64,000 nucleotides of DNA from Craspedostauros australis (Eukaryota; Bacillariophyta; Bacillariophyceae; Mastogloiales; Achnanthaceae): contig JAMXDE010000003.1 of NCBI GenBank assembly GCA_026770025.1, positions 124,001 to 188,000 on the forward strand, in the 5' to 3' direction. Shown one piece after another: positions 1-64,000 of the stretch. Position numbers and translations under genes: made by a program. Numbering within the stretch: the first letter of the stretch is position 1; every line of letters begins with the position of its first letter. The notes under the pieces were generated by a model that was not told the origin of the DNA, searched no databases, and saw only the letters and a program-made list of their open reading frames with translations.

Positions 1-1390
1 GGTGAATGCGAGGGTAAGCTGCTGCTGTTTCGATTTTATGACAACATCTTCAACGCATCTTGCCTTCTCCTCCGACCAGCTTTCGTGACGTGCTCTTGAT
101 ATGGTGGAAATACGCGCACGTACGAGCATTTCTGGTGGAACACTCGCGCGCGCATTCGTAGTCGCAGTGGTGGAGGTGGTGGCTGTGTGAGCATCTCTGT
201 GCATCAATCATCACATTACATCACATCGTAGAATACACGATTACTCGTACTCATACACATGACATTTGACACCAACCTTCTGAGCAATTTGGTGTCATGC
301 AGGCAAGTGAAATCGATGAGTGTTGGGCTCCTCGGGTGCATCCCAACTCCCTGTTCTTTCTTTCTCTGTGTGGCATAGTACCGCGATGTGTGATAATAGT
401 ACACAATAATACATCACTAGCACACCCATGCATTTTCTCTCTCTGTCTCAGGGAGAGTCGCGAGGAGCATGTCTGCAGGGCCAGATGATGTCTGATTTGC
501 GGGAGTCATCCTGCTCGCTCATTTGTTTCACGCTGTTCTGTGTGAATCGGTGTCAAGCGTTGGTTTCGGCAGCGTGATGTTCGAGTTCAATGACATTTTT
601 GCATCCGTGACGTCCACGCTTGGTTTGTGTTGATTGCAATAGAGAGATCTAACCTGTTGGATCCAACGCAAGGTCAGGCCTTCGAGTTGGTATGACCTTC
701 TATGTGTGAGTAGATTGGTTGACGTCCCTCTGTGCCGTACGACTATGCCGGATTGGTGGGGTGAACAAGAGTGTGATGCGTGATTGCGAATTTGGCATGG
801 AGGGTGCGACTGGTTCACTTCAGGAGGATGGATTGTCCGGTTCCGGCTGCACCAAACGGTATGTGATTGAGAACATCACGGAAGAGTGACAACCAAGGTA
901 AGAAGCATGAGGAACAACCATGTCTGTGGAAGAGAAAATGGCCTGTTCACAAATGTCGCCCCGGAGGCGTGACTGATTGAAGCACCAACCATACTGTGTC
1001 TCCAGTTCGTTCCTCTTGAAACCGTGTGAGCTACTCGAAGCAGTTGTTCCAATCGCACAGAACTGTGCAGTCTGCTCTATTCGTCACCACGAGGATTGCT
1101 ACATTCTCACTTTGCATCATTTACCATCGCTCATGATAGCGCCGACTCAGAGCACCAATCGTGTCCATTCGGTTGCCACGGAGTAAAGCGCGTGGCATGC
1201 GAGCAGGAAGTGCATGCAGCGATCTTTCTGAGAGCCGCCGCCGCCGCTGTCTCCGGTGCTGTTGCTCTTCGTAGTCTGTGGTCCTTGAGACTGTGGGAAA
1301 GGGGAGTGCAGCATCTGGAGATGGTAGAAATGATAGCTCGACCGATGCTTTTGGACAATAGGAGCACTCTCTCTCTCTCGCTACTTATCG

Positions 1391-1430
<40 letters not shown>

Positions 1431-1704
1431 GGAGACAGAGTATCGGGAGACAGAGAGCCTCGCTCATGTCGAACCCGAGAGAGTAGATGAATGTCTGCGC
1501 TCATTGAAGAGACATCTGGCTGTGTGCACACTCTCAACCAGTCTTCGCTCATACGGTGTGCTTGTTTGGAGTAAGTACTATAATAGTAGCGTAGCGTGAA
1601 GGAGCTTCTCGCCGTTGCTAGAACGGTCTGCGAGAAAGTACTCCCCATACCCTGGAGCGTCGAATGGAAAATACTGCTCCAGGATACTCTATAGAGACTT
1701 ACAT
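1..1704. other. Intergenic region, no gene recognised
   Basis: Only short, low-complexity reading frames are present, without a recognisable domain. It contains a (GACA)n microsatellite at 1392-1428 and GTACGAG/CTCGTAC motifs near 119 and 246. The right end is the 3' flank of the minus-strand gene that stops at 1705. A UTR or a terminal exon of an off-window gene cannot be excluded. Confidence 0.5.
1392..1428. repeat. (GACA)n tetranucleotide microsatellite
   Basis: About nine consecutive GACA units lie in an intergenic stretch, preceded by a short CT-rich run (tctctctctc). It is a simple sequence repeat with no coding role seen. Confidence 0.95.
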
Positions 1705-3933
1705 TCAACGAGGAAGGACCAATCGATGCAGATACCGCTGTATCCGTTCCACCCCTTCTTCCGTCAGTAACCGCACAACCATCAAACTGGACACGGTACG
1801 AAACGCAACTTCGCTGTGAACGTCGTGCCATACGAATCCAATTTGATGCCACGTCCGTCGTGAGGTTTGCGGCAGAGCCGACACCAGTTGCGAAACGAAC
1901 TCCTTCCAGACATGAGAATGGTCCATCACTGTGCTGTATAGCTGCGTTGTGACGTTCGCTGATCGTAGGATTGCTTCGTAGGCTTGAGAATTCGTGAAGT
2001 TGCTCAGCACAGCGTGAAGCGAATTCATCGTCATTGAAGTTGTGGCTGCGGCAGCGCGTTGGATGGATACCAGAACAGATCGTGTGGCGTTCCCAGGCAG
2101 ATGTAGCAACCATACTGCACCATCCACGCACGTCGTCCACATCGTTTGCGTGGCTTGTCCTGCACGGTTCAGAACCTGGAATGGGAGCAGGACCACGTTG
2201 ACGACCAAGTCCTTGCACCGAATCAGGACATGGAAGGGAAAGAAGAGGACCTTGCCCAGCCCCTCCAGCATGGACCCAGACACCTCGATGAATTGCAGTG
2301 AGGTCGACACGGCACGGTCCAACTGCGCATCAAGCACCGTGCTGCCACCCATGCCGCCGTTGGCGTACCGGAATGCAACGATGGACGTCAGGATCAGCCC
2401 GCCTCCGATCAGACCCAGCGCTACCGACAGGGTGGGTCGCACAGCGTACGACAGCGTATTGTACAACGCCTCTCCGGCCGTCCGCTGCACCACATCGTCC
2501 CCCACAACGTCCGTCGCGAATTCCATGGAATGGTCCAAGATGTCGGGATCGTTCAGTGCATTGTGTGCGCCCTCCACCAAGAGATCTTGCGTGGCCTGGA
2601 TGACGGCGGGTTCCATTCCCAACTTCTGTAACAGGGCCTTCAGTTCTTCCAGCACGTCCGGGTCGTTAACCACATCCATCACCAAACGGACGGCAGCGGC
2701 TTTGATCCGTTCGTCTTGGATCGCGTAGTTCAATAGGTGAATGATCTGTTCCAGCGTTTTGGGATCCTCGACCAAATCCTTCCACAGTTCTTTGAGCAAC
2801 GTCTGACAGGCTGTTTTAAATTCTGTGGATTCGATCACTTGCGCCACCAGCTTGGTGACGGCATCTTGGATAGGCTTGCTTTGCAAAAGGTCGGCAACGA
2901 CGGAATCGAGACCTGACGCACTGCTGCTGCTGCCGTTTGCCCCGTCTTCTCCATCTGCCATGGAATGCGATCGACCCGCTTTGGCAAATTCCTCTTTGAC
3001 CACACGTGCCAAATCGGCGACGGGATCTTCGGGATCCAGATCATCTTCGTAGTTGCTGTCCGAGCGACGCATGTGATTGACGACCAACGGCGCGGCCAGG
3101 ATGATGGAGATCAGGGTGACGATGCCGTAGACGGAGACCAAGTCGCCAGTGTTCCATTCCATTCCAGCACGCTGCAATCGGGGCGCGACGGAGTCCACCA
3201 TGGAAGTGATGCCTTCCCGCATCTTCTCGGCTTCCTCCGCAGAGACAGACTGTAGCTTGGCCAGCCGTTGCTCGATGTCCGCGACGGAGAGCTGTGAGAA
3301 AGGGGAGGATGCAATGGATATCGGTCGATTTGGCGACGCTGCGGGTGGCTTGTCCTGATCTTTCTCCTGCTTTCCGACTTTGCCATCTTTGTCACCGTTT
3401 CCTCCCTTGTTGTCTTTGCTTGCCGACTGTTCGTTGGTAGCGGCCTTCTTTGTACTGTTGCTATTGCTGTTGCTGCTGCCACTGTCGGCCGTTTTGACTT
3501 GGCTAGTCTCGCCATCGTTTGATTTTGACTTGCCATCTTTGCAACGCAGTGGTGTGGTGGAGTACAGCCGGATGGATGGCATTGTACTGAGCGTATCACG
3601 CGGTTGCCAATGCCGATATACTGGTATGCCAACCGAACCGATGGATAGCACCTTGTTTGGAACATTGGAATGCAACATCGTGGTTGGGTGGGAGTTCATT
3701 GTGGGGCCTGTGATTGATGCTTCGCTCGGAATACCTTTCGACATGTGAGTGGTACCATCTCGATTGGACGGCGGCCATTGCGACATCAGTGGCAATGATC
3801 GATCGCTTGCATCACCAGACAATCTGGCGGCAGCAGCTTTGGATGCCTGCCCACGTTGCAACGCAGAAGATCGGCTCGCCACAGATCGCAACGACGCCAA
3901 TCTGGCCCCGCTCGCAACGGCACGTTGCATCAT
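1705..3933 (-). CDS. Mitochondrial-type membrane protein of unknown function (742 aa)
   Basis: One uninterrupted frame. I place the start at the ATG pair at 3928-3933, because the upstream extension (to 4077) begins with GTG. The N-terminus is rich in Arg/Ser/Ala without acidic residues (MMQRAVASGARLASLRSV), and a second basic stretch contains RLYSTTP, both typical of mitochondrial presequences. A Lys/Asn/Ser/Asp-rich linker follows. Hydrophobic segments lie at about residues 264-286 and 499-521, with a further amphipathic hydrophobic stretch near 560-590. Between the two membrane segments is an all-helical region of about 200 residues in which units with an (N)DPxxLE-like beginning recur, suggesting degenerate helical repeats. 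No family was recognised. A mitochondrial inner-membrane location is inferred from composition only. Confidence 0.8.
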   Translation of the reverse strand: MMQRAVASGARLASLRSVASRSSALQRGQASKAAAARLSGDASDRSLPLMSQWPPSNRDGTTHMSKGIPSEASITGPTMNSHPTTMLHSNVPNKVLSIGSVGIPVYRHWQPRDTLSTMPSIRLYSTTPLRCKDGKSKSNDGETSQVKTADSGSSNSNSNSTKKAATNEQSASKDNKGGNGDKDGKVGKQEKDQDKPPAASPNRPISIASSPFSQLSVADIEQRLAKLQSVSAEEAEKMREGITSMVDSVAPRLQRAGMEWNTGDLVSVYGIVTLISIILAAPLVVNHMRRSDSNYEDDLDPEDPVADLARVVKEEFAKAGRSHSMADGEDGANGSSSSASGLDSVVADLLQSKPIQDAVTKLVAQVIESTEFKTACQTLLKELWKDLVEDPKTLEQIIHLLNYAIQDERIKAAAVRLVMDVVNDPDVLEELKALLQKLGMEPAVIQATQDLLVEGAHNALNDPDILDHSMEFATDVVGDDVVQRTAGEALYNTLSYAVRPTLSVALGLIGGGLILTSIVAFRYANGGMGGSTVLDAQLDRAVSTSLQFIEVSGSMLEGLGKVLFFPFHVLIRCKDLVVNVVLLPFQVLNRAGQATQTMWTTCVDGAVWLLHLPGNATRSVLVSIQRAAAATTSMTMNSLHAVLSNFTNSQAYEAILRSANVTTQLYSTVMDHSHVWKEFVSQLVSALPQTSRRTWHQIGFVWHDVHSEVAFRTVSSLMVVRLLTEEGVERIQRYLHRLVLPR

Positions 3934-4728
3934 TGCGACGACCGTTCCGTCTTCTGTGACTTCAGTGTCTCCTTGTGCTTGGCTGCTTCGTCGTTGATCG
4001 TACTCGTAGTGGTATGCAACCCTTCGTTGCTTCCCGTGTGATGCGGCTGCGATGCGATGGAATACAAGCAATAGCACTCGTATCCCAGGTCTACGACTAT
4101 TCTTACTTTCTGGTGTGCTGTGGGGAGTTGTTTGGCGGTTCGTTTTGGCGTTGTTGTTGTGTTTGCGTTTCCATTTCTGTCTGCCAGATTCGATTGGCTG
4201 GTTGGTTGGTTGGCTGATCGGCTGAGTGATCTGCCTTTGATTTGGTTCACGTTTGGGATTGGATGAACATCATGTTTCATCCACAACGTGCGTTCAGTAA
4301 CAATCGCGAAGCGCCATAGTCGGACGCGCATCGCTCGTACATGCTTGGAGAGGAGAGCAGTTCCGGCGCTTGCCAAGGATCTATTATTATCCCTAGTCGT
4401 ACGAGCGATCTCAGCAAAAATAGGGGGACGGAGGGCACCGCTGCAATTCCAACACAGCTACGGGCACTGTGGCATCACTTGTCCTGCTCTGCTCTGCTCT
4501 ACTCCATGTGCTCGAAGCACACCACCATCTCAGTTCACGTATCACCATTCAGGCAATCGAATCACTGTAGTTGTACGAGCAAGATGACACGTCTTCAGCG
4601 GTTACGTGGACGCGCATGCGAACGTAACACTTCAATCCGCGCGCGACGGAGTTAACGTGTTTGTGTATGTGTCTCTCCCTCTCTGGAGCTCGTACGAGGA
4701 CAAGGATTTGCATCCATTGATTTGCGGG
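3934..4728. other. Spacer upstream of the mitochondrial-type gene
   Basis: No gene seen. It should hold the promoter and 5' UTR of the minus-strand gene starting at 3933 and the 3' flank of the CRAL-TRIO gene ending at 4729. GTACGAG-type motifs occur near 4399, 4573 and 4688 (the last is the palindrome CTCGTACGAG). Confidence 0.6.
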
Positions 4729-5526
4729 TTACAAAACTGGCGTGGGGAACTTGGATAACCGCTCTTCGACCCACTGTTCAATGCTCTCGTGCCCGCCACC
4801 GTTGCCGCCGAGATGCTCCGGCGCATTGTACGAGGACATCTTCGTTAGCGCAAAGTCTGGCTCCACGAATTGAATGCGGTCGAGTACCTTCTGCTTCGAG
4901 AACGCCTTGGCGAGCTGGATCATGCCGTTGATGACGATGCGGGAGAATTTGTTCGTGCCTGCCATGAGGATGCACTTGGGACGGGTGGGGAATGCCTGGT
5001 GGAGCTTCTGAACCTTCTTGTTGAGATACTTCGTCTTGCTCCCTGAAGAATCGATGACACAGGTGATGCCGTTGCGAAGCGTTGTGTCATCCGCGTGGAC
5101 GGCGAGGTTGTACATGACGCAGGCCTGCGCGTGCGACCGATCATCATCGATGATCAATTCGCCGCACCCGTTGTACACGTACATGATGGCGCAGCCACCG
5201 TGGTCGGGCCCGCACACCAAGTAGCGCTTCAGCTCGGACGCCGCCTCTGGCTTCCAAAGCTCGTCGTCTATGCCATCGGGCACGCCGCACTCGGCCAGAA
5301 TATCCAGCAAGGCCTTGTACTTCGTTGCCGCCACATCGACGCGGCGTTTGCAAACGATGGTCGTCATGGCCAAGAAGCACAGGCCGATGCGCGATTCCTC
5401 GACGCCGTCCTCCATCATTTTCGCCTTCACTTGTCTCATCGCCTCCAGATCTTCGTCATGGTAGACGATGGGCTGGAATGGATGCATGTTGGTTGAGTCG
5501 TCTGTTGGTATGTCGTCGCCTCCCAT
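4729..5526 (-). CDS. CRAL-TRIO (Sec14-like) domain protein
   Basis: 265 aa. The chosen ATG (5524-5526) begins MGGDDIPTDD. The frame stays open upstream to another ATG at 5937, but that extension is Ser/Asn low-complexity and resembles translated 5' UTR. An N-terminal helical region (about 25-95) precedes a CRAL-TRIO lipid-binding fold. Signs of the fold are a central strand with an Asp (GITCVIDSSGS), a helix and then FPTRPKCILMAGTN, followed by INGMIQLAKAFSKQKVLDRI and a YNAPEHLGG gate-like motif near the end (canonical Sec14 proteins have a P-E-x-x-G-G motif there). Family members bind and exchange phospholipids or hydrophobic ligands in the cytosol. The ligand cannot be predicted. It shares a divergent spacer with RPL8. 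Confidence 0.8.
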   Translation of the reverse strand: MGGDDIPTDDSTNMHPFQPIVYHDEDLEAMRQVKAKMMEDGVEESRIGLCFLAMTTIVCKRRVDVAATKYKALLDILAECGVPDGIDDELWKPEAASELKRYLVCGPDHGGCAIMYVYNGCGELIIDDDRSHAQACVMYNLAVHADDTTLRNGITCVIDSSGSKTKYLNKKVQKLHQAFPTRPKCILMAGTNKFSRIVINGMIQLAKAFSKQKVLDRIQFVEPDFALTKMSSYNAPEHLGGNGGGHESIEQWVEERLSKFPTPVL

Positions 5527-6458
5527 GTTGCTGTTGTTGCTATTGCTTTCACTGGCTACGAGTATGAGTATTTTGACGATGCTGATGCTTCCGATACTTC
5601 GATTGCGGTTGTTGCTGTTGCTGGCGCTAGTGCTGGTGCTGATGTAAGTTGGGGGTACGGTTCCGAGCTTGTCCTCTTGCGAGTAGTATGAGTGATGGAA
5701 GGAAGCTCTTCTTCTGCCTTGCTCATTGCTCGCCGGTCCCTTTGTTGTGCTATTGACAGTCTCTGTGCGATATTCTCTGTCCACGCTCTGTCTGCAGTCG
5801 TCCAATGGCGCAAATGCCGTTCTGCTTTTGCTTGTTTGGTTCCGCGAAGCCAGCGAGACCTGATTGTTGATGTCGACTTTGGAGTCTTGCCCCTCTCTTG
5901 CTGCACAGGTACAGGTGCAGAAGTGCCAACACGACATCAGATGTCCGCGTGTGGGACCACCCACACCCAAAGTAGCTCGTATCCTGACGAACCTCCCGTG
6001 ATGCGTCCTTCGCCATCGCGGGCAGCCAAAGCGCGGCAAAGAAAGATACCATCAAACAGCAAAGAACAAGAATCCAGAAGCACGATTCAGCTACGACCGA
6101 CCCAAACCAGTCGTGCATTGCGAACGTGGACAGGAACACAAGCCAACATGATTGGGTGTGTCTGCGACTTGTTCGATTGAATCAATTGTCTGACCACCGT
6201 GACTGAAAAGCACATCGTTCTTACCTCCTTACTGACCGCTTCGTATGTACAATCACTACCAGCTGGTCAACGGAGAAAGATGGCACGACTGGACTCGTGT
6301 CTCGTTGGCACCAACAAAGGCTCGTGACAAACACAGAAACAAGCAAGCCAAGCACCAACAACAGCGACAAGCACCAACGCGCAGTCGCCAACCACCAGCA
6401 ACGGCCAACAGCAACACCCAGGCTTTGCACAAATTTGATCGATAAGGAAACTTTCACC
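5527..6458. promoter_or_regulatory. Divergent spacer between CRAL-TRIO gene and RPL8
   Basis: 932 bp between two divergently transcribed start codons, so it should contain both promoters and both 5' UTRs. The RPL8 side is CA/CAACA-rich, like the 5' leaders of other genes here. No TATA box or operator could be assigned with confidence. Confidence 0.55.
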
Positions 6459-7676
6459 ATGGGAAAGTACGTCCAGGTGAGTATGGAACGGAGCAGCAGG
6501 ACACGGGGCACCAGCGAAGAGACGTGAGAGTACTCAACTCTCCAAAGAAGATGGGGCCATGACAACAGCGGTATGAAATAGAGTGTGCTGACCGAATCCG
6601 ATTCAATTCCGTTCTTCTTCGTTGCCATCTTCGGCATCGACCCATCGTCAAACACCATCCACAACATCCTCCCGCCTTGCTCTGCATCCTGCCGGTTGAC
6701 CTTCCCTTTCCCATGCCACCTCGACGTTCATTGGCGTTTGTGATGTCACCCTCGACGACAACCTGAATTGGTTGATCGCACTGTCGATGTGTGGATAATA
6801 CATTCGCCACCCCAAAATGACGTTCGTTGAAATCGATGTTGCGAAATGAAACACTTTCGCATCTCAAACAAAACCATTGCTGCATGCATTCACTGCCACT
6901 GCACGCAATTGGAATAACAGACACAAAGAAAGGGTAAGTCCACCGTCTTCAAGGCGCACACCCGCACACGCAAGGGCGCCGTCAAGCTCCGTCCGTTGGA
7001 CTATGCTGAGAAGCATGGATACATCCGCGGAGTCATCAAGGAAATCTTGCACGATCCAGGCCGTGGTGCACCAGTCGCCAAGGTCCAGTTCTTGAACGCC
7101 TACCGTTACGAGCGCGACAATGAGCTCTTCCTCTGTACCGAGGGTATGTACTCTGGACAGTTCGTCTACTGCGGAAAGAAGGCCACCTTGACCGTCGGAA
7201 ACGTGCTCCCACTCTCCGTTGTCCCAGAGGGAACCATCGTGTGCAACATCGAGGCCAAGCTCGGAGACCGTGGTGCTTTCGCCCGCTGCTCCGGTGCCTT
7301 TGCCGTTGTTGTCACCCACGACGAAGAAAAGGGAACCACCCGTCTCCGCCTCCCATCCGGAGGAAAGAAGACCGTCAAGTCCGACGTCCGTGCCCAGATC
7401 GGCATCGTCGCCGGAGGTGGACGTACTGACAAGCCAATGCTCAAGGCAGGACGTGCCTACCACAAGTATGCCGTCAAGCGTAACTGCTGGCCAAAAATCC
7501 GTGGTGTGGCCAAGAATCCAGTGGAGCATCCACACGGAGGAGGTAACCATCAGCACATTGGTATGCCTTCCACCGTCTCCAAGGAGCGTCCAGCCGGTCG
7601 TAAGGTCGGTCTCATCGGTGCCCGCCGCACCGGCCGTCTTCGCGGAGTCAAGAAGACTGCCCAGGATAAGGATTAA
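6459..7676 (+). CDS. RPL8: 60S ribosomal protein L8 (uL2), two exons
   Basis: Exon 1 is only 18 nt (6459-6476, MGKYVQ). A GTGAGT donor at 6477 starts a 444-nt intron ending in AACAG at 6920. Exon 2 (6921-7676) continues [19 protein letters not shown]. The joined protein is 257 aa, the length of the animal homologue, and the N-terminus aligns with the usual MGRVIRAQRKG...VFKAHTRHRKG block. The conserved C-terminal RNA-binding segment [12 protein letters not shown] and the basic [16 protein letters not shown] tail are present. uL2 sits at the subunit interface near the peptidyl-transferase centre of the cytosolic large subunit. Codon use is strongly biased to C-ending codons, as expected for a highly expressed gene. 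Confidence 0.97.
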
Positions 7677-8049
7677 ACTACCGAATCAAACCCATCAAAG
7701 TGTCGCTTTCTGCCTTCAACCGCAGCATCGCTGTAAACTAGTGTTCCTTTTTGTAGTCTGAACGATCTGCTCTTCGAGGATGGCACAGTGGGAGCTATTA
7801 CACTGGCCCTCTGCGATGCCCGACGAGTGGTTTGAACATCACACATGGAGAGGCTTTCACTGGAGATGTCTGCACACGATTGCAGTTCTATTCACACTCT
7901 CCGTAATCTTAGCTACTTGTTGATTTCCGTGGTTGCTCGTTTCCTCCCTTGTTTGTGTGGTAGGTCGTAAGAATGAGGCAGTCGAACAGTGACCACGGAT
8001 CATACTGTACATGCTGTGCCGCTACGCGTAGTCTAGAGATACATCACGC
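7677..8049. other. Convergent 3' spacer between RPL8 and the C-CAP/TPR gene
   Basis: 373 bp between two stop codons that face each other. It should hold both 3' UTRs and polyadenylation sites. No clear AATAAA was assigned and no gene was seen. Confidence 0.6.
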
Positions 8050-9774
8050 TTATCCCTCCATTCGTTTCCTCATATCCTGCTGCAGGCGGACCTCGGCAAA
8101 GTGCAGCGCCTGTTTGATCTGCTTGTTCTTGGGCTCCATCTCCAATGCCTTTGCCAAGACGGGGAGCGCCTCTTGATACTGCTTCATGGCGTGCAATGCC
8201 AAACCCTGTCGGAAGATGGCCTTCACATTCTTGGGGTTGATGGCAAATGCCTTCTTTCCATCCTCGCAGGCCTTTTCGTGCTGTCCCAATTTCAAGAAGC
8301 ATGCGGCGCGGTTGGACAGGACGACGTCGCGTGGAAACAGCTGTTCTGTCTTGTCACCATCAGTACTCCCGTTGATGCTGCTGTCCTTGTCTGGCAATTC
8401 GTCGGATTTGTCCAACGCCAGACTGTACAACAGGATCGCTTGGCCGTACTCACCAGCCTTGAAGGCGTCGTTGCCGCGCGATTTGTTGGTCTCGCATTCC
8501 TGGACGATCTCATCAATCTTCGCCTTCGTCATGGAGCCGAACACCTCCTCGACGGCGCTGTCTCCCTCCTTGACGGTCTCCACAATATCCTTCTTGACGG
8601 CCAGCGGGTTGCCGTCCTTGTCCAGGACCTTGATCATGTCCTCGGCCATGCCAACGGCGACCTTGGCAGCCTGCTCGCGCTTTTCCTTCTCTGCGTCCAA
8701 TTCTCGTTGCGTCATGGCGCGTGAATTCTCCCCCGTCGTGGCTCCCGCGCGGATGACCGCCTCCGTGAGGACGGCGCCGTCCACCACCGATGTGACGAAC
8801 TGGTACTCCTCCTTGCTGGCATTGCCCACGATCTTGGCGCCATCGGCGAGGTAGTCGCACATGCGCTCCGTCTCGCAGTATCCATCGCGCATGCATCGCA
8901 CGAGCATCTTCTGGACGCCGGCGTGGAAGATGCGGTCCTCCTTGTCGTCGCCCCAGTAGAGACGCTTTTGGCCCGGCAGAGGGATGTTCTTGCCGGAGGG
9001 CGCGTCGTTGAACGTGAGGGTGATGTTCTGGCAGAGGTCTGCCTGGATCGTGGGGACGGTGGCGTCCTTCTCCACGGAGATTTCCACGTTGGAGCAGTGC
9101 GAGATCTCGAGCGTCCCCGAGATGATTTTGCATTTGATGAGGACTGTGCAGTTGTGCAGGTTGGAGAGGAAGCACTTGATGATGCCGTGCACGGTGCGTT
9201 CGCTGGTGTTGTCCACGACGGCGTTCTCGGCATCGCCATCGAAGGACTTGGCCTTGGCGTTGGCATTGCGGTACTTGGATTCCAGGAGGGAGAGATCCTG
9301 GGTGAGCACGATCGTGTCCTTGAGGGAGCTGCCGGAGGTGTCGGAGATGGTGACGACGCGCTTGCCAGCACCGAGGTCGCTGCGCAAGATGCGCACCACC
9401 TGGGGCGAGTCGGACTTGGCCTCCTCGGAAGGCGACGGTCTGTCGGCCTCGTCTCCGTCCGCTGGAACGGGGCCCAGCAGACCGGTCATGGTCTCCATGA
9501 TGCCGGACTCGCGCTTCATGTATCCCTCGAGCGCCTTCTTCGTCGTCTGCAGCTCCTTGGCCTTCTCGCGTTCCTCGGCCTCTGCCTTGCTGGAGGCGTA
9601 CTTGCCATCCAAGCCCAGGGCCTTCTTGCTCTCCTCCTCCTCGAGCTTCTCCGCCTCCTCGGCCTCATCCAGCAGGTCGTTCGTCACCTTGTGCCATTGG
9701 TCGTAGTCGGTGCGACCGGCCTTGCCTGGCCGTGCCGACGCTGTCTTGCTGTCTTCTGGTGTTGCCATCGTCAT
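8050..9774 (-). CDS. C-CAP/cofactor C-like plus TPR protein
   Basis: 574 aa, intronless. The ATG at 9774 is followed by a second ATG two codons later. The order is: an acidic, charged N-terminal coiled-coil-like region (about 25-90, many EEAEKLEEEE-type runs); a parallel-beta-helix segment at about 190-285 with repeating short strands (LHNCTVLIKCKI, GTLEISHCSNVEISVE, QADLCQNITLTF) that resembles the C-CAP/TBCC domain of cyclase-associated proteins and tubulin cofactor C; then a C-terminal TPR block (about 425-565; KSRGNDAFKAGEYGQAILLY, LSNRAACFLKLGQHEKACED, KAIFRQGLALHAMKQYQEAL). C-CAP domains bind G-actin, and TBCC domains act as GTPase activators in tubulin folding. The TPR suggests a chaperone-linked role. 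An arginine finger for GAP activity could not be assigned. Confidence 0.8.
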   Translation of the reverse strand: MTMATPEDSKTASARPGKAGRTDYDQWHKVTNDLLDEAEEAEKLEEEESKKALGLDGKYASSKAEAEEREKAKELQTTKKALEGYMKRESGIMETMTGLLGPVPADGDEADRPSPSEEAKSDSPQVVRILRSDLGAGKRVVTISDTSGSSLKDTIVLTQDLSLLESKYRNANAKAKSFDGDAENAVVDNTSERTVHGIIKCFLSNLHNCTVLIKCKIISGTLEISHCSNVEISVEKDATVPTIQADLCQNITLTFNDAPSGKNIPLPGQKRLYWGDDKEDRIFHAGVQKMLVRCMRDGYCETERMCDYLADGAKIVGNASKEEYQFVTSVVDGAVLTEAVIRAGATTGENSRAMTQRELDAEKEKREQAAKVAVGMAEDMIKVLDKDGNPLAVKKDIVETVKEGDSAVEEVFGSMTKAKIDEIVQECETNKSRGNDAFKAGEYGQAILLYSLALDKSDELPDKDSSINGSTDGDKTEQLFPRDVVLSNRAACFLKLGQHEKACEDGKKAFAINPKNVKAIFRQGLALHAMKQYQEALPVLAKALEMEPKNKQIKQALHFAEVRLQQDMRKRMEG

Positions 9775-10474
9775 GCTGCGTTGTGCTGTGCTGCGTTGTT
9801 ATGTCCTATTCTGTATTGTGGTGCAATGCTTTGCCACCTTTGCGGAGATTGTGTGCACCAAGAAGCCAAACGAAGCGAAGGATCGCACCACTGCAATGCG
9901 GGTTCGAGGGCTCCACTCGTGCTCCTGCGATGCGCAAGACAGTGGAAGAACGAGAGTGGAGGACGCGCGAAGGCACGAGACGTGTTGTCTTGGTCATTTG
10001 CGTTCGTGTCATCCATGTCTTGATTTTTGTTGGTGTTTTGGATCCGAGTCATTTCGGATGTTGTGTTTGAAACGTGACTCGAGGTCTTTGCTCGTGACCG
10101 AAGGAAGTTGTGCCCGACTCAGTGGACTGCCCCTGCGCGCCAAAAATGAAGAACGGGGCTTCTGTTGGTGTGTTGTTTTTGTCGTTGTCAACTTTTTGGC
10201 GATCCTTCGCGCGAACACACGAGAGACAAACACAAACTACGCACAACAGAACGCAGCACAACCAAACTCAACACAACAAAACACAATTCAACACACCTCA
10301 ACATCGCTGCAACGCTGTATGTTCCATCACAACAAGAACACTACTCGACAGCAAGCACCATTGCGTTGAGAAAACGCAACAGCACAACCCACCAACAAGG
10401 ACATTAGAGCAGAGTTCTCAAGTTGATTCCGTCCCTTCACTTGCAGGTAGCCAAGCCAACGCAAAGAGAGCAAG
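9775..10474. promoter_or_regulatory. Divergent spacer between C-CAP/TPR gene and PRIM2
   Basis: 700 bp between two start codons in opposite directions. The PRIM2-proximal part (about 10240-10320) is a CAACA-rich leader. It presumably contains both promoters. No specific element could be assigned. Confidence 0.5.
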
Positions 10475-12211
10475 ATGAACATCGTTGGGAAGGTCAAGAC
10501 GCAGACTTTGCCACGCAACGCCGCGAAGGACAGCAATGAGTCCAACAAGATCAACCTCTATCAGGAGGTTCCCTCGTGCGAACTCAGCCTCGAGGACTTT
10601 GAGGAGTACGCCTTGGATCGTCTCAAGGTCAGTCAGAAATGTCAGATGAATGAATGGATGCTTGCTTGTACTCATTGGACGAATGTGCGTGCGTTCGTGT
10701 GGTCGTATTGTCGTATGCATCGTGTGTGTTGACATATCATGGCGTTCAGTGGCCAACTGCCGATGGCACAACCTTTTCTCAATCTCACACTTCGACATGC
10801 TTCATTCGCTACGCACTGTGAATTGCACACTGTACACTCACGTATCCGCATTCACATTCACATCGTACAGATCCTGCGCAAGATGGAACAGCTGAACAAC
10901 AGACACGTGCCTCGCGACAAGTGGGGAGAGCACTTGGACCGCATGCTCAAGCCATTCAAGAGGGATGCGCAAAAAGATGAGGCGTCCCATTTCATTCTGC
11001 GTTTGGCATTTGCAAAGAGCGAGGACTTTCGTCGTTGGTTCCTGGCGCATGAGACCATGCTGCTCAAGTACCGCATCGGCACAATGACCAGCACAGCAAC
11101 CGGGCGCAGTACCAGCAACAACAGTAACAACAGTGGTGGATCGAATGGGCTGGCATCGATAGTGCCAGAAGCGACACTCTGCGGCAAGAAGGAAGTGCAA
11201 TCGCTCTGGCCAAAGCTGTGGGCAGCAACGCCAGATCTGCACCAGAACAACAACTTCCAATCCAACCCGCAGCAGCAGCAACCCATCTACTCCGTGCCAT
11301 TCCAAAAGGCGCTGGATCTGATTGCGACACGCCAGGTGTTTGTGTGGAAGGGCAAGGCCTACATCCCGCAATCCAAATTGGTCACTCTGGTCGTCGGCAA
11401 GTTCCGCGCCCATTTGTCACGTGAGATGGCGATCTTGTCTCAGGTTCCGCTTTCGCGCGCAACGGGCGGAGCGCAGCAGGTCAACAACCTCCTCTCCAAC
11501 CTGGCAACGGCATCGTCGAGCGCCAGCGAGGAATACGGTGGGGACTCTAACGATGCCTCCACGCTCTCTGCCGCCACGGTCAAGGACCACATCCGCCACA
11601 TGCCGCTCTGCATGGTCCAGCTTCAATGGGGATTGGAGAAGGATCACAAGCTCAAGTACTGGGGTCGTCAGCAATACGGTCTCTTCCTCAAGGGCGCTGG
11701 ATTGTCCATGGAGGACGCCCTGGTCTACTTTGAGCGCATGTTCACCACCACCTCCGACTTTTCCAAGCAGTACGCCTACAACGTGCGTCACATGTACGGC
11801 AAGGAGGGCAAGCGCAAATCCTACACCGCCTACAGCTGCCGCAAGATCATACACGACAACGCGCCCAACTCGAACGAACATCATGGCTGCCCCTTCAAGC
11901 ACAGGACCGTAGCGCACGTGCAGGCCATGCTCACCAAGCTCGGTATCTCCAATCCCGCCGATCGCGCGGCCATCAAGAAGGAGCAGGAATCGCACCAATA
12001 CCAGCTGGCTTGCCTCAAGCACTTCGAAGTCACGCATCCCAAGTACGAGACTGTCGGTGCGCAGATGGACAATCTGGGCAACCATCCCAACGCGTGGTTG
12101 CAATCCAGCGTGGGATATGCCAGCAAGGTGGCGCCTGCCGAATCGACGGCGCCACAGTCGAAAGCCTCGCCGAACGGAGCCACCGAGATGGTCGCCCCTG
12201 TCTCGCCATGA
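10475..12211 (+). CDS. PRIM2: DNA primase large subunit, two exons
   Basis: Exon 1 is 10475-10627 (51 codons) and ends ...EEYALDRLK at a GTCAGT donor. The intron is 10628-10870 (243 nt, ...GTACAG). Exon 2 is 10871-12211 and continues ILRKMEQLNNR. The joined product is 497 aa, close to the 509 aa of the human protein. It carries the regulatory subunit's Fe-S cluster cysteines, C298, C374, C391 and C432, with spacing 76/17/41 (human about 80/17/40), in contexts MPLCMVQ, YSCRKI, HGCPF and LACLKHF. The protein stabilises the catalytic primase subunit and helps initiate RNA primers in the Pol alpha-primase complex in the nucleus. A Ser/Asn/Gln-rich insertion near residues 125-180 is not part of the conserved fold. 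Confidence 0.95.
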
Positions 12212-12722
12212 ACCGAAGGTCTTGGCACGAATGAATGTAACTGATGTATGTGCTCGCTGTGTTCTGCGGATAATGATAAGAACGCAGAACAAAGGTGTGG
12301 AGTCAACGTCAATCCAAGTCGCGCACATGCATTGGAGCATTGAAACATTTGATCATTGGTGATCGAGAGGCGACATGGGGAAACAAGAAAACAAATAGTA
12401 ATTACTGCAAAGCAAAGCAAACAGACCGACGCACGCACGCAAGTACCGATACAATTTGGGTATAATACTCTACTCTGGACAACAGCGAACGTCATGTTGC
12501 TGCCGCGGGTTTAGCATCCCTTTAGGACAAGCTTTTGTTATGTATGGCATGACTGCTCGTCCCACGCAGCGGAGTCTATTACCAAGCATCATCCATCTCG
12601 AGTCTGGACTAATCTCATCCATTGCGTACCCTAGTATTCGTACGAACGACTTCTAATTGGAATAAGAGCACAGATCAGCGCATCAGTCGAGTGTACTCTA
12701 CTCTATGTAATATTGTTCTGCA
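12212..12722. other. Convergent 3' spacer between PRIM2 and BRX1
   Basis: 511 bp between facing stop codons. No gene or RNA recognised. A near-palindromic TTCGTACGAAC occurs near 12641. Confidence 0.6.
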
Positions 12723-14383
12723 CTATTTGAAGATGGAATCCAATGGATCCTCCGGCACGACAATGCTGTCCTTGTGGACCTTGCGCTTTTTCTGATTCTC
12801 CTTGCGTCCCACGTACACATCGCCTTTCCGCTTGCCCTCCAACGCTCGAATCTCGTTGGGTGAGATGAATTCTGGATTCTGAAACAGCGTCTGGCCACCG
12901 AAAGAGCCGCGGAAGATGCGGATCGGGTTGAGGACGAAGCGCGGTCCAATCTCCACCAACGACGTCGCCGCGTCCTGTCCCAGCTGCTTCTTTGAAAGAT
13001 GCTGCTCCATGGCGTTCGTCGGTTGGTCCTCGACGATTTGATAATGCCGGACCCAGATCTGTTGTGTTTGAATGTGCATGTGCATTTGTGTTGTTTGCAA
13101 TGGGAGGTGACGACGAAAGCACAAGAACAAAGCAAGCATCGTTCAATTAGACAACCGAAGGAAGATCAACATCAAGATCAACATCGTCAGCAGTCCCAAC
13201 ACAGAAGTGGTGAATTGAATCAAGTGAGTGATTGAATGTTGGTCGTCACCATGCCAATATCTCGATGTCAGATTCTTTGCTGAGATCAAACAAGATGCGT
13301 AGGCAGAGAGAGAGAGAGAGTTCATGTTTCTCTCCGAAGTCGGTACGAGGGAGAACTTGGATGGGATAGGACAGGATTGGGGGTCGCACATGGCAATACT
13401 CTGCGTGGGTAGTAGCAGTGGATATGATCAACGATGATTGGATCATCGAGATTCGACTGGATGCCTCATTCCATCGTAGTCTTGTAATATGGTTGTTGTT
13501 CTCATTCCCGAAGGTCTGACATACGCTCATCATATTTGTAATCATTGGCAGTGCAGTCGTCATCCATCTGTGTCACCATGTCACCGTGTCACAATCCTAT
13601 CCTCTCATTCTTCCACGCACACGCAGATACCTGCGTATGCATGTACGCATACTCTGCAACCATTCGTACAACAGTCAATGTGGGAGTCACGTTCCACCAT
13701 ACTCGGACTCCACTCTTCTTGGTACGCACCTTGTCATCTGCGAAGTAAAAGGCCATGACGCGATCGACGAATGGCTTGGATTTGGGATGCCCTCTAGGGA
13801 CGCCGAACACATCCACGAAGAGCTCCTTGAGGAGCTTCAGATGCGGCACCCGATCGAAGGACTCGTCGAAGGACAGTATTGGCCGGCTTCCCTTCATGCA
13901 GTTGCCGGTCATCTTGAGCTCATCCATGGTGTGGATGTTGGTGATGTGGAACTTGGCGCTGGGGCCCTTGACCTGGTTGGTGCTGCCGCCGCCCGCCGCG
14001 CTGTTGCTGCCAACGCGGCCCAGCCACATGTAGGCGTCCATTCGCTTGCGGCATTCCAGGAACATGACGGAGTTGCAGCTGCGGATGCCAGCGATGTTGT
14101 TGACGGCCGATGCCATGCCCTCATCACCAGGATCAAGCTTCGATTCCTTCTTGTGATGAGGAACGAGAGTGCGCAGGTCCTCCAATAGGTGCCGATACCT
14201 CGCAGTCACGCCTCTGGAACACAGCATCAAACATCGTTGCTTGTTTCTGTACCTGCCATCACTTATCGTTCTGTCGTCGGCTGTTGCTGCCGCTGTTGCT
14301 GCCGCTGTTGCTGTCTCTGTTGCTGATGATGATGACGCCTGCGACGATCCTTTGTTTATGTTGCGCCGCTGTTTGTTGCTCAT
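12723..14383 (-). CDS. BRX1: Ribosome biogenesis protein BRX1 (Brix domain), two exons
   Basis: Exon 1 is 13730-14383 (minus strand, 218 codons, MSNKQRRNINK... to FYFADDK, GTGCGT donor). The intron is 13059-13729 (671 nt, ends AACAG). Exon 2 is 12723-13058 and begins IWVRHYQIVED. The joined protein is 329 aa. Brix-domain landmarks are LMLCSRGVTARYRHLLEDL, GPSAKFHITNIHTMDELKMTGNC, KGSRPILSFD, HPKSKPFVDRV, LVEIGPRFVLNPIRIFRGSFGG and NPEFISPNEIR. BRX1 is a nucleolar factor that works with EBP2 and others in early 60S assembly. The N-terminal 35 residues are Ala/Thr/Ser low complexity. The protein and RPL8 are both 60S-related, but the two genes are not adjacent. Confidence 0.94.
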
Positions 14384-14757
14384 GGTTGTGTAGTTCTATG
14401 GAGCGATGCGAGGCGGCGTTGAGAGGTGTGAGGTGACGGGGGTGCTGTGAAGTCTTGTGGCGGCAATCAGTGCTCCGTGCAGTGGCTCGCAGGATCGCTC
14501 TGACACCTTGGGTGGATCTGGTTCGACGCGGTTGGCTTGTGTTGTGGTTTGTGATGTGTGTGTGTGTTGCGGATTGGTGGTGAGTTGTTTGTTGGTTGTC
14601 GACAACCCAAAACGAAGAGGATTGGTTGGAGATGATGACCGGTTATGAGTCTCACGCCGTCACATGATGGACCCATTCGATCAACCTAAGAACAGCAAAA
14701 AGGAATCGACTGACGTGTTTGTGTGAGTTTGGTGAAGTCAAACCGAGCAACAAAAGA
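14384..14757. promoter_or_regulatory. BRX1 upstream region and tRNA 3' flank
   Basis: 374 bp upstream of BRX1, G/T-rich on the plus strand near 14530-14600 (CA-rich on the transcribed strand). The tRNA-Leu gene that follows ends with an A-run at 14752-14755, which is TTTT on the tRNA strand. Confidence 0.5.
14752..14755 (-). terminator. RNA polymerase III terminator of tRNA-Leu
   Basis: A TTTT run on the minus strand lies two bases after the discriminator base of the tRNA. Four T residues is the minimal length for Pol III termination. Confidence 0.7.
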
Positions 14758-14837
14758 TGACACCAGTGGGATTTGAACCCACGCCAATTAAGACTGCGAC
14801 CTGAACACAGCGCCTTAGACCACTCGGCCATAGTGTC
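14758..14837 (-). tRNA. trnL-CAG: tRNA-Leu (anticodon CAG)
   Basis: An 80-nt cloverleaf on the minus strand. The acceptor GACACTA pairs with TGGTGTC (one G-T wobble), with discriminator A. The D-arm begins TGGCCGAGTGGTCTAAGGC. The anticodon stem CTGTG/CGCAG encloses the loop TTCAGGT (anticodon CAG). A class II variable region follows, then a T-arm GTGGG-TTCAAAT-CCCAC. The D-arm and the T-loop give the A- and B-box promoters. There is no intron and no encoded CCA, as in eukaryotic nuclear tRNA genes. Confidence 0.96.
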
Positions 14838-15161
14838 TTGTTGTGCTACCTGGCAAGATTTTTGCCAATACTAATGTTTGACACGACCCAACACCAACGC
14901 TTTGGTTGTTTTGGGCGGCGTGTCGCACGTTGTTGGTCTTCTTATCAGCCCCGCCTTCGCATCATCATAGTTCCTGTCGCGACGGTCCATGCTCACAACT
15001 TGCTTGTACCATACTCCTATGTATCCACTATGGATTCCATGCTCGTGTGCTGGCAGGATCTGCGCACTGCATCGAATATCGAAGCCGCTTTGCTGTGGAG
15101 ACCAGAATCGACGCATGTCACTTTGGTTTCAGATGTCAGCACTGTTAGTCTGGCGTGTGCA
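14838..15161. other. Spacer between tRNA-Leu and LTR relic
   Basis: About 320 bp with no gene or clear repeat recognised. It ends where the family-B LTR begins. Confidence 0.5.
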
Positions 15162-15914
15162 TGTTGGAAATCCAGGGTTAAAGTAGTATTAATCTAAACT
15201 GTTATTAGATCGTACCATTTTAGAACTGTGAGCTCGATCTCATCATCTCATTCAATTCCAATTTCATTGCAGGCATCTTCCGTAGCAGCATTGTGAAATA
15301 CTGCTGTATTCATGGTTGCTATCTCTGGTTGTCATCATGACCTGCCTCACACATCGTCATGTGTATTTCATGGTGCCTTCATCATGGCATCTCATTGTAC
15401 ATATCTACATATTTGTTCTTGTCTACATTCATGCGGTACGTTCCGCAGTCATGCATCGATCTCGTCTTAGGTTTCATCTTGATCCTGCGGCATCTTTGAT
15501 TCCACCTGTTTTAGGATGGATCGGTTCTAATTGTTTTCTGAATCTTTCTGATTGTTCAATCATACGATTGATCTTGTCTGTCATGAGCACGTGTTGCGTC
15601 CCCTACATGTAGGTTTCTGTTTCTTCAGGTGGGATACAACTCCTACCCACTGCCCCTGCGACCCTTCTGATCTGACATCATGGACTAGGTTGTAGTTTTG
15701 TCAGTTCGTGTTGGGACCTGCTGTTTTGCGTTGTCATGGTTCTCAGACTAATGGAGGACAGGCTGTCTTTCTTGGTACGGTTGAGAGTGGACACGTCTGC
15801 GATGGGTCACGGGTGTGATCAGCAAGAGTCAATTTTATTCAGTGGTGATTGATAGTATTGGGAGGTGCGGCAATCATGGGTATATTGACAAAGTCGTACC
15901 CTCAATTCCTGACA
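15162..15914 (+). repeat. Family-B LTR (plus orientation)
   Basis: It begins TGTTGGAAATCCAGGG and ends CCTGACA, so it has TG...CA termini. It is the reverse complement of the repeats at 38306-39036 and 41365-42046 in this window (for example 15520-15600 matches 38620-38700 inverted, and the terminal 50 bp match 38306-38360 inverted). At 753 bp it contains no coding domain. It abuts a reverse-transcriptase fragment at 15915 and shows no flanking target duplication, so one side was probably lost. Confidence 0.8.
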
Positions 15915-16021
15915 GACCTCGATGAGGAGATCTACATGAACTGTCCTGACGGGATGGATCATCAAGCAGACAAAACCCTGACCCTACACAAGCCAATCTA
16001 TGGACTTGTTCAGAGCGCCAT
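15915..16021 (+). pseudogene. Copia reverse-transcriptase fragment
   Basis: About 107 bp closely match positions 48628-48735 of the intact Copia element (DLDEEIYMNCP.GMDHQAD at the start). It is the segment of RT just before the ...SARQW motif. No promoter or neighbouring pol sequence survives. It is a relic of a family-A element. Confidence 0.85.
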
Positions 16022-16640
16022 ATCAGAATATGCATATGTGTATGTGCATCGCTCACCCATTGTTCTCTTTTACTCTATGTGCAAGCGGCACAACCATATT
16101 CGTGTCATGAATGATCTGTGATTGATCAAAGTCACATCACGAATTTGGACACACCAAAACATCCAGAATGTCGGAAGGGAAGTTGTGAACAGCCATTTCT
16201 GAGAGCATCAGGAATCCAGTCCATCCATCAACCAACAGAAACGAATGGCATCAAGCAAGGATTCATGTACTTCCCAACTAAACCTCATATAACAATATCC
16301 TTGCCAGACCACTGTATCATCAATGGAATATGGAATCTGAAGGACCATGGAAGGTAGCAACAGCTGACACTGACACAATGCCATTGTGTCACCATGTCAA
16401 CAGCTGTCTCTACATCAGATCAAGAAGGCGAAGATTCTATGACCGGAGCAGCATCAAGATCGTGGATATACAAGGAGGAGTTTGGATGAGAGACTGGCGA
16501 TTACTCATGGAGTAGTGGGCCAGTAGAGGACGAGACAATGGAGTATGTATTGAATATAGAGTACATATCAAGTACAGAATTTCGCGTGATACGAACACAC
16601 AATACCAAAAGAGAGAGAGAGAGAGAATAGGATGTCCCTT
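16022..16640 (+). repeat. Degraded family-A LTR
   Basis: Similarity to the intact A LTR is visible as ordered short matches: the start (gtatgtgcatcgc), the cacaccaaaacatc/ggacacact block, a TGTCACCATGTC...CAGCTGTCTC block, and the (GA)n run near 16613. It is also closely related to the degraded LTR at 40413-42482. The 3' end is lost after the GA run. With the RT fragment it forms a 3' remnant in which about 1.1 kb of pol is deleted. Confidence 0.7.
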
Positions 16641-16831
16641 TACTTGTTGCGCAACTACTTGTTCTAAATAAATCTAAATAGTAATCGAATTGATAGACAT
16701 CTAAAGGCTACAGCAGAGCCTCTGGGTCCCTTGAAGATTGTACCCGCCGATGTTGCTATTGTTGTTGCTTTTGCTATTGATATTGCTGTTGGCACTGGTA
16801 CAGGTGCAGGTACGTGCGGAATGATGCTCTC

Positions 16832-19800
16832 TCATGCTTCCTCATCTGATGATCCGTCATACATTGACAGTGGTTGCTTCGTGCCGGGCGGTTGGATGTC
16901 GCTGACCATCTTCCACGGGCTATGCTCCACCAATGCCGCATCCTGCGTCGCTTCTGCCTTCCTCATGAGTGCGAAGGACATTTGGTGCATCACACCATCC
17001 ACGTAGCACTTACCCAGCGACACCGTTGAGAACACAGCGTAATGACCGGTGATGACACCCTCGTCCACCACAGCTCCATCAGCAAATGTCACCATTGGAG
17101 CTTCGTAGATGCGGAAACCGAAGTACAGCATCTTTCCTTGGATAGTCGCCCCTCGGAATTGCAGGAGAGCGTTCATCATTGGTGTGCCCCAAAGAACGGA
17201 CTCGAAGGACCATTCCTCGAAGAAGAAGCCGTAGGACATGTACGCCAAGTACAGCGAAACGGACCATGGTTCTCCACGCTGGACGCCTCCGATAAGCGAG
17301 ACAACCTCGATCACACGAAAGAGAACGAGCCAGGCGATGGTCTGGACGAAAATGGACACAACGACGATGACGGGGGCCGCGGCCAGTGGTGCTTCTGTTT
17401 TCGTCATGATCGACATCAGCTCATATGACGGGATGAGGCTCGCCGCCACTATCACCAGCATGATAGCATGCGCCAGCGTGTTGTTGACGGTCATGAGTGC
17501 CAATCTCCACGTGGGGAGAGGCACGTTGCTTGGATGGTGGTCCTCGTTGATCATATCACTCGTGACGTGCGTACTCGGCAACACCAACGATCTGTCGATG
17601 GTCACGCCAGGGCCGCATGTCAGCGCCATGCCAACGCTGCTATCCGTGACCTTGGTTCTCTTGTACTGACCGCCCTCCTCGACATCGAAGTCGCAAAAGG
17701 AGATGAAGGATCGTCGGACCGTGATCAGGTCCAGCTTCGATGGAGGGAAGGTAGTCACTACCGCCCTCGATCTCATGTCGATATCCATGCCGTGTGCCAT
17801 CAGGACGAGGTTCCACAGTTGCGAGTAGAATGTCAGGTCGAGGAGCAACGTTGTTCCGACGAAGAAGTGGAAGTTGCATGCCCAGTCGGCGAACTCGGAG
17901 AGTGTTCCTGTTCGTGCTGCACCCGGCCGTTTCTTGCCGATCAGCGCCCACTTGAGGATGACGCTGGTGATCACGAAGGAGATGGACGTGAGGCCAAAGA
18001 GCACGATCCCGTAGATGATAGGGGAGTATCTCCATTCCGGAAGCTTATTCCCGACCAACTGATCGGCAGCCACGAAGCAACTGAAGGCGAAGTACAGCTC
18101 GATGGCGAGCCACATGACCTTCATCATTCCCAACACGGTCGATGGACCGGTGGATGTAGCGGATGTCATGTCCTCACTCGCTGTTTCGATTGCGGATTCT
18201 TCATCGCCATCTGGGAGGGCTGCCGAAGGAGCATCGACGAATGCTGGGTTGCCCTTGATTGTGGTGTTCGGGGGTGCCTGAGCGCCTTCCACCAGCACCG
18301 ACATGCGCTGTACCTGGCAGCCGGAGCCGATGCTGGTTCCGGGAAGCAAGGCGCCATAGACTGTGGCGTCTGGTCCAACCTGAATCTTGCGGAACTTCAC
18401 GCTGGGACCTTGCTGCTCATTTCTCCATGGGCCGAACACACGGCATCGGATGTTCATGTTGATCGTGGCGTTTGCACCAATCTTCACCAAATCGAACTCT
18501 CGGATGGTCCCGTTCACGCTGGCTGACCTGTGAATGTCGGCGCCCATCAGGTAGTAGAACAGCACCATCAAAGGTGTGCCAACGATGATGCGGCCGACGA
18601 AGCGTTCCCATACATGCACCAACCGATCGACGAACCACCATCTGATGAAGTAAATGTTGGTCTGATTGGCGTACCCTTCTGCATATCTGCCAATGACGAT
18701 CCACTTCGAGAGGATGATCGCGAAGGTGAATGCAATGGCCCAGACTGGAACGATCAATGGGAACAGCACCCACTCAAGGCCGGAGAGGACATCGGAGTCG
18801 GCGATGGCCTTTCCAGCTTCGTACGCTGGGATGACGGGGAGCGCGAAGATGACGAGCATGATGAACGCGCCGATGGCTTGGATGATGGCGACGGCGGCTT
18901 GAGAGAGTGGCTTCTCATTGGGGAAAGTCACTAGCCTCTTGAGGGTTGGGAGGTTGGTTGGTAGAGGCAGCCCCGTCGATGCCTCAAGGAAGGCTCTTAG
19001 ATCCACAACTTTTGGAAACTGTTGGAAGACGTTTGAAGGGAGGGTCTTGTTGTATCGTTGAGAGAGGGACTGGCGGAGCTCCAGCTCCATCATGGAGGAC
19101 AGTCCAACATTCTTCCATTCATCGGCGGGGTTGACGTCTGATCCCGTGACGTTCTCGATGATCTCATGGAAGTCCATGTCGTTGATGTCCCAGTCTTCCA
19201 TCGCGGACTTCCTCAACGATAGGTGCGAGGATTGAGCTGCCGTGCCAACGTCGTGCGCGCTGAAAAAGTGTGATGTCCCGACCACATCTAGCACTATCTT
19301 CTGCGTTCCATCGTGCAGACGTTGGCGATTTTGGCGTCTCTGGATCTTGCCGCTTGTTGTTTTGGAGATGGTCCGTTCCTCCACAGCGACGACTGATGCC
19401 GGTGTCAACCCGATCTGGTCAACGACGGCCTTCTTGATCTGTTGGCAGATGCTTTCGACGTCATCTGTGTCTGCTGAACGGATCTCAAACACGATCTCCA
19501 ACTGCCCATCGTTGTCGGTGTCGTCGGATGAAAAAGCAGCGACGCAGCCTGGACGGACAGCAGATGATGCATCTTCCACAGCTTGTTCGATGTCTTGCGG
19601 GTAGTAGTTGACACCATTGACAATTATGATGTCCTTCTTGCGGCCGCAGATGTAGAGATAATCGTCTTGGTAGAATCCGTAGTCACCTGTTCGCAAGTAT
19701 ACCTTGCTGTCGGCATCTGCATCGGATGGTGCGGTCTCCTGCAGTCTGCCTTGGAATGTTTCGGCAGTGAGCTGTGGCTGATTGTAGTATCCAGCGGCAA

Positions 19801-21400
19801 CGGATGCTCCTGCGATCCAGATCTCTCCCGTGACGTTGTCAGAGACCTGCGAGCAGGTGTCCGGGTCCACAATGATGATGTCGACCGAACTGTGCAGATT
19901 GCTGCGCTGGGCGATGGCCACAAATGGGTGGAGATCTTCATCTGGTCGGACGGTCGACAGATGAAATCCAAAATTGAAGCTTGCTCCAACCACGTTCTCG
20001 GCCAGACCGTATCCAGCCATGAACCAGTCCTCGCACAACCCGTGCGGGCAGAAGGCCTTCGAGAATGATTCGTTCGTATCAAGCCGGATTGGCTCTGCGG
20101 CATTTTGCAGCTCGAATATACTTGAGAGATCAAGGTTGGGGATGGGATTGGACTTGCCATGTTTTGCTCGTGCCTTCGCCTCGTTGAACTTGCGGACGAC
20201 CAGTCGAAACGCGAAGTCGGGGGCGGCGCTGAAATGGCACTTGTGCTGCGACATGAGATCGACCCAGAGCAATGGGTTGCGGATGAAGGAAACCGGCGAA
20301 ATCATGCGGACTCTCGAACTCGATGCCAGTGGCGCAATCACCATTTGGATGAGGCCCATGTCGTGATACTGCGGCAGCCATGAGAAGGTGGAGAACCGCT
20401 CCGGAAGTTGCTTGCCGCTTGTACCCTTGTCGAAGCAAGTGAGCCAACTGCTGTGCAGCAGCTCGATGTTGGCCCTCACTGCGTCATACGTCACCATCAC
20501 ACCCTTCGGGTTGCCGGTGCTTCCAGACGTGTACTGAAGGAAAGCCAGATCCGAGCCTTGGATGTTCGGCTCATCGAATGAAGGTGGTGGCGACGACGAG
20601 CGGCCAGACAGGAGGCTGGACAGGAATCCTTTCTTTGCCTGCTTGGGGCCGGCCTTGCTCTTGCCGCTTCTCCTGTCGACCAAGAACGGATCATGATGGA
20701 TGACGCGATCGGTCACTTGGTACTTCACCCCGCTTGGCCACATGGAGCGGCTCTTGGATGCCGGATTGGCGCGATCGGCGAGACGCAGCAGGTTGATGGT
20801 CGTCTGGGTGAGGATGACTGCCGGGGAGCAATCCTCGATCACCTTGTTCATCTTCGCGAGTGACTTGACGAGCGGTGGTCCTGGAGGATAGACCAACACG
20901 GCAGTCACGCCTGCGCGGAGGCATCCCAGAAAGATGGCGAAGAAGTGCAGTCCGAAGTCGTAGCAGAGCACGACGCGATCGCCTTTCTTGACGTTCCACT
21001 TGTTGCGGAGGAGATGGGCGCAATGTCCCGCTTCATCCCAGAGCTGCTGGAAGGTGTAGTTGTTGATTGCCTTTCCCTTGTCGTTGTACCAAGTGGAGAA
21101 GACGGTGTCGGACTTGAGTTCGACGATGAACTTGAGATGGTCGATGAAAGAGTTGTCCTTGATGGATTGTTGGATGATTTCGTGCTCAGTGGCGTTGGTG
21201 TTAGCGGTAGGCCTAGCTGTGCGGTTAGCTGCGGCGTTGCTGGTGCCAGTCTCGATGTCATCGACAGCGGCGTCGTTGTTTTGGTGCTTGGAATGGTTGG
21301 CCTTTGCTGGAGGCGCACTCATAGGGATGGCATTGCCGACAACGTCGATGGTGGCGGCGCTTCGGACGCCGGAGGAATGAGTTGAGGTAGTCACGTCCAT
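16832..21400 (-). CDS. Fatty-acyl-AMP ligase / ACP / Pls-like membrane protein
   Basis: 1522 aa from the ATG at 21400 (MDVTTSTHSS, with an A at -3 and G at +4). The frame remains open to 21541, but only a TTG lies there. The adenylation domain (about 95-690) has TSGSTGNPKG near residue 291, YLRTGDYGFYQDDYLYICGR, GRKKDIIIVNGVNYYPQDIE at about 586 and TTSGKIQRRQ; these fit a fatty-acyl-AMP ligase. A carrier domain follows with VGLSSMMELE (phosphopantetheine Ser about 769). The C-terminal half (about 835-1522) has several transmembrane helices and three tandem left-handed beta-helix-like segments, the layout of the terminal region of epsilon-poly-lysine synthetase (Pls/NRPS terminal domain). It likely activates a fatty acid, loads it on its own ACP and transfers it at a membrane. 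The acceptor is unknown. Intronless, bacterial-like architecture. Confidence 0.88.
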   Translation of the reverse strand: MDVTTSTHSSGVRSAATIDVVGNAIPMSAPPAKANHSKHQNNDAAVDDIETGTSNAAANRTARPTANTNATEHEIIQQSIKDNSFIDHLKFIVELKSDTVFSTWYNDKGKAINNYTFQQLWDEAGHCAHLLRNKWNVKKGDRVVLCYDFGLHFFAIFLGCLRAGVTAVLVYPPGPPLVKSLAKMNKVIEDCSPAVILTQTTINLLRLADRANPASKSRSMWPSGVKYQVTDRVIHHDPFLVDRRSGKSKAGPKQAKKGFLSSLLSGRSSSPPPSFDEPNIQGSDLAFLQYTSGSTGNPKGVMVTYDAVRANIELLHSSWLTCFDKGTSGKQLPERFSTFSWLPQYHDMGLIQMVIAPLASSSRVRMISPVSFIRNPLLWVDLMSQHKCHFSAAPDFAFRLVVRKFNEAKARAKHGKSNPIPNLDLSSIFELQNAAEPIRLDTNESFSKAFCPHGLCEDWFMAGYGLAENVVGASFNFGFHLSTVRPDEDLHPFVAIAQRSNLHSSVDIIIVDPDTCSQVSDNVTGEIWIAGASVAAGYYNQPQLTAETFQGRLQETAPSDADADSKVYLRTGDYGFYQDDYLYICGRKKDIIIVNGVNYYPQDIEQAVEDASSAVRPGCVAAFSSDDTDNDGQLEIVFEIRSADTDDVESICQQIKKAVVDQIGLTPASVVAVEERTISKTTSGKIQRRQNRQRLHDGTQKIVLDVVGTSHFFSAHDVGTAAQSSHLSLRKSAMEDWDINDMDFHEIIENVTGSDVNPADEWKNVGLSSMMELELRQSLSQRYNKTLPSNVFQQFPKVVDLRAFLEASTGLPLPTNLPTLKRLVTFPNEKPLSQAAVAIIQAIGAFIMLVIFALPVIPAYEAGKAIADSDVLSGLEWVLFPLIVPVWAIAFTFAIILSKWIVIGRYAEGYANQTNIYFIRWWFVDRLVHVWERFVGRIIVGTPLMVLFYYLMGADIHRSASVNGTIREFDLVKIGANATINMNIRCRVFGPWRNEQQGPSVKFRKIQVGPDATVYGALLPGTSIGSGCQVQRMSVLVEGAQAPPNTTIKGNPAFVDAPSAALPDGDEESAIETASEDMTSATSTGPSTVLGMMKVMWLAIELYFAFSCFVAADQLVGNKLPEWRYSPIIYGIVLFGLTSISFVITSVILKWALIGKKRPGAARTGTLSEFADWACNFHFFVGTTLLLDLTFYSQLWNLVLMAHGMDIDMRSRAVVTTFPPSKLDLITVRRSFISFCDFDVEEGGQYKRTKVTDSSVGMALTCGPGVTIDRSLVLPSTHVTSDMINEDHHPSNVPLPTWRLALMTVNNTLAHAIMLVIVAASLIPSYELMSIMTKTEAPLAAAPVIVVVSIFVQTIAWLVLFRVIEVVSLIGGVQRGEPWSVSLYLAYMSYGFFFEEWSFESVLWGTPMMNALLQFRGATIQGKMLYFGFRIYEAPMVTFADGAVVDEGVITGHYAVFSTVSLGKCYVDGVMHQMSFALMRKAEATQDAALVEHSPWKMVSDIQPPGTKQPLSMYDGSSDEEA

Positions 21401-22936
21401 GTTGCTAATGTGCGGGAAGTTGTGCAGATTCTGATGCTGTTGGTCTATGTTGACGAATATGTTGATAGTTGTGGTTGAGCACTTGTGGTTTGTTGATTTT
21501 GTGAGCTGACGGTGTGTCGTTTCCAAATTCCCAGGTGGCAAACACGATGATCAGCGATCACCATCAAACGGCAGAGCATTGATTGCGTGCTACTCATCCG
21601 AGTACGGCATAGAGTACTTCATCGTGATCGTGCGTAGTGTACCAACAAGGAAGTCCAGCACGCATGCACACGGATGTATTCGTATTCATTTTCGTGCTCG
21701 TAGTCGTAGTCGTACTCATCTGAGCTATGCATTGGTATGTCGCTGGTGCAATCGTCGGCGCGCGCTGTTTGCGCTTCATAATCCTGACATGCGCTTGATT
21801 GGATTTCCGTGAAGGCGCCGAAAACATCCCCGGTCACTGCTTTTGAATCAAGAAGGCCCATTCGTCCCTTGGAGTCACACTGGTACAATCATGCTGTCGC
21901 CGATCTCGGATGGGGCTCCCAAGACATCGGATAGAATAGTCGGAGAGTGGGCGCTGCATATGGCAGCTCAACAGGAGTCACACTGGTTGTCACTTCGAAG
22001 TTGTGACCGTGGCATCCGTCCTGTGACTAGTTTCGCGTTTGTGTTTATTGGGCCTTTTCGTTGTGGTGACTAGTGAACTTCCCAAGTGCCAAATGTTTCG
22101 GCAAATATCACGATGCGGTAGATTCAAGGTTGTTCTCACTGGTCGCTCCAACCACCAAATCATGGTTTTTGTTTGTTTGCCGCAGCTTTGTCTACGGTCG
22201 TGGTGGTTGTTCGTTCGTGTGGGCGGGCACAGCGGGAAGCATGAAATCGCATAGGTACCTGACCGTTCATGTACGCACGGGCGAAGAGAAGTACGTTCGG
22301 TGGAGAGACCACCACCGAGCACGTATGCTGCATGGTACACGACCTGTGCGAGTGTGTCACGAAACTCACTTTGCCAAAGCACACTCCGCGCAGCCACCAC
22401 CGTTCGAGTAGAACGAGCAACATGGAGTGCGTGGCCGCCAACCATCGTACTCGTAGGACGCGCAAAGGATGTGAACTGATCCCGACCTATTCTTCTCGCA
22501 ATTCCATGTGCTTGTGTCATTTACGAGTAGGTTGTATTACATTACTAATTTTATCGAATGAATTATGATGGTTTCTTCTAGTATGAGTAAGTATCCATTG
22601 AGTATCGTACGACTATTATTGGTTGCTCCTATGGAACTGCTGATTCCATGTGCGCTCCGCCATGCTCTGAAAAGGGGGCTCGTGGCATCATTCAATTCTG
22701 AGTTGCATCATCTTCGATGGTCAATCACGCTATTGACCACGGTTCTTGGCTCTAGTCACCATGTGTAGCTCGTACGTATGTACTACATCGGCGGTGACAT
22801 GCATCGCGGTGGAGTTGCGCATTTCGCATTCCCACGTACGCCTCTCCAATGTATTGCAACAGCATTGCTGTATGGTATGCGTGCGAGTGCGAGTACGAGT
22901 ACGAGCCTGTATGATACAATCGATCCGACCGGACGA
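21401..22936. other. Intergenic spacer, 5' of the FAAL gene
   Basis: The first about 140 bases on the minus strand are A/C-rich and look like the FAAL 5' leader. The remainder has only short unsupported frames. CTCGTAC/GTACGAG motifs occur near 22770 and 22896 (two in tandem). A 176-aa minus-strand frame at 21990-22520 looks non-coding by composition. Confidence 0.5.
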
Positions 22937-23590
22937 TCATGCGATCTTTGTGGGCACAATGGCCACTTCTTCATCCTCGTCCACACTGTTCCTCTCATCA
23001 CTGTCTTCGATCGACACCACGGATCCTTGAGTATCAACAGTCATATCGTCGGAGTCGTTCGTGCCATCGGCCTGCGCCCTGCGCTCCCGCTTGCGACGAT
23101 TTCTACGCTTTACTTGTCGGCGCACAAGCACGGTAAGTTGGATGCCCCTGACGGTGACAGCGACAGCGAGCAGTGTGGTCCCTCCCATAACCATGCAAGC
23201 GATGGTGCCTCCAAGCAGTGCCACGTGGCAACATCGACGAAGGTGACGGCGCCGCCTCTTCTTGCGCAATGCTTGTTCATTCATGCGGTTGTTGTTGATG
23301 GTGCCGAAGGAAGGCTTGTCTGCTCCCCTTCCGTCCATGATTGGGGCAGCGTCGTTGTCATCGTCGTCATAATAGCCATCGTGGTGGCTGACGACAACAA
23401 CATCGGTGCCAATGCCAACACCAGTGTTCGTGCTCTTTGCAGATGAGCTGTCGACGTCACTTGCATGCTCATGCGCATGTGCATGAGTTGGGATGATGAT
23501 GTGAGTGGAATCGACCATAGTTGTTGTTGGTAGTGCCGCTTGCGACGATTGGATGATTGGATTTATGACAGCGAGGAGCACGGATGCCAT
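22937..23590 (-). CDS. Putative small membrane protein, unknown family
   Basis: 217 aa from an ATG, no intron. It has an N-terminal hydrophobic stretch, a His/Asp-rich middle (HAHAHEHAS, DGYYDDDDND), a basic run RKKRRRRHLRR and then one clear transmembrane segment (about 125-148, LLGGTIACMVMGGTTLLAVAV). A second Arg/Lys block and an acidic C-terminus follow. The layout resembles a single-pass protein with charged flanks. No homologue was recognised, and it could be a fortuitous open frame. Confidence 0.45.
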   Translation of the reverse strand: MASVLLAVINPIIQSSQAALPTTTMVDSTHIIIPTHAHAHEHASDVDSSSAKSTNTGVGIGTDVVVVSHHDGYYDDDDNDAAPIMDGRGADKPSFGTINNNRMNEQALRKKRRRRHLRRCCHVALLGGTIACMVMGGTTLLAVAVTVRGIQLTVLVRRQVKRRNRRKRERRAQADGTNDSDDMTVDTQGSVVSIEDSDERNSVDEDEEVAIVPTKIA

Positions 23591-24272
23591 CCGCCCACAT
23601 CGTCGATCTATTCCACCCTCGACCCATCTGTTCTGCTCCGTTGGTGGTCAGCGCATGCTTCGGGGGTACTAGATTACTCGTACACGAAGTCGTGGCAAAT
23701 TGTGACCACGAAAGGGACGAGTCGGGAAAGAAACAATCGCAGACAATGATGTGAGCACCGATGGAACATGAAAGAATGGCGCCCTCTCCAAAAGGAAAAC
23801 CCGCGAATTTCACCAGTTTGTTGCTTCGCACACTTGATTCCCGGGGTGAGACGAGATTGTCCGAAGTTCAACGGAGAAGGCGGCGAATGGCAAATGGCGA
23901 AGCACAACAAGAAAGAACACAACACAGAATACAGCACACGCCACAAAACAAACAGAAGTGGAGTTCTGAAATCCAAAGGAAAGAAACCTGCGAAGGAAAG
24001 GGCAACATTGCCAGAGATCATTGTACAAACTCGTAGAATAGCTCGTACGGTACATCCTGGTACTGTACGAGCTAAACAGAGTCGAGCATAACATCATATC
24101 AATAATACAATATGTTCAGATCAAATCAGAAGCTATTACATGCACTCTACGATGAGACAGTCCAGAAGAGAGAGAGAGAAGTCATCGTTGAATGCGAGAA
24201 CGCGGAGGGCAGGAAGTCAAGCAGCGGCTGCGCCGCAAATGAAACTGTGGGCATGAAATGCTAGGCTTCTTT
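23591..24272. other. Intergenic spacer
   Basis: No gene recognised. It contains an imperfect inverted arrangement of the recurrent motif at 24030-24075 (CTCGTAC ... GTACGAG) and an A-rich plus-strand stretch at about 23890-24000. Confidence 0.5.
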
Positions 24273-26171
24273 CTAGTTGACGTCTGGCATACTCGTAGAC
24301 GTAAAACCGCAGCACCGTCTCCAATTGCGGATCTGCTGCGACAAAGCTTCCAGGATCGTATCGATCGGCGTGCATAATAGCTGTTCGCGCGCTATACTTC
24401 GAGATTCCAGTGTCTTCATGGCCTCCTTCCTCTCTTCGTCGATATCCTTGCCAAGGTAGATGACGGTATGGTTAAGATTGGATAGCGCGGCCAGCGACCC
24501 GAACCACCGTCGAAAGTCGAAGGTGTGGGGGAAGACTTCGATGACTGACGAACACTGCGGCATGAAAAACAAGGTGCTCTCCTGTGCACCGTGTGGCGTG
24601 AGAATGATGTCGATGTTTTGGAACGCTTCGATTTGCTCCTGCATGCTGAAGGTCTCGTAGAAATAGACTGGTGGCGTGTAGGCCAAGCCAAACCGATCCT
24701 TGATGGCGGCGGATATGTTTTGGGACTGCAGCAGTCGACGCGTGGATCTCCGGCTGAGAATCCCAATTCGCGGCATGTATTCGCTCGATTGCTCCATCAA
24801 TTGCTGCTGCTCTGCGGGAGTCATGTTGAAACATAGTTCGGTATCATCAACTCTGAGATCTGTGGAGCAGTGCGGCGTTGAGAGTTTGGATCCTGGAATG
24901 CTCTCGAGCAATGTCTGCTTGAAGGTTTCCATATCGTCGCTGTTGGCCATGTTGTAGTCGACGAATGAAAATGTCTGGGCCACGAGAAGCTGCTTGAGAT
25001 CTGCCGTGTTACCGTACATCTCAACGTACTCTGCCTTCGTCATTTCGTAGATAGGGGTGTTTGCATATTTGAGCATTTCGAGGAGTGCCCGGTTGAAAGG
25101 ATGCTTCCGCATTTGGTGGAGCCTTCCGACGTCGATCACCATTGTGCGATTTGCATCAGGGAAGCGTTCCCACAGCGACCAGCACTTGAGCATCTGTTGC
25201 AGGAAATGCGGGAAGTGGTGCACGATGCTTGTTCTGAAGAAATAGCATGCCACCATCTCGAAAGGTTCACCAGTAACCGACTTTTGCGTTTTCCATGCTT
25301 TGTTGAGACTCCCATGTGTTGTTTCCCAGCAGTGGACTCGCCTGGTTTGGACGAGGACGCTGCTTGGCTCTGGTGACAACTAGCAACTTAGGAATGCATT
25401 GTAACTGTGCTGCTAATTGTGAGTGTAATTATGTATGGATGTTGCTTCATTGAGTTGCTTGGCATTCGCGTTGCTATCTGAAGTTTCTCCTCTTTTGGTT
25501 TGAATGTATCGTGCCTCCGTGTCATTGTTAGGCGGGACTGTTTGAACCAATCATGCCTCTCTTCCAGGATCCGATTTGAAGTAGTATACTGTGCGGGGCG
25601 GTAGAGCTATGCTTCTGGGATCCTTCTCAGTCTCGGATACGATCGTGTCACATGTCTGACTCTTGGATACCTTCGAGTCGATCGATTCGTGTCTTGGATA
25701 CCAGTTGAGTCCCGTATGTGATTCCCGGATACCATATTATCCCACACCGTGGACCTTGCCCAGAAATTGCTCCGGACGATACCGATTGGGGTAGTCGGTG
25801 GTCATGTAGGTCGATTCGAGACTGGAGTTGGTGATGGTGCAGGTGCGGGGTTCCGGATCTGCGAATTGCGGGTCGTTGTGATGCTGCTTCATGAAGTCTG
25901 GGAACGCAGAGATCGATCGAGGAGGGTCGAGTGGTGGCGGTGGACCCTGTGGAAGGCTCTGTTGCGAACGGCCCACCGAATCGCCGATAGTCGACGAATG
26001 GACTGCTTGGTCAACGAAGCTCGTCATGATCGATGGCTGAATGATGAGGCTTTCATCCATGGCAGGCTTTGGCCGGAATTTGGGATCAAACAGAGACATG
26101 ACAGTAAGCATGATGATGGCCACAACGGATACCATCGGCATGATCTGGCTTCCTTTCTTCTTTCTTGTCAT
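24273..26171 (-). CDS. GT61-like (DUF563) glycosyltransferase, type II membrane protein
   Basis: Proposed exons on the minus strand are 25748-26171 and 24273-25369. The junction (CACG/gtgtgg...caccag/AGCC) keeps phase and gives 506 aa. The internal boundary is my inference, and the downstream frame by itself begins only at TTG. Exon 1 starts MTRKKKGSQIM, then a signal anchor (MPMVSVVAIIMLTVMSLF) and a Pro-rich stem. Exon 2 holds the catalytic region. Near its C-terminus, NIDIILTPHGAQESTLFFMP then SVIEVFPH matches the HGAxxTNxxFxxP and (V)IEVFP signature of DUF563 enzymes such as EOGT and plant xylosyl/arabinosyltransferases. A Golgi or ER lumenal sugar transferase is expected. Donor and acceptor are unknown. 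Confidence 0.75.
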
Positions 26172-27231
26172 CTTCTCTGTCTGTACGAGTACGAGTATGG
26201 AAGCACCGGTCCGAGTGCGGGTGCGGCGGGTGCGAGTGTGAATTAGAGCACGGTACTCGTACAACGGCAAACAGCAACAGAGTCGTCGAAGGCGTCTGAC
26301 GGCTGAGCTGGATGCCTTTGTTGCGTTTGTTGCGTTGGTTACACTGGTTGTGCTGAGGATCTGAACCGAAGGTACTTGATGTGTTTGTGCAGCATTGTTG
26401 CAGTTGGTACTAGAACGATGTCAAACGTCCACTTGTCAGGGTATGTCAGGGTCGGCACGGCTTGTTACACTTGTTGACTACACTTGGGGTCGCTGCAATG
26501 GTGGTTTCGGCTGGCTTGTTGTCCGATTTGGTGGCACCAAGGTGCCCTGTTGCCGCAACTGTTGGTGTTGAGTTCGATTTTGCTTTCGGAGGCGCTGATT
26601 CTGTTGGTGCTGTTGCTGATGCCAACAGACACGTCTGAGGGCAGCTTCGAGCACCTCACTGAAGCCCGTGCAAGAGAGGAAAAACAACATTTTCGGTGTT
26701 TGACGATGTCCAAGTTGAAGACAGTGACGAGTCACATCCGTGTCCGATCGAAAGCTAAAAACCTAAAGCACGGGCTACTGCGGGGAATTTCTCAACTCAA
26801 GCCCTCATAACTTATTCTATAATATAAAATATAAAGTTAAAGAGTTCTAGGAAGGTCAATCCGTAACTTTCTCATAGAATAGATAGTAACATCATATAAT
26901 AGAATATTAAATTAATAAGGAAATCTGAGAGAGCTTCCCGAGAAAGGTGTACTATTTTCGCTCAGACGGGTCATAATCCCACAACGCGACGCTATTTGAT
27001 GGTTTTTGGAGCAATGGTTACTCGTACTCGTACTCGTCCAGAGCAAACAGACACCAACGTGCAATCACTCCAATCTAATCAGAGCCATCCTCGTGGTGTG
27101 AAAGCATCGCACTAATATATGAGTGATGCCATCCTATTCCTCTTCTGCGCGTACGTATATCTGCTGCTATCGCATGATGTTGCCTTAAGTTTGAAAGGTG
27201 GTTGCAATCTGCTTCGTGAGTACCCGTGCGC
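26172..27231. other. Intergenic spacer with an AT-rich patch
   Basis: No gene recognised. About 26805-26935 is conspicuously AT-rich compared with the roughly 50% GC surroundings. Motifs GTACGAGTACGAG near 26184, CTCGTAC near 26256 and CTCGTACTCGTAC near 27018 occur here. Confidence 0.5.
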
Positions 27232-29637
27232 TCAAGTCATGCTCCTGCGGCTGCCACCATACGTGCTGTCATCCCACTGGCTTTCCGAGACGTCGTTGCT
27301 GTCGTAGTACGACTGATCGCCGCTTGCCCCGCCGCCGCTGTAGGTGCCGTCGTCGCCTCCGTACGTGCTGTCGCCGTAGTAGCTCTGATCGCCGCCATCA
27401 CCGCCGTAGGTGCCGTCATCCTGGCTGGCCGTGTTGTCGCCATAGTAGCTCTGGTCGCCCCCGTCACCACCGTAGGTGCCGTCATCGTACCCGCTTGCGG
27501 AGAATTCCTGGCTGGGATCATCGTACGGATTGACGTAGCCCTCAGGGGCGTCATTTTCGTCGCGGTACGGTGCCGAACCCGGCCTTTGCTGTGGCGTGCC
27601 GCGCGTGTTGTTACCGGGCTCGTCACGGAAGCCGCTGTAATCGGACTCGTCGTCGCCGTATCCCGACTCCGAGGGGTCGTCCATACGCGAGGAGTCGTCC
27701 ATGCCCGATCGGTTGGAACGATCCTTCTTCTTCTTTTTCTTCTTCTTGCGTCGCTTGGGTGCCTTCTTGCAGCAGTTGAAGCACGGGGGCGGACGTGGTG
27801 TGCAGCAGATCAGTGTTTGCGAGATCAGATACATTAACACTGCTATAACAGAGAGGACCCCAGCAAAGCCAAGCTTGCAGTCCTGGTCGTATTTGCTGTT
27901 GTCGTGTTGCGCAGTGCGGCAAGCGTGATCGAATACAACACAATGCAGAGCGCAGGCATTCGAGAGAAGAAAGTTGTGAGTTGCATGATGAAAGGATGCG
28001 TGGAGAAGTTCGCCATCTTCCGCATCTCAGACAAGCGCTCCATACCAAAACACATACTGCTATACCCTATCACGACGTGTCGTCATGACATCGCGTATAG
28101 CATCCAGCGCAAAGCATCAAAACGCAACACCGCCCCAAATGGAATGGAACGGAACGAGACGGGTACACTCTGTAGCGGATTTGGTGGATTGTATCCAACG
28201 GCCGTGCATCGTGTCGTGACTTACCAGAAATCTTCGCTCAGGAAGAGAAAGAGCGTGAAGGACTGGAAGGTGAAGGCCAGGTACAGGAAGATAGCCGTGG
28301 GGAACCAACTGCAGCGGTAGTGGCAGAAGCAGAATTCGATGATGCAAAATACGACCCCAAGGGCGGCGAATATGGGTGCCAGGTACGCGCCGAGCTGTGC
28401 CTTCTTGAACGCCCCGTCATCTTCAAACTGCTTCATTCCATTCTCGTACTTCTTGACGACGCCGACCTCATCGTCAATGGCCAAGTTCGGATCGCTGATG
28501 GTCGGTCCCGCTGAGGGCGGGGCGGTGGGAGAGAAGCTTGGTACTGGCGAGGGTGGCAAGGTGGATGGTGCCGCCGATGGAAGCATGGTTGTGGGCGTGC
28601 CCGACACGAGAGTTGGCGCATGCGTGGGTACTGTCGATGGGGCCAGACTTTGATCCGTCACCGTCGCCTCAGTGGGTGATACCGTCGGCGACTGCGAGCC
28701 CAATATACCTTCCACCAACGTTGTTGGCGATGCGGTGACAGCGCCATCCAGCTGCAAATCGCGGGTCAGCATGCGAGTGTTGCCATCGGCACCAAGATCA
28801 CCTGGCTGGGCGTCGGGTCCACCCAGCAGCGGACCTTCCGGCTGTTTGTTGGGTGGCCATGGATAGACGAAGACCTCCACAATTTCGTAGCGAAACAACC
28901 CCACGTTAGCCCTCACCGCATGCTCGAAAGGTTCTGGCTGGAACTTGGCTTCTTCGTAGAACGTGTCATTCCGCAACGCCTCGAATTGGAAATATTTGGA
29001 GGAAAAAATGCACCATGTGGAGCAGATGATGCCGATGATGGACATGATCAAGACAGCGATACTGCGGTGTCATGCGTGGTTCCGTTCGGTTGGGTTATGG
29101 AACAATTCGTTTCGTTGCAAATCGTTTCGTTGACAATCGTTTCAACATCAAGTCCCGTCCCATCGTCATTTGGTGAAGCACAGTGGCATTCCAACGGCGA
29201 CAGGACCGCAGCATGCCATCATCATCGTCATCGCAAGCCGGTGAACGTTCATCGTTCGTCGAAGTGAAAATGGTGGATGTCGCGGTGCATATTATCACAG
29301 CATGGAAGAGCATGAAAGGCATTGTGAGAAAAGATGAATAATCACAACAAGGATGCACGATCGATCGATTGATGGACGGGAAGACTTCCCCCGACTGCAT
29401 TCATCACATCCGAATCAAGCGCAAATTCGAACGCCGCAGCATCCTTTTTCGATGACGTGCAGTACTTTCACAGTGTATGATCTCTCTACGAATAGAACGC
29501 CGCACGTACCGAGAGTTTCTTCCGCAGTTCCTCCCACAGCACCACAATGGCATATCCTCCCTGGTCTGCTCGTAGACTGGGTTTCCCTTCGCCTCATCGG
29601 GGATCACCGGCGCGTTGGGATCATTTGGCAAGTTCAT
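27232..29637 (-). CDS. Multi-pass membrane protein with S/P/T-rich loop and Gly/Asp/Tyr-rich tail, three exons
   Basis: Exons on the minus strand are 29510-29637, 28225-29061 and 27232-27895. Both junctions are GT-AG (CTCG/gtacgt...ccgcag/TATC and TTCTG/gtaagt...aacag/CAAA), preserve phase and give 542 aa. The N-terminus is MNLPNDPNAP. The first transmembrane helix spans the exon 1-2 junction (AVLIMSIIGIICSTWCIF). A lumenal or extracellular loop of about 180 residues includes a Ser/Pro/Thr-rich stretch (SPTVSPT, PSPVPSFSPTAPPS), a common glycosylation-type sequence in diatom surface proteins. Three further hydrophobic segments follow, then a Cys-rich juxtamembrane region (LICCTP...CFNCCKK), a run of eight lysines, and a tail with repeats of DDGTYGGDGGDQSYYGD type. 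The family was not recognised. Topology and role are inferred only. Confidence 0.78.
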
Positions 29638-30977
29638 GATGGCTCAATGGTGGCTTGCTCAGCGAAGCGATGGGGATGTGCGGGGATTATTGGTATGGTG
29701 GGGGCACGCGTGTGTACGAGCCTTGTATGGTGTGCTCGTTTGGCTGGCTGCAGAGTCTCTGTCCAGACACTGAGTTATCCAAGTCACCTCTTCTGTGCGA
29801 TGGAGAGGCTTCTTTCCACCTTTTCCGCAGTTCCGCGTCTTGCTCTGCACGAACTTTCCACAAGATGCGGGCACAATGATGGCCGCTGCAATGGTGCTGC
29901 CTGCTATTGGCTCTGGTATTGGTTCTGGCGGCGTTCGTCTTCCAAGCAACGGAGGAGCGTTGGCGATGCTGATGGTTGTGAGAGGATGGAGGCAACACCA
30001 GAAACAGACCAAACGCATCGAAAGCTGTGATCTGCAACGCTCTGTGGTAACAGCGTAGCAACAACAACAACAAGAACGAAAGATGGAGGGAACGATCCGC
30101 GATACTCTTGGTCTGGAATGGATTCGGCGGTTTTTGTATCGTGGAGTTCGTGTCGCATCGTGCTATCTTTTCTCGTTTCATTCGCTTCGCGGACTCGCAA
30201 AGTACGCTGTTTGTGTGGCAACAGTCTTCATCGCCATGACCTGTTGCGGTCATCAAGTATCTGTCATAAATATTCGTGTCGCAGCAACCGTCCTATCGCG
30301 ATATCTCTCGTTGTCGCATCCAGTCGGGTCACGACTGAATGCAATTCGACCAGAGTGATTCAATTGTGATGCGTTCGACTTGGGCGATCAAACACCAACG
30401 GTCATTTGTGCCAGCCATCGTGTCGGACACAATGACGAAAACACGGCAACCAGAAGGAAGCGAGAAAACACCCACCAACACCTGCCACGATGATGATCAC
30501 CAACGGTGACGACAGGAGGGTCGGAGGCATCCGAGGGCGAGAGACAGAGAGACAGCACGTGAATGACCACAACAGCCCCACAAGCTACCTCCTGCCAACA
30601 CCAAACCACACAACTCCTGGCAAGTCACCACATTGCAACGAGTCTCCAACCGCGCCAAAATACAATTCAGATCGACTCAAAGCACTCGTTTGTCCTCTGT
30701 TTGGCGAACAGCATCAGCCATTGACGTTGGCACTTCGCAAGAGCACCATACCGTCCTTGACTGAGCCATCGCAACGGCGTTTTTTGGCAGCATATCTGAT
30801 TCACACTGCTCGTGCATTGCAATCGACCAGAACAACAGCGAGTGATCAGGAAGAAAGCAGAAGCTTCCTTTGCGCCAACAACTTCGGAAACCTTGGATGC
30901 GTTCATCGGACACAGCGGCAAGAGAAAGCGCAGCAAAAGAAGGACGCACAGAGCAATAACGCCCAACGAACGAAATC
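29638..30977. promoter_or_regulatory. Divergent spacer between membrane-protein gene and glycosyltransferase gene
   Basis: 1.34 kb between two divergent start codons. The part nearest the plus-strand gene (about 30400-30970) is A/C-rich and is open for 163 codons from 30490, which I read as 5' UTR rather than a gene. No domain seen. Confidence 0.5.
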
Positions 30978-32908
30978 ATGATCCGCAGAGGCGCAACAGC
31001 ACCGCTCCCCACGTCAACCACCTCGCCGTCGATGGCAGCGAAGGGAGATGACTCGAAGGGCCTCAAACTGAGACAGAATGCCATGCAATCGCGCAACATT
31101 ATCATCGCGATAGGCGTCGGAATGTGCCTGTGCTTCGTCTGGCTCATGGCCGCCGCCGACAGCTACCACGAACGTCGCATCACGAAGATGCAACCCAACA
31201 ACGGAATCGTCAAGAACAAGCCGGTGCGGAGGAAGACAGATACTGGCGTATCCGTCTTTGATCACAATCTCTACAAGACAGTCGATTTGAAAGGCGACAG
31301 CTCAACGGCGACGGTCATGGGACTTGGTATGTATTCCCAGTCTTGCTATTCATCTGGCTGGTCATCCGGATCTGAACCTGGCAGACCTTGTCGTCGCCAT
31401 CATGATCCATCCAAAGCTGCGCCGATGCTATTGTTCTATTGCTTACTATTATGAAGTGTAAGGGGATTGGAGCAGGCATGGATACTCTTCCGGCTGTGAC
31501 ATGAGGCAAGACACGAATCATCTTCGAATGCCTCTTGTCTGTGCAAGATGGAGCAACGTTAGGCAATGGCTACTCTACCCATCCGTTCACTCATCCAAGG
31601 CATGGTATGGCATGGCGTAGCATGCTGTGATCTGCCATTCCCTCAAACCAGAGCGAATGTCGATGGCACAAGAAAATGTGCCAAGCGTGTCACTGTTTTC
31701 AACTTGCCCACCTGAGATCATATCTACCTCTCTTTCAGCGCCATCAATCGACATCATCCTCACCACCACCACCATTACTATCATTATCAGCAGCAGCAAC
31801 AGCATCATGATCTCACAAGTCCATCACTCTCTTCTTCATTGTATTCATCAATCTTTTCAATCGTGTACTGGTATGATGACATATCCATCATTGGAATCGT
31901 CACCCCACTTGCGTTGGGACCATGTCACACAACACAACAGCCGCCGGATACGATCTCCCCACTTACATGGGGTTCGTTGGTAGCTTGCGCAAAACAGGAT
32001 ACAAAGGCCACATCATCCTTGGCGTCGCCCCAGATGTCGCTCCAGAAGTGCTGGAGTACTTCAAATATCGCAAGGTCACGCCCAAAATACTGAAATGGGT
32101 CAACTGCACCTACACGCAGGAGGGAAACAAGAATGACATCTTCAAAAAGACCAAATGCAGCCACCCCTACTCCGACATCAAAATTCGCTGGAGCCGCTTC
32201 CCTCTCCAGCGAGATTGGCTGCGGGACTGCAAGACCTGCACGGGCCCCATTCTCGTAGCGGATGTGCGAGACACCCTCTTTCAGCTTGACCCCTTCGGTC
32301 CGGGATCGCCGCCAGTCCACGGCCTCCAAGTCTTCGAGGAGGACAAGAGCCAATCGACGCAGCACTGGCTCACCAGATGGCCGATCAACCAATGCAAGCA
32401 CGTCACGTACTACGAAACGATGCTCTGCTCCGGCACGACTATCGGCACGCGCGAGGCCATGCTCAAGTACCTGGAGGTCATGTACGAGGAGATGAAGGTA
32501 TGGATCGAGACCAAGGAATGCCGATTTGACATCAACGGCGACGACCAGAGCATCCACAACTACCTCTTCTACTCAGGACAGTTGCCATTCGCAACCGCCA
32601 TCCCCAATCGTCAGGGAGGCATCGTCAACACCATCGGCGTGGAGGGTTCCAAACTGCGGAAGCTGCACGCGGAAACCAACATGGAACGGGACAACATCGA
32701 CAAGGATGCCGCCATGATCCGGGATTACGATGGAGCGTCGGGCAAGAGATGGATCGGAAAGCAATTCAACATTGCTGACGATGAAGGCATGTTCACTGAA
32801 TTCGACGGCACGCGGTCAAGAGTGGTCCATCAATGGGATCGTTTCGGCAAGCCGTTGCTCCGATGGATTCGCAATAGCGGCTTCTACGAGGATCCCATCC
32901 CACAATAG
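30978..32908 (+). CDS. Putative type II membrane glycosyltransferase, two exons
   Basis: Exon 1 is 30978-31326, then GTATGT...ACAG (intron 31327-31940, 614 nt), then exon 2 31941-32908. The junction completes an Ala codon and restores MGLAAGYDLPTYMGFVGSL, giving 438 aa. An uncleaved signal anchor lies at about 40-60 (NIIIAIGVGMCLCFVWLMAA). The lumenal domain contains GYKGHIILGV, then VADVRDTLFQLDPF with an acidic DVRD (about 224-227), LCSGTTIGT and INGDDQSIHNYLFYSG. This fits a GT-A-like nucleotide-sugar transferase layout (metal-binding acidic motif, then GDDQ). The exact GT family was not identified, and activity is inferred. A hydrolase is less likely. Confidence 0.8.
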
Positions 32909-33173
32909 GCAGATGATGTGAATGCAAGGGCCAGTCCCTCAGCGCGATAGACTATTTCAATTAAAAATGCAACTCATTGCATTGCGGCGCAGTTGTCGGC
33001 TCGACTCTTTCTCAAATTCCACTTTGCTTTGATGCATTGCGGCAATGTATGCAGATACTCCACTAGTACGCGTTGCGTGAGATACGACTATCGGAAGGAA
33101 TGGAACATCGCAACGCGAATCATTGGATCGACAAACGAGGCACATGCTCTACAGTACGAGTACAACTCCAATC
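32909..33173. other. Convergent 3' spacer
   Basis: 265 bp between facing stop codons of the putative glycosyltransferase and the ankyrin gene. It includes GTACGAG at about 33152. No gene seen. Confidence 0.55.
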
Positions 33174-34490
33174 TCATCTGCCAAAGATGGATTGCTGAAT
33201 CTGCCGTGTCCAACTTGCTGTCCATAGGATTGCTACCAAATGGGAATGCCCATTCTGGATTGCAATGTCCACAGGTGTTTGATCATCCTTATTGCGAAGG
33301 CCCATGTTGACTTGTCGCCGGGAATGGATCATTGCCAACACCATTTCATGGTGGCCCTTCCTGCATGCGCTATGCAATGGGGTATCGCTGTTGCCATTTT
33401 GAACATCGGGATCCACGTCCTCCATCGACATCAAGTATGCGACAACTTCCCGGTTGTTCACTTCAACGGCGCGATGCAATAGGGTGTTGCCAAGCCCGTC
33501 GGTGGCATTCACATGGACCATCACGTTGGTGGACTCGACGAGGAACTTGGCCAATCCGAAGCTCCGTCCATCAGTGCAAATATCATGCAAGGCGGTGTTG
33601 CCGTCGCCATCTCGCAACGTGGCATCGATGAATTCTGTTCCCACCAAGGCATGTACCATGCCGACGTCGCCACGTCGACAGGCAATGTGCAACGGCGTGT
33701 CGCCGCTGTTGTTGGCGATGTTGGCATTGGACCAAGCTCTCTGCATCAAGCCACGGATCACGCCCACATCCACGTCCACATCTCCTCCGCTGCAAGCTTC
33801 GTCCAGATTGAGACTTGGCACAACTTGCATCTGGATGTAGGTATACAGGTGGGTCAGCTTGGTGGGGTCGTCTAGCACGAGAACTAGCCCTTCGTCGCAG
33901 CCAACATGGATAGCTGTATTGCCCTGGATATTCCGGGTCGTCATGTCAATAGTGTTGTCGGGGTAGCACCGCTGCATGAGGAATTCGATGACGTCTCTAT
34001 GCCGACCGCGATAGGCAGAGTGAAGTGCCGTATCACCTTGCTTGTTTGCAATGCTGACATCGACCACAGCTTGATCAAACTCTCTCAAATATTCGGCGAC
34101 GGCCGCATGTCCGTTCCCGCAGGCGTCATGAAATGGGGTGTTGCCCCTGGTGTTTTGGATATTGACGTTGACGTTGACGTTGGGTTGGTCGGGCCGTAGC
34201 TGCAGTAAGGACTTCACAACAATCTCAAATCCTTCTTGACAAGCGACGTGGAGCGGTGTATTGCCAGACTCGTCTTGAATGTTGACACGGACGCGGATTC
34301 CGTCCAAATTCAGCAAGTACTCCACCACATCGACATGCCCCTCTTGACACGCGATGTGGAGCGGTGCCATTCCATGGCTATTCTGATCGTTGATGTCACC
34401 AACGCTTTCATCGGATTGAATCAAATCTCTCAATGCTCTCAAATCTCCCAACCAACATGCGCGGTGGAGTTGCGTGGTGCATGTGGTCAT
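33174..34490 (-). CDS. Ankyrin-repeat protein
   Basis: 438 aa, single exon, ATG at 34490 (MTTCTTQLHRACWLGD). The whole protein is a stack of about ten ankyrin repeats of 30-40 residues, recognised by repeated (G)NTPLHxAC(xxG) cores: MAPLHIACQEGHVDVV, NTPLHVACQEGFEIVV, NTPFHDACGNGHAAVA, DTALHSAYRGRHRDVI, DTPLHIACRRGDVGMV, NTLLHRAVEVNNREVV, DTPLHSACRKGHHEMV. One repeat in the middle is degenerate. No other domain is attached. Ankyrin proteins mediate protein-protein contacts, and the partner is unknown. It has no signal peptide, so a cytosolic or nuclear location is likely. Confidence 0.9.
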   Translation of the reverse strand: MTTCTTQLHRACWLGDLRALRDLIQSDESVGDINDQNSHGMAPLHIACQEGHVDVVEYLLNLDGIRVRVNIQDESGNTPLHVACQEGFEIVVKSLLQLRPDQPNVNVNVNIQNTRGNTPFHDACGNGHAAVAEYLREFDQAVVDVSIANKQGDTALHSAYRGRHRDVIEFLMQRCYPDNTIDMTTRNIQGNTAIHVGCDEGLVLVLDDPTKLTHLYTYIQMQVVPSLNLDEACSGGDVDVDVGVIRGLMQRAWSNANIANNSGDTPLHIACRRGDVGMVHALVGTEFIDATLRDGDGNTALHDICTDGRSFGLAKFLVESTNVMVHVNATDGLGNTLLHRAVEVNNREVVAYLMSMEDVDPDVQNGNSDTPLHSACRKGHHEMVLAMIHSRRQVNMGLRNKDDQTPVDIAIQNGHSHLVAILWTASWTRQIQQSIFGR

Positions 34491-35620
34491 TGGATTTCCT
34501 GGAGCGTGTATGTTGGTCTGGCCTGCTTCCTTCTGTTCTCGCCATGCGAACTGGAGCAGCTCGTGCGTGTCCTTGGTGGTGCGCGTTGGATGTGGGCGTT
34601 CGATGCTCTCAGCAGGAAGACAGGAAAGAAAATGATATGGACGAGGTTTGACTTGACTTTCCCAATGGGCTGTGCTGATCTAACATCTTGTTCATTTCAC
34701 GGCATGGCCTTTCATGCAGACGGGAAAGCAAGGCAAAGTGTCGGCAGGCCATCCATTCATCTATCCAGCGTCTTGTGCTCTGCCTTCATGGTGTGTGGAG
34801 CCGCGATGCTTCCCTCGGGATGCAGACACAATCAACCAATCAACCAACCAACTGAAGCTTCCAACAGCCTCCTCAATCGAACAGGACGCGGCCACAGACG
34901 GAAACATCCATGAGGCGAGTCGCGTCATCGCCTTCCTCTGTCGGTGGTTCCGCGTCCGTTTCGACCGATCTCTCACCGATCGTCACCTCTGCAGAAGTCC
35001 TTGCACTACATGTACTCGGTGGGACATACTGTAGCTCGAACTCGATGTGTGGAGGGCTACCAGACACATGTTCGCTTTGTGAAGGATGGTATTCCTGTCG
35101 ATCGTTGCATTTTCATGGGGAGGAAGAAAGAACAAAGGTGAGACATTCACAGAACCAACACCAGTTGCAATTGCAAATAGGTGCATCCAGGAATTGAACT
35201 ATTCGAATAGAGTGGTCGTGATGAGTAGGTGTGGACAAATGGCATGTTCGTCATGGAATGTGGCGCTTGGTATTTGATGACGACAGCACTCCCACCATAG
35301 CTCGTGCGTACTCACAACAATGTACGAGTAGAGTCTCTGACGCTCGCCTCCTGATACCTCAACCAAGAGAGACGTCGATAATCAAAGGGGGCAGACAAGG
35401 CACTCTCTTCACGCTGATAGAGAATACAATAATAATATTAACGCAGAGTAGAACAGAGCAAGCGATTTGTCTCTGTCGAAACTCATCATCTGTGTCCTCG
35501 CTGTCGCCAACTCCGAACACGCTCTGCCTCTTGTGTCGCGCGTGGAGACTTTGTGTTGGATGCAACTCACGCGGACAGAACCACAACCGAGAACACGGAA
35601 ACGGACGTTGTCGACGACGA
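34491..35620. other. Intergenic spacer
   Basis: About 1.1 kb upstream of the first sulfotransferase copy, with no gene recognised. A plus-strand frame at 34944-35141 has mildly protein-like composition but no identifiable domain. GTACGAG occurs near 35323. The segment shared with the second sulfotransferase copy begins near the right end. Confidence 0.5.
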
Positions 35621-38133
35621 AACGCATGCCAGACGTAATACGTGATGTCGATAACAAGGAGAGCCGTTGGACGGACAAACAAGATTTCACCCAACCCACC
35701 GCAGGCAAACCCATACGATGTCTTTGTTCTTCGTCTGTCGCCTTCATCTTGTCATTGGCATTGTACCAGCACATATTATGTAATTGAGTACATGCTTCTC
35801 CACCCACCCAGACCCCGATCATCGCGTGTTCAATCCCTTCGTGACCTCTGCGGTTGGCATCTCCCATCACATTTGTAACACCGAGCAGAGCAGATCCACG
35901 TGAAGCAGGTGATCGTCCATCCGTGCCGACCCTGAAGCACCCCGATACACTGGTATTCGCACAGTGAACGAAAGCGAGAAGGGTGGCAGAGACCATGAAT
36001 CATGCTGCGACGAAAGCCGACGCTCACGGCAGCATCGGGAGCGACAGTGGCAACAGCACCAACAACAAAATCAATCCCATTCGAACGAATACAACGGTCG
36101 GTGGACATCGCCCAAGCAATGGAAACGAAGGCACGCCGCAGCGGACTCGGCCGATGGCGAAGCTCCTCGTCCTCCTCGTGCTGTTCCAAATATCCATGTT
36201 CTTCATGTCATCCATTCTGTACTGGGGCCCCGACTCCATTCCTCCGGAAGATCCCATCGCGGAGATGGAGGCGGGGATGCCCATTGAGGTGCACGAAGTC
36301 TCGGCGATGAACACGATGGAACCGGCACCGGCCACTGCTGCTCCTACTCATGCACGAGCGACATCCGCACCAGCGAGCACGATGCCACGTCTCATCGTCC
36401 ACGTCGGACCATCCAAGACGGCCTCCACGACTCTCCAACGTCGCATGCAGTATCTGCAAACCTTCCACGACCTTGCCAAAGATAATTACACCTACGTTGG
36501 AAAAGGCCACGCGAGAGAATTGTACCAAGGCCTCGAGATGCGGAACGCCAACAATCTATTCGACGAAAGCTGCATGTCCCGTTCGGCCACCGTCCTGCAA
36601 GAGGAAGAGAATCGGATACTATCCACGAACTCAAGCAACACGGATGTTTCCGCTTTCTTGTATTCGCCGGCGCTCCCGCGATGCATGAAAAACACGAGAA
36701 TGGTGCTGCGCGCATTGAAAAACGACGGCTTGTCTCTGATTCTCAGCGACGAACGGTGGTCTCACAAGATGCTCTTGGAGGCAGGCGGGGTCTTTACTCA
36801 TCCGCTCTATTTTCGGGTCTTCAAGCACGTGCTGCAAGATTGGAACGTGTCCTTTGTCGTGACTTACAGGCGTACCTTCGAATGGATGCTCAGCAGCATG
36901 AAGCAGTACAACGGGATGAAGACGCAGATGGGAGACGCCCTGTGCCGCCGATGGCCTTCTGATGGCGGGGAATCGTACGATGACACCTGGAAGATGATTC
37001 AGGAATGGGTCGAATCCAATACAACGGTTCCCAACGGCCAGCACGAGAAGGTGACGATTGCTGGCATCTTTGTCTTCATGGATGGCGCTATTCAGATGTG
37101 GAGGAATGCAGGCTTCCCCGTCCACGTCATGAATCTTCATTCCCAACGCGATCTGGGCGAGCAGCTGCTCTGTGACGCTATCCCAGATGCTCCCAAGGTC
37201 TGCGAAACTATGCGAAACAAGGAGCGAGATTCTCACAAGAACGCCCGCCAGATGGAATGGCACACCTTCAACGAGATTGTGTTCGAAGCTGCCAATCGCA
37301 GCATCATAAGTGCGGAAATGCAGGCCAACAAGATCCGCTCAGGGGTGGCCACCGATTTGGCAAAATACTACGGAGAAACGCTCAACAAGACCAGGGTTCA
37401 TCTTCCGCTCAAATGCCCGACGAAAACTGAACTTCAAGACTTTCTCGACATGTCACTTGCCATCGAGAAGAAATGGATGCCAGAGTTGTACGCCTCGCCT
37501 GATGGCGAAGCGGCGCATCGAGCATCGTTCCAACGCATCGCGTACGAAAAGCGCGAATTTTGCAGTGTTGACATGGATCGGTTGTTTGACGAAGTGAAGT
37601 CGTGGGATGAGCTGTTGGAGAAGCTGAAGCAAGAATGGGATTGAAGATTGTTCACTTCGGCTCACGAACCATCAAAGACGAGCAGTCAATAGGTCAGCCA
37701 GAGCCCCCGCCTCGCCCTCGCGCAACGAAGGCAGCATGCGTGAAATGCCCTGTCGTGTCGTGTGTCTGCTGATGCCTCCCGACGAAAAAGAAGAGACTGG
37801 CGCATAGAAACACAGACAGTCAAATACAGACTGGCAGACACAAGACGCAGACAGGCATGCATGCGATGATGCTGCACAAGCTGGTGCCATCTTTTCGGGC
37901 ATCCGTGTTGGTCTGAATCGACTCGCCCAGATGAGGTGCCAACATGACAGCACGTTGTTGGGACCTCCGAAGTTGCGAAAGAAGATGCAAAGACTGCCTC
38001 GACGCTGGTGTCCGACCCTCCTTGGCGGCTGAATCGGAAATACCGACAAATTCTCCCTTCGGCACCTGTACGATCTATTCTTGTGGTTGCGGATAGGCAC
38101 AAAGGAGGATGGTGCAGACGATGAGAACATTAC
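35620..38133 (+). repeat. Segmental duplication, copy 1 (sulfotransferase)
   Basis: About 2.5 kb with a close copy at 57059-59674 in the same orientation. The right edge is sharp (identical up to ACATTAC at 38133/59674, unrelated afterwards). The left edge is more diverged, with small insertions. It includes the whole sulfotransferase gene and its 5' and 3' flanks. Confidence 0.9.
35995..37644 (+). CDS. P-loop sulfotransferase-like type II membrane protein, copy 1
   Basis: 549 aa from the ATG at 35995 (MNHAATKADAHGS). The frame is open a few codons further to a GTG, which is not used as a start. A signal anchor (about 54-76, AKLLVLLVLFQISMFFMSSILYW) precedes an Ala/Pro/Thr-rich stem and then the catalytic domain. 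HVGPSKTASTTLQ (about 136-148) is the 5'-phosphosulfate loop that binds PAPS, and VTYRRTFEWMLSSMKQYN is the 3'-phosphate-binding Arg/Ser segment. Members transfer sulfate from PAPS to carbohydrates in the Golgi lumen. The acceptor is unknown. It is one of a recent pair with the gene at 57504 and encodes 11 fewer residues near its N-terminus. Confidence 0.88.
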   Translation: MNHAATKADAHGSIGSDSGNSTNNKINPIRTNTTVGGHRPSNGNEGTPQRTRPMAKLLVLLVLFQISMFFMSSILYWGPDSIPPEDPIAEMEAGMPIEVHEVSAMNTMEPAPATAAPTHARATSAPASTMPRLIVHVGPSKTASTTLQRRMQYLQTFHDLAKDNYTYVGKGHARELYQGLEMRNANNLFDESCMSRSATVLQEEENRILSTNSSNTDVSAFLYSPALPRCMKNTRMVLRALKNDGLSLILSDERWSHKMLLEAGGVFTHPLYFRVFKHVLQDWNVSFVVTYRRTFEWMLSSMKQYNGMKTQMGDALCRRWPSDGGESYDDTWKMIQEWVESNTTVPNGQHEKVTIAGIFVFMDGAIQMWRNAGFPVHVMNLHSQRDLGEQLLCDAIPDAPKVCETMRNKERDSHKNARQMEWHTFNEIVFEAANRSIISAEMQANKIRSGVATDLAKYYGETLNKTRVHLPLKCPTKTELQDFLDMSLAIEKKWMPELYASPDGEAAHRASFQRIAYEKREFCSVDMDRLFDEVKSWDELLEKLKQEWD

Positions 38134-38305
38134 GACCTACAGAGAACGATAAACGGGGTCGCGATAACACTTGTTGTGGAGTTTTGTGGGTGTTGAGTTG
38201 TGTTAAAATAGACTAAAATAGAGCACAACCAAACCATTCAAGGAACTGCTTATCCTGCTATATCTCAACAACGCATCATTTTAAAATTAAAATAAATATG
38301 AAAGT
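38134..38305. other. Short unique segment right of duplication copy 1
   Basis: About 170 bp starting at the right duplication breakpoint. AT-rich at the end (38270-38300), with no feature recognised. The family-B LTR begins after it. Confidence 0.5.
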
Positions 38306-39036
38306 TGTCAGGAATCGAGGGTACGACTATGTCAAGATACCCATGATTGCCGCACTTCCCAAAACATCAATCACGACTGAATAAATCGACTCTTGTTGAT
38401 CACACCCTTGACCCAATGCAAACGTGACTGAACTCAAACACACCAAGAAAGACGGGTTGTCCTCCTCTGACATGAGCACCATGACAATGCAAACAGTGAG
38501 TCCCAATCCGAGCCAACAAGACACCTCTCTGGTTGGTGAGGTATATCCAGAAAGGGCGCAGGGGCAGTGGGTAGGAATCATATCCCACTTGGAGAAACAG
38601 AAACAACTGAAACACATGCTCCTGACGGAAAAAATCAATCGTATGATTGAACGACAAGAAAGATTCAGAAAACCAATCAAGACCGATCAATCGTAAAACA
38701 GGTGAAGTCAAAGACGACAAGGGATTGAGACGAAACCTGTGACGAGATGGATGCATGACTGCGGAAACGCACTGCATGAATGTAGACAAGAACTGAGGAA
38801 AGGATATGCATGATGAAGATGCCTGATGAAAGGCATCATGAGATATGCACGATGGTGCATGTTGAAAGGGCACAATGACAACAATGAGCACAGCAGTATT
38901 GCAAGATGTTGTTATGGAAGATGCCTGATATGAAAATGACATCAAAAGAGATGATGAGATTGAGCTCACAGTTCTAAAACGGTACAATCTAATCACAGCT
39001 TAGATTCTTACTAACTATAACCCTGGATTTCCAACA
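38306..39036 (-). repeat. Family-B LTR (minus orientation)
   Basis: On the plus strand it reads TGTCAGGAATCGAGGG ... CCTGGATTTCCAACA, the reverse complement of the LTR at 15162. At 731 bp it has TG...CA ends and no coding domain. It appears as a solo LTR. A second, partial copy of its last about 215 bp follows immediately (39037-39252). Confidence 0.85.
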
Positions 39037-39252
39037 GGCATCACAAGATACATACAACGATGTATGAGGCAACGCATGATGACAACCAGAGATAGCAACC
39101 ATGGAGACAGCAGTATTGCATGATGCTGTGACGGAAGATGCCTGATATGAATTTGGAATTGAAAGAGATGATGAGATTGAGCTCACAGTTCTAGAACGGC
39201 ACGATCTAATTACAAACTAGATTTCTACTATCATAACCCTGGATTTCCAACA
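39037..39252 (-). repeat. Partial second copy of the family-B LTR end
   Basis: It is a diverged copy of 38821-39036 in direct tandem: the same ...GATGCCTGATATGAA..., AGATGATGAGATTGAGCTCACAGTTCT and final CCTGGATTTCCAACA segments recur in the same order. It probably arose by unequal recombination or by a truncated insertion. Confidence 0.85.
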
Positions 39253-39419
39253 GATTTCCGGCTTGTTGTTGTCCTTCGAGTGTTTGTTGTTGGATGTTTT
39301 TGTTGGCAGGCCTGGTGTTGGTACTGACTGCCTGTGGTTGAGTCATATCATTTGATGTCATCATATATAACAGACAAATTATAACTGTTACGTCATGCGC
39401 CGATGGTGCTTTTATTCCG

Positions 39420-40412
39420 CCTCGTTTATTCAACGTGATAGCACGCTGCGGGAACGGAGTGAAGTCGTGTGGAGACTATGTGTGCCTAGGGGATGTCGCT
39501 GGGTCGCAGTGGGAAGTCTGGGGGCGGCTGCGAGGTGGCAAGTCGGACGCGTGGGTTGCTCGCCGGCGCAGATTGAGCATCCAGTTGGAGAGCACCGTTG
39601 GGAGAGGAGGGCCTGCGTCGCCGAGCGCATTGTGCATGGCCTGGACCCAGTCAGAGAGGGCGTTGGTATGGTGGATGAGGGGCGGTTGTTCCCAGAGGGG
39701 TCGTAGTGCGGATGGAATGAGCGCTGGCTCCACGGACCGGATTTGGCGGGCCTGGTGTTGGAGCAACGCTACCATGTCGCCAGCGAGTTGCGAGGCTTTG
39801 ACTTCGTTACGGTTTTTCACTGCTCCAGCACCGTGTGCCACAGCAGGTTGGTCACGCTGGCCTGCCAGTCACGGAGTTGTCTGGGTATGTGTCTGCAGTG
39901 GTGTTGGGCCACTGGGAGGGGGGAGGCGTGTTCGTGCCAGGCCGAAGCCCACCAGCCCTACACTATGGCAGCCCACCCTACTTTCGCTTGTTGTTGTTGA
40001 ATGCTCTTGGTAGGGGAGTCGCAGATGCCCGATGGGGAAATACCTCTGGTGGATATACGGACAAGGGCCGTGCATAGCAATTGGGCGACGAGTGGTGGCA
40101 TGGTGGGCGGTCGCACGATTGACCGCACTTTGAGCATCCCTTTGGACCAAATGGCCTGGCTGGATGCACTCGGGCATATGATGACTTGCGAGTTGTCTTC
40201 TGGGTGGCTGCACCGGGGGCATGTGTTAGAGGCCTCTTGCTGCCGTCGCTGCATGTTTTTGCCGCTCGCACTGGTGCCAGCCATCAGCTTAAGGAGGGTG
40301 CGTCGTTTGTCGCCCTTCCAACGTCGTGAGTTGGCCTGCATGGGCGCCCAGTCCACCTCAAGGGTATGGGCGGATCCCCAGCGCCGGCTGTCGAGATGTA
40401 CATGTGAGTATA
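39420..40412 (-). pseudogene. Fossil retroelement-associated ORF
   Basis: Minus-strand reading gives protein-like blocks with internal stops: WAPMQANSRRWKGDKRRTLL, KLMAGTSASGKNMQRRQQE, CPRCSHPEDNSQVIICP, then KVGWAAIV, a stop, GWWASAWHEH, and later LRDWQASVTNLLWHTVLEQ, a stop. The layout (a basic block, a CxxC...H...C knuckle, then a W-rich helical block) resembles the tail ORFs of diatom retroelement-derived hypothetical proteins that I recall, but I could not search for matches. It is disabled and lies between a B LTR and a degraded A LTR. Confidence 0.5.
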
Positions 40413-40747
40413 TGTCGAGATGTACGTGTATATGTGCATCGTTCACACGTTATTCTCTCTTACGCACTCGGACGGTACAACTACATTCGTGTAGATAGTA
40501 TGCTGTGATTCGTCAGAATTACAGCGGAAATGGAACACATGAAAATGAGCAGAATTTCTGGAGGAAATTTGCAATCGATTATTTCTGAGAGAATTAGAAA
40601 CATCGTCCGTCCATCCATCAATGGAGACGTATGGTACCAAGCGAATCTCGAGGTACTTCCCAACTAAACCTCAGATGACAATATCATCTGACAGACTACT
40701 GCATCACCAATGGAACATGACATCTGGAGAGCAGAAGGACGCCTACT

Positions 40748-41339
40748 AGAGAAGTTCTGCATTGTTTCGATTTCCACTCAGAGGCCCCCAGACGACGTGT
40801 CACATACGACATGGTGCCAACAAGAGTTCTCAAGAATTGCTGGTTCGTGGAAGGACTGAAGTTAGTCCATCTAGTCATTGATGAAATTCCGCTTTGATTA
40901 GAATCTAGATCTTTTAGACCTGGAAGTCTTTGGCGGACGATCAGTGGAGATCAATGGAGATTTTGACAATATATTATTACAATGTTGAAGGCTATACTCT
41001 AATTGGAGTACATTATGGATCTGTTTATTGAGTCTGTTGTGAGCGACGAAAATACTAGCACTAGCATGGTTTCGAAGCAAGAACTCAACTAGAAATACAA
41101 TTTACTGTAGACATCGATTAAAGTTCCCTGATTGGATAATCACAAATATCCGCGTGGAAGTGACACTTTTGCCGGGACTCTCTGAGTGGAAACGATTTCC
41201 ATTTCTGCTGCAGAAGTGGAAATCATTTCCACTCAGCGAGGGGGTGATTTCTCGCCACCCCCGAAAAAATGTCTCTATCAGGTTATGACTCCCTCGTGGG
41301 ACTGTTCGTGACTGGGTGAGTGGAATGCAGAACTTCTCT
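40748..41339. mobile_element. Non-autonomous inverted-repeat insertion (MITE-like)
   Basis: Perfect 16-bp inverted termini AGAGAAGTTCTGCATT (40748-40763) and AATGCAGAACTTCTCT (41324-41339) are flanked by 3-bp direct repeats ACT (40745-40747 and 41340-41342). It carries a near-perfect 55-nt hairpin at 41182-41236. At 592 bp it has no coding capacity. It is inserted in a degraded A LTR. Its family is not recognised. Confidence 0.65.
41182..41236. repeat. Near-perfect hairpin
   Basis: Arms of 27 nt (41182-41208 and 41210-41236) match in 25 of 27 positions with a one-base spacer. The arms are CTGAGTGGAAAC...TTCTGC and GCAGAAG...CCACTCAG. It lies inside the MITE-like insertion and shares the TTTCCACTCA string with the left end of that insertion. 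Confidence 0.9.
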
Positions 41340-41364
41340 ACTGACGTCGACAGGATGTCATCAT

Positions 41365-42046
41365 TGTCAGGAATCGAGGGTACGACTTTGTCGGAAAGAT
41401 ACCCATGATTGCCGCAACTCCCAACATTATTTGTCACACCTTTGGATATTATTCGTCACACCATTGAATATTGTCCATTCCACTCACGACACGAATCACA
41501 CGGGAATGACCTCAGTCTTACCAAGCAAACAAGCCTGTCCTCGATGAATCAAGAAAAGGCCACGACATCTAAATCATGTGAAGGAAGATGATGACCAACA
41601 CATTGATGATCACCCCATCTGGAGATCATGGCACGTGTCACCCACGGACTAGAACAACTCAGAAAGGGCATCAACCATGACATCAATCATGACACCAATC
41701 GTAAAGTTTGGTGTCAGGAGATCAAGAGCAAAACGCAAGACTGTGGAATCGTACCGCTGGGAATGTAGAATAAGGATATGCACGACGAGGTGCATGGAAA
41801 GAATGCCTACGGATATGCACGACGATAGGCGTGACAAAGGATGCCTGCGGATGCGATCTCATGTATGCAAGCGATGATTCATGATGATGAGATGCATGAA
41901 TGCAACAGTATAACACGGTGCTGCTGCAGGAGATGCTATATGAGAAACGAAAGGCAAAGGAGCTGAAGAGAATGAGCTCACAGTTCTGAATAGTACGATC
42001 TAACAACCAATTAGTTCTTACTAACACTAACCCCGGATTTCCAACA
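41365..42046 (-). mobile_element. Solo family-B LTR inserted in the degraded A LTR
   Basis: 682 bp, minus orientation, TGTCAGG...CCAACA on the plus strand. It is flanked by 6-bp direct repeats CATCAT (41359-41364 and 42047-42052). The uninterrupted site is visible in the intact A LTR (GGATGTCATCATGTCACC at 43122-43139 and 50202-50219), which confirms the insertion and the duplication size. No internal region remains, so it arose by LTR-LTR recombination. Confidence 0.88.
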
Positions 42047-42482
42047 CATCATGTCACCACGTCGACATCTGTCTCCAGGTCAGAGCAGGAGGCAAAGATC
42101 CGATGGCCGAAGGGCATCAAGATCATGGATACAAGAGGTGAAGTTCAAATGGTAAGTACTCATGGAGTAGGAACCAGTAGTGAACAAACAGAGTGTCGAA
42201 TGTGGAGTAAGCATCAAACATGAAGTATCGTGTGGCACGAGCAAACGATATTGAGAGACAGAAAGAGAATACGAAGAGTAGCGAGAGAGCATCTTGCACA
42301 CCGACTCATAGTCGGAGACCGAACCTACGAGACAGGACAAACGTGTCAAGAGCATTGGGCAAGAGAACGAGCGTACACCAAGAGGATTGGAGTAGCCAAG
42401 TTATGAAATAGCAAACAGAACGACTATCAACCAACACCATCTTCCACGATTGTAGGCTTCCAATCACAGAACTTGCCAACAA

Positions 42483-42787
42483 CTCTATGATGGCGGTGCA
42501 GGCAGCAGTGAAGGCAAGGCGCAGAGCGCGCTCTATGCAGTCAGAACGGCAAGCCATGGCAGCATGGTTAGGAATAGGATGAGTGGTGACACTTGACGGC
42601 TCGCTCGATGTCTGGTCCTGCGGGGCCAGCGGAGGCGAGGGTAAAGCCTTGAGGCACATCTATGATGTAATCACTGAGTTATTAATATTATTACATACCA
42701 CTGCACTCCATGACACAAACAAAGTATATTCAATAGGCAGAGGTACTATATGGAATGGTACACTTCATAAATGAGGGTGGATCTATT
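42483..42787. other. Unique spacer upstream of the intact Copia element
   Basis: About 300 bp with no recognised feature. It ends in TCTATT (42782-42787), the left target duplication of the Copia element. Confidence 0.5.
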
Positions 42788-43571
42788 TGTCGGGATGTAC
42801 CGGTATGTGCATCGCCCATCCAATCGGTTCGTCTAGACTCGACCAGGTAGCGTCGACAATATTCGTGTCCTGGACGTTTCGTGTTTGAGAGCAACAACAC
42901 AAACTCGGACACACTAAATCATGCAAGAATCCCAGCGGGGGATTTGGGACAACCTAATCTGAGAGGATCAGAACCTTCGTATGTCCGCCAACCGACATGG
43001 CATCGAGGAAGGGTAAATGGAGGTTGCGACTTATCTAAGGTGACGAGATGACCATCTGACCAGGGTAAGATGACGGAATGAGGAACCTGGGAATACATGG
43101 AACAGAGCAGCTGACGTTGACAGGATGTCATCATGTCACCACGTCGGCAGCTGTCTCAACATCCGGCAGAGAACAAGGAAGATTCGATGACCGATCGTCA
43201 TCGAGTTCGTGAAAGGTCAACGAGGAGTTCAGCATGAGATGACAGCATCTACACGTGGGCGTAGTAGCGTGCTCGTGGAGGATGAGATGATGAACGACGA
43301 ATCGAATGTGTAGAACAGCGTAGGAGGACTACGCGTGAGAGAAAGAGAGAGAGAGACGATGATGAGCAACATGAGAGGGAGCACCTCTGCAGCTTGCTCA
43401 TAGTCGACTCAACACGGCACAGATCACCAGACAAGACGTCCAGGAGCACTGGAGTCAGCACCAAGAGCATTGGTTACTACGTAATGAAATAGCAAGAGAA
43501 TTGACTATTACCACCATCACCATCTTCATCGCAAGCAACAGTAAGGGTACCTACATCGGGACTTGCCAACA
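42788..43571 (+). repeat. 5' LTR of Copia element A
   Basis: 784 bp with TG...CA ends, identical to the 3' LTR except one base. It contains a (GA)n run near 43335-43355. The promoter and R boundary could not be placed. Confidence 0.95.
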
Positions 43572-43658
43572 CGTTTATAAACGATAGATCAGGGCGAGCC
43601 CGGTATCGTGTTGTGAGGCGAAGAGAAGACAGGAGCGTTCATCGAAGCATCAGGCTGA

Positions 43659-46600
43659 ATGAGCGAGGAGAAAGGATTGAAAGACATCCCTCTCTCCGAA
43701 TCGACTATCAAACAAGAGAGCGACGCGAGTGAGACTCCGTCCCAACCAACGAAGGAAGCAGGTGCGCCTACTGTCCTTTCCAGCGCAGAAGGAAGCGCGA
43801 TCGACGAGACCGAAGCGGAACGGTCAGCAGCAGAAAGCGACGCGACGAGGAGGACTCTCGCGGCAGCGACAAGCGAAACATCACAGAAGGAAGTGGCGAG
43901 GAGCGCTCCCACAGCAACACCAGCAGCAAAGACGAAACAAGAAGACGTGGCGAAGAGCATTCCCACAGCAGCAACAGCATCAAAGCCTGCATCAGAACAA
44001 GTAGCGAAGAGCATTCGCGGAGCAGCAACGGCCGTGAAGGGCGAAGACATCATCAAAGGAGATTTTGTGACGAAAACGACCTCCGCGTCAACAACACGAC
44101 CGAAATTCGAAAAAGTGGAAACACCGAAAACTGCTTGGCGAACTCGTCTCACCATGGCGACATTGAACAACAAAAGACGCATCAAGGCGCCTCTCTTCAG
44201 TGGCAACCAAGAAGACTACAATGCATGGGAGTCCCAGGCGAAGGCGTACGCGCGTGCGCAGCGAACACGAGATGTGATGTTGGGCAAGGTAAACATCCCA
44301 ACAACAAGTGACATCGCGAAGGCTACCGGATCGGAGCTAGAGAAACTGGAAGAAGTCCACGAATTGGCGGCTGACTGCTTCAGCGATCTGATCCTCATGA
44401 TGGATGCAGAGAAGGGAGCAGGCAAGCAGGCCATCCAGTATATCAACCAATGCGTCAACGACGATTACCCCGAGGGGAATCCACACGAGGCTTGGAACCT
44501 CCTTGCGGAGAAATTCAAACCGACCGACGCATCAACGAAGGTGCGACTCAAGCGCCAGTTCAATAACGAGAAGATGAAGAAGGGATCCGATCCAGACATC
44601 TACATCACTCGACTTGAGCTCCTTCGCACCCGGCTTCAAGACGTGGGATACGACATCAGCGACGACGAAATGGTCATGCAGATCCTGAGCACTGTGAGCA
44701 GTGAGTACAACAACCAAGTACAGAACTTCGAGTACCAAATGACACTCGACCCGACCAAGGTGACCATCAATGCAATTCGAGGAGTCCTTCGAACAGGATA
44801 CTCGACCTACCAAGGAGGGAGGGCGTACATCGACGACTTCCAAGACAACACAACAACCCACGACACCGGACTGGCGACCACCGGCAACTTCAAGGGCACA
44901 TGCCACAACTGCGGCGTGTACGGGCACAGATCAGCAAATTGTCCCGAGCGGAAACAGGGCATCAACAACAAATACAAAAGGAACAACAACAACAACAACC
45001 GAAACAATAACAAGGGCCGAAACAACAAAAGCAGAGGCAGCGGGTTCACAGGAAAGTGCAACTACTGCGGAATTATCGGACACCGTGAGGCGGAGTGCCG
45101 AAAGAAGAAATTCCAAGAGAAGAAGAAGGCTGAAGAACAAGCCAACACAGTGAAGGAGGGATACGAGAAGAGCGGCCACGAGATGGTGCTTTCTGCGAAG
45201 GACATGCCGCTCTGCATGGCAACATCCAGCTACATCGAAGACGGATTCTTCGATCACTTCACCTACTCGGGCAGCGACGACGAAGTACAAGACGACGAGG
45301 TCGTCCCCGAGTGGCTCAGCGACGAGCCCATCATCCACGAAGTCCATCCACATCGTGAAGTCAGCTATGACTGCTGCTTCAACACCAACGACTTCGTCCA
45401 TCTAGCCGGCGACGCAGCCGAGATGGGAACCGAGGCAATCGACATCGAGATCGAAGCCGCCGCCAACAGAATGGGCACATTGCCGAACAACGAGAACCCG
45501 GAGGCAGACGATGAAACAACCGGCGCCGACTCGGCACCGACTGATCCAACCAACAACGCAAGAACAGGAATCTTCGACGAGAGTAGCGACGAAGAGAGCG
45601 AGGACGACGGACTGATCCATCCAGACGAGAGCATCGTCTATCCAACCGACGTGGAGATGCCACCAATCGATGTGTTCAGCGGAACGAGACTGTCCTACAC
45701 CATTGACACCGTCCCACGACCATCAAGAGGTGCGATCCAGATGCAACGACACCTCATCCACTGTGCAGTGGAAGAAGCTGCAGCACAGCTCTACCCAGAG
45801 GATGGGGATGCGCGGGAGCGAGAGACATGGACGGAGGAAACTACCTCGACACTGGCAGGCAGCTTCTGGTCCATCGAAGAGATCCTAGCCAACGGATGGG
45901 TCACCAACCGACTGCTCGGAGACGCGGGGCGCGCGCCTCTCTCCGACATGGCCGTCCACTACATTCTTGGCGGATGTATGCGAGTGCTACTGCGCGAGCG
46001 CCCAAGACCACCGACCTCATTCGGAGAAGAGAGCGCGTACCACATGGGTATCAGCTACCGCGACATGGACGATGGGGTCGAAGACCCCAACGACGAAGAC
46101 TACGAGGACGATATGGCAGCAGCTGCCATCGAGGAACCCAGCGCGAAGGGCGTAATGTCCACAGACAAGGTCAACAGAAACACATGGCTCGCGGACAGCG
46201 GAGCCTCGTGTCACATCGTGAATTCCGATGTCGCCCTCTTCAACGTGCGGCACATCAAGTCCTTCATCCAAGTGGGAGACAGCACGAAGCTGGACTCTCC
46301 CAAGATCGGGTCCATCCGCCTACACGTCAAGCAACGAGACAACACAGGCCACATCATCCGGCTCGATGATGTGAAGTACGCTCCGAAGATGTGGGTCAAT
46401 TTGTTCTCCACGAACAAGGCCCTAATGAAAGGTTTCCAGATCGGGAACAACGGGATTGTGATGGACATCATCAACGGACACGGAAAGAAGATCATCTTCG
46501 ATCGTATCTTCCCGACATCCAACGGATTCATCACAGGAGTGCAGATGCATCCCATCAAGCCGCCGAACGACAAGGCAACAACAGCCATCACCAAGAGTCC

Positions 46601-49600
46601 ATCCAAGACGGTCAGCGCGGCGACCTTGCACCGCATGCTCGGCCACGCGCCACTCGAGACCATGAAGCGGACAGCCGCCCAATATGGATGGAAGATCATC
46701 GGCGAGATGCCGGTGTGTCGCGACTGCGCGGTCGCGAATGCAAGAGTGAGAGACATCTCGAAGGCGCCAGTTCCACGAGCGACCCGCCGCGGCGAACGCT
46801 TCTTCATCGACATCAGTTACACTAAACATATAAGCTTCGGTGACAAACGTTACTGGACTCTGATCGTGGACGACTGCACAGACTTCTGCTGGAGTTTCTT
46901 TCTGAAGAACAAGAGTGACCAACCAGGGTACATCCAGAGATTCGTGCAGGTGATCAAGTCACACACTGGTGAACAACAGATCATCTTCCGGGGTGACAAC
47001 AGTGGTGAGAACAAAACCACACAAGAATCTCTCATCGATGCGGGACTGAATGCGAAATTCGAGTTCACGGCATCCAACACACCGCAACAGAACGGTAGAG
47101 TGGAACGCAAGTTTGCGTATCTCTTCACCAAGATCCGCTCCATGCTCAACGGAGCGCAACTCAACGACGAGTATAGGCATGGCCTGTGGGCAGCAGCTGC
47201 GAGCACTGCCACCGCCATCGCTAACATCACTGTGGCCAAGAACCAGAAAGAGTCACCACACCGAAAGTTCTTCGGTAGTGATCCACAGTACTCCGATTCT
47301 CTGCGGACATTCGGAGAGGTGGGTGTTGTGAAGACCACCTACGGCGGGATCACCGCCAAACTCAAGAACAGAGGAGAAGAGATGATCTTCGTCGGATACG
47401 CATTGCAACATGCATCCGGAGTGTACAACATGTACCGACCATCGACCAAAGCATTGGTCTGCTCGCGTGACATCAAATGGCTCAACCAATCATACGGACA
47501 GTTCCGTGGCTGGGCACCAGCACCGAACATATCCAGCGAAGCAGAAACAACGGACGCAGACGGCTTCACAACCATTGGACGGAAGGGAGCAACGCCGAAG
47601 GAGGCGATGCGTCAGAGAAAGAAGGCAAGGAGAGTATCCTTCACAGACACCAACAGATACCATCTACTATCGGACAGCGACGATGAGGAAGATGAAGACG
47701 AGAGAGGACGGAGCGAATCCGGTCCTGAGGATATCGAGATCCCATCATCCGGCGACGAAGCTGACGAGCATTTGGACGCGCCTCCACTAGCCACTCCAGA
47801 GAACACACCACCGAGGCTTCCACCGAAGAAGCCAACCAAGCGTGACATTAATAGAAGGGAGAGAATCCGACGTCACGAAGCAAGAGGCAGGAAGGGAGAG
47901 AACGGACCCAAGCCAGGAACTGGGAGAACCAGACTTCCGAAGGCACTGCGAGACCTCGCAGACTTCAACGTCCCAGGTCGAAAGGAACGTGATGAAGAGA
48001 GCGAATCGTCATCGAATGACGAAAGTGGCGAATCAGGTGATCAACTGAGCGACGAACGCAGTGACGAATCCAACAACGAGACGAGTGATGACAACGAAGA
48101 AGAAAACACAGACGGTGACAAAACTGAGGAAGAAGAGACAGAGGTTGTGCATCACTCCACAGACGGTCTATACGGAATGAATGCGATCATCGCTGATACA
48201 CCAGCAATCGACATCGGACTGTCGATGCAAGACCAGAAGGATGATACCGAGAAGCACATCGAACCAACAACATTCGATGGAGCCTTCAATCATCCAGATC
48301 CCATCCATCGAAAGGGATACCGAGCAGCCATCAAGAAAGAGTTCAACTCCATGGACACACGAAAGGTGTACAGCAAGATCAAACGAGACGCCATCCCACG
48401 CGGCCGCAGGTGCTGTAAGTGCAAATGGGTCTTCAAGCTGAAGCGTGACGGCACACATCGAGCGCGGCTCGTTGCATGTGGATATTCACAGGTCGCAGGA
48501 GTAGACTTCCAAGAGCACTACTCACCCGTCATCCATGACGTGACCTACCGAGTCATGATGGTGATCATGCTACTCAAGAAGATGGACTGCGCACTCGTCG
48601 ATGTCGTAACGGCATTCCTACACGGAGACCTCGACGAGGAGATCTACATGAACTGTCCCAATGGGATGGATCATCAAGCAGACGAAGCCCTGACCCTACA
48701 CAAGCCAATCTACGGGCTTGTCCAGAGCGCCAGGCAATGGTTCAAGATGTTGGTATCGACCCTCAAGAACATCCACTTCGAACAGAGCGCGGCAGATCCG
48801 TGCCTGTTCCACCGCAAGACAGATGAAGGAAGCATGATCGTGGCCATCTACGTGGACGATTGCTTCTGCTGCGGAGACGACAAGGCATTGAAGAAGTTCC
48901 TTGTGGACATCAAGTCCAGCAAGTTCAATGTGACGGTCGAACCAGGACTAGGCGACTACCTCAGTTGCAACATCGAACTGAACCATGACAAGACTAGAGC
49001 GACATTGCGTCAACCACATCTCATCCGACACCTCATCGAAGAGTTCGGGACCAAGGTTGAGAAGATGCAACGCTATGGGACTCCGGGAACCCCGGGTCAA
49101 ATCATCGTACGACCATCCGAAGATAACGGACTGCAGAAGGTCGGACCGGAAGAACATGCCGAATATCGCCGAGGCGTCGGTATGCTACTCTTCCTCATCA
49201 AGCACTCGCGACCAGATATCGCGAACCCTGTGAGGGAACTCTCCAAGGTATTGATCGGGCCCACCAAGGCCGCAATGAAGGAGATGTATCGGATCATCAA
49301 ATACGTGATTGATACACAGCACTACGGGTTGAAGATCCACCCAGCGCGTCCAGACAACGACGGCTGGGACATGGAACTCTTTTGCGATAGCGAATATGCA
49401 GGGGACAAGAACACGAGAATCAGCGTCGGGGGATTCATCCTGTACCTGTGTCAGGTACCGATCCTTTGGCGATCCAAGGCACAGAAGGCTGTGACACTCA
49501 GCTCATCCGAAGCAGAATACGTTGCCCTTTCCGAAGCGGCAAAGGAGATCTTCTTCGTCATGCAGCTACTCGAGAGTATCGGCATTCCAGTGAAGACACC

Positions 49601-49847
49601 GATCAAGGTCCGCGTGGACAACATCGGAGCAATCTTCATCGCCAAGAATCCATCCACATCCCAACGATCGCGGCACATCGACGTGCGCCATCACTATGTG
49701 AGGAACATGGTGACTGACAAGATGATCGAGATCATCTTCGTCAAGTCAGAGCAGAACAGAAGCGACGGCTTCACCAAGAACATCAAGGCCGACTTGCAAC
49801 GAGAGCATGAGAAGTCGTACCTTGACACATCGGAACCAATCGAATGA
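43659..49847 (+). CDS. Copia gag-pol polyprotein (2062 aa)
   Basis: Gag is followed by two CCHC knuckles, CHNCGVYGHRSANC at residue 415 and CNYCGIIGHREAEC at 467. A long acidic linker (about 500-830) follows, then protease with LADSGAS (catalytic Asp 846). The GAG-pre-integrase zinc region (HRMLGH...CRDCAVAN) comes next, then the integrase core with D1051, D1113 and E1149 (35 residues between the last two). A second acidic Asp/Glu/Ser-rich linker (about 1330-1520) precedes reverse transcriptase with HRARLVACGYSQVAGVDF and YVDDC at 1731, and RNase H with FCDSEYAG (Asp 1910) and SSSEAEYVAL. It encodes all enzymes for reverse transcription and integration. No frameshift separates gag and pol. 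It is longer than most Copia polyproteins because of the two acidic linkers. Confidence 0.96.
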   Translation: MSEEKGLKDIPLSESTIKQESDASETPSQPTKEAGAPTVLSSAEGSAIDETEAERSAAESDATRRTLAAATSETSQKEVARSAPTATPAAKTKQEDVAKSIPTAATASKPASEQVAKSIRGAATAVKGEDIIKGDFVTKTTSASTTRPKFEKVETPKTAWRTRLTMATLNNKRRIKAPLFSGNQEDYNAWESQAKAYARAQRTRDVMLGKVNIPTTSDIAKATGSELEKLEEVHELAADCFSDLILMMDAEKGAGKQAIQYINQCVNDDYPEGNPHEAWNLLAEKFKPTDASTKVRLKRQFNNEKMKKGSDPDIYITRLELLRTRLQDVGYDISDDEMVMQILSTVSSEYNNQVQNFEYQMTLDPTKVTINAIRGVLRTGYSTYQGGRAYIDDFQDNTTTHDTGLATTGNFKGTCHNCGVYGHRSANCPERKQGINNKYKRNNNNNNRNNNKGRNNKSRGSGFTGKCNYCGIIGHREAECRKKKFQEKKKAEEQANTVKEGYEKSGHEMVLSAKDMPLCMATSSYIEDGFFDHFTYSGSDDEVQDDEVVPEWLSDEPIIHEVHPHREVSYDCCFNTNDFVHLAGDAAEMGTEAIDIEIEAAANRMGTLPNNENPEADDETTGADSAPTDPTNNARTGIFDESSDEESEDDGLIHPDESIVYPTDVEMPPIDVFSGTRLSYTIDTVPRPSRGAIQMQRHLIHCAVEEAAAQLYPEDGDARERETWTEETTSTLAGSFWSIEEILANGWVTNRLLGDAGRAPLSDMAVHYILGGCMRVLLRERPRPPTSFGEESAYHMGISYRDMDDGVEDPNDEDYEDDMAAAAIEEPSAKGVMSTDKVNRNTWLADSGASCHIVNSDVALFNVRHIKSFIQVGDSTKLDSPKIGSIRLHVKQRDNTGHIIRLDDVKYAPKMWVNLFSTNKALMKGFQIGNNGIVMDIINGHGKKIIFDRIFPTSNGFITGVQMHPIKPPNDKATTAITKSPSKTVSAATLHRMLGHAPLETMKRTAAQYGWKIIGEMPVCRDCAVANARVRDISKAPVPRATRRGERFFIDISYTKHISFGDKRYWTLIVDDCTDFCWSFFLKNKSDQPGYIQRFVQVIKSHTGEQQIIFRGDNSGENKTTQESLIDAGLNAKFEFTASNTPQQNGRVERKFAYLFTKIRSMLNGAQLNDEYRHGLWAAAASTATAIANITVAKNQKESPHRKFFGSDPQYSDSLRTFGEVGVVKTTYGGITAKLKNRGEEMIFVGYALQHASGVYNMYRPSTKALVCSRDIKWLNQSYGQFRGWAPAPNISSEAETTDADGFTTIGRKGATPKEAMRQRKKARRVSFTDTNRYHLLSDSDDEEDEDERGRSESGPEDIEIPSSGDEADEHLDAPPLATPENTPPRLPPKKPTKRDINRRERIRRHEARGRKGENGPKPGTGRTRLPKALRDLADFNVPGRKERDEESESSSNDESGESGDQLSDERSDESNNETSDDNEEENTDGDKTEEEETEVVHHSTDGLYGMNAIIADTPAIDIGLSMQDQKDDTEKHIEPTTFDGAFNHPDPIHRKGYRAAIKKEFNSMDTRKVYSKIKRDAIPRGRRCCKCKWVFKLKRDGTHRARLVACGYSQVAGVDFQEHYSPVIHDVTYRVMMVIMLLKKMDCALVDVVTAFLHGDLDEEIYMNCPNGMDHQADEALTLHKPIYGLVQSARQWFKMLVSTLKNIHFEQSAADPCLFHRKTDEGSMIVAIYVDDCFCCGDDKALKKFLVDIKSSKFNVTVEPGLGDYLSCNIELNHDKTRATLRQPHLIRHLIEEFGTKVEKMQRYGTPGTPGQIIVRPSEDNGLQKVGPEEHAEYRRGVGMLLFLIKHSRPDIANPVRELSKVLIGPTKAAMKEMYRIIKYVIDTQHYGLKIHPARPDNDGWDMELFCDSEYAGDKNTRISVGGFILYLCQVPILWRSKAQKAVTLSSSEAEYVALSEAAKEIFFVMQLLESIGIPVKTPIKVRVDNIGAIFIAKNPSTSQRSRHIDVRHHYVRNMVTDKMIEIIFVKSEQNRSDGFTKNIKADLQREHEKSYLDTSEPIE

Positions 49848-49859
49848 CCGAATGTACAC

Positions 49860-49867
49860 AGGAAGGG
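49860..49867 (+). promoter_or_regulatory. Polypurine tract of element A
   Basis: AGGAAGGG lies directly before the TG of the 3' LTR and is the expected primer site for plus-strand DNA synthesis. Confidence 0.85.
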
Positions 49868-50651
49868 TGTCGGGATGTACCGGTATGTGCATCGCCCATC
49901 CAATCGGTTAGTCTAGACTCGACCAGGTAGCGTCGACAATATTCGTGTCCTGGACGTTTCGTGTTTGAGAGCAACAACACAAACTCGGACACACTAAATC
50001 ATGCAAGAATCCCAGCGGGGGATTTGGGACAACCTAATCTGAGAGGATCAGAACCTTCGTATGTCCGCCAACCGACATGGCATCGAGGAAGGGTAAATGG
50101 AGGTTGCGACTTATCTAAGGTGACGAGATGACCATCTGACCAGGGTAAGATGACGGAATGAGGAACCTGGGAATACATGGAACAGAGCAGCTGACGTTGA
50201 CAGGATGTCATCATGTCACCACGTCGGCAGCTGTCTCAACATCCGGCAGAGAACAAGGAAGATTCGATGACCGATCGTCATCGAGTTCGTGAAAGGTCAA
50301 CGAGGAGTTCAGCATGAGATGACAGCATCTACACGTGGGCGTAGTAGCGTGCTCGTGGAGGATGAGATGATGAACGACGAATCGAATGTGTAGAACAGCG
50401 TAGGAGGACTACGCGTGAGAGAAAGAGAGAGAGAGACGATGATGAGCAACATGAGAGGGAGCACCTCTGCAGCTTGCTCATAGTCGACTCAACACGGCAC
50501 AGATCACCAGACAAGACGTCCAGGAGCACTGGAGTCAGCACCAAGAGCATTGGTTACTACGTAATGAAATAGCAAGAGAATTGACTATTACCACCATCAC
50601 CATCTTCATCGCAAGCAACAGTAAGGGTACCTACATCGGGACTTGCCAACA
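49868..50651 (+). repeat. 3' LTR of Copia element A
   Basis: 784 bp, with one mismatch to the 5' LTR (49910 A versus 42830 C). The TCTATT target duplication follows at 50652. Confidence 0.95.
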
Positions 50652-50966
50652 TCTATTTACTATTCACTATTCACTGGTAGCTTGGGCAGAGACGACTGAT
50701 ATCTGCCTAATGAAGAATACAACACGAAGAAAACGCGCGGGAGGCATTTGATGCCCGAAAAAGCACAGTCAACAGAGGTGGTATTTGGGAGCTATCTTTA
50801 TCGCATGGATCGGGCGAGTCTACGACTACTCTTCGTGTTAAATTGCCACAGTAATTCCTGGATGCGTTTTGGCGCAAACACAAACGGTGCTACATTCTTA
50901 GCTTGCGTCAGCTTGCAAACAGTGGCTGTTTTGCGTCCTGACGCAGAAAAACATCGCTATGGATAC
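50652..50966. other. Host DNA between the two Copia elements
   Basis: 315 bp separating element A from the second element. It ends in GATAC (50962-50966), the left target duplication of the second element. No gene seen. Confidence 0.6.
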
Positions 50967-51104
50967 TGTGATGATCGGGAGACGATACGAGTAGTGTGTG
51001 TGTGTGTGATGTGAAGTTATTATGACTCGTCTCTGTTGTCTCTGCTGAGGCTGTGAACAGGGGTTCATTTGCTGCTCCGTCTGGCCTTCGACCGTATACC
51101 AACA
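50967..51104 (-). repeat. 3' LTR of the second Copia element
   Basis: 138 bp with a (GT)n microsatellite inside. It ends at the pure C/G tract. Very short for a Copia LTR. Confidence 0.95.
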
Positions 51105-51126
51105 CCCCCCCCCCCCCCCCCCCCCC
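51105..51126 (-). promoter_or_regulatory. G22 polypurine tract
   Basis: 22 consecutive C on the plus strand (G on the element strand) directly abut the 3' LTR, exactly where the polypurine tract must be. The run contains no A. The tract length may be uncertain because sequencing of homopolymers is error-prone. Confidence 0.85.
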
Positions 51127-51127
51127 A

Positions 51128-51144
51128 CGCTGACGCAGTCAGCG
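51128..51144. repeat. Perfect hairpin beside the G-tract
   Basis: CGCTGAC-GCA-GTCAGCG, a 7-bp perfect stem with a 3-nt loop, lies one base from the G22 run and between the pol stop codon and the tract. Confidence 0.9.
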
Positions 51145-51148
51145 GAAG

Positions 51149-54100
51149 TTACAAATCCGGACTCCTGTAGTCGTTTACATATGAGGGCACGTTGCGACCC
51201 ATAACTAGGTCAACGTGCCGAAAGAACAGGACCACGGGTGTCTGTTTCGTGCAGATATCAGATGCGTTCATCTCTGAGGAGACCTCGGGGTAGGCAACAA
51301 GGTCTGTCTCGACCCAATCGAGGACCGCGAATTCTCGGATGGCTATGTGTCTTGAGTTCCGAGTGGGCTGACTGGCACTGGCCATCAGCCGGGCACCGCG
51401 ATTATCCTCGAAGATGGGGGTTGCGAACGGTTGCGTCACGCCAACTTCATGGAGAATCGATCGCAGCCAAAGAGCCATCTTGCCGGCATCACTGGCTGCA
51501 ACAAAATCCGCCTCTGTGCTGCTCATGGAGACCGTGGGTTGAACCCTGGTCTTCCATGCGATGGCACCACCTGCAAACATCATGACGATGCCTGACACGG
51601 ACCGGCGGTGACGTATATCAACACCCCAATCGGCGTCGACGTACCCATACAGCGTAGAAGCCTCGAGCCGGCGCGTGGTATCGACGTCGTGCGTAGAATC
51701 GCCAGGAGGTGACAGCTTGGCTGGGGCCGGCACATCGGGAAGATCGACGAGTGATGCTTGTCGCCAGTATGTAATGCCATAGTCTCTGGTGCTTGCGACA
51801 TACCGCATGAGGAACTTGACAGCTTCGAAGTGAGCCTCACCTGGATTGTTTGAGAATTGAGAGAGTTTGACAACGGGAAAAGAAATGTCAGGACGGCATG
51901 ATATCATAGCCCATATGAGTTCTCCGATGGCTTGGTGGTACCCAAACTTGAACTTTGTGGCCAGAGCGGCTCGCTCCTTGTCATCATTTGGAACGTCAGC
52001 ATTGTCCAAAGTCTTGACATACGAGTTGTCCGATAGCATAGGCAATCTGTGGGTGTGCCGCATGTTCTGCCACTGGTTGCGTTCCAGCATCTTGTCCACG
52101 TAGGATGTGCAATAGATGCACACGAACCGTCGAGCTTGATCAACGTCGAGTCCATTGTAGTGCACCATAAGCCCCTGTCGAGTGACGGGCTGGAAAAGGT
52201 TCTTGTCGAGCATGTCGCAGAATGTATCGAAGACACTCTGTGATGGAGCAGTGACCGCAAAGTCATCCACTTGACGTAGGACGTAGATCTTGTTGTGGCC
52301 AATGGCCCCAGTGTACAAACAAGGAGCATGGGTTGTCGAAGTGAACCCGATTTGTTGGAGGATGCCAGTGATGTGCTTGCTCCAGAGGCGAGGCGCTTCA
52401 GGATGACCTTGAAGGTTCTTGTTGACTGGGATGACATGGCCGCGAGGAATAGTGGTGCCATGTTTATGCTTCCACCATGCTTGATACGGTTCATCCACCT
52501 TCATGAAGTACTGTTGTTCGCCAGCAGGGGCTTCCGCAAAAGCGTTCGTGACATCCGAGCTGTACACCTTGAGCTGTTGTATTGCAGCGATGCCAAGGAG
52601 AATCCTGAACTCCGTCAAATCAGGCGTAGCTGCATAGGTGTGTCCAAATATGCGAGCATGTCCTCCCCTGGTAGAGCCATCACAAACAGCACGCACCTTC
52701 TTCCGATTATTCTCATGCGCCTTGATCACATAGACCCATACCCAATTGAAGACGGCGGCATCCGCAGGAGCTGGAACAGGATCACCAAACATTTGTTGTG
52801 CGTCGTATTGGTCCAGCTGCTTGAATTCTGCGGCCTGCCACTGCTCCCAGTCATCTTGCTGTAGAAGCATTTGCCGAGTGAGCTTGACTGGTGCATTGGT
52901 GACACTGGTGGCATGTGCCTTGGGAACGGACGTGTCGATGATATCTCGTACATGCTTCATCTGATCGAAGTACATCTGCGGAACCCCATGTTGAGACAGG
53001 TTGTTGCGAACGTCATTGAATGCGAACACAAACTCCGCAGTGGTAACACGCTGATCACGCAGGGTCTGTATGGCCTGCCGCGCATCCATGGCTGTATGCA
53101 CCTGTTGGCCTTGAATTGAAATGAGGTGTGCCTTGCGCAGCCTGGACCGCCATCGCGTGATACGCGCAGCTGGTTGACCTGACTTGCACTGCTGAAGCTG
53201 AAGTCGATGCCGTTGCTCATCGTACCGAAACTCAAACCCAAGGAAGCCGTCCGTACCACGCACGTCCACACTCTGGCTGAAGGGATACCCAAACGGCTCG
53301 TCGGTCATGTCAACATGCACGATATCGACTTGACCAGTCTCTGCGCACCTTGCAGCAGAAGCATGGACATGCGAATGATCGAGAATGTCTCCCAACGGAA
53401 GGGGTATTGCACACGCTGTTGCCGGAATCTTGGCATTCCTTGTGACGATGGTGGGGTACACGGGCTTAGTAAGGATCTTGTTTGGCGTTGGCTCCACAGC
53501 AGGCGTTGGAAGTCCCAGATCGTACAGCAACGCTGGCCCTGGAGGTCGGTTGGACGACATGTAGTGCGCCTCATCAAAGACAATGTTGCCAGCCCGCTTG
53601 AATCTTCCAGTGTTGAGATCGTAGTACTCATGCACTGACGTCGTAGCTGTGTGACCAACGAAGATGCCATCGTATGTATGAATGTCGAGCTTTGCGGCTG
53701 CCTTGCCGGGCTTCTTCACAGTGACTCGTGCACCAAACACACGGAGGTGGCTGAGGTCTGGTGCGACACCATGTTGAGCCTCATACGGCGTTCGTCCAAG
53801 TGTGGAGTGATGAAGTCAATTCTTGAGGTACACCGCATGAGTCAATGCCTTGGACCAGAAGTCAGGCGTGAGCCCGGACGAGTAAAGTAACGCCCTCACC
53901 ATGGTGCCAAAGGTCTTGTTCAACCGTTCCACTTTCCCATTCATCCATGCGCAATCTGCTCCAGTAGGTTCAACGTTGTATCCACACTCCTAGACCATGG
54001 TACCAAACTGACTGGACCTGGCCAGCTCACCGCCCAAGTCGACACGAACCGCACGATACCCTTCACGGCGCCCAAAAGTAGTCAGGGTTTGCCGTACAGC

Positions 54101-55168
54101 CATGATGGGCGGTGATTTGTCCTTGGTAAGAAACACCCATACATAGCATGTACATGCATCGACCACAAGAAGGTATGCGCAGAATCCATCGACGGAGTGG
54201 ATGACTCGTTGAGCGCCTTGGGACTTCTTGCGTTGGCCGTACGCATCGTCAGTGGCTCTCATGAACCCAAAATCGACATGGAATCTAGCGCCAGCAACGT
54301 TGGCTGTGGCCGTGTCATTGGGGCCGCGTGTGGCATGTTGATATCTTGCCTTGCTGCACGTGTCACAGTGTCGAAGTGGGTGAATGTGCTTTGTAACAGA
54401 CGCCGGAATACCAGTGGAGCACTTGGAAAGCTTTTGCAGCTGTGCCATGCCCACATGCCCAAGTCGTAGATGCCAAAGTTCCGACAGGAGTGTAGGTGAG
54501 GCCTGCCTCAAGGTCATGGCTTGTGGACAAACGCCTCCAAAGAAGTACAGACCGTTGCGAATGTACAGCGGCACTCGAAGATTGTTATCCGGAGACTTGA
54601 AGACGATGTGAGCACTGTGCTGGGTGGATTCGATGCCAAAGCTGGTGTATGGGTTGTCACGCTGTCTGATGATGGACTGTGGCGACACAAGCGTATCAGC
54701 CAGTCGTGGGCACAGAAGAGTGTGCACCGAAATATGCGCGCCGTCGCCACAGGATAGCCGCATGTACCCTTCTCCCGGGCACTCCATAGCAGGCGAAGAT
54801 GAGTCCGCTGCTTCAAGGCTGGAAGGAGTAGTAAATGTGGTATAGCCACATAGGAGACGCGCATGTGGAGTCGCGCAAACGTTGGCACCAAGATCACACT
54901 GACCATGGATTCAGTGGCGCCATTCGCCGTTGTGAGACCCTGCAAGTGCATTTGCACAGAGCGGGACTGTCGTTGACGTCATGAAACGATCCGGTCCCGT
55001 GATTTGCACTTGGGGTGAGACAGTTTGCAGCGGAGATGCAACGCTGGTGGGCGTGCCTTTTTGCATCCCGCATGGGCAAGCAACGGGTAGTAGCCGTTCA
55101 CCGGAGAGTCGCTCTACTTCCGGCCGGCAAGAACAAAATCCTGGAACAGGATCTGCGCCGTGCGCTCG
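51149..55168 (-). pseudogene. Copia pol with three in-frame stop codons
   Basis: One frame from 55168 to a TAA at 51149 (about 1340 codons), in -1 phase relative to gag and overlapping it by about 54 nt. It contains a protease site QCDLGANVCA (near 54890), a zinc region with LWHLRLGHVG...HCDTC, integrase with HVDFGFM and RVDLGGEL and the Glu in NGKVERLNK, RT with VCDGSTRGG and LRQVDDF (VDD at 52262-52270), and RNase H with YVDADWG and SSTEADFVAA. Three nonsense codons break it: TGA (54911-54913) just before the protease Asp, TAG (53990-53992) between the second Asp and the Glu of integrase, and TGA (53816-53818) after integrase. Two are CGA-to-TGA type and one CAG-to-TAG type. No frameshift within pol is needed. 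Confidence 0.9.
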
Positions 55169-56772
55169 TCATCGCTGCCACTGTCGCCGTCCTCACTCGC
55201 TGAGTCACGCCCATGATGGACAAGAGCGATAGCCCTGGCAACTGTGCTTGCACGCTCGCTGGAGTATACCTCCTTGTATGTCTTGAGAACCTTCGCAGCA
55301 AGGTCAGGTTCTGACTCACGGAGCTCCGCGAAATGCAGATCACGTGCCCATGGAAGGCAGCTGCGCGCATGATGTCCCTTGCGGTGGCATGCAGAACAGA
55401 ACGCATCCTTGTCTGGTTGATAGAACTTGGATCGCTTGCACTCGCCGCGCTTACCGTCACCACCAGACTTCCCAGACGAACGTGTTTGCACATGGTGGCC
55501 AACATTGGACGTCGCGGCAGTGGGATCTCCTTGGATGGTACGGGCAAGGGCCGACACGTGGAGGTGAGGTGGCACGCGCTTGTTGCCTGGTACCAGGGAC
55601 AGAGACGTGATATGGTGTTCCACAGGCATGTGGTGAGAGCGAAGACCTTCAAGGAACCGGCGGGAGAGCTCCACATCAGTGATCGTGCAACAGTGAATGA
55701 CGCTCTCAGTTTGTTGGAACTCCAATAACGCCATGGCGAACTTGATGACATCCTGTGAATCGCCATACTCAGGTGCTTGGCTGACGGTGTTGGCGACATG
55801 CATGTACGCGTCGGAGAGCACTTGATGAAGGAAAAGGAAGGACGACAAGTGATGTGGCGACATGCCAAAAGTCCCAGAATAGAATAGGGAGATGGCAGGG
55901 TCGCTCAGATCGAGGATGTCCTTCTGCTGTAACTTCTTGTTCAGCCACTCGCCGGCGCGGATGACACGCTCGTGTGAAGCGTTGCGCGGAATGATGGAGC
56001 ACTGAGGACTGAACGCGGAAAGTGGACAGATGTGGATGTCCACACCAGCAGCCTCGGCTTGGAGTTGTGTGTACCACTTGAGTACTCCAGCAGGCGCGTC
56101 CCCAGCAAGCTTCAGTTCCCAGCGTTGCCAGTAGCCAATGGCGGCATACGAAGGCTCCGTGACCATGGGAACCTCCTCGAAGTGAAAATGAGGGAGAGTG
56201 GCAGGGTTGTTGCGTGCCATGGCGTAGGTAAGGCCAGAGCCGGTGATGAAGTCGACGGTGTGCGCTGGTTCTTCACCAACATCAAGAGGAGCATCGCTGG
56301 TGCCAACACCACGGCCTGCGGTTGCGACGGGCGTGTCACTGCAGGGTGTAGAGGCATCACCATGTTCGGAGGGATGGGCATCGTCGGCGGCACCGCCAGA
56401 TGCAAGGGTACCAGAGGCACCATGGTCTTCAGGGGAAGTCTTGTCGCGAACTGCAGGAGGCTTTTTGGCCTTGCCGAATGTGCGGAGTACAGGGCGTTCC
56501 AGTGTGGTGAACCACGCGTTGAAATCAGGGTTTGCTTCCGCGTATGCGCGAAGATTGCGGAGTCCAAAACAACGAGTGATGGATCCAGACTTCCAGCCGT
56601 CCAAGACAGTCTCGAACTCCTCTTCAGAGGTATTGAGGAAGTCAGCGAATTCACCGTCAGAGGCGATTTTGGAATGCTTGGAGAAGTCAGCGAGCCATGT
56701 CCAATTGAGGCGACGGAAGAGTTCCTCTGTGTCGTGGAATGGAGTTTTGTTGGGGTTGTCACTCGTGGGCAT
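55114..56772 (-). CDS. Gag-like protein of the second Copia element (552 aa)
   Basis: Uninterrupted frame from ATG at 56772 (MPTSDNPNKTPFHD) to TAG at 55114. An N-terminal helical region of a gag-like coat protein (ELFRRLNWTWLADFSKHSK) and a Pro/Ala/Thr-rich linker lead to a central capsid-like domain (about 200-400). A CCHC zinc knuckle CSACHRKGHHARSC lies near residues 455-470, then an acidic C-terminus. It is intact although pol is not, so particles could still form. Expression of pol would need a -1 shift in the 55115-55168 overlap. No classical slippery heptamer was found there. Confidence 0.9.
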   Translation of the reverse strand: MPTSDNPNKTPFHDTEELFRRLNWTWLADFSKHSKIASDGEFADFLNTSEEEFETVLDGWKSGSITRCFGLRNLRAYAEANPDFNAWFTTLERPVLRTFGKAKKPPAVRDKTSPEDHGASGTLASGGAADDAHPSEHGDASTPCSDTPVATAGRGVGTSDAPLDVGEEPAHTVDFITGSGLTYAMARNNPATLPHFHFEEVPMVTEPSYAAIGYWQRWELKLAGDAPAGVLKWYTQLQAEAAGVDIHICPLSAFSPQCSIIPRNASHERVIRAGEWLNKKLQQKDILDLSDPAISLFYSGTFGMSPHHLSSFLFLHQVLSDAYMHVANTVSQAPEYGDSQDVIKFAMALLEFQQTESVIHCCTITDVELSRRFLEGLRSHHMPVEHHITSLSLVPGNKRVPPHLHVSALARTIQGDPTAATSNVGHHVQTRSSGKSGGDGKRGECKRSKFYQPDKDAFCSACHRKGHHARSCLPWARDLHFAELRESEPDLAAKVLKTYKEVYSSERASTVARAIALVHHGRDSASEDGDSGSDDERTAQILFQDFVLAGRK

Positions 56773-56901
56773 GATGGCGATGACGGAACGAGGCGTTGAG
56801 CAAAGAGAGAGATGAGATGAGCTGCGTTTGGATGGGGATTTCCAAAATACAGAGAGGGTGACGAAGCAATGGGGATTGTCTTATATAGTACAAGCGTATT
56901 T

Positions 56902-56911
56902 CCTCATAACC
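56902..56911 (-). promoter_or_regulatory. Probable half-tRNA primer binding site
   Basis: Directly after the 5' LTR the element strand reads GGTTATGAGG. Nine of these bases (GGTTATGAG) are complementary to CTCATAACC, the anticodon loop and adjoining stem of eukaryotic initiator tRNA-Met. Drosophila copia and yeast Ty5 use a cleaved half of that tRNA as primer. No match to a tRNA 3' end is visible. Confidence 0.65.
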
Positions 56912-57053
56912 TGTGATGATCGGGAGACGATACGAGTAGTGTGTGTGTGTGTGTGTGATGTGAAGTTATTATGACTCGTCTCTGTTGTCTCTGCTGAGGC
57001 TGTGAACAGGGGTTCATTTGCTGCTCCGTCTGGCCTTCGACCGTATACCAACA
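56912..57053 (-). repeat. 5' LTR of the second Copia element
   Basis: 142 bp, identical to the 3' LTR apart from 4 extra bases in a GT microsatellite. It begins TGTTGGTATACGG on the element strand. Confidence 0.95.
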
Positions 57054-57058
57054 GATAC

Positions 57059-59674
57059 AACGCGCGACAGGCGGAATGCGTGATGTTGATAACATAGAGA
57101 GCTGTTGAACGGACAAAACAAGATCCTGCCCAACTCGCTCCACCCAACCAACCCACCACAGACAAAGCCCACCACAAGCAATCCACACGATGTCATTGTG
57201 CTTTGTCTGTCGCCTTCATCTCGTTCTTGGCATTGTACAAGCATATAGTATTGTATCATTGAGTATTATACAAACTTCTCCACCCACCCAGACGCCGATC
57301 ATCGCGTGTTCAATCCCTTCGTGACTTCTGCCGTTGGCATCTCCCACCACATATGCATGTAACACAGAGCAGAGCAGATCCACGCGACGCAAGGTGAAGT
57401 GAAGAATTGTGAAGCAGGCGATCATCCATCCGCGCCCACCCTGAAGCACCCCGACGCACTGGTATTCGCGCAGTGAACGAAAGCGAGAAGGGTGGCAGAG
57501 AGCATGAATCATGCTGCGACGAAAGCCGACGCTCGCGGCAGCATCGGGAGCGACAGTGGCAACAACAGCAACAAAATCAGAACAAGCAGCAGCATCAGCA
57601 CCAACAACAAAATCAATCCCATTCGAACGAATACAACGGTCGGTGGACATCGCCCAAGCAATGGAAACGAAGGCACGCCGCAGCGGACTCGGCCGACGAC
57701 GAAGCTCCTCGTCCTCCTCGTGCTGTTCCAAATATCCATGTTTTTCATGTCATCCATTCTGTACTGGGGCCCCGACTCCATTCCTCCGGAAGATCCCATC
57801 GCGGAGATGGAGGCGGGGATGCCCATTGAGGTGCACGAAGTCTCGGCGATGAACACGATGGAACCGGCACCGGCCACTGCTGCTCCTACTCATCCACGAG
57901 CGACATCCGCACCAGCGAGCACGATGCCACGTCTCATCGTCCACGTCGGACCATCCAAGACGGCCTCCACGACTCTCCAACGTCGCATGCGGTTTCTGCT
58001 AACCTTCCACGACCTTGCCAGGGATAATTACACCTACGTTGGAAAGGGCCACGCGGGTGAATCATACCAAGGCCTCGAGATGCGGAACACCTACAATCTA
58101 TTCTCCGAAAGCTGCATCTCTCGTTCGGCCACCGTCCTGCAAGAGGAAGAGAATCGGATACTATCCACGAACTCAAGCAACACGGATGTTTCCGCTTTCT
58201 TGTATTCGCCGGCGCTCCCGCGATGCATGAAAAACACGAGAATGGTGCTGCGCGCATTGAAAAACGACGGTTTGTCTCTGATTCTCAGCGACGAACGGTG
58301 GTCTCACAAGATGCTCTTGGAGGCAGGCGGGGTCTTCACTCATCCGCTCTATTTCCAGGTCTTCAAGCACGTGCTGCAAGATTGGAACGTGTCCTTCGTC
58401 GTGACTTACAGGCGTACCTTCGAATGGATGCTCAGCAGCATGAAGCAGTACAATGCGATGAAGACGCAGATGGGAGACGCCCCGTGCCGCCAATGGCCTT
58501 CTGATGGCGGGGAACCGTACGAAGACACCTGGAAGATGATTCAGGAATGGGTCGAATCCAATACAACGGTTCCCAACGGCCAGCACGAGAAGGTGACGAT
58601 TGCTGGCATCTTTATCTTCATGGATGGCGCCATTCAGATGTGGAGGAATGCAGGCTTCCCCGTCCACGTCATGAATCTTTATTCCCAACGCGATCTGAGC
58701 GAGCAGCTGCTCTGTGACGCTATCCCAGATGCTCCCAAGGCCTGCAAAACTAAGCAAAACAAGGAGCGGGATCGTCACCAGAACGTTCGCGACATGGAAT
58801 GGTACACCTTCAACGGAATTGTGTTCGAAGCTGCCAATCGCAGCATCATAAGTGCGGAGATGCAGGCCAACAAGATCCGCTCAGGGGTGGCCACCGATTT
58901 GGCAAAATACTTCGGAGAAACGCTCAACAAGACCAGGGTTCATCTTCCGCTCAAATGCCCGACGAAAACTGAACTTCAAGACTTTCTCGACATGTCACTT
59001 GCCATCGAGAAGAAATGGATGCCAGAGTTGTACGCCTCGCCTGATGGCGAAGCGGCGCATCGAGCATCGTTCCAACGCATCGCGTACGAAAAGCGCGAAT
59101 TTTGCAGTGTTGACATGGATCGGTTGTTTGACGAAGTGAAGTCGTGGGATGAGCTGTTGGAGAAGCTGAAGCAAGAATGGGATTGAAGATTGTTCACTTC
59201 GGCTCACGAACCATCAAAGACGAGCAGTCAATAGGTCAGCCAGAGCCCCCGCCTCGCCCTCGCGCAACGAAGGCAGCATGCGTGAAATGCCCTGTCGTGT
59301 CGTGTGTCTGCTGATGCCTCCCGACGAAAAAGAAGAGACTGGCGCATAGAAACACAGACAGTCAAATACAGACTGGCAGACACAAGACGCAGACAGGCAT
59401 GCATGCGATGATGCTGCACAAGCTGGTGCCATCTTTTCGGGTATCCGTGTTGGTCTGAATCGGCTCGCCCAGATGAGGTCCCAACATGACAGCACGTTGT
59501 TGGGACCTCTGAAGTTGCGAAAGGAGATGCAAAGACTGCCTCGGCGCTGGTGTCCGACCCTCTTGGCGACTGAATCGGAAACACCAACGAATCCTCCCTT
59601 CGGCACGAGTACGATCTATTCTTGTGGTTGCGGATAGGCACAAAGGAGGATGGTGCAGACAATGAGGACATTAC
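57059..59674 (+). repeat. Segmental duplication, copy 2 (sulfotransferase)
   Basis: Close copy of 35620-38133 in the same orientation. The left edge is immediately next to the target duplication of the second Copia element, so the element inserted at or very near the duplication border. The right edge is at ACATTAC (59674). Confidence 0.9.
57504..59186 (+). CDS. P-loop sulfotransferase-like type II membrane protein, copy 2
   Basis: 560 aa from the ATG at 57504. It has the same layout as the gene at 35995: signal anchor, Ala/Pro/Thr-rich stem, PAPS loop HVGPSKTASTTLQ and VTYRRTFEWMLSSMKQYN. Compared with copy 1, an 11-residue in-frame insertion (Ser/Asn/Thr-rich) lies in the cytosolic N-terminus and about 30 substitutions are spread over the middle (for example MQYLQTFHDLAK versus MRFLLTFHDLAR). 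The last about 110 residues and the 3' end are essentially identical. Both copies are intact, so both may be active. Confidence 0.88.
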   Translation: MNHAATKADARGSIGSDSGNNSNKIRTSSSISTNNKINPIRTNTTVGGHRPSNGNEGTPQRTRPTTKLLVLLVLFQISMFFMSSILYWGPDSIPPEDPIAEMEAGMPIEVHEVSAMNTMEPAPATAAPTHPRATSAPASTMPRLIVHVGPSKTASTTLQRRMRFLLTFHDLARDNYTYVGKGHAGESYQGLEMRNTYNLFSESCISRSATVLQEEENRILSTNSSNTDVSAFLYSPALPRCMKNTRMVLRALKNDGLSLILSDERWSHKMLLEAGGVFTHPLYFQVFKHVLQDWNVSFVVTYRRTFEWMLSSMKQYNAMKTQMGDAPCRQWPSDGGEPYEDTWKMIQEWVESNTTVPNGQHEKVTIAGIFIFMDGAIQMWRNAGFPVHVMNLYSQRDLSEQLLCDAIPDAPKACKTKQNKERDRHQNVRDMEWYTFNGIVFEAANRSIISAEMQANKIRSGVATDLAKYFGETLNKTRVHLPLKCPTKTELQDFLDMSLAIEKKWMPELYASPDGEAAHRASFQRIAYEKREFCSVDMDRLFDEVKSWDELLEKLKQEWD

Positions 59675-60744
59675 ACGGCAAATATCATGACAAATGACGA
59701 AGCACGACAGGGAGCAAATGTGCTTTTGTTCTTTGGCTTGGATGGCCCCTGACGTGCCCCTCTCGTGCCAATGCCGTCTCTCTTATACCTGCGTTTGGTG
59801 TTCTCAGACGAACCCGGACGGCCACGACTATTCCTTTGATTCGCGTGGCAAAATGGCGCCCTTGTTGAAGGATGGAAGGTTCGGTCTGATTGTCGCTCGT
59901 TGGTGTTGCCTTCGCGTCGACAGGACTGCGGTGATTTCTGCTCCCTCCTCAACATCCCAGGGTGTTGTTGGTGCCCACATCTCGACCTTGGTTGGCTCCA
60001 TCAAAAACCTCTGACAGAGGCATCGCGCAAGCGTGCGTATGGCTCGTACTCGTGGTGAACATGCAATCATAACGAGGATGGGTACTCAACAAAAACAAGA
60101 AGTTTTGGCACAAACACCGCATGCAAATGAATGGCCTTGTATAATAGATCGTATCAGAGCCGAAAGACAAGAAAGCCCCACAAAATGATCATTTGCTGAT
60201 CAGTCGCGTGGGTGGTTTCCTCTCGCCGCTCGAAGCAGCGAATGCGTCGCTGGGACATCAAAACGCCAACAGGAAACCAACTTCCAACGCATTTTGTGAC
60301 GCGCAAACACTTTGTTCTCGCTCTGCGCGGATTCGCGTCGGCGGGGCTGCAAGGATCCATTTCACCAGTCAGCAGCACGCGCACCACAGAAGATGACAGA
60401 GTGATTCGTCAAGACCCGAATTGGTAGCGCAAGGCGGAGGAGATCTCGCAGAACAAGAGTTCCTCCTGGAGAGGAGACTTGCCCAGCCTGCGAGAACACA
60501 CTCCTACGCGTATGTGCCCGTGCGCTTGGTGCTCGCGGAGGCTTTTGTTGCCTTCGCCGAATGTCCACAAGTGCACGAAGAAAAGGAAGGAAAGCAAAGC
60601 AAAGCCTACATTCGGAGGAGGTGCGAGCTGCACATCTCACAAGTCCGTTCCAGCAGTGGATTGTTTGGGACCAGTAAACCAACGTCAGCATTAATCCGCT
60701 CTTGAGCAACGATTCTTGCCGTAGACCCAACCGCCAACTTCACG
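59675..60744. other. Intergenic spacer upstream of the signalling ATPase gene
   Basis: About 1.07 kb with no gene recognised. It contains the 3' flank of sulfotransferase copy 2 and presumably the promoter and leader of the next plus-strand gene. CTCGTAC occurs near 60050. Confidence 0.5.
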
Positions 60745-63700
60745 ATGATGCCTCAGAGCAAGTTCGATGATGCTGGCATCGGGAGCGCTAGCACTGCCAG
60801 CACCAGCACGAATAGCACCACCGACAGCAACATCAACAGCAACCAGCAGAACCAACGGAACGAGAACGGCAACGAAAATGGCACTGGTGGTCTCATCGGC
60901 CACACTCTCGATGCCAAGCATCGGCTTGCCTTCGATCAGGTTGGTCTGATTGGCAGAGAAAAGGAAGTCCGGATCCTCCGCGCTGCGATTCAACAGCAAC
61001 CAAAAGAAGCCTCAGATGCTTCGCCACCACCGTCACCGCAACTGCCGTCCCCCCTAAGGACCAAGGACGGACCAACAGCAGATGATACAAGCGATACTGA
61101 GACTTCTGGCCACAGAGATGATGCGCAGTACCAATCGCCAAAACCATCAACAACGTCGCCATCTTCACTCCGATGCGCCGCATCCACGGCGCCGCGCACG
61201 CTGGTACTCGTCGCTGGACAATCTGGGAGCGGCAAGTCGGCGATCATCGACCACGCCAAGCACCAGGCAATGCGCACAAGAAGCCCACCACCCTCTGACA
61301 TTGACGCGGCAGGCGGCGAAGCAGGCGGCACTGCAACAACGGGCACAACCCCTGGCATCCTCTTCGTTTCTGGAAAATGCCAGCTGTCCAGCAAGAACGA
61401 GGGCACGCCGTACGCTGGAATCCAGCGAGCCATGGTCGAGCTGTGCGAGCAGATCGCGGCATCCCCAAGCCAAACCAATGCGGCAGACCACCAAGGGACG
61501 CCGATGAAATCTGACATTCAAAATTCCTTGTTGAAGAATCTATCCGCGGCTGAGATTCAACTCATCGGCAATGTCATTCCGAACATCCACGCCGCGGTTG
61601 GTGCTGATTCCTTGGTTGATGGCACAGGAGACAGGGTTTCGTCCTCGGCATCTGTCACATCTCATGGCTCCAGATCAGTGTCCCTCTTCGATGCCAATGG
61701 CGCAACCCAGTTCTCCGTCGAATACAGGAAGCACACGGATCGATTGAAATTCATCCTGCGACGGTTCATACAGATTCTGTGCAGCTGCCGATCCATTGTG
61801 GTGGTTGTCGACGATGTCCAATGGGCCGACCGTGCATCACTCGACCTCATTCAGACGTGGTTGTTGGACGACAAGAACACCTCATTGACGATCATCGCAG
61901 TCTACCGCTCCAACATGATCGATGAGAATCAATCGTTCAAGGCCACACTGGCCTCGCTGGAGGAATCCAAGCGGGAGAGATCCATTCGAATCGTCAGGCT
62001 CGCCATCGATGATTTCAGCGTCGACCAAGTCACTGATTACCTGACCAGATTGTTTTTCGTTTCCTCACAGCCGCCACAACTGTCGCAACTGTCGTCGCCA
62101 CCACCATCTCCACCACCAGCTGAACGGATTCAGCAGCTGGCAGAAGTTGTGCATAAGAAGACCGGCGGCAATCCATTCTTTGTGCAGCAGTACATCTCGT
62201 CACTGCACAGCAATGGATTGATCACTCAAGAGCACTCACACACGCCACAGCCGTCTTCGTCGAAGCTGCAATGGACGTGGAACCTGAATGCCCTCACAGC
62301 GAGCTCCTCTGTCAATACCAGCACCGTCATCGATCTGATGACGGAGAAGCTCCGACTGATCGCAGCGGGCGATCGGATACTCTCCATCGCGGCATGTCTT
62401 GGGAGCACGTTCTCCTTTGGCAACATCTGCCTCGTCATGAAAGGTCTCTCAATCCATTCGGATCATTCCAAGTTCTTCCGGCAGATCTTTCAAGCCAGCA
62501 CTTACGTGTCGGATGCGGATATTGCTGCCATGCTCGAGAGCTGCTGTGAGGCGGGCCTCATTCAACGAGTCCGCGATTCATCGAAAGGCAATGATAGCGA
62601 CAAGGATGATCAGAGCACTATCAGCGATGGGAACGGTGGAAAGCATGGCAAGAATAACCAATATTGCAACAAGAAGAGCACGAAGAAGAAGAAGAAGGCC
62701 AAGATCAAGACCCGGCAAGAATTCTGCTTTGTCCACGACAAGGTCCAGGAAGCTGCACTGGCACTCATCCCGACACAAGACCAGCTTTCTGAGCTCAACT
62801 ACCGCGTCGGTGAGATTCTACTGTACGGGATGCCCGCCAGCGAGCTCGAAACCAAGGTCTTCCTCGTCGCCAATCTACTCAACAAGCGACAGGATCTCAT
62901 GCCAGGCCATCGCAAGCAAGACCGGCGCATGAAGATCGTCATGCTCAATCACAACGCAGGAATGCAGGCCGCGAACTCATCTGCATTCCATCTGGCCGCG
63001 CAGTACTTCACCACCGCTATCGACCTCCTCCCGGAATCTCATTGGGAGACCTCCTTCAAGCAGAGCCTCATCCTGTACTCTTCCGCGGCCGAGAGCTGCT
63101 GCGTGGTGTGCGACTTCGACAGGGCAAGGTCGTACTGCTCCATCATCATGGACCAGCAGTGCAGCATCTTGGACAAGGTGAGGGCATACCACGTACTCAT
63201 CGACGTGTGCATGATAGAGACGCAAAAGGATCACGGGGTTACTCCAATAGACCTGTGCCTCGAGGTTCTGTCGAAGCTCGGATGTAACTTCCCAAAATCG
63301 AGCCTCGGTCGTGGTGTATACCTCGTCCGAGGCATGCTCACAGCAAAGACGATGATGAAGAGGTTGCAAAGGGAGACTGACGACGCCCTGGAATGCTGCG
63401 ATGATCGTTACCACGCGACAGTCATGAAATGCTTGGAAAAGCTCATGGGTACAGCATACTTAACTGCGCCTGACATGGTCCCATTGGTGATCTTCAAGAC
63501 CTTGAAGCGCAGTCTACGCGACGGAATCACTCCGCACATGGCCACAGTCGTTCCCTTCCATGGGCTCATACTTGGTTCCATCATGAACGATTTCGAAGCG
63601 GGCCAAGCATGTGGACAGCTTGCCTTGGATATCCTGAAACTCAGTGACGATCAGCACACGCACAGCCGGACGATTTTCAGTGTACACTCGCTCGTGCACC

Positions 63701-64000
63701 ACTGGAAGCATCCATTGCGAGAATCGCTGGAGCCGTTGCGAGAAGCGTATCGGATTGGCATGGCAGCTGGAGATGTCGAGGCCGCAGTCTGGAGTCTATT
63801 CTCGTGTCTCAACATCTCATTCCTTATCGGCGGTTCGCTTCGTCTTCTGGAAGCCGAGCATTTCGAATCCGCCAGAGTCATGCTGGATTTCCAGCAAAAT
63901 GTGCACTACCACATGACAATGGCTGGGCTTCAAGTGATCATGAATCTCCGTGGGAACTCCAGCCAAACAACGAGACTCATTGGCGACGCATACGACGAAC
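60745..64000 (+). CDS. STAND/COG3899-like signalling ATPase (partial, runs off the window)
   Basis: An open frame of at least 1085 codons from ATG 60745 (second ATG at 60748) with no stop before the window end. After an Asn/Ser-rich leader comes VGLIGREKEVRIL, then the Walker A motif AGQSGSGKS (about 158-166). LFVSGKCQLSSKNEGTPYAGIQRAM is the typical segment of these ATPases, followed by Walker B VVVVDDVQWADRAS (about 353-366), AVYRSNM (sensor-like) and TGGNPFFVQQY. A Lys-rich insertion near 640-655 precedes a helical, TPR-like solenoid (FVHDKVQEAALALIP, LNHNAGMQAANSSAFHLAAQYFTTAI). In bacteria and diatoms such cores are fused to kinase, GAF, histidine-kinase or nucleotide-cyclase domains. 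Any C-terminal output domain lies beyond the window. Confidence 0.85.
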   Translation, partial: MMPQSKFDDAGIGSASTASTSTNSTTDSNINSNQQNQRNENGNENGTGGLIGHTLDAKHRLAFDQVGLIGREKEVRILRAAIQQQPKEASDASPPPSPQLPSPLRTKDGPTADDTSDTETSGHRDDAQYQSPKPSTTSPSSLRCAASTAPRTLVLVAGQSGSGKSAIIDHAKHQAMRTRSPPPSDIDAAGGEAGGTATTGTTPGILFVSGKCQLSSKNEGTPYAGIQRAMVELCEQIAASPSQTNAADHQGTPMKSDIQNSLLKNLSAAEIQLIGNVIPNIHAAVGADSLVDGTGDRVSSSASVTSHGSRSVSLFDANGATQFSVEYRKHTDRLKFILRRFIQILCSCRSIVVVVDDVQWADRASLDLIQTWLLDDKNTSLTIIAVYRSNMIDENQSFKATLASLEESKRERSIRIVRLAIDDFSVDQVTDYLTRLFFVSSQPPQLSQLSSPPPSPPPAERIQQLAEVVHKKTGGNPFFVQQYISSLHSNGLITQEHSHTPQPSSSKLQWTWNLNALTASSSVNTSTVIDLMTEKLRLIAAGDRILSIAACLGSTFSFGNICLVMKGLSIHSDHSKFFRQIFQASTYVSDADIAAMLESCCEAGLIQRVRDSSKGNDSDKDDQSTISDGNGGKHGKNNQYCNKKSTKKKKKAKIKTRQEFCFVHDKVQEAALALIPTQDQLSELNYRVGEILLYGMPASELETKVFLVANLLNKRQDLMPGHRKQDRRMKIVMLNHNAGMQAANSSAFHLAAQYFTTAIDLLPESHWETSFKQSLILYSSAAESCCVVCDFDRARSYCSIIMDQQCSILDKVRAYHVLIDVCMIETQKDHGVTPIDLCLEVLSKLGCNFPKSSLGRGVYLVRGMLTAKTMMKRLQRETDDALECCDDRYHATVMKCLEKLMGTAYLTAPDMVPLVIFKTLKRSLRDGITPHMATVVPFHGLILGSIMNDFEAGQACGQLALDILKLSDDQHTHSRTIFSVHSLVHHWKHPLRESLEPLREAYRIGMAAGDVEAAVWSLFSCLNISFLIGGSLRLLEAEHFESARVMLDFQQNVHYHMTMAGLQVIMNLRGNSSQTTRLIGDAYDE

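Follow-up and report, generated by a model that had tools for sequence, protein, structure and literature searches.

CoDi elements are Ty1/copia retrotransposons of diatoms. In the sections of their description consulted here (Maumus 2009; PMC2806351), most of the selected elements had LTR pairs that were >95% identical, most had no more than one stop codon or frameshift separating gag from pol, and copies without a target duplication, made by recombination, were also described. As for the expression of pol, the consulted part of another source attributed a +1 frameshift to Ty1 and a single ORF to typical Copia elements (PMC3735527). In an unrelated element, Pea enation mosaic virus RNA2, a stop codon was located 3 nt past a GGAUUUU heptamer and the hairpin was 88-95 nt, according to the portion of the source used here (PMC4737148).

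We analyzed an element on the minus strand of a 64,000-nucleotide stretch of host DNA (the window); silicon-transporter and light-harvesting matches were numerous in the host sequence. The features of the element are listed in Table 1. An LTR pair with TG/CA ends, a 5-bp target duplication, and integrase ahead of a Copia-type reverse transcriptase (RVT_2) are Ty1/Copia (Pseudoviridae) traits, and all were found here. The order of integrase and reverse transcriptase, the TG/CA ends, and the near-identical LTRs were shared with CoDi, but the LTRs (138-142 bp) were below the CoDi range of 153-844 bp, and GGATTTT followed by a hairpin went unmentioned for CoDi in the sections consulted (PMC2806351). 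We take the element to be a single insertion, in a diatom-like alga, belonging to a Ty1/Copia family that appears to be active.

Table 1. Features of the element and its insertion site, with positions in the window
Feature	Position	Strand	Basis or remark
Copia element	50967-57053	minus	6.09 kb
Target-site duplication GATAC, left	50962..50966	no strand	sequence
Target-site duplication GATAC, right	57054..57058	no strand	sequence
5' LTR, 142 bp	56912..57053	minus	LTR comparison
Presumed primer-binding site	56894..56911	minus	inference; adjoins 5' LTR
gag, open, 552 aa from ATG	55114..56772	minus	translation
pol frame, broken by three stops	51149..55165	minus	-1 frame relative to gag
GGATTTT heptamer, presumed -1 slippery site	55135..55141	minus	gag phase G GAT TTT; 6 nt before hairpin
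12-pair bulged hairpin across gag stop, presumed frameshift stimulator	55093..55128	minus	compensatory changes
gag stop codon	55114..55116	minus	in 8/8 aligned relatives
Nonsense codon 1	54911..54913	minus	six codons ahead of presumed protease Asp; 0/9 covering relatives
gag_pre-integrs domain	within 53993-54910	minus	Pfam, pol pieces searched apart
Nonsense codon 2	53990..53992	minus	in integrase; 0/9 covering relatives
Nonsense codon 3	53816..53818	minus	ahead of SH3-like domain; 0/8 covering relatives
SH3_retrovirus and RVT_2 domains	within 51152-53815	minus	Pfam, pol pieces searched apart
Presumed polypurine tract, pure G run (22 G, element sense)	51105..51126	minus	function inferred; adjoins 3' LTR
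3' LTR, 138 bp	50967..51104	minus	LTR comparison; GT repeat 4 bases shorter than in 5' LTR

Structure of the element and its family

The two LTRs of the element had 0 mismatches and 4 gap columns, all in the GT repeat, and the GATAC duplications were perfect, as the preliminary description had reported. Its proposal that the insertion was recent was backed by both observations, which were also the rule in the family: 14 of the 15 rows with two complete LTRs had 0 LTR mismatches and 15/15 had a 5-bp duplication (two rows were one insertion seen twice; the recombinant L017 was left out of the count, as were L015 and L016, in which the 3' LTR was cut). Repeat length aside, none of the 142 columns of the 5' LTR varied among 8 aligned copies, which had 272/1658 variable columns in gag and 567/3962 in pol. 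The 3' LTR stretch had 28 variable columns, 20 of them private to L015 and L016, and the variation is probably explained by the 3' LTR being cut in these two copies. Five isolated LTR matches had 10 mismatches in 131 columns, 12 in 142 columns, 4, 0, and 0. The length of the G run at the 3' LTR varied among family copies, and L017 carried the subfamily 3' LTR plus about 300 bp joined to a body about 69% identical to the element, without a target duplication.

The stretch that we presume to be the primer-binding site may be similar to the complement of the anticodon arm of initiator tRNA-Met. The gag translation contained CX2CX4HX4C, which we take to be a zinc-knuckle sequence, and a protease Asp motif was presumably present in the pol translation six codons past the first stop. 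Pfam searches gave no match for gag (E 0.01) or for the protease region. In pol, the domain order was gag_pre-integrs, SH3_retrovirus, and RVT_2, with no Pfam match to the integrase core domain. The gag stop, common to all 8 aligned relatives, is normal for the family. Both gag and pol were open in 14/20 family copies examined, and pol was a single open frame in L018, L019, L020, L021, L022, L025, L026, and L027.

A candidate -1 frameshift signal

GGATTTT was located within the gag/pol overlap, in the right phase, and was kept in 18/18 copies (L010 and L024 were outside this count). It is not of the classical XXXYYYZ type, which was found in only 2/10 overlaps. In the alignment of the hairpin, 94.2% of the cells were paired and 14 cells were changed on both sides, a number that was reached in 0/500 shuffles; slid controls gave 0-3. 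When counted as pairs, 4 were changed on both sides, which 148/500 shuffles reached. One pair was unpaired in 7/10 rows, and the fold-energy z-score was < -2 in only 2/10 copies. Judging from these sequences, GGATTTT and the hairpin with its compensatory changes are probably a -1 frameshift signal. In the family, Gag would be made from gag, and Gag-Pol would probably arise when the ribosome slips by -1 at GGATTTT, a short way upstream of the gag stop.

The -1 gag-pol arrangement, which the preliminary description had not mentioned, is unusual for Copia and is a more interesting feature than the stops. It resembled Pea enation mosaic virus RNA2, as far as the consulted portion of the source goes, in its heptamer, a stop codon soon after, and a stem a few nucleotides downstream (PMC4737148). 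Unlike in that RNA, the gag stop of this putative signal lay 18 nt past the heptamer, within the hairpin, which was 36 nt long. As in the available account of Ty1 (PMC3735527), the problem of making Gag in excess would be solved within a Copia element; the frame change would be -1, however, and not +1, and gag and pol were not one ORF as they are in typical Copia elements. The part of the literature on -1 shifts in Copia that was consulted did not describe this signal, which is weak evidence of absence.

Nonsense codons and private changes

The three in-frame nonsense codons that had been noted in pol were present. As first described, the first one preceded the presumed protease Asp and the second one was inside integrase. 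The third one had been placed after integrase, but it was still within integrase because SH3_retrovirus, the C-terminal part of integrase, came after it; gag_pre-integrs was located between the first and second stops, and RVT_2 was also past the third. The preliminary description had further suggested that the element was dead before insertion and was mobilized in trans, in which case other genomic copies might share its stops. The sister copies gave this idea no support, as the stops were found in 0/9, 0/9, and 0/8 relatives covering the three sites (the distant subfamilies, L018-L027, were outside this codon-by-codon check). Among these relatives, the stops were confined to this copy, which in substance is the outcome that the preliminary description had named as counting against its reading, although not all of the relatives were intact. 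None of them represented a set of insertions with shared defects and different target duplications, and a multicopy defective master with shared stops was rejected for this genome. Three breaks are unusual in a family in which most copies have open gag and pol, and this copy seems to be a single member in decay within a family that otherwise appears active; it does not look as if it was copied from a dead master.

The copy carried 91 private changes, of which 42 were of the CpG-decay type (C>T-type at CpG), or 35 in a stricter count. By comparison, changes of this type numbered 41/257 on the three two-copy stem branches taken together (Fisher p 2.7e-8), and six further single-copy branches in the subfamily of this copy had 20/127 (p 1.6e-6). 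Within the close subfamily, the CpG-type excess was limited to this copy and L012; in another subfamily, private changes were of this type in 31/88 cases in L025 (with open gag and pol), 26/99 in L027, and 15/95 in L026. The ratio of nonsynonymous changes (stops included) to synonymous changes was 47:42, whereas the stem branches had 61:196 (p 7e-7). This ratio was short of neutral (p 0.003 versus the neutral share), and its difference from the 49:76 of the six other single-copy branches was marginal (p 0.052). We estimated that the coding load was a mixture of selected and neutral changes, with about 58 of 89 being neutral-like. For the approximately 34 neutral-like changes estimated in pol, 1.4 stops were expected and the probability of three or more was 0.17.

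The private changes were not clustered, as their variance/mean ratio in 100-bp bins was 1.1, which is near Poisson; this ratio was 2.2 in L012 and 2.5 on the L011/L016 stem, both of which were clumped. The last kilobase had few private changes (3/829 sites versus 88/4455 elsewhere; permutation p 0.008), and this region was less variable across the whole family too. L012 also had fewer private changes towards its 3' end (22/1679 versus 96/2648 sites; permutation p 0.002). No small coding indels accompanied the substitutions. When L010 was used to polarize the part of pol that it covers, 40 of the private states came out as derived, 10 as ancestral, and 2 as unclear; therefore, part of the 91 were not changes of this copy. 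One-directional editing was rejected, as the changes between all copies were mostly transitions of both kinds.

Timing of the pol defects

In the account that we favor, and to which we assign an even chance, the copy would have been inserted from a working lineage, then silenced and CpG-methylated, and pol would have been lost through ordinary point changes in the chromosome, while the two short LTRs would have been spared by moderate luck. The privacy of the stops, which are part of a CpG-rich private load, argues for such decay in place. The matching LTRs had been taken as a sign of death before insertion; that argument was weaker than thought because no more than 2.2 to 2.8 LTR changes are expected from the neutral-like part of the private load (P of none, 0.06 to 0.12). 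Clean LTRs count mildly against decay in place, and if all private changes followed insertion, 4.3 LTR changes would be expected and the probability of clean LTRs would be 0.014. The copy would also have to be an age outlier, as 13 of the 14 other two-LTR rows had 0 mismatches and most insertions are thus very young. The scarcity of private changes at the 3' end is not predicted by uniform decay, the lack of small coding indels is also against it, and neither the CpG richness, which L025, L027, and L026 show as well, nor the marginal excess of nonsynonymous changes over other single-copy branches is distinctive.

Trans-mobilization, which we regard as somewhat less than an even prospect, would mean that a silenced source copy decayed, was later transcribed, and had its RNA packaged and reverse-transcribed by the proteins of intact relatives. 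The LTRs would then match because both were made fresh from one RNA, whatever the neutral-like load, and a 3' end derived from a fresh template would carry few private changes. The family does include relatives in which gag and pol are open, and L012 shows such behavior more clearly: it had two in-frame deletions (240 and 900 bp), 118 private changes with a nonsynonymous-to-synonymous ratio of 76:40 that did not differ from neutral (p 0.31), and clean LTRs whose probability was about 0.001 if the changes came after insertion. L012 is thus a better case for trans-mobilization than the present copy. The sources consulted also offer precedents among non-autonomous Copia elements that lack a needed protein and yet are mobile, namely BARE2, which is unable to express Gag (PMC3735527), and Tos17, which is without gag (PMC3977881); unlike in those elements, the defects here are point changes that affect pol and are limited to a single copy. 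There was no trace of a source or of sibling insertions, as no covering relative had any of the stops. A donor of a fresh 3' end was likewise not seen, as none of the sampled copies was near-identical to this copy in that region. Decay in place, too, would leave identical LTRs with moderate probability. For this copy, we estimated that trans-mobilization gains about two- to four-fold in likelihood; it is possible but not required.

The remaining explanations fared worse. Gene conversion from family members could have overwritten the LTRs and made the element older than they suggest, and the invariant 5' LTR beside variable gag and pol, together with the 3' end of L017, is in its favor. We consider it improbable, as both LTRs would need conversion with the target duplications left untouched, L017 seems to resemble crossing-over more than conversion, two isolated LTR matches did diverge, and purifying selection on a compact LTR accounts for the identity between copies. 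Regulated readthrough, which had been offered as an alternative route to Pol, is highly improbable: a gag-pol frame change exists in the family, but the codons were not kept as stops in covering relatives, which makes readthrough unlikely as a family trait, and the frameshift presumed to serve as the recoding event would occur upstream of every one of these stops. The least credible of the explanations is that sequencing or assembly errors made the stops, as had also been suggested. One insertion present on two contigs (L022 and L024) differed by 6 gap columns, and the assembly may therefore hold indel errors, but this pair had 0 mismatches in 5848 aligned columns, and the stops were substitutions that belong to a CpG-rich set of 91 private ones.

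A broader proposal is that a whole clade of diatom Copia elements makes Gag-Pol by a -1 shift at GGAUUUU with a covarying hairpin and that the family, owing to the excess of Gag produced from a separate frame, re-mobilizes copies with decayed or deleted pol (the present copy, L012, and L023), such that chromosomal decay is fed into new insertions. We find this proposal rather doubtful as a whole. What the comparison does correct is a tempting inference, as two short matching LTRs are a poor means of dating mutations in the body of an element, and the sister copies altered the reading of this one. If the frameshift signal works, it would add -1 recoding to the mechanisms of a superfamily whose members, by description, mostly have a single ORF. 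If copies like L012 truly moved in trans, diatoms would provide a compact, testable case of the recycling of decayed elements.

Structure of the focal copy and its gag/pol junction

The LTRs of the focal Copia element were 142 and 138 bp long, had no mismatches, and differed solely in a GT repeat. The gag frame was open, and pol, shifted to the -1 frame with respect to gag, was interrupted by three stops. The preliminary description had recognized all three but had placed the third after integrase. Pfam matches put gag_pre-integrs between the first and second stops and SH3_retrovirus and RVT_2 downstream of the third, which therefore still fell within integrase. The length of the presumed polypurine tract differed among relatives, and the open frame adjoining the element had no Pfam match at E 0.01.

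Locations of the focal element, its pol stops, nearby features, and two relatives elsewhere in the genome (C, contig)
Feature	Location	Strand	Remarks
Focal Copia element	window 50967-57053	minus	GATAC duplication on either flank
First pol stop	window 54911-54913		
Second pol stop	window 53990-53992		
Third pol stop	window 53816-53818		
Presumed polypurine tract	window 51105-51126		pure G run
Adjoining open frame	window 57477-59186	plus	569 codons
L012	C15:392800-398700		deletion derivative
L017	C3:2350200-2357200		recombinant

The heptamer GGATTTT was found within the gag/pol overlap in all 18 copies read. It stood in the gag phase G GAT TTT, with the -1 frame open onward, in the 15 copies checked, and the gag stop, which was common to 8 of 8 aligned relatives, lay 18 nt past it in the 10 copies checked. 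A bulged hairpin of 12 pairs began 6 nt past the heptamer. In 10 distinct sequences representing the 18 copies, 94.2% of cells were paired and 14 cells had changes on both sides, a number equalled in 0 of 500 shuffles (slid controls, 0 to 3). However, the 4 pairs changed on both sides were matched by 148 of 500 shuffles, one pair was unpaired in 7 of 10 rows, the sequences were related to one another, and a portion of the stretch codes in both frames. Only 2 of the 10 copies examined had a fold energy clearly under that of the shuffles (z below -2). The putative slippery heptamer of this family is identical to GGAUUUU, which has been tested as the slippery site in RNA2 of pea enation mosaic virus (PMC4737148). 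PMC2806351 states that, of the diatom elements it selected, most show no more than one frameshift or stop between gag and pol; a break at this place was thus already known in diatoms. A limited search of the literature on -1 shifts in Copia found no description of this putative frameshift signal of GGATTTT and hairpin.

Relatives of the focal copy and the origin of its stops

The 74.8-Mb assembly (90 contigs) was searched for relatives using both element ends and two pol pieces. This yielded eight more close copies covering at least one stop site (L009 to L016), the fragment L037, and more distant subfamilies, L017 to L027 among them. Sense codons replaced the first, second, and third stops in 9 of 9, 9 of 9, and 8 of 8 other copies, respectively; these counts include the distant L017, and L012 was deleted at the second and third sites and L037 ended short of the third. 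Both gag and pol were open in 14 of the 20 copies checked for open frames. Thus, intact-looking relatives existed and, among the copies covering the sites, the stops belonged to the focal copy alone, which is in substance the outcome that the preliminary description had named as refuting its reading. We also rejected the stops as a conserved readthrough signal because no relative covering the sites kept them.

In the case of sequence error, L022 (C25) and L024 (C33, near the contig start) represented one insertion on two contigs; their alignment of 5848 columns contained 6 gap columns and no mismatch. Judged on this pair only, substitution errors looked rare in the assembly; the focal stops were substitutions. 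L024 was broken by indels alone, which suggested either that the assembly contains indel errors or that a second haplotype is present.

The focal copy carried 91 private changes (those in one copy only), and 42 of these were of the C>T type at CpG (35 under a stricter count), a share far exceeding that of the other branches of its subfamily, L012 excepted. L025, from another subfamily, came near this share (31 of 88) with gag and pol open, so the CpG pattern alone did not mark a dead copy. The focal coding changes (47 nonsynonymous or stop versus 42 synonymous) fell between the neutral expectation and the stem branches, i.e., three two-copy branches among the close copies; their difference from the 49:76 of six further single-copy branches was marginal (p 0.052). 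We estimated that about 58 of the 89 coding changes were neutral-like.

Decay in place after insertion was judged marginally likelier than a source copy that had decayed first and was then mobilized in trans. In-place decay of the neutral-like size would be expected to leave 2.2 to 2.8 changes in the two LTRs, and the probability of clean LTRs was 0.06 to 0.12; this value was 0.014 if all private changes followed insertion. At least three stops among the roughly 34 neutral-like pol changes were unsurprising (P 0.17). Uniform decay in place fitted less well with the sparsity of private changes past element position 5150 (3 of 829 sites versus 88 of 4455; permutation p 0.008), although this stretch was also less variable across the whole family.

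Shortened and recombinant relatives

L012 lacked 240 and 900 bp through two in-frame deletions, and its gag and pol were otherwise open. Its LTRs were clean and its target duplication was perfect. It carried 118 private changes (47 at CpG), with 76 nonsynonymous and 40 synonymous changes, which did not differ from neutral (p 0.31). If these changes followed insertion, the probability of clean LTRs was about 0.001. The absence of stops (3.6 expected) was at odds with simple decay. L012, possibly a non-autonomous lineage, is a better candidate for trans-mobilization than the focal copy. L023 may be a similar case: it is about 2 kb short of the length of its relatives, its LTRs are clean, and its duplication is perfect. 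Because L012 and L023 each occur as one copy, neither is proof of trans-mobilization.

L017 combined the final ~300 bp and 3' LTR of the focal subfamily with the body of another, ~69% identical to the focal element. It had no target duplication and was taken to be a recombinant element.

The genome also contained 61 matches to light-harvesting proteins and 88 to the silicon transporter family PF03842 (e.g., on C2, C9, C11, C24, C37, and C61); in 32 of the latter, 475 or more of the 513 profile positions were covered, 28 of them without a stop. From the assembly and its two sets of matches, the host was taken to be a diatom. Most species have 3 to 5 silicon transporter copies, according to PMC10700740. 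The PF03842 count may reflect either a very large expansion or, in part, separate haplotypes.

Insertions and divergence across the family

Two complete LTRs were present in 15 rows, counting L022 and L024 (a single insertion) separately and omitting L015 and L016 (cut 3' LTR) and the recombinant L017. There were 0 LTR mismatches in 14 rows and 1 in the remaining row (L025), and all 15 had a perfect 5-bp target duplication. The duplication ended in TC (element sense) in 7 of the 14 distinct insertions, and the focal copy and L013 had identical five-letter duplications at different loci; a weak target preference is possible.

The eight close aligned copies were about 1 to 8% apart across the full element. 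The 5' LTR contained no variable column, whereas gag varied at 272 of its 1658 columns and pol at 567 of 3962; the stem branches carried 61 nonsynonymous versus 196 synonymous changes. Since LTR pairs matched within insertions while the copies differed from one another, the bulk of the divergence probably predates the present insertions. It would have arisen in lineages whose LTR and proteins were under selection, in line with the invariant 5' LTR and the stem-branch ratio.
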